Below are positions 1-34,218 of a stretch of DNA of 34,218 nucleotides, piece after piece (the stretch's first letter is position 1; every line of letters begins with the position of its first letter). This DNA comes from a virus: the IMG/VR virus record IMGVR_UViG_3300030430_001978, positions 1 to 34,218 of that record. The stretch is one strand, 5' to 3'. The translations under genes were made by a program, and so were the position numbers. The notes beneath the pieces are model-generated. The model had not been told where the DNA came from. It made no database searches and was given only the letters and a program-made list of their open reading frames with translations.

Positions 1-55
1 GCAGATAAGAGGTCATAGTATCCTCGTACCTGATTTTATATTTTGGTTTACTCAT
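1..55 (-). CDS. Partial CDS, N-terminus only, unknown
   Basis: An ATG at 55-53 opens a frame that runs off the left edge; only 18 residues are visible (starting MSKPKYKIRYEDT). A GGGAGG Shine-Dalgarno sequence sits six bases upstream, inside the end of the preceding gene (stop at 58-60), so translation is probably coupled to it. The short N-terminus does not allow a family assignment. Confidence 0.6.
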   Translation of the reverse strand, partial: MSKPKYKIRYEDTMTSYL

Positions 56-57
56 AT

Positions 58-261
58 CTACCTCCCGATAGTTTTTAAATCGTTTTTAGTTATATATTGA
101 TATGCACCTTTATTATAAACAGGTGCAATCTGTCGCCTACGTTGTAAACTAATCTCGTTAGCTAACGCTTCACCACACTCTAAACAAGTATGTTTACCTA
201 ATGCCCATCGCCCTTTATCTACTGGCTCTGAACATAATTTACAATCATATCTAGTAGTCAT
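58..261 (-). CDS. Small zinc-finger protein (67 aa)
   Basis: A 67-residue protein with two CxxC knuckles (C7/C10 and C26/C29), a layout that usually binds one zinc ion. The C-terminal half is basic and helical (QRRR), so nucleic-acid binding is plausible but not shown. The ATG is preceded by a perfect AGGAGG. It is the first gene downstream of the promoter-like element at 296-333, so it probably starts its own transcription unit while also receiving read-through from the MazG-like gene. Function unknown; it resembles the small zinc proteins common in early regions of marine phages. Confidence 0.7.
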   Translation of the reverse strand: MTTRYDCKLCSEPVDKGRWALGKHTCLECGEALANEISLQRRRQIAPVYNKGAYQYITKNDLKTIGR

Positions 262-295
262 AATATCCTCCTATAAATATTTTTTAACTATATAA

Positions 296-333
296 ATAAT
301 AAAAAAGAGTTTTACGAAAATAAAGCGATTTAC
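296..333 (-). promoter_or_regulatory. Promoter/operator-like element, copy 1
   Basis: On the minus strand GGTAAATCGCTTTATT precedes a 17-base spacer and TATTAT (296-301). The -35-like hexamer is TTTATT (319-324). The left part belongs to the dyad shared with five other gaps (1989, 2925, 3872, 5569, 16794). The predicted start would leave a leader of about 30 bases before the zinc-finger gene. The call rests on repetition and spacing, not on a perfect consensus. Confidence 0.5.
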
Positions 334-336
334 CAG

Positions 337-642
337 TTAGTCTTTTTTAAATAATCCGTCTTCTAAAACACCTTTACGATCTTTTATTTCGTTATATGCT
401 TGTTCTAAACAATCTTCTAAAGATAAATCTTTTTGTTTAGCTAATACTATTAAACAAACCATACAATCGCCAATACCATCTGATAAAGTCCATTTATCGT
501 TATAAGCTACTGCCCTAGCTGTTTCTCCTACTTCTTCTATTAACTTTAACATTTGTTTTTCAGGTTGGACATCTTCAGTCAATAAACCTCGATCTTCAGC
601 CCATTGTTCAATATTACGTGTTAATTTTTCTAATTTAGCCAC
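337..642 (-). CDS. MazG-like nucleotide pyrophosphohydrolase
   Basis: A 101-residue all-helical protein of the MazG/dUTPase-like superfamily. The first metal-binding motif is visible as LIEEVGE (E36, E37, E40) and the second as DGIGD (D55, D59). These enzymes remove pyrophosphate from (d)NTPs; in phages they are proposed to clean nucleotide pools or lower alarmone levels. The length fits the single-domain phage form. The start is a GTG at 642-640 with an AAGGAGA Shine-Dalgarno nearby. It lies directly downstream, in transcription, of the structured non-coding region at 643-1018, whose 3' end would form its leader. Exact substrate is unknown. Confidence 0.8.
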   Translation of the reverse strand: MAKLEKLTRNIEQWAEDRGLLTEDVQPEKQMLKLIEEVGETARAVAYNDKWTLSDGIGDCMVCLIVLAKQKDLSLEDCLEQAYNEIKDRKGVLEDGLFKKD

Positions 643-1018
643 TTATTTCTCCTTTCTTATTAAAGCGTGGCTGGAGTATTTAACAAGTCTCATTTAACTG
701 ACCTCGTGAATCTCGTCAGCACCACTTTGTTAGTGCTAGTTTTACAGGTCTAGCAACTGTGTCCTTCCTTACTCAGACAAATTTGTAGTTAGTGCATGGT
801 GGTTTAGTTCTCATTTACTTTTATCCTAACCTTGATGCCGAAGCAAAGGATTTTATAAGGCTCACTCCCAACTACAAAACATATCCTATCGTAAACTCGG
901 ACAAATGAGTAATTTAGATAATCTGCCTCATAATCACATGAGACTGGTAGCCTACAGATTATCTATTCTTGGCTAACCATACCAAACGTTTTTACTCGTA
1001 ACGTGATAGGAGGTCAGG
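643..1018 (-). ncRNA. Candidate structured non-coding RNA in a 376-base gap
   Basis: No credible ORF is present on either strand. By hand count GC is about 39% over 661-1020, against 22% for 1021-1080 and 33% for 541-600. Stems: an 11-bp perfect one, 915-925 with 955-965, holding a 5-bp hairpin (927-931/938-942); a 9-bp one, 782-790 with 870-878, extended by 791-794/863-866; TCCTATC 884-890 with 1005-1011; GCTAG 735-739 with 750-754; CTGAC 698-702 with 715-719. GGTAGCC at 946-952, inside a hairpin loop, is complementary to 1017-1023, a possible pseudoknot reaching the stop codon of the gene before it. On the minus strand a hairpin near 830-849 ends in a C(UUCG)G tetraloop, which favours minus-strand transcription. 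I recognise no Rfam family; group I intron cores, tRNA and tmRNA signatures were not found. Confidence 0.5.
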
Positions 1019-1279
1019 CTACCAAAACTTTCTTTCCTGTTTTTCAACTTTAATAATACCATTTGATATTAATATATCTTGTAAAATTTCTTTAGCATAT
1101 TTTCTTTTATCTATAGAATTAATACTAACTTCATCATCAATACTTATAATATTTATATGGTGTAATTGTGGTCTCCAAGTTTTTTCATATACTCTATTTA
1201 TAGGTTTAACTTTATAATCAAATTTAATTATTTGACCTTCACTTGTTTCGTATATTTGTTCTAAATTATTTAACATCAA
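1019..1279 (-). CDS. Hypothetical protein (86 aa)
   Basis: An 86-residue protein of mixed charge without membrane segment, cysteine cluster or recognisable motif. Its start overlaps the stop of the preceding 92-residue gene (ATGA-type overlap at 1276-1279), so the two are translationally coupled. Its own stop abuts the candidate structured RNA. Function unknown. Confidence 0.6.
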   Translation of the reverse strand: MMLNNLEQIYETSEGQIIKFDYKVKPINRVYEKTWRPQLHHINIISIDDEVSINSIDKRKYAKEILQDILISNGIIKVEKQERKFW

Positions 1280-1554
1280 CCAAACCTTACAGGTTCAAGG
1301 GAAGGATAATCAAAATAATTATCACCATCATAAGCAATAATATTAGAACCCTCCCAGTTTAATAATATTCTACTTTCAGTTAGGTCTTCTATTGTTTCAC
1401 CATTACCTAAAAGAGATAATTGTTTATCTATTACTAAATCCCATAAAACTTCATAATACCCTATTACTTTATCAAAGTCTTCAAGTGTACCCTGATATAA
1501 CAATATATCAACATGAGTATTTTCATTTTCTAAATAAAACTTAAATTGTTTCAT
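1276..1554 (-). CDS. Hypothetical acidic protein (92 aa)
   Basis: An acidic 92-residue protein with no motif I recognise. I chose the ATG at 1554, which forms an ATGA overlap with the stop of the DUF3846-like gene (1551-1553). A GTG at 1563 in the same frame would add three residues but has no better ribosome binding site. It sits in a three-gene coupled run (1961 to 1019) probably driven by the element at 1989-2026. Function unknown. Confidence 0.6.
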   Translation of the reverse strand: MKQFKFYLENENTHVDILLYQGTLEDFDKVIGYYEVLWDLVIDKQLSLLGNGETIEDLTESRILLNWEGSNIIAYDGDNYFDYPSLEPVRFG

Positions 1555-1961
1555 ATACACCACTCTGATGTAAATCCTGTAAATTTAATTTCTGGCTCCT
1601 CATAAAAATCTTCAGGTAGCCATTTTAATTTATCTAATACTTGTTCTTCGCTTAGTTTAATATCAGTATTAGTATACATACCATCTTCATCAACAATGGT
1701 ATTTAGTAATAATGCACGTCCACAATAATTAGTATCACCTAATTTAAACCACCGGTTATCAGTTTTTAATCTACCTTCGTCATCACATATCATAACAACT
1801 CCACCGCCAAGCTGTACAATATCAATAACATCACAATCTAAAACTGTATAATAAGATTGTATATTATCTCTTTGAACTTCTACTCGGCTTAAACTACAAT
1901 CAAAAGGATCTATTAAAATACCTTCAATAATATCTTCTGATTTAATAATTTCTTGTTCCAT
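1551..1961 (-). CDS. DUF3846-like protein
   Basis: A 136-residue protein whose N-terminal half fits the DUF3846 pattern: a short strand with ILIDPFD, an acidic segment ending YYTVLDCDVIDIV, a Gly-rich turn, a DDEGRLK strand and a C-terminal part with a GRALLLN-like segment. DUF3846 proteins are small single-domain proteins of phages and plasmids without a known biochemical function. It is the first gene after the promoter-like element at 1989-2026, with AGGAGA upstream of the ATG, and heads a coupled three-gene run. Family assignment is by pattern memory. Confidence 0.6.
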   Translation of the reverse strand: MEQEIIKSEDIIEGILIDPFDCSLSRVEVQRDNIQSYYTVLDCDVIDIVQLGGGVVMICDDEGRLKTDNRWFKLGDTNYCGRALLLNTIVDEDGMYTNTDIKLSEEQVLDKLKWLPEDFYEEPEIKFTGFTSEWCI

Positions 1962-1988
1962 AAGTATCTCCTATTTATTAATATATAT

Positions 1989-2026
1989 ATTAAAACTAAC
2001 ATTAAAAAGAAAGTAAAGCGATTTAC
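1989..2026 (-). promoter_or_regulatory. Promoter/operator-like element, copy 2
   Basis: Minus-strand GGTAAATCGCTTTACT carries the full GTAAA-TCGC-TTTAC dyad. TTTACT (2012-2017) is followed after 17 bases by TTTAAT (1989-1994), five of six matches to the sigma70 -10. It lies about 30 bases upstream of the DUF3846-like gene. Confidence 0.55.
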
Positions 2027-2029
2027 CAG

Positions 2030-2380
2030 CTATGTAAATTTATTTTTTGTATGGTCATGCCCTGCATGAGGGCTTTGTATTTTAGTATAATCTCCCCCTC
2101 CAGAAGCCCCCCATGCTTCTTTAATTCTTCTACCTTTATAATATAAACTTATATTTTTCCTTGCAATATAATCTTTAGCTTTTGCTAAAACTTCTGCATT
2201 TACTGGATACTCATCATACCCAGCGTTATCGTAACCTTGATAATCTTCATCTTTATGTATATCTGCTCTAGCATTTGTGTATATTTGTTTTCGGCATTTT
2301 TTACTACAATATGATCTACCACTCTTTTCATGTGGTATTGGTTTAAAACAAACTATACATTCATATGCTTTTGTTTTCAT
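2030..2380 (-). CDS. Zinc-finger protein with FCS/HNH-like knuckle (116 aa)
   Basis: An N-terminal zinc site is visible as C8-x2-C11-x13-C25-x3-C29, with the SYCSKKCRKQ segment typical of small zinc knuckles that accompany nucleic-acid-binding or HNH-type proteins. No downstream HNH catalytic histidine pattern was found, and the rest is polar with a Gly-rich, His-rich tail (HAGHDH). No strong Shine-Dalgarno precedes the ATG, so expression may be low or coupled to upstream transcription. Function unknown; DNA binding is an inference from the zinc site and basic residues. Confidence 0.6.
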   Translation of the reverse strand: MKTKAYECIVCFKPIPHEKSGRSYCSKKCRKQIYTNARADIHKDEDYQGYDNAGYDEYPVNAEVLAKAKDYIARKNISLYYKGRRIKEAWGASGGGDYTKIQSPHAGHDHTKNKFT

Positions 2381-2461
2381 AATCTTGGTTTAAATAATTC
2401 TATTAATAATTTTAATCTTCTTAAAGATAAATATCTTAAATGTTTTGGTATTAAAAAACCA

Positions 2462-2890
2462 TTAACTCTCATCTTTAATACCACCAAACTTTTTACCTTG
2501 TTCTAATACCATTTGATTAACTACTTTATGTAAAGGTGTTTCTCCAGTTATTTCTAAATTTTTATCTTTACCTTTTAAGTATACACCTTTTGCATCAATG
2601 AATACTTTAGGTTCGAGCTTAACTTCATCATTAATTTTTCTATACTTTTTTCCTTTAATAAATAAAGTCTGCACCCTAGTTAATTGTTTAATTAAATTAA
2701 TAACTAAATCTAAATTTTCTTTTTGTGCAGGTAAAATATATGAACCTTCTAACTCGATACGGATAGTAGCTCCACGTTCTTCTATAGTAAAATCTTCTAA
2801 CTTAGGTGGCTGATAATCTTCATCATAAACATCATGTTCATGAGAGTAACCATACTCACTTGGGTCAAAATCTTCTGGGAATGTAACCAT
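2462..2890 (-). CDS. Conserved-type hypothetical protein (142 aa)
   Basis: A 142-residue protein with an acidic, Tyr-rich N-terminus (about residues 1-35), then a region of alternating strands and helices ending in a basic tail. No catalytic motif, signal peptide or membrane segment was seen. The ATG has a strong AGAAAGGAGA ribosome binding site and follows the promoter-like element at 2925-2961. Function unknown. Confidence 0.6.
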   Translation of the reverse strand: MVTFPEDFDPSEYGYSHEHDVYDEDYQPPKLEDFTIEERGATIRIELEGSYILPAQKENLDLVINLIKQLTRVQTLFIKGKKYRKINDEVKLEPKVFIDAKGVYLKGKDKNLEITGETPLHKVVNQMVLEQGKKFGGIKDES

Positions 2891-2924
2891 AATATTTCTC
2901 CTTTCTAATAAATAATATACTTAT

Positions 2925-2961
2925 AATATAAAAAACAATTTAACCAAAGTAAAGCGATTTA
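2925..2961 (-). promoter_or_regulatory. Promoter/operator-like element, copy 3
   Basis: Minus-strand TAAATCGCTTTACT includes the TAA stop codon of the gene before it (2959-2961). TTTACT (2948-2953), a 17-base spacer and TATATT (2925-2930, five of six matches) follow. The predicted transcript would start about 30 bases before the 142-residue gene. Confidence 0.55.
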
Positions 2962-3453
2962 AGACTTAATTAACGTCAAATTTTTTCTTTTTTCTATAAG
3001 TTCTTTTTCTTTTATATATTCTGCATGAACCATGTTAGGTTTATTTTTCAAACCAGTAACACATGGTCCTTCGACCATTCTATATAGTTTTGTTTCAAAC
3101 CATTCTTTTGTTTCTAAATAATCACCTTCAATAACTAATCCATGTCTCCTAAATAAATCTTCTGGTTTTATTGGATCCCCCCAAGCATCTAATCTTACAA
3201 CTATATCTTGTCTTATTAACCATTCTCGTAAACCTTCATCATCTAATACAGGTATATTAAACCAATGGCTACTTATAATAATTTGTTGGGTTATTGGGTC
3301 GAGGTCGCTTGGTTTATGTTCCTCGTATGGATCATCTTCATGTTCTATATAAGTAAATAATTCTTCCCAAGCATTAATCTTAGATAAATCATATACGACC
3401 ATTAATTTATTGTCTTTCAAAATACCTTTAGGTGAATGAAATATTATTTCCAT
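2959..3453 (-). CDS. Hypothetical protein (164 aa)
   Basis: A 164-residue soluble, acidic protein with a basic C-terminal end (KEKELIEKRKN). No cysteine cluster, nucleotide-binding motif or membrane segment is visible, and I do not recognise the family. The stop codon forms part of the next promoter-like element. The leader is short, and the sequence at 3479-3497 is a degraded copy of the shared intergenic motif without a usable -10. Function unknown. Confidence 0.6.
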   Translation of the reverse strand: MEIIFHSPKGILKDNKLMVVYDLSKINAWEELFTYIEHEDDPYEEHKPSDLDPITQQIIISSHWFNIPVLDDEGLREWLIRQDIVVRLDAWGDPIKPEDLFRRHGLVIEGDYLETKEWFETKLYRMVEGPCVTGLKNKPNMVHAEYIKEKELIEKRKNLTLIKS

Positions 3454-3489
3454 AATACACCATTCACTAAAGGTATGTAAAATAAAGGT

Positions 3490-3834
3490 TTACTTAACAA
3501 CTTCTAAAATACCTTCATCTAAGAATCTTTTCTTATAAAATCTAAAGATTCTTAAAGGGCTTTGGTTAGTAGTTAATATACCTTCTTTATGTGCAAAAGT
3601 CATTAACTCAGTAACGTCAGCTTGTTTATTTTTAAAAGTTTCTAAAGCTTCTAATATTGCCCACATTTGGTTAGGCAGTTTACAATCACCATCTGGTGCT
3701 TTTAACAACCTAACTGTAGAAGACGCAATATTTGATCTTGTCTTCTTTATTGGGGCAGGTATAGCAACTTTACCTTTCGCCTTTGGGGTTTTTGCGACTA
3801 CTTTTGCAGTCGACTTTGTTTTAGTTTTTGACAT
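3490..3834 (-). CDS. Basic-tail protein with winged-helix-like C-terminus
   Basis: A 114-residue protein. Residues 1-40 are a Lys/Ala/Pro-rich basic tail resembling histone-like tails. Residues about 45-114 form a helix-rich domain with a QMWAILEAL helix, a DVTELMTFA helix and a final FYKKRFLDEGILEVVK segment, the pattern of a winged-helix domain that ends in a wing. DNA binding is therefore likely but unproven. It has a strong AGAAAGGAG site and its own promoter-like element (3872-3909). It is a candidate for the protein that reads the shared GTAAA-N4-TTTAC sites, on position and charge only. Confidence 0.6.
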   Translation of the reverse strand: MSKTKTKSTAKVVAKTPKAKGKVAIPAPIKKTRSNIASSTVRLLKAPDGDCKLPNQMWAILEALETFKNKQADVTELMTFAHKEGILTTNQSPLRIFRFYKKRFLDEGILEVVK

Positions 3835-3871
3835 AAATATTCTCCTTTCTAATTACAAAAACATATTATTA

Positions 3872-3909
3872 ATATTGCTTTACATTTATACGAAAGTAAA
3901 GCCATTTAT
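3872..3909 (-). promoter_or_regulatory. Promoter/operator-like element, copy 4
   Basis: Minus-strand ATAAATGGCTTTACT with TTTACT at 3895-3900. At 17-base spacing the -10 is poor (CAATAT, 3872-3877), with TATTAA a few bases further. This copy has an extra inverted partner: GCTTTAC is mirrored by GTAAAGC eleven bases on, which supports an operator role at least as much as a promoter role. Confidence 0.45.
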
Positions 3910-3918
3910 GAGGGCTAA

Positions 3919-4245
3919 TTATTGTACCCTCCAACATCGCACACCAGATATAGTTTTTTCTTCTTTCGTTTCTAAAACTACATGGATAGCAAACTTATAA
4001 TCTATTTGTTTAGATCCTGGAAGCTGATTCTTTTTAAATTTATTTGCAGCATTCCTTATCCTATGCCTTATGCGAGTTTGTTCTTTTTCTATAGATTCAT
4101 CACTACTGTCGTTATATGGACCCATTGTTTCTATTAAAAAAGAATCACCAACTTCCATATCAGCAAATGGATAATTATAAGATGATACCCTTGCCCTAGA
4201 TGGTATAGGTATATCTTTATCTATTATTATATTTTTATCGTCCAC
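3919..4245 (-). CDS. Conserved phage protein, unknown function (108 aa)
   Basis: The layout is characteristic of a family seen in many phages: a short N-terminus with IPIPSRARVSSY, then YPFADMEVGDSF, a helical middle rich in Arg/Lys (IRHRIRNAANKFKK) and a final strand ending GVRCWRVQ. I know of no assigned biochemical role. It lies between the winged-helix-like protein and the 80-residue gene, 8 bases downstream of the latter in transcription order, so it is probably cotranscribed from the DUF932 gene. Confidence 0.6.
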   Translation of the reverse strand: MDDKNIIIDKDIPIPSRARVSSYNYPFADMEVGDSFLIETMGPYNDSSDESIEKEQTRIRHRIRNAANKFKKNQLPGSKQIDYKFAIHVVLETKEEKTISGVRCWRVQ

Positions 4246-4253
4246 TATTACTC

Positions 4254-4496
4254 CTAATGTTTATAAATTTTTTTCACAATACCTTCTTCTTCTAAAAAAG
4301 GCATCCAAAAAGCTAATACGTGCTCAGGTGTTATACCTTTTACACTTATATCTAAATCTTGACCATCTTCACGCATAGCCCTTGCTAATTGTAAAGCTAA
4401 ACTATCTTTACCAGATTCATAAAGTTCAAGCCAGATAGCACTAGCCAAGCTAGTGCTAATCTTTAGATTTATATCTAGGCTATGCGACATTAGCAT
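4254..4496 (-). CDS. Hypothetical protein (80 aa)
   Basis: An 80-residue helical acidic protein overlapping the end of the DUF932 gene by 17 bases. ATG codons at 4496 and 4490 are both possible. Neither has a strong Shine-Dalgarno, so translation is probably coupled. Its early codons (Ser-Thr-Ser-Leu-Ala-Ser-Ala) contain a perfect 10-bp inverted repeat (4436-4458) that could fold in the mRNA just after the start. Function unknown. Confidence 0.55.
   Translation of the reverse strand: MLMSHSLDINLKISTSLASAIWLELYESGKDSLALQLARAMREDGQDLDISVKGITPEHVLAFWMPFLEEEGIVKKIYKH
4436..4458. repeat. Perfect 10-bp inverted repeat, 3-base spacer
   Basis: TAGCACTAGC (4436-4445) and GCTAGTGCTA (4449-4458) flank CAA. 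The dyad lies inside the 80-residue gene a few codons from its start. No T-run follows it on either strand, so it is not an obvious terminator. An mRNA hairpin or protein site are both possible. Confidence 0.6.
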
Positions 4497-5511
4497 ACTC
4501 TAAGGCTAGTTTCAATGCTTTAGACTTTCTATTAGCCCCTGCACCAAACCAAGCACTATGTAAAGTATTACCTGTTTCATGCTCGACTTTTAAATGGTCT
4601 TCTACATAAGTAACAGCATTTAAAGCTCCCCACCAAGTTCCTGCAGCAGATTTCATGTTTGCTCCGGGCTGGTGTACAACAGCCTCTATAACAGAAGTCG
4701 CTGTTTTATTTAGCTGATCAATAATTAAAGGTTCTTCACCTACAGCTTTACCTTCAGCTTTGGCAGTTCTAAAGGCTAATAATTCATCATATACAGTTGG
4801 TTGGTATACTCTCGTAACAAACTCTTGTAATAATGAAGAATTAGCTTTTTGTTTAGCTAAAAACTCAGCTTGTTCTTTAAAACCTTTTAAGGTAGCAACA
4901 GTTAAACCTAATGCTTGTTCAGCTTCATTCATAACGTCAAGATTAAAATCTCTAACATGAGGCATACGAAAAGCATTACCGCCACTTTCTAAGGCGAGAG
5001 TTAAAGTATTATTACAAACCACTCTTATAGGTGTACATCGTATAGATAACGATTTACCTACTTTATGAGGCTGGTTAATTAATAAATAACCTTTTATCTC
5101 ATCCCCTCCAGGAAGTTCAAAATCATATTTGACTTTTGCTAAGCCCCATATTTCTGAACCATTTTTTAAAGAACCTGCAGTCTCCATAGTCATATTACCT
5201 GCTTTAGTAAACCTTTCGAAAAACTCGAAGATTTTTTCATTCTGCACTGGTACATAACTAGTTCCGCAGTGTGATAATATTTCATTATCAGAATCTCTGA
5301 CAACAAAATAAGTACTAGGTGTTTGGATAACTTCAACATCGTCTGACCAGTCAGGTTCTGATAAAGTATATCCCGGACGTTTTGAGACCGTCCAGTCTAA
5401 TCCTGCTGCCTCCATCATTTCATGAGGCGACAAGTTTGCATCAACAGCTACTCCGAGTCCATGCCAAGGCACTTCTCCGGCATAAGCCATTGTTTCTACT
5501 TCGTGTGACAT
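4480..5511 (-). CDS. DUF932 (phage/plasmid-like) protein
   Basis: A 343-residue protein with the hallmark N-terminus of the DUF932/TIGR03299 family: MSHEVETMAY followed by VPWHGLG, then SKRPGYTL and a middle segment with PIRVVCNNTL. The family is widespread on phages and plasmids and is often about 320-370 residues, so this copy looks full length. Its molecular function is not established. The gene has a strong AGAAAGGAGA site and its own promoter-like element at 5569-5606, suggesting high early expression. Confidence 0.85.
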   Translation of the reverse strand: MSHEVETMAYAGEVPWHGLGVAVDANLSPHEMMEAAGLDWTVSKRPGYTLSEPDWSDDVEVIQTPSTYFVVRDSDNEILSHCGTSYVPVQNEKIFEFFERFTKAGNMTMETAGSLKNGSEIWGLAKVKYDFELPGGDEIKGYLLINQPHKVGKSLSIRCTPIRVVCNNTLTLALESGGNAFRMPHVRDFNLDVMNEAEQALGLTVATLKGFKEQAEFLAKQKANSSLLQEFVTRVYQPTVYDELLAFRTAKAEGKAVGEEPLIIDQLNKTATSVIEAVVHQPGANMKSAAGTWWGALNAVTYVEDHLKVEHETGNTLHSAWFGAGANRKSKALKLALEYANVA

Positions 5512-5568
5512 AATATTCTCCTTTCTTTATGTCGTTTACGTCAGTTAAACCCTTAACTAACTTAGGAT

Positions 5569-5606
5569 ACTTTAAAAAACATTTTATTGATAGTAAAGCC
5601 ATTTAC
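5569..5606 (-). promoter_or_regulatory. Promoter/operator-like element, copy 5
   Basis: Minus-strand CGTAAATGGCTTTACT with the GTAAA-TGGC-TTTAC dyad. TTTACT (5592-5597) is followed after 17 bases by TAAAGT (5569-5574, four of six matches). The leader to the DUF932 gene is longer here, about 50 bases. Confidence 0.5.
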
Positions 5607-5609
5607 GAG

Positions 5610-6002
5610 TTAAATTAAAATGTTTTTTAATAATAAATTCCAATCTTCTTCTTTATACGGAGGTTCTACTTCACATACACATTTTATAGAAGATAAACCT
5701 TGCTCACGTAAAGGTCTAAATTGGGCACCATCATATAACCTAATCCATTTATTTTTATCATGTTGGATCAATGCATAAACTTTACCACCTGCTACAATAC
5801 GTTGCAAGGACCAATTACATTGAAAGTTAGAAAATTTTATTTTATTTCCTCTAGCTATCTTCAACTCTAACCAAAATTCTTTTGATTGGATACAACCGTT
5901 TACATCTGGTGTTCCTTGCGTCATTGGTGATTCTATTCTTTGCCAATGTACTTGTGGAATATTCTTCCTAAGTGATTGATATAAGGTAGTTTCTTTAGGC
6001 AT
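5610..6002 (-). CDS. VRR-NUC domain nuclease
   Basis: A 130-residue PD-(D/E)XK nuclease of the VRR-NUC type. The active-site line-up is visible as GTPDVNG (D33) and FWLELKIA (E46, K48), followed by a conserved Gln helix (FSNFQCNW). Stand-alone VRR-NUC proteins in phages are predicted structure-specific or Holliday-junction-type nucleases acting on replication or recombination intermediates. It overlaps the preceding HTH gene by eight bases, placing it at the end of the polymerase run. A host-DNA degradation role is an alternative. Confidence 0.8.
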   Translation of the reverse strand: MPKETTLYQSLRKNIPQVHWQRIESPMTQGTPDVNGCIQSKEFWLELKIARGNKIKFSNFQCNWSLQRIVAGGKVYALIQHDKNKWIRLYDGAQFRPLREQGLSSIKCVCEVEPPYKEEDWNLLLKNILI

Positions 6003-6294
6003 AAGTAGAAAACTTTTTATTATTTACTGATACTTTAAGACCTTTTAATTTCAACCAAAGTTTAAATTCTTTTTTATCTAATTCTTTTCTTTTTTGTCTA
6101 GCTTCTAACCTACCTTTATAATAATCACCTTCACCTATTTTCATATAAGCTATAATTTGGTGAACTCTTTGTTTAGTTAAATCAAACTCATTAGCTATTT
6201 CTTTATAAGTTTTACCCATAACTCTCATATTCCATATCATTGGGTACTGTTCTCTTTCTAAATCATCTTTAATATCTTGGTCTATTCCTTGCAT
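5995..6294 (-). CDS. Sigma-region-4-like HTH protein (99 aa)
   Basis: Residues about 29-48 (TYKEIANEFDLTKQRVHQII) match a sigma-70 region 4 type helix-turn-helix; the rest is Lys-rich. I place the start at the ATG at 6294 because AAAGGAG lies five bases upstream. An in-frame start 51 bases further on would run back into the 53-residue zinc-ribbon gene. A protein with only an HTH of this kind could be a transcription regulator of later phage genes or a DNA-binding adaptor. It has no sigma region 2, so it cannot be a full sigma factor. Confidence 0.7.
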   Translation of the reverse strand: MQGIDQDIKDDLEREQYPMIWNMRVMGKTYKEIANEFDLTKQRVHQIIAYMKIGEGDYYKGRLEARQKRKELDKKEFKLWLKLKGLKVSVNNKKFSTYA

Positions 6295-6443
6295 TTTTTC
6301 TCCTTTGGGTAATATACTATTGTTAATGATCCACACTCTGGGCATGTTAAATTAGTTTCCATTATATATTCTGAATCCTCTAATTCTTCTAAATCGTGAT
6401 CTCCACCCCATATTAATTTTGTATTACAATGCCAACAATTCAT
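6282..6443 (-). CDS. Zinc-ribbon miniprotein (53 aa)
   Basis: A gene found by translating the gap after the polymerase. The ATG at 6443 forms an ATGA overlap with the polymerase stop (6440-6442) and the stop codon is TAG at 6284-6282. The protein begins MNCWHCNTK and has two CxxC pairs, C3/C6 and C34/C37, separated by an acidic linker, the form of a small zinc ribbon. Its last codons contain the Shine-Dalgarno of the next gene. Coupling to DNA polymerase suggests a replication or transcription accessory role, but none is established. Confidence 0.75.
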   Translation of the reverse strand: MNCWHCNTKLIWGGDHDLEELEDSEYIMETNLTCPECGSLTIVYYPKEKKCKE

Positions 6444-8299
6444 TTTATCTCGCCCCAACTATTACCGACCTCCATATCTACGTCCATAGGCACTTCTAAA
6501 TCAACACAATTTATCATAGCTTTTTTAACTACTTCTTTTTGTTCTTGGGTAGCTAAAGAAAAATCTAATTCATCGTGAACTTGTAGTAATGGTACAATAC
6601 CTTGTTTTCTAACTTCTAACATAGCTAACTTTGTCATATCTGCTGCAGAACCTTGAATTAATCTATTTAATGCTTTATAAGTAAATGCTCTTTTTAAATC
6701 ATAACCATATTGTTCTTTAGCTTTTTCGTAAGGTAAAGGCACTTCTTCATTAAATGTGCCACTTGGTTCCCATCTATCAAACCTTGCTTTTCTTCCACCT
6801 AATGTTTTTACATAACCTCTATCTGATGCTAACTTAGTACAATAATCCATTAAACCTTTAATAAAAGGAACTTTAGTATGGTACTGGGCTAATAACTCGT
6901 TTCCTTCCTCCTCAGATACCCCTAGCTCGTTTATAAGCTTTCTTACACCCATCCCATAGGTTAGTCCTAAGTTAATATCTTTAGCTTGTTTACGAGGTAT
7001 ATTAGCCATATCTGCAACTATTTGGTGGAAGTCTGCGTTACCTTCTTGATAACTTTTAACCGCTTGTTCAGCTCCAACTAATTTTAATCTATTAGCAAAA
7101 TGTACAGTTATTCTTGGTTCTTGTTGGCTATAATCAAAACAACACCATTCTTCACCATCTTCAGGTATAAATATAGATCGTATCATTGGACCTATTTCTG
7201 GATCTCTTGCAGGCACTTGTTGTAAGTTTGGGTTAGAATAACTAAACCTGCCTGTCACTGTGCCTCCCTGTTCTGATCTTGAACTATGTGCTTCAGCATG
7301 TATCCTTCCGTTAATTTCATGATCAAATATCATCTTTTTTACGAATGTTCCACCTGCTTTATTATATTTTCTTGCACGTGCAATAGCTTTAGGTAAATCG
7401 TGTTCATGGTTTTCTAACCAATTAGCTTGAAAACTTGGGGAGCCTTTTTCTGTATATGGGTAATGTAAATTTATTTTATCAAATGCTTTTTGTATAGATG
7501 CGTTAGCCCATATATCTACGTCTACGTTATATTGCCTTTTTATATCTAATAATATTGCTTGTTCTTTGATAGATAAATCTTGCATAATTTTTTCTGCCTT
7601 TTCTAAATCTACCCTAACTCCTAACATTCTCATTTCTATAACAAGTTGTACGATCTGCATTTCAGTTTTAAAAACTTTAGATAAATTTTCTTCTGTTATC
7701 TTATTATTTATAACTTGCCATAAATCGTAAGTTAATCTTGCATCTTTTTCCGCATAAAAGCCTACATATTTAGAAGGTAACTTCCACATATCACCTTTAT
7801 CTTTTAATCCATAAGAATTTAATGCCTCATCTAGTAAACCTTCATCTTTTGTTTGCCCACAATATTTTTCTCCTAAATTATCTAAAGAATAAGAAAATGC
7901 ATTTTCATCTAACAAAGGTGCAGCAACTAAAGTATCTACAACTTCACCTTTTACATCAAACCCTTCGGCTGTAAGCCAACCTATATCGTAAACAGCATTA
8001 TGAAAAATTTTAGTAGCACTACTATCTAATTGTTTTTTAAGCCACCGATAAACTATTTGTTTATCTAAATTACCACCACCTAAGTGGGAGAATGGCAAGT
8101 AAGCTTGTCCATCCTCCCAACCCACAGCAACACCAATTATTTCTCCATCTTTTCTAGCCCACCCTGATCCTTTCGTCCTTAGAAGAGGATCTTTTGTTTC
8201 TAAATCTAAACTAAACTCTTTATATTTAGTTAGATCAGGTAAAGTATCAGGAATAGACCAGTCTGTATCTGGACTAAACAGTGTCTTCTGCAGAACCAT
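6440..8299 (-). CDS. polA: DNA polymerase, family A (PolA/T7-like)
   Basis: A 619-residue replicative polymerase with an N-terminal 3'-5' exonuclease and C-terminal polymerase domain, and no 5' nuclease domain. Exonuclease motifs: Exo I DLETK (D32, E34), Exo II HNAVYDIGWL (D105), Exo III YAEKDARLTYD (D186). Polymerase motif A is FDYSQQEPR (D389), motif B (O-helix) RKQAKDINLGLTYG (R436, K440, L444, Y448) and motif C QVHDE (D576, E577). All catalytic residues are present. The O-helix residue equivalent to E. coli Phe762 is Leu444, unlike the Tyr of T7. The ATG at 8299 lacks a strong Shine-Dalgarno and lies inside the end of the upstream gene, so initiation is coupled. Confidence 0.95.
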   Translation of the reverse strand: MVLQKTLFSPDTDWSIPDTLPDLTKYKEFSLDLETKDPLLRTKGSGWARKDGEIIGVAVGWEDGQAYLPFSHLGGGNLDKQIVYRWLKKQLDSSATKIFHNAVYDIGWLTAEGFDVKGEVVDTLVAAPLLDENAFSYSLDNLGEKYCGQTKDEGLLDEALNSYGLKDKGDMWKLPSKYVGFYAEKDARLTYDLWQVINNKITEENLSKVFKTEMQIVQLVIEMRMLGVRVDLEKAEKIMQDLSIKEQAILLDIKRQYNVDVDIWANASIQKAFDKINLHYPYTEKGSPSFQANWLENHEHDLPKAIARARKYNKAGGTFVKKMIFDHEINGRIHAEAHSSRSEQGGTVTGRFSYSNPNLQQVPARDPEIGPMIRSIFIPEDGEEWCCFDYSQQEPRITVHFANRLKLVGAEQAVKSYQEGNADFHQIVADMANIPRKQAKDINLGLTYGMGVRKLINELGVSEEEGNELLAQYHTKVPFIKGLMDYCTKLASDRGYVKTLGGRKARFDRWEPSGTFNEEVPLPYEKAKEQYGYDLKRAFTYKALNRLIQGSAADMTKLAMLEVRKQGIVPLLQVHDELDFSLATQEQKEVVKKAMINCVDLEVPMDVDMEVGNSWGEIK

Positions 8300-8600
8300 C
8301 TTGTATTTGTTTTTGTGCTATTTGGTCAAATATATGTGATTCAACTAATAATAAATATCTTCTTAAGTCGCCAATATCGTCTAATATACCTTCAGCTCTA
8401 GTATCTGTTAAACCAGCTTGGAAAACATCCCAATTATTCTTTTCCACTTGGTTTTCTAACCTATCCCATTTACGAGCTAACATCATAAAAGCTCCAACAC
8501 CACCACGTTTCTTCCAACTTGTTCCGTAAGACTTTTCAGCTTCTTTTAATATTTCTACATCACCCCAAGCTAAGTCTTCCATCAATTTATAATTATTCAT
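8274..8600 (-). CDS. DUF1599/Nmad1-like or MazG-like helical protein
   Basis: A 108-residue helical protein with SYGTSWKKRG near residue 24, LARKWDRLE near 41 and DDIGDLRRYLLL near 74. This order (YG-x-W, R-x2-R/E helix, D-x2-D-L-x-x-Y) matches DUF1599, renamed nucleotide modification associated domain 1, a relative of the MazG/dUTPase-like fold. In phages it often neighbours thymidylate synthase-like and base-modification genes, as here: its start overlaps the end of the TS-like gene by eight bases and its end overlaps the polymerase start by 26. It may act on (d)NTPs, perhaps steering modified nucleotides. A generic MazG-like role is the alternative. Confidence 0.6.
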   Translation of the reverse strand: MNNYKLMEDLAWGDVEILKEAEKSYGTSWKKRGGVGAFMMLARKWDRLENQVEKNNWDVFQAGLTDTRAEGILDDIGDLRRYLLLVESHIFDQIAQKQIQDGSAEDTV

Positions 8601-9594
8601 AATTATGTCTCCTTTCTAAATAACTTAAACAAGCTACTTTCCAATCTTTACTTAATATAGTCTCGCTAATATCTAAAGCTTTATCTATATTCCCTTTTTT
8701 ATATTCACACCAACTTTGTAATACTGGTATGGCTACAAACTTTAAAAAAGTATTATGTATTACCCCATCTACATTTCCTGTCTCTATATCATCTACTACT
8801 AACTTTAGTTCTTTATCGAAGGTTTTTACATCAGTTACTAATGGCACTGGTTCGCATGGATAGGTAAATTTTTTCCAAGCTAAATCATTGTTATATATTT
8901 TAGAAACTCTTTTTTGCCATATTTCATAGTCTTTATAAATATGTAGATTATCTGTAAAATGATAATAAACACCTAACTTACAACCTATCATAGATGCCAT
9001 GTATTCATGTAGAATACTAAAGTGCACCATGTTTGCTCCTAAAGCCCCCCATAATGCATCATTAGATCTGTTAGTTACAGTCATAGATAATTCTTCATCT
9101 CTAATCTTAAAATATATTTGTGTATTACAAGGCACATCTTTACCTTGTCCTTTTAAATGATTCAAATCTTTTTTAGTAGACCACATTTGTAATACGCATC
9201 TTCTATCAGCAGGATTACGTTTTAACATCTTTATAATTAACGCAAGTTGGTCATAACCAAAAGCCCATCTCCATCTATAACCATAAGCCCCCCATAAACT
9301 TATACCATCATCACTATAATTACGCATACGTGGAACAAAATGCTCCATAGATTTTAAATCTGCTCTACCTGCCAACATCCATAAACTTTCAGCTAGATGG
9401 AAAAACGGATTACAATCTCTAACCGAATCGAATAAAACTCTTTTTTGTGGGTTTTTATAAGATATAGTTGTAGGTTCTTTTAACTCTAAAACTTTTCCAT
9501 TCCTACTTTCATACTCTCTATAATTTATTTTATCTCCAAATAAATCTAATACTTTATAAAAAGCATCATTTACATTATCACTATTTATATTCAT
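8593..9594 (-). CDS. Thymidylate synthase-like dUMP C5-modifying enzyme
   Basis: A 333-residue member of the thymidylate synthase/pyrimidine hydroxymethylase superfamily. Visible active-site elements: the phosphate-binding RR pair (R131, R132), the catalytic cysteine in DVPCN (C156), NRSND (R176, D179), the pyrimidine-reading Asn in WGALGAN (N188) and DNLHIY (H218, Y220). Retention of Asn rather than Asp at the reader position indicates dUMP rather than dCMP. The family includes classical TS (dTMP) and dUMP hydroxymethylases (5-hmdUMP). The neighbouring 5-hmdU kinase-like and Nmad1-like genes favour a hydroxymethylase role, but the sequence alone does not decide it. AAGGAG precedes the ATG. 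Confidence 0.8.
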   Translation of the reverse strand: MNINSDNVNDAFYKVLDLFGDKINYREYESRNGKVLELKEPTTISYKNPQKRVLFDSVRDCNPFFHLAESLWMLAGRADLKSMEHFVPRMRNYSDDGISLWGAYGYRWRWAFGYDQLALIIKMLKRNPADRRCVLQMWSTKKDLNHLKGQGKDVPCNTQIYFKIRDEELSMTVTNRSNDALWGALGANMVHFSILHEYMASMIGCKLGVYYHFTDNLHIYKDYEIWQKRVSKIYNNDLAWKKFTYPCEPVPLVTDVKTFDKELKLVVDDIETGNVDGVIHNTFLKFVAIPVLQSWCEYKKGNIDKALDISETILSKDWKVACLSYLERRHNYE

Positions 9595-10441
9595 ATTTAC
9601 TCCTTGTTCTACCTTGTCCTTTTAAAATTCTTGAGTATTTATCAAACTCACATAAACCGCCTTCTATTTCTCTTAATTCAAATGGATGTCTATTAGAGTT
9701 GAATATCTGTGGGTGTAGTTCTTGGCTACAAATTTTATATAGTTCTTGCATCTCACTAACCCAATCGTGTGATCTTTTTTTATAATCTAATGGTCTACCT
9801 GTTAATCTATTTAATCCCCTCATGGCTCCTGGACCAGCATTAGCCCATGTTAATCTGTCTGTAGCTTGTTTACCAAATTTAGTAAAACTTAAATCAGTAA
9901 CTATTTCATAAGCCATAAATGGACCTTGAAATGGAAAACTTTTAATATATAACCACATATCTTGCATAGAATTAATTTTTTTATTCGCCTCTTTTAATAT
10001 GCTTTCTTTTCTTTCCCACATAAAATTAATACAAGTAATAATCCCCTGTAATTTATCTAGCCCATCTGGGCTTTTTATAACATAAGCACCAGTAATCCAT
10101 TGATCTTGTTCCCTTATGTTTTTATCTGCTAAAATTGGATCCCAATCAATATGTAAGTTATGTTTAATTAATGTTTCCCCTGTTTGAATTAAATTAAACC
10201 ATCTAAATATAACTGTAGCCATAAAAACTTCTTCTTCGTTTTCTAATGGATTCCGTATATTTTTTATATACCAACGACTAGTTCTATCATCGTTTCTAAA
10301 TACTTGGCAAAATTTAAATTCTTTTAGTATTTCATCTTGAGTCCAAGGAGGAGTTAATCTTTCCTCCTCCTTTTTAACTCGTATACACTCTCTTTCGTGT
10401 ATCCAGTAAAGATATGTTTTTAATTCTTCAGCTAAAAACAT
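9581..10441 (-). CDS. 5-hmdU DNA kinase helical-domain (aGPT-PPlase-like) protein
   Basis: A 286-residue protein matching the helical domain of 5-hydroxymethyl-dU DNA kinases (HMUDK_hel, formerly alpha-glutamyl/putrescinyl thymine pyrophosphorylase). Key segments are YWIHERECI, FKFCQVFRNDDRTSRWY near residues 42-58, IFRWFN, GPFMAYEIVTDL and an AGPGAMRGLNRL stretch reminiscent of helix-hairpin-helix glycosylases. No P-loop kinase domain is present, so this is a stand-alone form whose reaction is unproven. It is coupled by TAATG to the methyltransferase upstream and overlaps the TS-like gene downstream by 14 bases. This strongly suggests a joint role in making or installing modified thymine. 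Confidence 0.7.
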   Translation of the reverse strand: MFLAEELKTYLYWIHERECIRVKKEEERLTPPWTQDEILKEFKFCQVFRNDDRTSRWYIKNIRNPLENEEEVFMATVIFRWFNLIQTGETLIKHNLHIDWDPILADKNIREQDQWITGAYVIKSPDGLDKLQGIITCINFMWERKESILKEANKKINSMQDMWLYIKSFPFQGPFMAYEIVTDLSFTKFGKQATDRLTWANAGPGAMRGLNRLTGRPLDYKKRSHDWVSEMQELYKICSQELHPQIFNSNRHPFELREIEGGLCEFDKYSRILKGQGRTRSKYEYK

Positions 10442-11292
10442 TAAACTGTATCTTTTTTACTTAACCTCCAAAAACAATTATTAGCTGTTTCTGGGTAGAA
10501 AGTTGCAGCAACTACTCTTAAAAACTGTCTACCGAACCTCTCTTTTAACATTGTTATTTGTTCTGGTGTCCATATTTGTTTTAGTTTTTGTGATGCATCA
10601 AATCCTCTCATTTGGGTAAATACACCGACTACAGATTCTAATTTAAAATACTTTTCTAATAAGCCTTTTAGTTCTTCATAACCCCACTCGTAAATATGGT
10701 CTTCTGGAAGTTTATCGTTAGAGCCATCGTGGTTAGGTGTAGAAATAAATACAGTTCCGTCGTTTCTTAAAACACGACTAAGTTCTGCAATCCAAGGCTC
10801 TACTGCTTCTCTTGGCATATGTTCTATAACTTCAGTAGACCAAGCTACATCTATTGATTCATCTTCGTGTGGAAGTTTTGGATCAACACTAACATCTTTT
10901 ATATTTAACGTAGCATTAAAATTTTTAATCCATGTTGTATCTTCTAAATTACAACCACCACCTGACCAATATTTAATCTCTTGAAAAGATGCAGGATCAA
11001 TATCGTATCCCCAATAAGAGGCTACAACGTCTGATTTTTTAACTACAAAAGACTTATATAAAGTCCTGAGCACCCATACTTCCCCACACCCTATTTCTAA
11101 AGTATCTAAAGGTCTACCTTTTCTTTTAGCATCATCAATTAAATAAGATGCAATCTTTTCATACCTAGACATATGAGCTATCTCATCTGGTCTAAAGTTT
11201 GCGAATACACCTGCATGAGAGATATTCATTCGAGTATTTTTACAATCGTTTGGATTCTGCTCTGCAGTTAATTTTTTTCTTATACTTGGCAT
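10441..11292 (-). CDS. Class I SAM-dependent methyltransferase
   Basis: A 283-residue Rossmann-fold methyltransferase. Motif I is TLEIGCG at about residues 64-70, followed by an acidic strand (YWGYDIDP), the post-motif ESIDVAWSTEVIEHM and a RVLRNDGTVFISTPNH strand typical of the UbiE/BioC-like group acting on small molecules or modified groups. No DNA-methyltransferase DPPY/NPPF motif is present, so base recognition in the usual N6A/N4C manner is unlikely. It is the first gene after the promoter-like sequence at 11324-11352 with an AGAAAGGAG site, and is stop-start coupled to the hmdU kinase-like gene. Modification of a hypermodified base or its precursor is a reasonable inference. Confidence 0.75.
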   Translation of the reverse strand: MPSIRKKLTAEQNPNDCKNTRMNISHAGVFANFRPDEIAHMSRYEKIASYLIDDAKRKGRPLDTLEIGCGEVWVLRTLYKSFVVKKSDVVASYWGYDIDPASFQEIKYWSGGGCNLEDTTWIKNFNATLNIKDVSVDPKLPHEDESIDVAWSTEVIEHMPREAVEPWIAELSRVLRNDGTVFISTPNHDGSNDKLPEDHIYEWGYEELKGLLEKYFKLESVVGVFTQMRGFDASQKLKQIWTPEQITMLKERFGRQFLRVVAATFYPETANNCFWRLSKKDTV

Positions 11293-11323
11293 AAGTTTTC
11301 TCCTTTCTAAATTATTTATTAAA

Positions 11324-11352
11324 ATTATACTTTACAAAAAAGCTCTTTACAA
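11324..11352 (-). promoter_or_regulatory. Sigma70-like promoter upstream of methyltransferase operon
   Basis: TTGTAA (11347-11352, overlapping the helicase stop codon), a 17-base spacer and a consensus TATAAT (11324-11329) lie on the minus strand. The upstream GTAAAGAGCTTTTTT is a diverged relative of the shared dyad element. It would let the methyltransferase-to-nuclease genes be transcribed independently. Confidence 0.45.
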
Positions 11353-12840
11353 ATCGAAATATTTTCTTGTAGTTGGTTCGATTAAATATAATCTCTTTTT
11401 TGCTCTTGTCATACCAACGTAAAACACTCTTGTTTCATCGTCAGGATCACGTTGGTAATTATTAAATACTTTATGTGTAATATCTGTAAACAAAATTACA
11501 TTATCAGCCTCTGCTCCTTTTGCAGCATGAATAGTAGATATTCTTATTCTAGGTTGTTTTAATACTTTTTCCCCTCGCCTTAACATAGCTTGTAAATAAC
11601 TTCTTTCAGTTATAGAAATCATATCTAAACAATTAAACCATTTACCTTCCGGTAATTTACCCACTAATCCTTCAACATAATCTTTACTAACTTTTTCTTC
11701 GCCCTCAAATAATTTAAGTTGATTCTTAGCTACCTTTTTTATATATCTTAAAAAACTACCACATTCTTGTTTTGTTAGTTTTTCGCCTTTATTAAATTTT
11801 TCCCAGTTCCTAACACCTTCTAATTTAATGGCAGTGATGCTGGGGTTGCCCTTAACCTCAAAAAACCATCCCTCGTGTTTACAATGATCTATAATATTAT
11901 TTAGTAAATAATTTGTTCTCGCTAATACTAACCAACTACCTTCGCTCATGTCTATATGTTCAAAACCACGTTCCCATGAAACTAAACCTTTATCTTCTTT
12001 TGGTTTCCAAGATTTTGCAACTCTTTTAGATAAACGACCAATAGTATTTTTAGCTAACTTATGCACAGACATAGGTATCCTATAACTTTGATCTAAAACA
12101 GTAGCGTTTTTACAATTATTAATTAAATAATCAACGTCTGCTCCTGCCCACTTATATATAGCTTGATCATCATCTCCAGCAATATAAACTTTATGACTGC
12201 CTTCTATAATTTTATTTACAACTGACCATTGTAATGGGCTTAAATCTTGTGCCTCATCGATAAACAAAGCATCTAGTTTTGGAGCATAACCTCTTTGTAA
12301 AAAGAAACTTAACATATCAGTATAGTCATATAACCTTCTAGCTTTTTTATAAGCTTCATATCCCCTACTGAACCTATCTAATGCAAACCAATTAACTGCA
12401 TCCTCTACTTCATGCCACACGTCCTCTAATGGGCTTTTTCGCATTCTAGCTAAATTATCTATAAACATTAACCTATCATCTTTTGACATACTATATATAG
12501 TTCCATCTTCGGTATTTTGAGAGCCAGTAAGTTTTATATTTAATTTATCGTTTAACTCTATTAAATGAGTTCTTTCAAATACATCTTCTTTATTTAACCC
12601 TAATTGGTGAAAACTTAAAGAGTGTAATGTTTTAAAATAAGGTAAATCTTTTTTAGATAATGAAAATTTATACATAGCTCTTTCAACACCTTCGTTTACA
12701 GCTCTTTTAGTAAAAGTAAAAAACCCTATCTTATCTGGAGATACTCCATAACTTAATTCGTTTTCTATAAGTTGTAATAAGGTAGATGTTTTACCAGTTC
12801 CCGGTGGTCCAAGAATAACTTGTGTTTTATTCGGCAACAT
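11347..12840 (-). CDS. UvrD/Rep-like superfamily 1 DNA helicase
   Basis: A 497-residue SF1A helicase. Walker A GPPGTGKTST is at residues 11-20, motif Ia FFTFTKRAV at 40-48, Walker B DEAQD at 195-199, motif III GDDDQAIYKWAG at 222-233, motif IV LDQSYRIP near 244, motif V ISTIHAAKGAEADNV and motif VI FYVGMTRAKKRLYL near the end. It is shorter than UvrD (about 720) and lacks much of the 1B/2B insertion, as in phage Dda-like helicases. It probably unwinds DNA ahead of the phage replisome or in recombination. No replicative DnaB or T7 gp4-type helicase is seen in the window, so this may be the main replicative helicase. Confidence 0.85.
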   Translation of the reverse strand: MLPNKTQVILGPPGTGKTSTLLQLIENELSYGVSPDKIGFFTFTKRAVNEGVERAMYKFSLSKKDLPYFKTLHSLSFHQLGLNKEDVFERTHLIELNDKLNIKLTGSQNTEDGTIYSMSKDDRLMFIDNLARMRKSPLEDVWHEVEDAVNWFALDRFSRGYEAYKKARRLYDYTDMLSFFLQRGYAPKLDALFIDEAQDLSPLQWSVVNKIIEGSHKVYIAGDDDQAIYKWAGADVDYLINNCKNATVLDQSYRIPMSVHKLAKNTIGRLSKRVAKSWKPKEDKGLVSWERGFEHIDMSEGSWLVLARTNYLLNNIIDHCKHEGWFFEVKGNPSITAIKLEGVRNWEKFNKGEKLTKQECGSFLRYIKKVAKNQLKLFEGEEKVSKDYVEGLVGKLPEGKWFNCLDMISITERSYLQAMLRRGEKVLKQPRIRISTIHAAKGAEADNVILFTDITHKVFNNYQRDPDDETRVFYVGMTRAKKRLYLIEPTTRKYFDL

Positions 12841-12843
12841 CTA

Positions 12844-13431
12844 TTAACCAATACCTGTTCTAAATGTTAAATTAATTCTTTCCCATATAGGTGGTTCAAC
12901 GTCTAATATAGCATGAGTAGATCTTATTTGACTTTTACCATTAAATACCATAATGTCACCATCTTCTAATAAATAAAATTTTGTTTCTTTTTTGGATTTA
13001 TATTTAGTATCTATCTCTGAAGTATTACTATGGTTCTTAATATCTTGTTTATATTCTATCCACTCTAAAACTCTAGGAGCACCAAAAGAAACTGATACAA
13101 CTAAATCGTCTTCAGTGGGTACAGTATCTGAATGATGAGGTATACCTTTACCATCAGATTTATATAAACCACATAAACAAAACTTAAAATCTACTTTTCT
13201 ATCATATTTTTTTAAAATTAAATTTTCAAGATTACCTTTAATATATTTCATAGGGACAGTCCATTCATCAGGGTGATAAGATTTACCTGCATATCCGAAA
13301 GTCTTTGTTCCAAAAGCCCTTGTTGGTCTACCAAAGACTTTTTTACCTTTATAGATTCTATGTTTTGGAGCATCCCATTCATGGATACAAGGATTAAATC
13401 CTTTCATACCTCCTTTTATAAAATCAATCAT
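12844..13431 (-). CDS. AlkB-like 2-oxoglutarate/Fe(II) dioxygenase
   Basis: A 195-residue protein with the AlkB arrangement: the strand FCLCGLY, the metal motif H100-x-D102 (PHHSDT), VVSVSFGAPR, a GDIMVFNGKSQ strand, the third metal ligand H173 (STHAI) and the 2OG-binding Arg set in ERINLTFR (R185, R191). AlkB enzymes oxidise N-alkyl lesions in DNA or RNA. A phage copy may repair alkylated genomic DNA or act on modified bases. I start it at the ATG at 13431; an upstream in-frame start would lie wholly within the 45-residue gene, and an ATG at 13407 sits too close to its GGAGG. Confidence 0.8.
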   Translation of the reverse strand: MIDFIKGGMKGFNPCIHEWDAPKHRIYKGKKVFGRPTRAFGTKTFGYAGKSYHPDEWTVPMKYIKGNLENLILKKYDRKVDFKFCLCGLYKSDGKGIPHHSDTVPTEDDLVVSVSFGAPRVLEWIEYKQDIKNHSNTSEIDTKYKSKKETKFYLLEDGDIMVFNGKSQIRSTHAILDVEPPIWERINLTFRTGIG

Positions 13432-13561
13432 CTTTACCCCATTTACAATCAACAATATCTTCAAGATCATCTCTATCCCAATCCGAAGATGAAGTAACTA
13501 ATATCAAAGCTACAATATTAAATAAAACAAAACCTAATGCTATCCAAAATATTATTTCCAT
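13424..13561 (-). CDS. Single-membrane-segment miniprotein (45 aa)
   Basis: A gene found by hand in the gap between primase and AlkB. The ATG at 13561 shares its A with the primase TAA stop (TAATG coupling), and the TGA at 13426-13424 overlaps the AlkB start by eight bases. The protein has one hydrophobic helix (about residues 3-22, IIFWIALGFVLFNIVALILV) and a short acidic tail ending KWGKDD. Spacing and interlocking overlaps support it as real. Its role is unknown; a membrane anchor for replication or an early membrane effector are guesses. Confidence 0.65.
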   Translation of the reverse strand: MEIIFWIALGFVLFNIVALILVTSSSDWDRDDLEDIVDCKWGKDD

Positions 13562-15090
13562 TATATTTCCTCCTCGATCTCAGTTATATCTTTAGGTATT
13601 ATAAACCCCTCGCTTTGTGCCTCAAACTCTGGTACATACCAAACATTTGTGCCTTTACCTTTTATATTAAAAAAATGTGAACCTCCTCCCATTTGTCTTA
13701 ATTTAGATGTGATTTTATTTCTAGCGTATTCTTTAAAACCATTTCTTGTTAAATAATCTACTAAATCACTAACTCTAAAATATGTTTTGCTACCATCAGT
13801 CCAAGGCTTATGCAACAGTATTTCATCTCTTTCTCTAGCCGGTCTTTCTGTACAAAATGTTTCTAATAATTCTTTAAAATGTCCCTCATTAGATGCGTCG
13901 TCTGGCATCTCTATTACTGTTAAAGTATCTAATAATTGTTGTATAAGTTGTCTCCATACGTTTTCTTTTACTTTAGGTGGGATTACATTTAATGCATCCA
14001 TACACTTTCTCTGAAACCTATTTTGGTTTAATAAATCATCTGTCTCAAGTTCTAATCGACCTCCTTCTACGTCTAAAAACCATATTGGTGGTTCACTGTT
14101 TTGTTTTGTTAAATTACTAAACTGCGGTGTGCCCCCAGATGAACCTATACCATATTTCCTTGTTCTACAAACAGTTGAATTACAATGTCCTGCTATAGGT
14201 TGGTCATTACATCTATAAAAATAATCTTTCTTTTGTACTTGTTTTATTACAGTTAAAACTTCTTGTGCTACTAATGGTGGGGACATAAATTGCATATTAA
14301 CTTGTTCTAAACGTTTTTCCCAATCGTCTTCATACTTCTTTCTTAAAAATACTCCTAAATTAAATAAACCTGAGTTCCTCGTCCCTTTAGGAAAACCTTG
14401 TGTTATTAAATGTTGTAAACAAGGTGGAGCTTGTTCTAACCATTCCTCATCCTGTGATGCCTCTACAATATATTCTTCTAACTCTTTAGAAGTTATAGTT
14501 TTTTCGTTTGCATAATTAATAAACTCATCAGGTGTTAAAGCTATACCTGTTTTACCAAAACCATATCTAGTAGAATCTTCTCCACCAAAGTAAGGCATAT
14601 TTAATGCACTGCCTTTATCTCCCCTATCTAATAATAATTTAGTTTGTTTTGGGAATATTTCTGCCTGACCATAACCTAAACAAGCAGCAATATCTTTTAA
14701 CTTCTTTTGCATAATATTAGCAGGTACAGGATCAAAAACAAAAAGAAAAATATGGGCTCCACCACTTTTACTTCTACATAAAACTAAAGGCAGTTTCATC
14801 TGATGTAACTTCTTTGCAAGTTTTTTAAGGTCGATGGTAAAGTCATCAACGTCTATAGCTCCCCATAAACAACAGTTATCTTCATTTATAGGCACTATAC
14901 CTATAGAAGTTTTACCTTCAAGATGTTGTTGCCATAGGTCTTTTAACCTATTTTCAGTAAGTTGTTCTGATACAGTAATTACTTTACCACCAACTTTACC
15001 ATCATCCCTTAATTCAGATGTTTGAGTAAATTTTCCATAAGCCTGTTTTAGCCCTGCAAATAATCTTGCATAATCTCGAGCTAAAGACAT
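13561..15090 (-). CDS. Archaeo-eukaryotic primase (TOTE-type)
   Basis: A 509-residue primase of the archaeo-eukaryotic (AEP) superfamily. Catalytic motif I is AIDVDD (D80, D82), motif II SKSGGAHIFLF (H113), and motif III lies in KLLLDRGDKGSALNMPYF at about 151-168. A Cys/His zinc site follows around residue 293 (RCN, GHCN, VCRTRKYG). This set is typical of the AEP domains first described in TOTE conflict elements and common in phages. The C-terminal third has a winged-helix-like region (YLTRNGFKEYARNKI) that may prime or unwind. It would make primers for the neighbouring polymerase. No fused helicase ATPase motif is seen. Confidence 0.8.
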   Translation of the reverse strand: MSLARDYARLFAGLKQAYGKFTQTSELRDDGKVGGKVITVSEQLTENRLKDLWQQHLEGKTSIGIVPINEDNCCLWGAIDVDDFTIDLKKLAKKLHQMKLPLVLCRSKSGGAHIFLFVFDPVPANIMQKKLKDIAACLGYGQAEIFPKQTKLLLDRGDKGSALNMPYFGGEDSTRYGFGKTGIALTPDEFINYANEKTITSKELEEYIVEASQDEEWLEQAPPCLQHLITQGFPKGTRNSGLFNLGVFLRKKYEDDWEKRLEQVNMQFMSPPLVAQEVLTVIKQVQKKDYFYRCNDQPIAGHCNSTVCRTRKYGIGSSGGTPQFSNLTKQNSEPPIWFLDVEGGRLELETDDLLNQNRFQRKCMDALNVIPPKVKENVWRQLIQQLLDTLTVIEMPDDASNEGHFKELLETFCTERPARERDEILLHKPWTDGSKTYFRVSDLVDYLTRNGFKEYARNKITSKLRQMGGGSHFFNIKGKGTNVWYVPEFEAQSEGFIIPKDITEIEEEI

Positions 15091-15093
15091 ATC

Positions 15094-15840
15094 TTATAGA
15101 TTGTCTTCTTGTTTTACTTTAACGTCTCCAGCTTTTGCAGCAACCATAAAGTCTTTAGCTTGTAATGCAATAGATTTTTCTGAACCTGTTATTTGCTCAA
15201 GTTGTGTTACATTAAAACCAAACCACGTTCCTTTATCATTACTCAACTCAGTAGTAGTTAGTAAATATTTAAAAGCGAACATTGGTGCTGGAACAGATAC
15301 ACCTGCAGAGTTTTGTATCTTAGACATACGTAAAATAGTATTCCATTTACGAGCAACACCTAATTGGCTCCTACTAAAACTAAGAACACATTGTTGTGGA
15401 CCATCTTTTTCATCAAGTAATAATATAAAAAACTGTGCAGTTTCGTCTATGGTATTACCATTTTCTAAATATAATACACCTTGATCGCTTTTTTTACATT
15501 GGCGAACAATGTCTGCATCATGGTCAGCAGTAACTAAACCACCACCTTTTTCTCTAGGTATCCACTCAAGATATCTTTTGTTATAGCTACATGGAATAAT
15601 TTTTACTCCTTTTTCACCATCATATATAGCATTAGTAACAGTGTTATATAACATTCCTACTTCTGCCCCCTCAACGTACTCTGGTGCACGTTTATTAACT
15701 TGTGGTGACATAGCTTGTAATACCCTTATAAATGGTATAGCTAAGTCATCACTTGTAACGTTCTCGAGTCCGGTACCTGCACTTAACAGATCATCATCAA
15801 AAACTGCTACATCTGTGCTTTTTTTACTTTCTTCAGACAT
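15094..15840 (-). CDS. Conserved phage replication accessory (possible ssDNA-binding) protein
   Basis: A 248-residue protein with an acidic N-terminus, then a conserved block (DLAIPFIRVLQAMSPQV, EVGMLYNTVT, KIIPCSYNKRYLEWIPR, FSRSQLGVARKWNTI) that I know from many phage replication modules. In those modules it occupies the slot of a gp2.5-like single-stranded DNA-binding protein. No OB-fold can be demonstrated by eye, so ssDNA binding is inferred from position between coiled-coil and primase genes. A strong AAAGAAAGGAGG site suggests abundant expression, which would fit an SSB. Confidence 0.55.
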   Translation of the reverse strand: MSEESKKSTDVAVFDDDLLSAGTGLENVTSDDLAIPFIRVLQAMSPQVNKRAPEYVEGAEVGMLYNTVTNAIYDGEKGVKIIPCSYNKRYLEWIPREKGGGLVTADHDADIVRQCKKSDQGVLYLENGNTIDETAQFFILLLDEKDGPQQCVLSFSRSQLGVARKWNTILRMSKIQNSAGVSVPAPMFAFKYLLTTTELSNDKGTWFGFNVTQLEQITGSEKSIALQAKDFMVAAKAGDVKVKQEDNL

Positions 15841-15854
15841 AAATCCTCCTTTCT

Positions 15855-16427
15855 TTAAGATATTTTAGCACGACTACCAATAAAAAGACCAAACGTTTCA
15901 TTAGGAATGTCACCATTACCATTTTGTATTTGTTCTTTTACCCAAGCTTTTAACGTGGAAGGGTGTACACCTTTATTATTATAAGGGGTAAAACCCATTG
16001 CACGGAGATTATTGTAAACTGATTCAGCATCAATAGATTGATCTTTGCCAAATTTTACACCTACCTCATGTTTTATAATGTCACCAAAACCATTTTTCTC
16101 TAACCAATCAAAAGCTTCTTCTGAATTAGCTTTAGAAATATGTGCATTATAAAAATCTTCTATAACGATTTTTACACCGTTATTTAATTTAATTTCACTA
16201 AATCCGACCTCAGCCATTTTTTCTGGCAACTGCCTTTCTTTAATATCTCTAAGGGTTTCTTTAGCGTTGTTAAGTCTTTCTGTTAGTAATTCGACTACTT
16301 TTTCTGCCTCTACCTGACGTTGAGCTAATTCGGATACACCTTTCATCTCATCATCTGTAGTAGCATTTTTCCAGTCGACTTCTTTATCGAAAAACTCAGC
16401 AGTTAATTTATCATTCGATTCCTTCAC
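15855..16427 (-). CDS. Conserved phage protein with N-terminal coiled coil (190 aa)
   Basis: Residues about 30-65 form a heptad-like helix (QRQVEAEKVVELLTERL onward). A conserved domain follows with LPEKMAEVGFSEIKL, the helix EEAFDWLEKNGFGDII, KHEVGVKFG and a final VHPSTLKAWVKEQI. This family recurs next to primase, recombination and SSB-like genes in phages but has no established function. It overlaps the preceding 114-residue gene by 17 bases and is in the replication operon. Confidence 0.6.
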   Translation of the reverse strand: MKESNDKLTAEFFDKEVDWKNATTDDEMKGVSELAQRQVEAEKVVELLTERLNNAKETLRDIKERQLPEKMAEVGFSEIKLNNGVKIVIEDFYNAHISKANSEEAFDWLEKNGFGDIIKHEVGVKFGKDQSIDAESVYNNLRAMGFTPYNNKGVHPSTLKAWVKEQIQNGNGDIPNETFGLFIGSRAKIS

Positions 16428-16755
16428 TTAAATCCTCCTTTGCATTTAGATCTAATGACACAGGATAATAAACTTGCGTTTCTCTATCCCATTTTAACAC
16501 TTTAAACTTATCAAACTTTTGTGCAATAATCGCACAACATACTCCAATAGCAGATGGATCACCTATTAATAATAAATAATCTTCTTCAGGATTAAATTTA
16601 GTAAGTTTATTTTTAAGTTTTCTAATAACAGGAATACTACTAAACATGATATTAGTATTCGCAGGTAGTAATACATTTAAATTACCAAAAGAAGTTGCTT
16701 TTAATATGTTTTTTCCAGGAGTTTCCTGAACTACATATACATAATTATCTTTCAT
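16411..16755 (-). CDS. Conserved-type hypothetical protein (114 aa), head of replication operon
   Basis: A 114-residue alpha/beta protein with a central DYLLLIGDPSAIGVCCAII segment and a LKWDRETQVYYPV strand near the end. I know similar short proteins from marine phages but no function. It is the first gene of the minus-strand replication run, downstream of the promoter-like element at 16794-16828, with an AGAAAGGTAG ribosome site. Confidence 0.6.
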   Translation of the reverse strand: MKDNYVYVVQETPGKNILKATSFGNLNVLLPANTNIMFSSIPVIRKLKNKLTKFNPEEDYLLLIGDPSAIGVCCAIIAQKFDKFKVLKWDRETQVYYPVSLDLNAKEDLSEGIE

Positions 16756-16793
16756 TCTTTCTACCTTTCTTTAGTTATTAATTAAGCTTTATA

Positions 16794-16828
16794 AAGATAT
16801 AAAAAAATTATAGCAAAGTAAAGCGTCT
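16794..16828 (-). promoter_or_regulatory. Promoter/operator-like element, copy 6, for the replication operon
   Basis: Minus-strand GACGCTTTACT lacks the left half of the dyad but keeps CGCTTTACT. TTTACT (16817-16822), 17 bases and TATCTT (16794-16799, four of six) follow. A TATAAT also occurs within the spacer. It faces away from the plus-strand SNF2 gene. Confidence 0.5.
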
Positions 16829-16934
16829 TTTAATTTTTTATAGTAAAATATATTTGTGTAAATAAAGTTTTGGGGTATCTTTGGATACATATCTTATATC
16901 TCAATTTATATTAAAAACCCCCTAGAGAGAAGAA
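16829..16934 (+). promoter_or_regulatory. Regulatory leader of the SNF2 helicase gene
   Basis: The AT-rich half of the divergent gap. It contains a small dyad, GTATC-TTTG-GATAC (16875-16888). A possible TTGGAT (16881-16886) lies about 20 bases from TATATT (16907-16912); spacing is poor, so the promoter is tentative. The ribosome site before ATG is weak (GAGAGAAG). Confidence 0.3.
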
Positions 16935-18371
16935 ATGTATAAATTTAAAACTGTTCCTTATGAACATCAATATACAGCTTTAAAAAATAGTTGGAATAAA
17001 CCCTCTTTTGCTTATTTTATGGAGATGGGAACTGGTAAATCTAAAGTACTAATAGACAATATAGCCTTACTTTATGATAGAGGAGCAATAAATACAGCAG
17101 TAATCGTAGCTCCAAAAGGTGTGTACTTAAACTGGGTTAATAAAGAAATACCTAATCATATGCCAGACCATGTAGAAGTTTATACAGCTCTATGGAAAGC
17201 CTCACCAACTAAAAGAAAAAAAGATGCTTTATTAAAATTATTTACAGAACAAGATAAATTAAGAATTTTAATAATAAACGTAGAAGCTTTTTCATCACAA
17301 AAAGGTAAAACGTTTACAGAAAAATTTGTTAGATCAACTAATTGTTTATTAGCAATAGATGAAAGTACAACTATAAAAAATCCAAAAGCTAACAGAACTA
17401 AAAATTTATTAAAAATTAGTGATGAAGCAAAATTTAAAAGAATATTAACAGGGTTTCCTATTACCAAATCACCTATGGATTTTTATACACAGTTTAAATT
17501 TTTAGATGTTAATATATTAGGTTATCAATCTTTTTATGCTTTCCAAAACCATTTTGCAGAGATCATTCAAAGGTCAATAGGGTCACATAGCTTTCGTGAA
17601 GTTAAAAGTTTTCGCAACTTAGACGAACTAAAGAAGCTTACAAAAGCATATAGTTATCGTGTTTTAAAGAAAGAGTGCTTAGATCTACCAGATAAAATTT
17701 ATAATAAGCATTATGTAGATTTAACACCTGAACAAGATAAATTATATAAACAAATGAAAAAAGATGCCATAGCTGAATTAGAAGAACTAGAAACAGTAAC
17801 AGCTAATTCAGTTATGACTCAACTATTAAGATTACATACTATGATATGTGGTTTCGTAAAAACGGATAATGATAATATTGTAGATATTAAAAACAATAGA
17901 TTAGATTCATTATTAGAGTTAGTTTCATATAATGACGATAAAGTAATAATATGGGCTAATTATGTGCATAATATAAAATCCATAAAACAAGCTTTAGAAA
18001 AAATCTATGGTGGGGGTAGTGTTGTTACTTATTATGGTGGAACAGCATTAGATGATAGAAAACAAGCTATAGAATTATTTCAATCGAACGATAATAACGT
18101 TAGGTTTTTTGTAGGTAATCAAATGACTGCAGGTTATGGCATAACATTAACTAATGCTAATCAAGTTATTTATTATTCTAATAGTTTTGATTTAGAAAAA
18201 AGATTACAGTCTGAAGATCGTGCCCATCGGATAGGACAAATTAATAAAGTAACGTATTATGATTTAACAGCTAAAGATACGATAGATGAAAAAATTGTAA
18301 AAACTTTATGTTCTAAATTAGATCTAGCTCAACAAGTATTAGGGGATGGATATCAATCTTGGTTAAATTAA
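16935..18371 (+). CDS. SNF2-type DEAD/DEAH helicase-like ATPase
   Basis: A 478-residue superfamily 2 protein of the SNF2 group and the only plus-strand gene. Walker A MGTGKSKVLI (residues 31-40), motif Ia VIVAPKGVYLNWV, Walker B IDEST (141-145), motif III LTGFPITKSPMDFY, and in the second domain VIIWANY, a YYGGTALDDR segment, ATPase motif V (GYGITLTNANQVIYY) and motif VI SEDRAHRIGQ. These enzymes translocate on double-stranded DNA. In phages they are proposed to aid branch migration, replication restart or clearing of bound proteins. The isolated orientation suggests separate regulation. No nuclease domain is fused. Confidence 0.9.
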   Translation: MYKFKTVPYEHQYTALKNSWNKPSFAYFMEMGTGKSKVLIDNIALLYDRGAINTAVIVAPKGVYLNWVNKEIPNHMPDHVEVYTALWKASPTKRKKDALLKLFTEQDKLRILIINVEAFSSQKGKTFTEKFVRSTNCLLAIDESTTIKNPKANRTKNLLKISDEAKFKRILTGFPITKSPMDFYTQFKFLDVNILGYQSFYAFQNHFAEIIQRSIGSHSFREVKSFRNLDELKKLTKAYSYRVLKKECLDLPDKIYNKHYVDLTPEQDKLYKQMKKDAIAELEELETVTANSVMTQLLRLHTMICGFVKTDNDNIVDIKNNRLDSLLELVSYNDDKVIIWANYVHNIKSIKQALEKIYGGGSVVTYYGGTALDDRKQAIELFQSNDNNVRFFVGNQMTAGYGITLTNANQVIYYSNSFDLEKRLQSEDRAHRIGQINKVTYYDLTAKDTIDEKIVKTLCSKLDLAQQVLGDGYQSWLN

Positions 18372-18374
18372 CCA
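18360..18374. repeat. Palindrome containing both convergent stop codons
   Basis: TGGTTAA-A-TTAACCA is a 7-bp inverted repeat around one base. It includes the TAA of the SNF2 gene (18369-18371) and the TAA of the minus-strand late gene (18370-18368). With no T-run it is at most a weak bidirectional terminator. Confidence 0.5.
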
Positions 18375-19150
18375 CCAATACCACCACCTAGTGGCGGTAT
18401 AACATTTTCTAAATTAATAATCCCTGCTATATCATTTAAAAAATCTATTTTACTACCCTGTATAGCATCAAATATACCACCCTCACCAGTAGTAATATTT
18501 GCAAACTGTTCTTGATCTCTAATATCTTCACTTAGGGGCATAGTCATATCTGGTGATGTACCACGACCTTCGATAGGTCTAACCATATCTGTAGATTCTA
18601 CTCCTTCAGGAAAGGTAGGTATTTTTTGATTTAATGCATCCATAATCGTTAACCTGTATGGATCAAAACCAAACCCAAGTTGAGGAAAAAATGATGCTCT
18701 TTGTCCCTGTATAAGTCTTAATAAAGGACTAGGCATTTGCCTGATTAAATCTTTAGTTTGTTGTTCTTTTGTAGGTGGCTCAGGGTCTAATATTCTAGGC
18801 TCACCAAACATTTGATTACTAGGTAATATACCTCCTGTCTGCATACCCATAACGTTATTAAAATCAGCAGTTGCTTCCATTAATTCATTTAATCTGTTTT
18901 TTGAATCACGTATTTTGTTATTAGTAAAATTACCCACATCTATATCATAAACTGTTGGATTATCTTTTTTTGATGCTTTTTTTATACTAGTTATTTTTAA
19001 ATCTATTTCTTTTAAATTATCACGTATACCCATACCTTCTCTCATAATATCTTGATTAGGCATACTATCTAATTTATTGCCAAGCATATTTGTTTTCTTA
19101 CTAAGAGAAAAAATACCGTCTTCTATATTTTTAATATCGTCTAATATCAT
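18368..19150 (-). CDS. Late structural-region protein (260 aa), unknown
   Basis: A 260-residue protein with an N-terminal helical, coiled-coil-like half (DDIKNIEDGIFSLSKKTNML through about residue 95) and a Pro/Gly-rich C-terminal half without a hydrophobic core. The end is very Gly-rich (PPLGGGIGG). It starts inside the end of the 1018-residue gene (four-base overlap) and is the last gene of the late run. A virion-associated or ejection-complex role follows from position only. Confidence 0.55.
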   Translation of the reverse strand: MILDDIKNIEDGIFSLSKKTNMLGNKLDSMPNQDIMREGMGIRDNLKEIDLKITSIKKASKKDNPTVYDIDVGNFTNNKIRDSKNRLNELMEATADFNNVMGMQTGGILPSNQMFGEPRILDPEPPTKEQQTKDLIRQMPSPLLRLIQGQRASFFPQLGFGFDPYRLTIMDALNQKIPTFPEGVESTDMVRPIEGRGTSPDMTMPLSEDIRDQEQFANITTGEGGIFDAIQGSKIDFLNDIAGIINLENVIPPLGGGIGG

Positions 19151-22100
19151 TCTGCTAACAACCTTACTTCATCTGGTATTTCGTCATCACTCATTATATC
19201 CTCATAATTACGTGCATATAAAGCCCCAATCGGTGTTGCTCTTTTAATATTTTTAAAAGTATTAAATCTATTTTTAATAAAACTATCTAATAGTTCTTCG
19301 TCTAAAATCATATTATTTAAAGTTCTAAAACCTCTTTCTAATTGAATTTTATCATAAATTCTAAATTTTACACTTATAGGGTTTAATGGACCTAAAATAC
19401 CTTGTGCAGCTTGTTGTCCTTCTGAGAAAGGTGTAGTTACTGTACGCACTATTTCTTTTGCATTATTTCGTGCTTCTCGTGATATTTTATTTTGAATTTG
19501 TTTGTTCGAAAATTGTATTGTATCTGCTAATTTTTTTAAATTTGTAATATATTTTGGGTCAAAAAATAAATTATAAGATTTTTCAAAATTAGGGTCTTGT
19601 ATTATATTAATTAAAGAATCACCATCTATAACTGGACCATAAAAAGGATCTTGTTTTGTTATGTCCCTTAATATAATCTGTCTTAAATGATGTTGAAACT
19701 CGTTTTTAAGTTCTGGACTTTGATTTAAGAATTTTACTAATTGTCTTCTTTTAGCAGTTAATTGAATTAAATTTTCATCAGTTGTGCCTTTAAATATTTT
19801 ATAAATATTTGTTATTACTTCATCATCACCGCCTGTAAATATATTAAATCTTTCATCTATTGCTTTTAAGGCATTTTCATAATTTATTTTAGCTTTTGCA
19901 ACATTATCTAAATCACGTGCTGCAATTCTAAAAGCACGTTGGTCTGTTTTAGTAGGGTATAATTTTTTAAATATACCGTTATGTAATTCTAAAAAGTCAT
20001 CAACAGCTTTTGCTCTATTAGGTATATCAGAATTTGCTATTACGTTTTTCAATCTTTCACCAAACGAAAATCTTAAATCGGTTATTAAGTTTTCATCCCC
20101 AAGTTTTAATAAATCATAAATATCATCGAAATATTCATTCGCTCTCGCACCTCTTACACTTTTGTTTAAAGTCATATCAAAAAGTTGTGATGGTAATATT
20201 CTTTTTTGTTTTATTTCGCTAATAAATTGTTTTCTTGCTAAATCATTAGCCTGTTTGTATGTATTATTTGCAAAACTCCAAGCTTCGCTAGGTAAATATT
20301 GTTCACCTCTTATTGGTATTGTATTACCTGTTTCATCAGCTAATTTTAAAGAAGATTGTATATCCTTATCAATAGCTTTTATCATTTGGTTTATTTCTCT
20401 TACATCTAACTCTATATCTTTTTTTCCACCTTTTGCTTGATTTAAAAATTTTCTAGTTGCAATTAATTCTTTTAAATCTAAAGGCGGTGCAAATCTACCA
20501 TCAGGTGATCTGTTTTTTAATCTTAATAGTAAACCTTGTGCTTCTTTTGGATTATCAAAAACCCTAGATACAAAACTAGGTTCATCTAAAGCTTTGAATA
20601 ATGATTTTTCTCCTGGATCGTCTATAAATTTTGAAATAACTTTTACAATTTCATTTTGTTTTGCTGGTAATACACCAACTGCATTTTTAACACTTTCGAA
20701 AATATCATCACTTTGTTTTAAGGCATTTTGTAATAGAGTATTTAATACTGTGTCTCCATCTGTTAATTCATCAACAGATTTATTTGTAATATTCATTAGA
20801 TTAAAACCTAAATCACCTGCTGCACCTCGATAGCCATCTAAGTTTTTAACACTTGTACCAGCAACACTTCGAGAGAGTTGATAACTTTGTAAAACTCTGT
20901 CTTTTAATCTTTTTGATTTTTCCCCTGCGAGTTCTTTAAAAGCTTTAGCTAAATCATCTATACTTTTATTAGCGACATCTAACCCAAACTCATCAGCAAC
21001 TTGTTCAGCAAATTTAAATATACTTTCATTATTATCTCTATTTAATTTATCGTATGAATCTTTTATTAATTGACTTGCACCGGGAGCGTTAATTAATTCT
21101 TCTTCTAACACTAATAATTCAGGACTTCGTAATCTTTGCCCTAATGTAGGTTTAAATCCCGGTATGTCAGATTTCGGTATATCAATATCTGAGGCATCTT
21201 TTTTAGCTTTTTCAACTATTCTATTAATTTCGTTAAGGACTTCATTCGGGATTTTACCCTCATTAAATGCCCTATATATACCTGCTGAAAACGAGCCTAT
21301 TAAATTAAATGCTGCTGTGCCAGCCCCTGCTAAAGCTGCTGGTTGAATAGATTCCTCCATAAAATCAGTAAATGACTTATCTTGATTTAAACCAAATAAT
21401 TGTTGACCTACGTATAATTTACCTAATTCACCAACGTATGTTGCAAATCCTGACGCTACAGCAGTTGTGCCACCACTAAGAACTTTTCCTACAGTATTTT
21501 TAGGTAATGCTCCTAGCCTTTGTGTTAATACAATCTGTGTGGCAATATCTAAACTTAATGGTAAAGCTTCTTCACCAATAAATTCTATTATATCCCCTGC
21601 ATCAGCTCCCGGACGATTAAATGCAACTAATTGATCACCTTTATTAGCTTGAAAGGCAACACCTACGCCTTCGATATCTTCCATGTAATATGGCTCTTTA
21701 CCAATTTGTTCTGTAATTAATTTTTTAGTATCTTCAAAAGATAAATTACGTGACCCAAACCCAGCTTTAAACCTTCTTAATAAATCTCCACCAGTTGTAT
21801 TTACATCAACGCCTATATCAGCAGCTTTCCGTAATTTTTCTTCATCATCTAAAAAACCCCCTACGCCACCAAAAAAATTAGAATAAGCATTTAATAAATC
21901 TTTTGTATCAAAAATTGACGGTCCAAGCTTTACACCTACAGGCAGTTTTTCTGCTACTTTTTCAAATCCAGATCCAACACCTTTTAAAACTTTACCAGTT
22001 TTTTGTATAGAGCTTTGAAATGTTGTTGGGTCGTAATCTAATGGTGTTCTAGGAACTTCTAATTTTTTAACTATATCATCGTAAGAACTTCGAACTTCTG

Positions 22101-22203
22101 GATTGTCATTAAAAAATTTTTGTTTTTCCTCATCAGATAAAGCTGATATACGTTGTAAAAAATCTGATTCATTTTGATTTAACAGAGTAATAGGTTCAGC
22201 CAT
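19147..22203 (-). CDS. Large internal virion/ejection-type protein (1018 aa)
   Basis: The largest gene in the window. The protein is mostly alpha-helical and charged, with an amphipathic Ala/Gly-rich segment around residues 215-310 (IATQIVLTQRLGALPK, AALAGAGTAAFNLIG) that could insert in membranes. Long helices follow. No lysozyme or transglycosylase catalytic motif was found. Length, composition and position at the end of the late run resemble internal core or ejection proteins (T7 gp15/gp16 position), but no similarity to those can be claimed by eye. It begins one base after the stop of the 579-residue gene. Confidence 0.6.
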   Translation of the reverse strand: MAEPITLLNQNESDFLQRISALSDEEKQKFFNDNPEVRSSYDDIVKKLEVPRTPLDYDPTTFQSSIQKTGKVLKGVGSGFEKVAEKLPVGVKLGPSIFDTKDLLNAYSNFFGGVGGFLDDEEKLRKAADIGVDVNTTGGDLLRRFKAGFGSRNLSFEDTKKLITEQIGKEPYYMEDIEGVGVAFQANKGDQLVAFNRPGADAGDIIEFIGEEALPLSLDIATQIVLTQRLGALPKNTVGKVLSGGTTAVASGFATYVGELGKLYVGQQLFGLNQDKSFTDFMEESIQPAALAGAGTAAFNLIGSFSAGIYRAFNEGKIPNEVLNEINRIVEKAKKDASDIDIPKSDIPGFKPTLGQRLRSPELLVLEEELINAPGASQLIKDSYDKLNRDNNESIFKFAEQVADEFGLDVANKSIDDLAKAFKELAGEKSKRLKDRVLQSYQLSRSVAGTSVKNLDGYRGAAGDLGFNLMNITNKSVDELTDGDTVLNTLLQNALKQSDDIFESVKNAVGVLPAKQNEIVKVISKFIDDPGEKSLFKALDEPSFVSRVFDNPKEAQGLLLRLKNRSPDGRFAPPLDLKELIATRKFLNQAKGGKKDIELDVREINQMIKAIDKDIQSSLKLADETGNTIPIRGEQYLPSEAWSFANNTYKQANDLARKQFISEIKQKRILPSQLFDMTLNKSVRGARANEYFDDIYDLLKLGDENLITDLRFSFGERLKNVIANSDIPNRAKAVDDFLELHNGIFKKLYPTKTDQRAFRIAARDLDNVAKAKINYENALKAIDERFNIFTGGDDEVITNIYKIFKGTTDENLIQLTAKRRQLVKFLNQSPELKNEFQHHLRQIILRDITKQDPFYGPVIDGDSLINIIQDPNFEKSYNLFFDPKYITNLKKLADTIQFSNKQIQNKISREARNNAKEIVRTVTTPFSEGQQAAQGILGPLNPISVKFRIYDKIQLERGFRTLNNMILDEELLDSFIKNRFNTFKNIKRATPIGALYARNYEDIMSDDEIPDEVRLLAE

Positions 22204-22204
22204 G

Positions 22205-23944
22205 TTACTTGGTGCTCAACTTTATACCTAGTCTTTCTGCAGCCTCCTCAGCAAGTTGAGTAGCAGATTTTTGTTCAACTTCATCGACGTTTTGTGCAGG
22301 TGCAGGAGATAGATCTTGTTGTGATATAATTGGTTCTAAATAAACTTCATATGGTCCTCTTACAGACCCAATAGATCTTCCATAAATACTCGCAAAATTT
22401 AAAAATCTTAAGAATTCACTATAATTTGTACTAGTTTTATTTTTTAATAAAGATGATATAGGACCAGTAAAATCATTTTTAATATCTTCCTCTGTTAAAT
22501 TATTATTATCACGGAAACTTTTTGCAGCCGGACTTAAATATGGGATAGCTGTTCCGCTAACTTCATTTTCAGCTTTAGATAAAGCTCCTGCTGTAAAATT
22601 AATAATTGCTCTAGCAGCACCCTCACGTGTGCTTGTATTAGCACCTATAGTACGTAACGCATTTATAATATCTTTATCTGATACCGCCCTACTTTCTTGA
22701 CCTTTTAATAGTAATGAATAATAAGCTAATTCTAAAAATAATGCTTTATATATGGCATCATTCGCAACGTCCGCTCCAAGTTCAGACCATTTAAAACCTA
22801 TAGCATTGCCATTATCATCTACAGCGTTTTCTAATCCATTTGCTGATGTTGCATTGTTATCTGTCGTGTTTAAATTTGCAAAAAGTTTTTGTGTATTCTT
22901 AAGTTTTTCTTCTTCCTCTTTAGGTAAATTTTTCATTATTAATCTTTCTAAGTTTCTTACCTCAGTTGAGAACTGACCTAGTGCTCCTCTAATACCACCT
23001 GTAAAACCAGCTATATCTGCAGGTGCACTACCTGCTTGTGTAGCTATTTCTAACATTTGGTTTACAGGGGCAATAATATTATTTGCAGCAGAAACTTTAC
23101 TTGCTTGTTCACCAACCTGTTTTAAATATTCTTTATTTCCTGTATTACCACCACCGATACTTAAAAAAGCCTCAGCATCTCCAGTATTATTTACCTGTAA
23201 TACAGCAGCACCGGCAGGTACGAATGTGGCGACACCATCTTCACCCATGACTTTCTTTAATAGTGTTTCTCTACCCTCTCGATCAGTAACTATCTTACCA
23301 GTACCAAAACCTTTTGTTGAAAGATTTATATCATTAGGATCAAAAATATTTACTATTTTTTCTCCAGCTTCGCTATTTTTATCTTCCGCTAATGCTACTT
23401 TTAATAATTCACCGTAAACAAGATCTTTTCTTTTATTTACTGCTTTCCTTACTTCATTTTGTGTTGCTTGTATTGAAGTTTTAGCTTCTCTAAAACCTTG
23501 TTGAAACTGTGGTGATTGACCAGCAGCAATAACTTCTTTTATCAAACCTTTTAAAAAGCCTGAATCTTGTGTGCCTCTAGGGTCTATTTGTGCAGTCAAA
23601 ATATTCGCTATATCATCTATATTACCTAAATTTATATCCTCTCTTGAAATACCGCCTAATATATCATCTATACTTACATCACTTGTAATTTGGTCTAATC
23701 GATTACCAGTTGGTGCAGTTCCTGTTGTCCCAGAAGTAGAAATACTAGCAGCAGGTAAATTAGCTTGTGGTATATTAAAAGTCGGTAATTGTGCTGCTTG
23801 AGGTGATGTAACTCCTGGAAGTTGAACATTAGGTATATTTATAGTATTAATACCTCCTCTAGGTTGTCTTTGAAATGCATCAAGAGGGTATAAACCACCA
23901 GATGATTTAATAATTTTTTCTAATTCACTAAATGGTGTAGACAT
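22205..23944 (-). CDS. Internal virion/structural protein (579 aa)
   Basis: Residues 1-90 are a low-complexity Pro/Ala/Gln/Thr linker with repeated NIP motifs (INIPNVQLPG, FNIPQANLP), then a helical body with several Ala-rich helices. No enzyme motif is seen. ATG and TAA interlock with both neighbours (shared base at 23944), so the genes of this block are expressed together. A virion internal or tail-associated function is inferred from context. Confidence 0.55.
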   Translation of the reverse strand: MSTPFSELEKIIKSSGGLYPLDAFQRQPRGGINTINIPNVQLPGVTSPQAAQLPTFNIPQANLPAASISTSGTTGTAPTGNRLDQITSDVSIDDILGGISREDINLGNIDDIANILTAQIDPRGTQDSGFLKGLIKEVIAAGQSPQFQQGFREAKTSIQATQNEVRKAVNKRKDLVYGELLKVALAEDKNSEAGEKIVNIFDPNDINLSTKGFGTGKIVTDREGRETLLKKVMGEDGVATFVPAGAAVLQVNNTGDAEAFLSIGGGNTGNKEYLKQVGEQASKVSAANNIIAPVNQMLEIATQAGSAPADIAGFTGGIRGALGQFSTEVRNLERLIMKNLPKEEEEKLKNTQKLFANLNTTDNNATSANGLENAVDDNGNAIGFKWSELGADVANDAIYKALFLELAYYSLLLKGQESRAVSDKDIINALRTIGANTSTREGAARAIINFTAGALSKAENEVSGTAIPYLSPAAKSFRDNNNLTEEDIKNDFTGPISSLLKNKTSTNYSEFLRFLNFASIYGRSIGSVRGPYEVYLEPIISQQDLSPAPAQNVDEVEQKSATQLAEEAAERLGIKLSTK

Positions 23945-25410
23945 TATACAACACTCCCTAATGTCGCTAATCCTGCTCCTAAACTTGCATCAAACTGATT
24001 ACCTATAGGTATGACAGAAGTTGTTGAACCTGCCAACGGAGCTAAACCACCAAATATTCCAGCAACGTTAGATATAGTTTGCATAGGTAAATTATATTGA
24101 CCAACAAAGTTTTGATAATCTAAATCAAGACCTGCTTGTTGCATACCTCTTTGTGTACCACCAATATTGCCTAATAATTGTACATCAGCTCTTTGTAATG
24201 CTGGTAATTGTCTTCCTATATTTAAAGTTTGTTGTCCTAGCCCACCTAGACCTTGTCCTAGTTGTGAACCGATTGCTCCTGTATATCTTCCTGCACCAAG
24301 ACCTAATGTACCAAGTTGTGTTCCTAATTGTCCGATACCAAGACCTACTTGTCTTCCAGCAGTTCCTGCAGCTTGTCCTAATCTTCCCAGTTGTTGAGCA
24401 AGTTGTGCTTGTTGTGCCCCACCTAGTTGCGTTGCTCCTAATAAACCTTGTAATCCAGCTTGTTGACCTGCTAATGTTTGTTGTCCTAATGCACCTGTTT
24501 GTCCTGCTAGTTGTGATAATAACCTAGCTTGATTTGCCTGTCTTGCTTGTTGTGCTTCGAATGCTTGTTGTGCTGCTCTTTGAGCTAGACCGAATCCTTG
24601 AGACCTTATACCTCCAACGGCTTCTGCTGCTCCACGACCGGCACGTCTAGCTAATTCTTCTGAAGTTAATCTACCTCTAGCCCCACCAAAAGCACCACTT
24701 CTAACTTGTGCTGCCCTATTAGCTATATCTGATTGTGCTAAATTTTCGCTTATATCTTGTAATGTTTGTTGTACTACCGCATCTTCAAAAGGATTAAAAA
24801 ATGCTCCGGTAGATCTAGGATCAAAAGCTCCAGTAGATAAAAGTCCTGCAATACCTGCTTGACCTAATCCACTTAGTGCAGAGGAGATAAATGGTGCTTG
24901 AGTTCCTGCAAGACCTCTAAAACCCATCTGTGCTTCTGAAACACCACGTCCTACATCCATTGCCCCTCTTTGTGCTGCATCTTCTGCTCTTTGATATGCA
25001 GCTAATTCAGGTATTAAAGAGCCTTCTAATCTTGATACACCTGTACCTGCTAGATCTCTAGCTTGTTGTAATCCACTAGCTATTTGTTGTCTGCTTAAAT
25101 CACCAGATTGTAATAATTGTTGTGCAGCTTGTTCAGTTAAAGCTCCACTACGATCTAAAAAAGGTCTATATGAACCTATAGCTTGTTCACCTAATTCAAA
25201 AGCACGTCGTTCTTGTGGTGTAAAATCTGCTATACGTTGCCCTGTATATGTAAAAGGGCTACTATCAGGTAAACCTAGTTGTGCTATTTGAGATACTAAT
25301 TGTTGATTTAATAATGGAAATAATCCAGGAATTCCTGCACCACCACCGGCTATAAAATCCTGCACTATCCGATTAGGTGCTAGTATTTGTTGTTGTGATT
25401 CTACTGCCAT
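23944..25410 (-). CDS. Gln/Gly/Ala/Leu-repeat structural protein (488 aa)
   Basis: An N-terminal domain (residues 1-80, with FTPQERRAFELGEQAIGSY) is followed by a long helical region rich in Ala and Gln. A striking repeat region at about residues 290-410 is made of units such as GALGQQTLAG, GLLGATQLG and LGRLGQAAGT. The repeats yield long open frames on other strands, which I discounted. Similar Gln-rich proteins occur in cyanophage and pelagiphage virion modules. It is likely an internal virion or injected protein. Confidence 0.6.
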   Translation of the reverse strand: MAVESQQQILAPNRIVQDFIAGGGAGIPGLFPLLNQQLVSQIAQLGLPDSSPFTYTGQRIADFTPQERRAFELGEQAIGSYRPFLDRSGALTEQAAQQLLQSGDLSRQQIASGLQQARDLAGTGVSRLEGSLIPELAAYQRAEDAAQRGAMDVGRGVSEAQMGFRGLAGTQAPFISSALSGLGQAGIAGLLSTGAFDPRSTGAFFNPFEDAVVQQTLQDISENLAQSDIANRAAQVRSGAFGGARGRLTSEELARRAGRGAAEAVGGIRSQGFGLAQRAAQQAFEAQQARQANQARLLSQLAGQTGALGQQTLAGQQAGLQGLLGATQLGGAQQAQLAQQLGRLGQAAGTAGRQVGLGIGQLGTQLGTLGLGAGRYTGAIGSQLGQGLGGLGQQTLNIGRQLPALQRADVQLLGNIGGTQRGMQQAGLDLDYQNFVGQYNLPMQTISNVAGIFGGLAPLAGSTTSVIPIGNQFDASLGAGLATLGSVV

Positions 25411-26420
25411 TATACTAATTTTGTCCTTATTGCTTCTAAATTAGCGATACCTTGATCATAATCGCCACCACCTAAATAATCTACCATAACTTTTGGTAAA
25501 ACATATTCTTGATCACTTAAGTATACAGGAATATCATCGCTTGTTGGTGTTCCCGGACCTCTTATTTCTCCATCAGGTCTAACCATTGCTTTATCTCCTT
25601 TACCACCGTTTTTCATACCTATTTTTCCACCGAACATTGCTCTATCTGCTCCTACGAAATTTCTTAAATTTGGAAATGATGGAGTAGATACTACTGATCC
25701 TTGTATATATGGATTATTTTGTAATGGGTTTACCGCAGGTCTTAATCCTTGATCAGCAAAACTAAACCTCCCTTGAGTTCCATATGGGTCTTTACCATAA
25801 ATAGCTTCGACTAATTTCGGAAACAATAATTGTGTTCCAAGTTGAGTTGTTAAAGGGTTTTCTTTAGCAAATTCTTCTAAAGATCCAATACCACCTTTTA
25901 TTCTATCTAAAATATTTGAGCCTTCTACAGCTTCACCAGATCCTACCGGTGATGCACTTTGTGCTATATAATCTTGTATACTAGCTTTACCCTGTTGTAC
26001 ATCTAAGGCTGTGATTTTATCAGCTTGTTTTGCTGCTTCTGCTGCTTCTTTACCAGAAAATATTGAACCTAACGGTGAACTACCTATATTTCGAAATGCT
26101 GTTGCAAAAGCATCTTTAGGGTTAAGTAAAACAGATTCTAAACCTTGTCCTTTTACACCTAGCCCACCGGCTAAACCTGCAGCAAGTAACATATTTTGAG
26201 CATAATTATCACTAGCTGATGTTTTTGTACCTATACCAGCACCGATTGCAGCACCGGGAGCACCACCTATTGCAGCACCTACGACAGCTCCTATTGCCGG
26301 TCCAAGTTTTTTAAATGCTTTTCTAATTTCGCTACCTAAACCAAGCTCTGGTGCTGCCTCGAAATCTTCTTGCATTTTATTTGTTAATGTGGCTATACCA
26401 CCTTCTTCTAACATTTCCAT
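25410..26420 (-). CDS. Virion protein with glycine zipper and phage C-terminal domain (336 aa)
   Basis: A glycine-zipper-like hydrophobic segment lies at about residues 37-63 (AIGAVVGAAIGGAPGAAIG), suited to membrane insertion. The C-terminal 60 residues carry the common phage virion motif: a PGTPTSDDIPVYLSDQEYVLP stretch followed by a Gly-rich turn and short helix. Proteins with this tail are usually annotated as structural or ejection proteins. The start overlaps the DUF6321-like gene by 13 bases; ATGs at 26420 and 26414 are both possible. Confidence 0.6.
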   Translation of the reverse strand: MEMLEEGGIATLTNKMQEDFEAAPELGLGSEIRKAFKKLGPAIGAVVGAAIGGAPGAAIGAGIGTKTSASDNYAQNMLLAAGLAGGLGVKGQGLESVLLNPKDAFATAFRNIGSSPLGSIFSGKEAAEAAKQADKITALDVQQGKASIQDYIAQSASPVGSGEAVEGSNILDRIKGGIGSLEEFAKENPLTTQLGTQLLFPKLVEAIYGKDPYGTQGRFSFADQGLRPAVNPLQNNPYIQGSVVSTPSFPNLRNFVGADRAMFGGKIGMKNGGKGDKAMVRPDGEIRGPGTPTSDDIPVYLSDQEYVLPKVMVDYLGGGDYDQGIANLEAIRTKLV

Positions 26421-26692
26421 CTTCTTCTTGCTTGTCTCAATCTTGAGTTAGGATTTTTTGCTGCTTTTGGAAATTTTTTCATCTGACCTGCACTTCTTGC
26501 ACAAAAAGATTTTCGTCTTTTTGCTGCTTTGCTACCTTTTTTAACTTTACCGGTAACTGCAGTTTTTAATTTTGATCCTGGATTTAATCTTCTGTAGGCT
26601 TTAACACCTGCTTTGGTCATTCCAGCACCTTTTTTTGTAGCTCTAAAATTCCTCTTATTACGAGGAGGCATTTTAGATTTTTTTCTAGCCAT
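26408..26692 (-). CDS. DUF6321-like highly basic small protein (94 aa)
   Basis: A 94-residue protein with roughly a third Lys/Arg. The C-terminal signature FCARSAGQMKKFPKAAKNP, with a SRLRQARRRWKC end, matches DUF6321, a phage family of unknown function. The charge suggests DNA or RNA binding, perhaps in packaged DNA. A GCAGGAAAT ribosome site precedes the ATG. It lies between head-tail and internal virion genes. Confidence 0.75.
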   Translation of the reverse strand: MARKKSKMPPRNKRNFRATKKGAGMTKAGVKAYRRLNPGSKLKTAVTGKVKKGSKAAKRRKSFCARSAGQMKKFPKAAKNPNSRLRQARRRWKC

Positions 26693-26802
26693 ATATTTCC
26701 TGCATACTTATCCTTGTTAAATCTATAAATAGACGCAGGTAGTCTCATGACTCCTGGATTATCTTATATCATAGCTATATTTAGTCTTAATATAAAGTTT
26801 TT

Positions 26803-27114
26803 CTAACTTATAGTTACGGATACTGTGCCGACTGAGCCTACTAATTTACTCAAAACACATTTAGCAGTAAAAGGTACTGATATATCTACAAACTCAAAAC
26901 CATCCCATAACTGTAAACTATTAGTTGATGTATTAAATAAAATTGTTCCGGTATTAAATGACTGTTGATCTCTATTAGTTGTATTTACTTGGTATGTATT
27001 TAATATATCTACTTGTCCTAAATTTAATTCTAAAATTCTAACTAATTTATTAAATAACTCAGGTGTAACTTCTTCGGACGCTAATGGTAAATTAGTCGGT
27101 AATAATTTAGCCAC
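26803..27114 (-). CDS. Small structural protein (103 aa)
   Basis: After a helical N-terminus (ELFNKLVRILELNLGQVD), residues about 50-75 follow the pattern GTILFNTSTNSLQLWDGFEF. This short beta segment is seen at tips and junctions of phage tail fibre or collar proteins. It is coupled to the gp10-like gene (TAATG-like junction at 27114). Probably a minor tail or head-tail completion component; exact role unknown. Confidence 0.6.
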   Translation of the reverse strand: MAKLLPTNLPLASEEVTPELFNKLVRILELNLGQVDILNTYQVNTTNRDQQSFNTGTILFNTSTNSLQLWDGFEFVDISVPFTAKCVLSKLVGSVGTVSVTIS

Positions 27115-28967
27115 TATCTTCTACCGTCTTGTCTTACATCTACCCTTGTAGCTCCTAATCTCCAACCTGTACCTGTATTAGCAGGAGCATTATCGTCATC
27201 TGATTCTACCCTAAAAACGAATTGTCTACCTCTAGCTCTTATATGTTTTTGTGTAGTTGTAGAAGTAATCGCACTTGTATTTGCTGTAGCTAAATCATCA
27301 TTAGGAAAATTTCTAACTTTTGTTACCATGTTTAATTGACCACCACTTTCATTAGATAAAAATTTAACATCAGGTATTAATCTATTAATAAACGAAAATG
27401 TATCTCCTTCACCTATATCTATATCAGAACTTTCAATAAAAACACCGGTCATAGGCTGACCATCATCGTCAAAGCCTGTTTCATGTTGGAATATATAATT
27501 ATTAGACGTAGCTTGTGGGTAAGGCTCTACCCCTTCATCAAGCCATGCAGTCCTAGATAATTGTCCGTAAGTCCATGTATTTTCTTCATAATTATAAATA
27601 ACATATCTATCAACTTCTGTTGATGACGCTGATGGGTAAAACCAACCTACTTCATTTTTATTATTTATAGTAAAAGCAAATATTTTATATGCTTGATTTC
27701 TATTTATATCACTAAAAACATAATTTTGTACTGTGCACCGCACTTTATTTACTGTGCCTGTATAAGCATAAAAATTTTCATAGCCCATCCACAGCACTGC
27801 TTTTGGTGTTGTTATAGCACCTTTAGGTGATATTAATCCAGAACTCTCATTAATTAAATTAACACCAAAAGTAAAAGGTGGTCCAATAAATTGCATAGAA
27901 TATAATGATGTATCTGTCCAAATTAATATTTCTTGTCTAGCTTTTACAGCTCCTACTATTACTGAGCCAGACGATAAACGTAAACTTCCTGCAGTATTTG
28001 TTGGCAATGGATTAAATACTTCAGAGTTTTCTTGATCACTAAATGCAATTAACATCGGATCTAATATACCTGTTCTTGCAGTGCCTGCGGTATTAATATC
28101 ATCTGCACCTAATACGATTAAATGTCTATCTACTTCAGAAGTAATTACTTGTAATGCTTTTGTAGGCACTAAATCAGCCCCACTCCTAGATGATAAAGCA
28201 ACCGCTCTTGTAGTTACACCATTAGTTTGGTCCCAATAAAATATACCTCCTGCACGTGGATTAATAACTAAATCTTCACCGAAGTTATCGTGCGACCATA
28301 ACCTTAACTGATTAGTATCTGATAAAGCTGTTGCTGAACCCCAAGTACCTGCCCCCCAAGTATCAACACCCCAACCAGATGATTGTACATAATTATCTAA
28401 ACCTACATTTATTTGATATGCCCCAACTACAGAACTTCCGCCATTACCTGTATCACTAGAGTTTGCAGTAGCACTAGCTGTAAATGTATATGAATTAGCA
28501 TCTACTATACTTGCTATTTGGTATTCTTGATTTAAAACTGCTGCAGTTATATTACCACCTAAACTAGAGGCACCACTAAAAGTAACAAAATCATTAACTA
28601 CTGCTCCGTGTGCAGTATCAGTAGCTGTTATTGTTGCAGATCCATTAGTTGCAGCAAAAGTTACATCACCAGCAGATGTTGTAGTTCTTATAGGTGTTAT
28701 ATCGTTATAACTAGAACCTTCTAAAATATAATATTTAAGATGGGTGCCTACCCCTAGTAATTTCGTCGTAGCTAATGTTACCCAATTATGTAATGCTCTA
28801 GCTGTTCCTAAAAAAGTATTACTTGTTAATTTTAACCAACCACCAAATTTTTCAGGTCTACCTTTCCTAAACCTAACTAAGTTTACGTCAAACCAACCGC
28901 CCTCATTATCGTAATCAGTGCCTTCTCTGTTGATTCCCGGTCTGAAAACTAATTTTTGTAATCCCAT
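27114..28967 (-). CDS. P22 gp10-like packaged DNA stabilisation/tail hub protein
   Basis: A 617-residue protein whose N-terminus (FRPGINREGTDY, GGWFDVNLVRFRKGRPEK) is characteristic of phage stabilisation or tail-hub proteins related to P22 gp10. Residues about 100-180 contain a Thr/Ala/Gly-rich insertion of Ig or ubiquitous tail-domain type (ITATDTAHGAVVNDFV). Beta-strand-rich sequence with many Trp/Tyr follows, in line with a propeller-like hub. It would seal the portal or connect head to tail. The family assignment is by pattern; a different tail-tube protein is possible. Confidence 0.65.
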   Translation of the reverse strand: MGLQKLVFRPGINREGTDYDNEGGWFDVNLVRFRKGRPEKFGGWLKLTSNTFLGTARALHNWVTLATTKLLGVGTHLKYYILEGSSYNDITPIRTTTSAGDVTFAATNGSATITATDTAHGAVVNDFVTFSGASSLGGNITAAVLNQEYQIASIVDANSYTFTASATANSSDTGNGGSSVVGAYQINVGLDNYVQSSGWGVDTWGAGTWGSATALSDTNQLRLWSHDNFGEDLVINPRAGGIFYWDQTNGVTTRAVALSSRSGADLVPTKALQVITSEVDRHLIVLGADDINTAGTARTGILDPMLIAFSDQENSEVFNPLPTNTAGSLRLSSGSVIVGAVKARQEILIWTDTSLYSMQFIGPPFTFGVNLINESSGLISPKGAITTPKAVLWMGYENFYAYTGTVNKVRCTVQNYVFSDINRNQAYKIFAFTINNKNEVGWFYPSASSTEVDRYVIYNYEENTWTYGQLSRTAWLDEGVEPYPQATSNNYIFQHETGFDDDGQPMTGVFIESSDIDIGEGDTFSFINRLIPDVKFLSNESGGQLNMVTKVRNFPNDDLATANTSAITSTTTQKHIRARGRQFVFRVESDDDNAPANTGTGWRLGATRVDVRQDGRR

Positions 28968-29411
28968 TTATACCTCAGTCCAATCTTTGCCTTGAAATAA
29001 TAAGGCTTCTGCTTCTCGTCTTCTTACTAAACCCTGTAATACTTTACCACCTGCTTTGTTCCATCTTTTTATTTGATGAGGCACTTCGTCGTACTCCTTG
29101 TTATTTAAAACTTTTAGCATGGTGCTGTTATTAAGATTTGTTGGTCCAAGATTGTAAGTCCAAGACACTAATGCATCAAACATACATTGTTCTAAATCCA
29201 CGTCTACTGCTTTTTCTACGTATTCACAATATTCGTCTAATTCATTTAATAACATATTATCTGCTTGTTCTTTCGATACAGTCATACCTTCTTTTACATT
29301 TTTAGTATGTCCATAACCTATGGTCCATACTCCTACTGCATCTTGATAAGCTTGTAATTCACAACCTTCAAACATTTTTATTAAGCTTATACCTTCGTTT
29401 GATATATTCAT
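28968..29411 (-). CDS. T4-type lysozyme (endolysin, GH24)
   Basis: A 147-residue muramidase cleaving peptidoglycan. The catalytic triad spacing of T4 lysozyme is intact: E15 in MFEG, D24, T30 in VWTIGYGHT. The motif YNLG and a C-terminal RRREAEALL helix also fit. There is no signal-anchor or signal peptide, so it needs a holin to reach the wall. I start it at the ATG at 29411, sharing a base with the TAA of the nuclease gene and preceded by a GGGGGG-rich site, rather than the TTG at 29426. Confidence 0.9.
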   Translation of the reverse strand: MNISNEGISLIKMFEGCELQAYQDAVGVWTIGYGHTKNVKEGMTVSKEQADNMLLNELDEYCEYVEKAVDVDLEQCMFDALVSWTYNLGPTNLNNSTMLKVLNNKEYDEVPHQIKRWNKAGGKVLQGLVRRREAEALLFQGKDWTEV

Positions 29412-29791
29412 TAATAATCCCCCCAAACTTTTGTCTTTTTACCGCCATCGTATACAACAGCATGACCTTCCTCTATTAATATTTTACACATATCTTTACC
29501 GTCTTCTGTAAAAGGTATTGCTAATATTCTACCATATTTACCTTTCCCAAAAGATTGTATTTTGATTTTACCTACGCAAAGTTCTTTTAATCTATCTTTT
29601 GCTGCAAGTCCTAATTTTTTCTCTGCCAAATCACGAGTCCTTGACTCAGGTGTGTCTATACCTGCCAACCTGCAGCGTTGTTTATACAAGCGAACATCAA
29701 AGCCTAAGTCAAGGGTAACATCAATAGTATCACCATCTACTACTTTTTCTAGTATTGCATGATATACAAAAGGTTGTGGTGAACTAGTCAT
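29411..29791 (-). CDS. Staphylococcal nuclease-like (thermonuclease) protein
   Basis: A 126-residue OB-fold nuclease. Signature residues: VVDGDTIDV (D19, D21), RLAGIDTPE (R41, D46, T47, E49) and GKYGRIL (R88), which align with D21/R35/D40/T41/E43/R87 of Staphylococcus nuclease. All catalytic positions are kept. There is no signal peptide, so it acts in the cytoplasm or at lysis, perhaps degrading host nucleic acid. It sits inside the lysis cluster, between spanin and lysozyme, overlapping Rz1 by eight bases. Confidence 0.85.
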   Translation of the reverse strand: MTSSPQPFVYHAILEKVVDGDTIDVTLDLGFDVRLYKQRCRLAGIDTPESRTRDLAEKKLGLAAKDRLKELCVGKIKIQSFGKGKYGRILAIPFTEDGKDMCKILIEEGHAVVYDGGKKTKVWGDY

Positions 29792-30164
29792 TTTTATTTA
29801 TTGTTACTTTTCTATAATATACAACAACATCTTTTAATTCTGTAATATATCTTTTTATTTCTTGCATATTATAAGCCATAACCTCATAGTCTGGTATTGT
29901 CATAGCTAGGAATACAACTTCACCCTCTTGTTTTTCTATCCTTGCAAGTTGTTCTTCTAAATTATCTGGTGTTATAGCAATCCATTGTGGTTGTTTTAAA
30001 TTAATTTCTCTAGGCATAATAGGTTGTACGATTGTACGCTCTATCGGTTTTGAAGTTACTTGTATTGGGTTAGTTGGAAGTAGACTGCAACTGGAGACCG
30101 CTATCAAGATCATCAATAGTAAAACTAAGTTTCTCGATATCTTCCATAATATGTTTTGTACCAT
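29784..30164 (-). CDS. Rz1-like outer-membrane spanin lipoprotein
   Basis: A 126-residue protein with a lipoprotein signal: basic N-terminus, hydrophobic LVLLLMILIAV and lipobox VSSC, giving a mature N-terminal Cys near residue 26. Pro residues follow (LLPTNPIQV), as in Rz1. It overlaps the Rz frame by 95 bases in another frame, the classic spanin arrangement. With Rz it should fuse inner and outer membranes in the last step of lysis of a Gram-negative host. It is longer than lambda Rz1, with a C-terminal soluble extension. Confidence 0.75.
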   Translation of the reverse strand: MVQNILWKISRNLVLLLMILIAVSSCSLLPTNPIQVTSKPIERTIVQPIMPREINLKQPQWIAITPDNLEEQLARIEKQEGEVVFLAMTIPDYEVMAYNMQEIKRYITELKDVVVYYRKVTINKND

Positions 30165-30465
30165 TATTTATTTTCCTTTCCATTTCTACTGGATCATTTA
30201 ATATTTTTGCTGTTAATTGATAATTTTGTATAAACTGTGTATATCTATTTAACTCACGTTGTGCAGCTTGACTTTTCAAAGTTATGTCTTGTAGTTGTTG
30301 AGTTTGCAAAGTAAAATCTTCTTGTAAGTTTTTTATAGTTTCTTCTTGTGTGGCTACTGCATTTTCTAATAATATATTATTTGCATTAAGTATTTGATTT
30401 TGTGAATAAAAATAATATAACCCTATACATAAAATAAATATTATGCCAATTAATATTTTACTCAT
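30070..30465 (-). CDS. Rz-like inner-membrane spanin
   Basis: A 131-residue protein with one N-terminal membrane helix (ILIGIIFILCIGLYYFY) and a long periplasmic coiled coil (residues about 25-100, rich in Gln/Glu/Leu heptads), the i-spanin layout. The C-terminal 95 bases of the gene encode the start of the Rz1-like protein in another frame. Its ATG lies eight bases inside the 51-residue gene. Confidence 0.75.
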   Translation of the reverse strand: MSKILIGIIFILCIGLYYFYSQNQILNANNILLENAVATQEETIKNLQEDFTLQTQQLQDITLKSQAAQRELNRYTQFIQNYQLTAKILNDPVEMERKINNGTKHIMEDIEKLSFTIDDLDSGLQLQSTSN

Positions 30466-30613
30466 CTAAAGGTTTATCGTTTGTTTTAATTTCAAAATGG
30501 TTGATTTTATTTTCTTTTATAGCTTTCGAAAATTTTTCGTATATTTCTTCATGAGATAACTCCATAACATCGTCAATGTAAATAACGGCTTTTACTGTAT
30601 CGTTTTTAGCCAT
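30458..30613 (-). CDS. Small protein in lysis cluster (51 aa)
   Basis: A gene found by hand between the coiled-coil membrane protein and Rz. The ATG at 30613 shares its base with the upstream TAA (TAATG), and the TAA at 30460-30458 overlaps the Rz start by eight bases. The protein (MAKNDTVKAVIYIDDV onward) is soluble, Lys/Glu-rich, with a short beta strand then a helix (EEIYEKFSKAIKE). Tight coupling on both sides supports it as real. Function unknown. Confidence 0.7.
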   Translation of the reverse strand: MAKNDTVKAVIYIDDVMELSHEEIYEKFSKAIKENKINHFEIKTNDKPLDE

Positions 30614-30960
30614 TATCCTGACAATGGGTTTTTATTACTGTCTTTGATTTCCTCTATTTGTTTATCAAGACTTTGTAAATCTGCCTTGATGGTAGCAATA
30701 TCCGTTTTTATATCAGTAACGTCAGGCACTTCAATACTATCTATTTCTTTTTCTAAAAATTGTACAGATGTTTCTATAGATGCAAAACGTTCCTCGATAA
30801 TTTTCATTTCATCTTCAGCCTCATCAACCCCACCAATCTTAGCTTCTAAGTTTTCTAATCTATTTACATATGTAGCACCTGTATAACCAAAACCAGCTAG
30901 GGTGCCTACTATAGAAACTAATGCGATTATTTGTCCTGTTTTGCTTTGAAACCAATCCAT
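30613..30960 (-). CDS. One-TM coiled-coil protein, holin candidate (115 aa)
   Basis: Start chosen at the ATG at 30960 (MDWFQSKTGQ), five bases after GGAGA; the upstream TTG at 30972 lies beyond that site. One hydrophobic segment (about residues 8-27, IIALVSIVGTLAGFGYTGAT) is followed by an acidic coiled coil to the end. Position just before the spanins and lysozyme suggests holin or a lysis regulator. A single TM with a long coiled coil is unusual for a holin, so this is an inference. Confidence 0.6.
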   Translation of the reverse strand: MDWFQSKTGQIIALVSIVGTLAGFGYTGATYVNRLENLEAKIGGVDEAEDEMKIIEERFASIETSVQFLEKEIDSIEVPDVTDIKTDIATIKADLQSLDKQIEEIKDSNKNPLSG

Positions 30961-30962
30961 AT

Positions 30963-33188
30963 CTATCTCCAAATTTTAGGCTCATTATCTATCATGCTTT
31001 GTAAGTTATTTATATTTTTACTAGCATAATCATAAAAAGCATTTATATTATCGTTAATTATTATATTACTATAAATATCCTGCGAAACATACCATGATTG
31101 TTGATCAGGTATTTGTAGGTTTGTATACTGATTAAATTGTGGTACATACCCTATTAAAGCAACTAAACTTGATTCATCACTATATTCTCCTGTAGCTTGT
31201 TGTTCTTCTTGCATTTCTTCTTGTTGTGCTTCTATATTTTGTGCTATTATTTGATCTGCTATTTGATCTGCTTCAGATGCGGTCATAACTCCGCTTATAG
31301 CAGTATCAATCTCACCCTGAACGTTTTGTACTTGTACGTCTGCCATTACTATTTCTGTGCCTCCATCAATGTTGTTCATTGGTGTAATATTTACACTCAC
31401 AGATCCACCAATATCACTACTCATAGATAACACCTGATTATTTTGTGCAGTAGCACTAGCAAACTGATCTGAAATACTAGGAGACGATGTTGTGCTAATA
31501 CCACCGCCTATAGTGTTAGATGTGTTTTGGGTATTTAAATTTGAAGTATTCGATGAAGTAGTATTATTTTGACTTGATACATCTCCATGATTAACACTAT
31601 TACTTGCAGCACGTAAAGCATTCTTAACAACGCTTAAAGCTACAGTTCTAAGTTTATTTTTACCACTCGGTGTATCTTCTTCAACAATTTCTAATTCTTC
31701 TAATACATCATCTTCTTCTAATATTTCTTCTTCTACTTCGGCTAAAGTTTCTTCTTGTAGTTCTTCGAACACTTCTTCTACAATATCTTCTTCAAATATT
31801 TCTTCTCTATATTCTTCCTCTGGCTCCTCTCTTTCAACTATCCTTTCTTCTCTATCCTCATTACGTTGTTCTCTCCTTTCTTCTTCAAACCACGTATCTA
31901 ATTCTTCTATTGTTTCTATAACTAAAAAATTTTCTGGTTCTGAATAATCTTCAACAAATAAAGTTTCTTGCAAAACGAATTGTTCTATTAAAATTTCATC
32001 TTGATGTGGTGTTTCATGTCTGGGGTGGAAGTCGTCTATAAAAGGTAATGGCTCTGGTTCAAAAAATATAATTAATTCTTCTGGTTCTGGACCACTAAAA
32101 AACTGTTCAAAATTATCTTCTCCAAATTCTTCAAAAGGTGGGAAAATATCTTCTTCAAAAACCTCTACTATGTTAAATGGTTCATCATGGTGATGCTGAT
32201 GATGATCTTCTTGTATAAAAATACCTGTAGCAAACTGTTCTTGTTCATCTATAAAACCATAGTTAACTTGTTCGTCATCAAAAAAAGCTACTGATTCTCG
32301 CTGCCTATATCCGGGACAAAATGGTGCATATTGAGGATCTTCTCTGCATTGTTCATCATCATAAGCTTCCCAATAGTTAGGGCATGATTGACTATAAAGC
32401 TGACTTATATTACATTGTTGATTTAAAAAAGCATCTGCATATCCTGCACAGCTACTATTATTTAATGGATTAGAACAATCAATACCATTACCGCTACCTA
32501 CTCCGTATAAACTTCCACCACCCTCAAGCAAAGTATTAGAAGATGTATTATTCCAGTTAGTATTTACACAAGCACTACTATTTGTTGTGCCTGTATTACA
32601 CTCATCGTGAAATAAATATTGATAAACTTGAGTAGAATTAGCACCTACCTCACCTATAATTACATCATGATTAATAATATCTAATTCATCATATCTATAC
32701 TCGAAAGTATTATTTGGATAAAGTATTACTTCAAAACTATTATCAGAGTTACGATTATATTCACGCATATCATACCAACCAAATATCATCTTAGTATTAT
32801 CCCCCCAAGACTTCATACGAGAGTTGCTATCTCTTATAAGGTCAGTCCAAAAGGGAAACATAGTATATGTATATTGAGAGCCTATAGGGTCAGGGGTGTA
32901 ATCACCACAATAATTATTATAATTTATATTGCCTGTGCCTAGACCGAAGTGTAGACAGCCATTAGTTGCCATTCGAGCTTTGTCGAAAGTTTGACCATAA
33001 AAAGTAAAATTAAATGTTAAATCTATCGAAGTAGATAGTTGATCATCACCAACTTCATAAGCTAACTCTCCTTCAAAATTATTAGCATTTTTTTGTAGTT
33101 GATAAAGGTCTTGATTAGCTTCGTATATATATTGTGCCTGTATATTTAAACACAAACATATTACCCACCATAGAGTTCTTTTTTGCAT
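30963..33188 (-). CDS. Secreted/surface nidogen-like protein with Cys motifs (741 aa)
   Basis: An N-terminal signal peptide (MQKRTLWWVICLCLNIQAQ) is followed by a nidogen-like (NIDO) domain at about residues 45-190 with MFPFWTDLI, MIFGWYDM and a NSFEVILYPNNTFEYRY stretch. Then come repeated Cys motifs of the form C-x-NPL-S-CAGY and QC-SQLYSQSCPNY, and a very acidic Glu/Phe-rich region (about 300-510). A Ser/Asn/Thr-rich segment and a Gln-rich C-terminus complete it. Secretion suggests presentation at the cell envelope or virion surface. It overlaps the upstream gene by 28 bases and lacks its own Shine-Dalgarno. A tail fibre or receptor-blocking role are possible; no phage NIDO function is established. 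Confidence 0.65.
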   Translation of the reverse strand: MQKRTLWWVICLCLNIQAQYIYEANQDLYQLQKNANNFEGELAYEVGDDQLSTSIDLTFNFTFYGQTFDKARMATNGCLHFGLGTGNINYNNYCGDYTPDPIGSQYTYTMFPFWTDLIRDSNSRMKSWGDNTKMIFGWYDMREYNRNSDNSFEVILYPNNTFEYRYDELDIINHDVIIGEVGANSTQVYQYLFHDECNTGTTNSSACVNTNWNNTSSNTLLEGGGSLYGVGSGNGIDCSNPLNNSSCAGYADAFLNQQCNISQLYSQSCPNYWEAYDDEQCREDPQYAPFCPGYRQRESVAFFDDEQVNYGFIDEQEQFATGIFIQEDHHQHHHDEPFNIVEVFEEDIFPPFEEFGEDNFEQFFSGPEPEELIIFFEPEPLPFIDDFHPRHETPHQDEILIEQFVLQETLFVEDYSEPENFLVIETIEELDTWFEEERREQRNEDREERIVEREEPEEEYREEIFEEDIVEEVFEELQEETLAEVEEEILEEDDVLEELEIVEEDTPSGKNKLRTVALSVVKNALRAASNSVNHGDVSSQNNTTSSNTSNLNTQNTSNTIGGGISTTSSPSISDQFASATAQNNQVLSMSSDIGGSVSVNITPMNNIDGGTEIVMADVQVQNVQGEIDTAISGVMTASEADQIADQIIAQNIEAQQEEMQEEQQATGEYSDESSLVALIGYVPQFNQYTNLQIPDQQSWYVSQDIYSNIIINDNINAFYDYASKNINNLQSMIDNEPKIWR

Positions 33189-34218
33189 TGTGATTTAGTT
33201 TTAGTTTTACTGGTTGTAACTTTGCTAAACAAACCAACAACGTCAGCTTGAATTTTATCTCTTTTAGGATTACGTTCTTTTGTACAAGACTCTAAAAATT
33301 CATTTTCATATAATTCTTTATCTGGTCTTTTTTGTGGATTTGCTAACCATAATGCTTTTGCTTCTTCACCTATTTTACCTTCGTATGGTGCTGGTGTACC
33401 AGCTTCCCACATAGCTTTAAATACTCTTTCATCTTGAGCTAATAAAGATATAGCTGCAACTTTCATACCCATATCATATAAATATTTAGAAAGTTTAAGC
33501 CTTTCGCAATTCATATCTCGAACTGACTTACCGCCACTTAAACCAAATACTTGTCCTTGAAAAGCACCGGATACACCTGTGGTACATAAATCTTGTGAAT
33601 ATGACATTATAGATGGTGCGATAGCTGATGCTGGTGGAGCCTCTGACTTAATTTCCTGTCTTATAGTCTGGGTAGAATTAGATTCATTAATATTTCTGTT
33701 AGTATTATCTGAAACTGTATTGTTGTTGTTTTGATTTACATTGTTAGTTTGTACATTAGATTCTGATGTAGATTGATTTATATTAGTATTTGTATTTTCA
33801 GAAGTGCTTGTTGAAGTATTTACATTTGTATTATTTACAGTTTGATTTACCGTTGAATTTACGTTACTCGTAGATGTAGAGGTGTTTATGTTTGTATTTG
33901 TGTTCGATGTCGTACTTGTTGCTGTTGATGTTGATGTATTAACATTTGTATTAACATTTGTATTTTGATTTGTATTTATATTAGTATTTGATGATGTATT
34001 ATTGTTCGTTGATACATTGGTATTCGTTGAAACATTTGTATTACTTGTTGTCGTATTATTTGTGTTGACATTCGTATTGCTGTTAGTGTTTGTGTTATTT
34101 GTCGTTGTTTCGTTCGTTGTATAAAGATTATTATTTTCGCAGTATTGCGTACCATTATCACAAGCTGTACCAGTTTGTTGCGTAGATTGAGAACTAGCAA
34201 CAGTGCTAAACCCTGCTA
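33161..34218 (-). CDS. Asn/Thr/Ser-rich repeat protein, 5' end beyond window
   Basis: Frame checked codon by codon: no stop from 33608 to 34218, so the gene runs off the right edge, not from the internal ATG at 33607. Visible are 352 codons. Order: a short part with two Cys (NNNECYQTGNDC-like), about 150 residues of Asn/Thr/Ser/Val repeats (NTNVNTN, TSTSTNV), a Pro/Ala link (SEAPPASAIAPS), then a compact C-terminal domain with five Cys (SQDLCTTGVSG, VRDMNCERLKLSKY, FLESC, SQCKKELYGG). It is upstream of and overlaps the nidogen-like gene. A surface or secreted role is inferred; an N-terminal signal would lie outside the window. Confidence 0.8.
   Translation of the reverse strand, partial: AGFSTVASSQSTQQTGTACDNGTQYCENNNLYTTNETTTNNTNTNSNTNVNTNNTTTSNTNVSTNTNVSTNNNTSSNTNINTNQNTNVNTNVNTSTSTATSTTSNTNTNINTSTSTSNVNSTVNQTVNNTNVNTSTSTSENTNTNINQSTSESNVQTNNVNQNNNNTVSDNTNRNINESNSTQTIRQEIKSEAPPASAIAPSIMSYSQDLCTTGVSGAFQGQVFGLSGGKSVRDMNCERLKLSKYLYDMGMKVAAISLLAQDERVFKAMWEAGTPAPYEGKIGEEAKALWLANPQKRPDKELYENEFLESCTKERNPKRDKIQADVVGLFSKVTTSKTKTKSQCKKELYGG
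33668..34125 (-). repeat. Low-complexity Asn/Thr/Ser codon repeat tract
   Basis: About 450 bases built from degenerate AAT/AAC, ACT/ACA and GTA codons that encode N-T-N, V-N-T and S-T-S units. The repeats create misleading open frames in other registers. Confidence 0.7.

Follow-up and report, generated by a model that had tools for sequence, protein, structure and literature searches.

What does the stretch between two neighboring phage genes hold, if not a protein? In the window (the whole stretch of DNA analyzed, 34,218 nt, IMG/VR record IMGVR_UViG_3300030430_001978), the gap 643–1018 is flanked by two minus-strand genes, mazG (337–642) and a gene of unknown function (1019–1279). There is no ORF of at least 40 aa in this gap, and stops are present in all six frames. 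Its GC content of 38.6% exceeds that of mazG (30.7%), of the gene on the upstream side (21.5%), and of the window overall (32.3%). The first-pass annotation had described the gap, correctly, as ORF-free and GC-richer, and had read it as one ornate candidate RNA, possibly a new class of phage noncoding RNA or a leader regulating the MazG-like gene.

The RNA belongs to the minus strand and lies ahead of mazG. The gene direction and the C(UUCG)G loop, already noticed on that strand, both agree with this. The minus strand folds better than its shuffles (MFE z of –2.67, with 1 of 100 shuffles equally good), whereas the plus strand does not (MFE z of –0.18). Folding energy alone is a weak guide, with mixed z values in other gaps and 9% of control tiles below –2. 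In the parts called A and B below, the covariation among homologues is decisive and argues for structure beyond chance.

Perfect complementarity is present in two of the stems proposed earlier, the 11-bp stem 915–925/955–965 and the 9-bp stem 782–790/870–878. The enclosing 7-bp pair 884–890/1005–1011 and the 7-bp pseudoknot pair 946–952/1017–1023 are likewise exact, but neither has comparative support, module C having no informative homologue. The 7-bp complement 938–944/687–693 is exact too; as an alternative fold it lacks comparative support, its two sides being in modules C and B, and the only contig besides the window where C accompanies B is a near-identical one. The two 12-base near-repeats are indeed present (ACTCAGACAAAT at 771 and ACTCGGACAAAT at 895), the second because of a half-copy of module K at 895–906.

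Layout of the array

Instead of one ornate RNA, the gap contains a row of separate modules. In other phages, A and B occur alone, in reversed order (B then A, in locus L094), or with other partners. The array spans from the stop of gene 1019–1279 to the ribosome-binding site of mazG; read along the minus strand from its 5′ end, it comprises C, a K-like half, A, K, H, and B. The features are as follows:

643–1023, minus: whole module array; no ORF, fold z of –2.67, homologues of its modules
895–1023, minus: module C; exact complementarity, present in the window and one near-identical contig only
785–875, minus: module A; core in 111 IMG/VR stretches, 65 unique sequences, P0 and P1 covary
760–783, minus: module K; profile matches
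735–760, minus: module H; H units with other stem sequences in other arrays
667–725, minus: module B; 39 IMG/VR stretches, all cells paired
640–657, minus: ribosome-binding site of mazG (AGGAG, 653–649) and GTG start (642–640), read from the sequence, directly after B
337–642, minus: mazG, MazG-like pyrophosphohydrolase (PF03819, E 5e-9; phrog_1992, E 1.5e-36)
1019–1279, minus: upstream gene of unknown function; matches neither Pfam nor PHROG

In module C, a pseudoknot is proposed between GGUAGCC (1023–1017) and GGCUACC (952–946), crossing the stem 965–955/925–915, with an extra hairpin at 942–938/931–927. With its outer end at 1023, the module overlaps the last 5 nt of the upstream gene, whose TAG stop is inside the 5′ strand of C. 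The upstream gene has only one relative, which is near-identical. Profile searches over 329 loci gave no homologue of C beyond one near-identical contig, and its fold is, for that reason, unproven.

Module A has the stems P0 (875–868/792–785), P1 (865–863/801–799), and P2 (860–858/827–825), a P3 hairpin (849–846/833–830) capped by the C(UUCG)G loop, and the conserved core AUAAAAGUAAAUGAGAACUAAACC; the covariance model R1 matches it in the window with E 9e-22. Module K, a short hairpin unit (UUUGUCUGAG...GGACA), comes after A in many contigs. Module H is a minimal H-type pseudoknot, with ACAG (760–757) pairing to CUGU (747–744), GCUAG (754–750) to CUAGC (739–735), and an A-rich third loop. In module B, there are a closing stem (725–722/670–667), an inner stem (720–715/702–697), and a pseudoknot between ACGAG (707–703) and CUUGU (687–683); the covariance model R2 matches it in the window with E 8e-22. 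The ribosome-binding stretch AATAAGAAAGGAGAAAT (window 643–660, minus strand) is found nearly unchanged before many genes in loci L018 and L019.

Covariation in the modules

As far as the alignments tell, each module tested folds as a discrete unit. In most of them, a core that hardly varies is enclosed by a stem that is variable in sequence and covaries, and most contain a pseudoknot. In B, 284 of 284 cells are paired, pseudoknot included, and in seven pairs both partners have changed; the pair that varies within the pseudoknot occurs as A–U, U–A, or G–C. Of 356 cells in the closing stem and 3-bp P1 of A, 99.7% are paired, also with seven doubly changed pairs. P1 occurs as GUG/CAC, GCG/CGC, UUG/CAA, AAG/CUU, or AUG/CAU, and P2 as AGCCUU/AAGGCU, AACCU/AGGUU, and others. 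The invariance of the A core is partly by construction, the core having served as the search pattern. Covarying pseudoknots are present in D, I, G2, and E (from just 7–10 distinct sequences for D, G2, and E); that of G2 is a kissing-loop pseudoknot, in which two hairpin loops pair.

With slid partners, pairing in the alignments of A, B, D, E, G2, and I drops to 16%–56%; the structures were proposed from the same sequences, so that this control is biased toward them, and the double-sided changes are the stronger evidence. Over the six alignments, G–U occurs 57 times and A–C never (the cells are not independent), which places the RNA on the gene-sense strand. H units elsewhere carry other stem sequences, but the descriptor used for their survey required pairing, and H is therefore excluded from the formal covariation. 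At least six RNA folds (A, B, D, E, G2, and I) are supported by covariation in the aligned sequences, and several more are likely.

In related phages, a conserved noncoding stretch of ∼200 nt, made of G1 and G2, occurs ∼2 kb upstream of mazG (L012:1795–1988), with relatives in L006–L008, L010, L011, L013, L014, and L016.

Occurrence of the modules

In DNA searches of mazG-related loci, the whole array is found only in one near-identical contig; the array otherwise gave short matches in the 34 mazG-related records, mostly to the ribosome-binding site. In loci around related DNA polymerases, 875–785 (A) and 725–667 (B) are found as two separate parts. Pattern scans of IMG/VR gave 111 stretches with the A core, 39 with B, and 23 with D. 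The unique sequences from profile searches in the 329 loci number 65 for A, 18 for B, 10 for D, 8 for E, and 8 for G2. Further recurrent units (F, G1, H, I, J, K, L, M, O, and P) occupy similar intergenic regions. The phages bearing modules differ in replication and head genes. Diverged A-like folds end arrays in other phages (L119:16392–16491 and L019:2960–3090, with R1 E-values of 1e-6 and 0.004), which suggests a larger superfamily with A as one of its branches.

No Rfam 15 model matches the window at the gathering threshold. At relaxed thresholds, the window gave just two matches, far below the gathering score, and the relaxed searches overall gave either nothing or matches far below threshold. 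DNA searches of annotated phage and plasmid records gave no module match, and the known modules are absent from the stretches examined in the isolates HTVC023P, HTVC027P, and 023Pt_psg01, which have related polymerases. In the bacterial genomes scanned, the A core matches exactly at 16 places, roughly as many as expected by chance for 17 fixed bases in that amount of DNA; no module was found there above chance. The open-access literature searched does not describe these modules; at least one survey of structured-RNA candidates lies outside that scope.

The suggestion of a new phage noncoding RNA is thus borne out: Homologues exist, covariation among them is strong in A and B, no conserved ORF appears in relatives, and there is no Rfam match. 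The modules, which neither Rfam nor the searched records of annotated phages and plasmids contain, form a modular system of uncultivated marine phages. The novelty concerns the RNA families and their modular organization; the function may prove to be of a known kind.

Copy number, exchange, and neighboring genes

The covariance models detect A in 20 of 49 records and B in 14 of 49, with exactly one copy in each positive record; the weakest A and B matches are marginal (E 0.004 and 0.005), and the records are possibly incomplete. Among the genes flanking the 188 arrays in the loci, 46 protein clusters lie downstream and 46 upstream; many loci are near-duplicates, so that the cluster numbers weigh more than the array count. 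One site holds F-A-E, B-D-A2-E, F-B-D, F-A, or D, depending on the phage. The site before the primase-helicase (identified in L225) holds A, I-H-A, D-B, D-A, or B. Module A precedes unrelated families, including the primase-helicase and small coiled-coil genes. At the mazG site, relatives have other modules than the window: O-P in L003 (with a DNA polymerase 89% identical) and O in three others.

A leader specific to the MazG-like gene is unlikely in view of these observations, since A precedes many unrelated gene families and close relatives carry other modules before mazG. The downstream mazG is a neighbor and not specific to the array. With 46 downstream clusters, and one gene preceded by different modules, there is no conserved association with a downstream gene or pathway, and the modules are unlikely to serve any single downstream gene. 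They typically occupy the space from a stop codon to the following ribosome-binding site, on the gene-sense strand, and the arrays end 17–60 nt ahead of many start codons. The longest neighboring ORF is codirectional in 298 of 350 cases (uncurated ORFs). It is almost certain that the modules are independent small structured RNAs and that they are exchanged between sites regardless of the neighboring genes.

Transcription signals

In the 90 nt upstream of 75 nonredundant arrays, the best sigma-70-like score has a mean of 6.3, vs. 5.0 at random positions (p 3.6e-6), and 5.0 on the opposite strand; these promoter calls are consensus matches, not mapped starts. In L224 (TTGACA-18-TATAAT), L249, L274, and L279, the first stem is ∼6–7 nt past the –10 box, near +1. 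No such sigma-70-like promoter is in front of the window array. The window cassette lies in an early-gene operon, and the array is probably cotranscribed with that operon. No terminator was found that could free a small RNA from the transcript (the systematic scan covered the window). A search for single-subunit RNA polymerases gave no match, the control genomes being equally silent, and the host polymerase is probably used.

Many contigs, L212 (6822–6885, minus strand), L201, L204, L219, L238, and L256 among them, have a run of TTGTTACA/TGTAACA words just upstream of A; this run is perhaps an operator beside a promoter. Elsewhere in the window, a 179-nt gap between divergent genes (16756–16934, 22% GC) is likely to be a bidirectional promoter region.

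Comparison with known RNAs

Module H presumably resembles the preQ1-I riboswitch (a minimal H-type pseudoknot with a short first loop and an A-rich third loop), and we take this as a lead only. Even in a 291-base search, there was no preQ1 Rfam match to module H. The two differ in that both H stems vary freely and that H occurs without a conserved downstream gene.

Type III antitoxins consist of repeats of one sequence, then a terminator, then the toxin gene (PMC5086642). The type III RNAs (ToxI, CptI, TenpI, and antiQ) and the arrays share tandem short H-type pseudoknots on one transcript with A-rich loops, module H above all, and a pseudoknot fold as in type III units is present in B, D, I, G2, and E. 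In contrast, each unit here is a distinct family, and the neighbor in the window is MazG.

The put RNA of HK022 is made of two stem-loops read by RNA polymerase (PMC9378689). It suppresses pausing and termination of the host polymerase. The put RNAs are like the modules in size (∼70–90 nt) and perhaps in being near the start of an early transcript, and put acts independently of the downstream gene; if the modules act in cis, put would be a functional analogue. A promoter-proximal placement as in put is predicted from the sequence for a subset of the arrays and not for that of the window. Unlike put, the arrays contain many unrelated, mostly pseudoknotted, tandem folds, the covarying ones being of other shapes, for which an action on the polymerase is conjectural.

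Phage inhibitory RNAs have precedents in the pseudo-ToxI of phage escape mutants (PMC5086642) and in the Racr RNA anti-CRISPRs, which mimic CRISPR repeats (PMC10651486). Racr RNAs are also small phage noncoding RNAs with exchangeable accessory functions, but the modules have elaborate pseudoknotted or multihelix cores, unlike a repeat hairpin (compared by description). GOLLD and ROOL are structured, conserved, and partly phage-associated noncoding RNAs with pseudoknots (PMC12286853); they are single large RNAs, whereas the modules are ∼26–130 nt with no Rfam model matching. Phage tRNA clusters are likewise arrays of small RNA genes with a content varying among relatives, but ARAGORN detects neither tRNAs nor tmRNAs, whether in the window or in 19 loci with modules. 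By the features that could be compared, no known family shares all of its defining features with the modules.

Possible functions

The explanation that we favor, with a probability of about 0.38, is that the modules act independently of the adjacent ORF, each class binding one host protein as a decoy or inhibitor. The modules would behave like very small RNA genes, with products acting in trans. Each class would most likely bind one specific host protein, the obvious candidate targets being defense or RNA-processing factors, and the cassette would work as an early RNA effector island. This explanation is favored because unrelated folds that are present in one copy each, keep their cores invariant, and take each other's place at given sites are reminiscent of effector genes that can be exchanged; the step to a host factor, which we infer, sets the probability given. 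On the other hand, modules near promoters and just before ribosome-binding sites suit a cis action equally well, the window has no terminator to free a separate small RNA, and no module is found in the host-type genomes or isolate phages searched. It is possible, though doubtful, that the locus is a previously unseen accessory locus, an island of single-copy pseudoknotted RNA effectors with each class for a different host factor, possibly a defense protein.

A serious contender, which we hold to be possible, is a set of cis-acting leader elements independent of the gene: The nascent RNA would modify the host RNA polymerase (antitermination, as with the put RNA of HK022) or shield the early mRNA from decay, and, because any downstream gene benefits from such a leader, the modules would be interchangeable. 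The raised sigma-70-like scores, the first stem near +1 in several arrays, the packing between stop codon and ribosome-binding site, and the probable use of the host polymerase all speak for it, as does putL, which is just downstream of its own promoter and ∼70 nt long (PMC9378689). However, so many unrelated tandem single-copy folds exceed the needs of one such function, some arrays (that of the window included) are inside operons with no promoter in front, and put is two stem-loops, with no array of pseudoknot modules known. Regulators in cis that are specific to a gene, such as a riboswitch or the binding site of an autoregulating phage protein, including a mazG leader, are improbable. The position directly upstream of ribosome-binding sites, conserved cores that resemble binding sites, and the topology that H shares with small pseudoknot riboswitches would fit, but not the 46 downstream gene clusters, the different modules before one gene (mazG too, in relatives), or the absence of any Rfam riboswitch match.

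Antitoxin RNAs of type III toxin–antitoxin systems, or phage mimics thereof, would account for tandem pseudoknots with A-rich loops, and phages do gain pseudo-ToxI repeats (PMC5086642); they are nonetheless quite unlikely, since the units within one array differ instead of repeating and no toxin gene is adjacent. A search of 32 records for ToxN (PF13958) gave no match, 14 control genomes being equally silent. Phage mimics would fall under the favored explanation by host-protein binding, as a special case. Elements acting as DNA, either REP/MITE-like palindromic repeats or a replication origin with cruciforms, would also be noncoding, stem-rich, and shuffled among sites. They are very unlikely given exactly one copy per record and not several (A in 20 records, B in 14), the strand-specific G–U excess over A–C, the unpaired conserved cores and pseudoknots, and the gene-sense orientation. 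Short leader peptides or small genes are scarcely credible. In most copies of A and B, a Shine–Dalgarno-like word (AAGGA in A, GAGGU in B) does precede an AUG, but the start of B is lost in 6 of 19 sequences, an in-frame TAG occurs in two of 10 D sequences (L185 and L325) and in the A copies with P0 ending in CTACCTAG, and the changes track base-pairing, not codons. A, B, and D were rejected as ORFs on the lost starts of B and the in-frame stops of D; a mimic of a translation start was considered and dropped.

If the favored host-protein decoys are real, these phages own swappable RNA tools against host factors, and RNA effector islands would do with RNA what anti-defense protein islands do. 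If the modules are leader elements, the phages own many independent means of protecting or lengthening their early transcripts. Under either reading, the modules are short, defined, and directly testable.

Two further gaps were noticed. In the annotated phage 023Pt_psg01, which has a related polymerase, a 408-nt GC-rich and gene-free gap (L368:7195–7602) has a stem-rich look and no module match. In a phage with module A (L374:4665–5536, record G040), an 872-nt gap folds far better than its shuffles on both strands, with a best tile z of –4.9.
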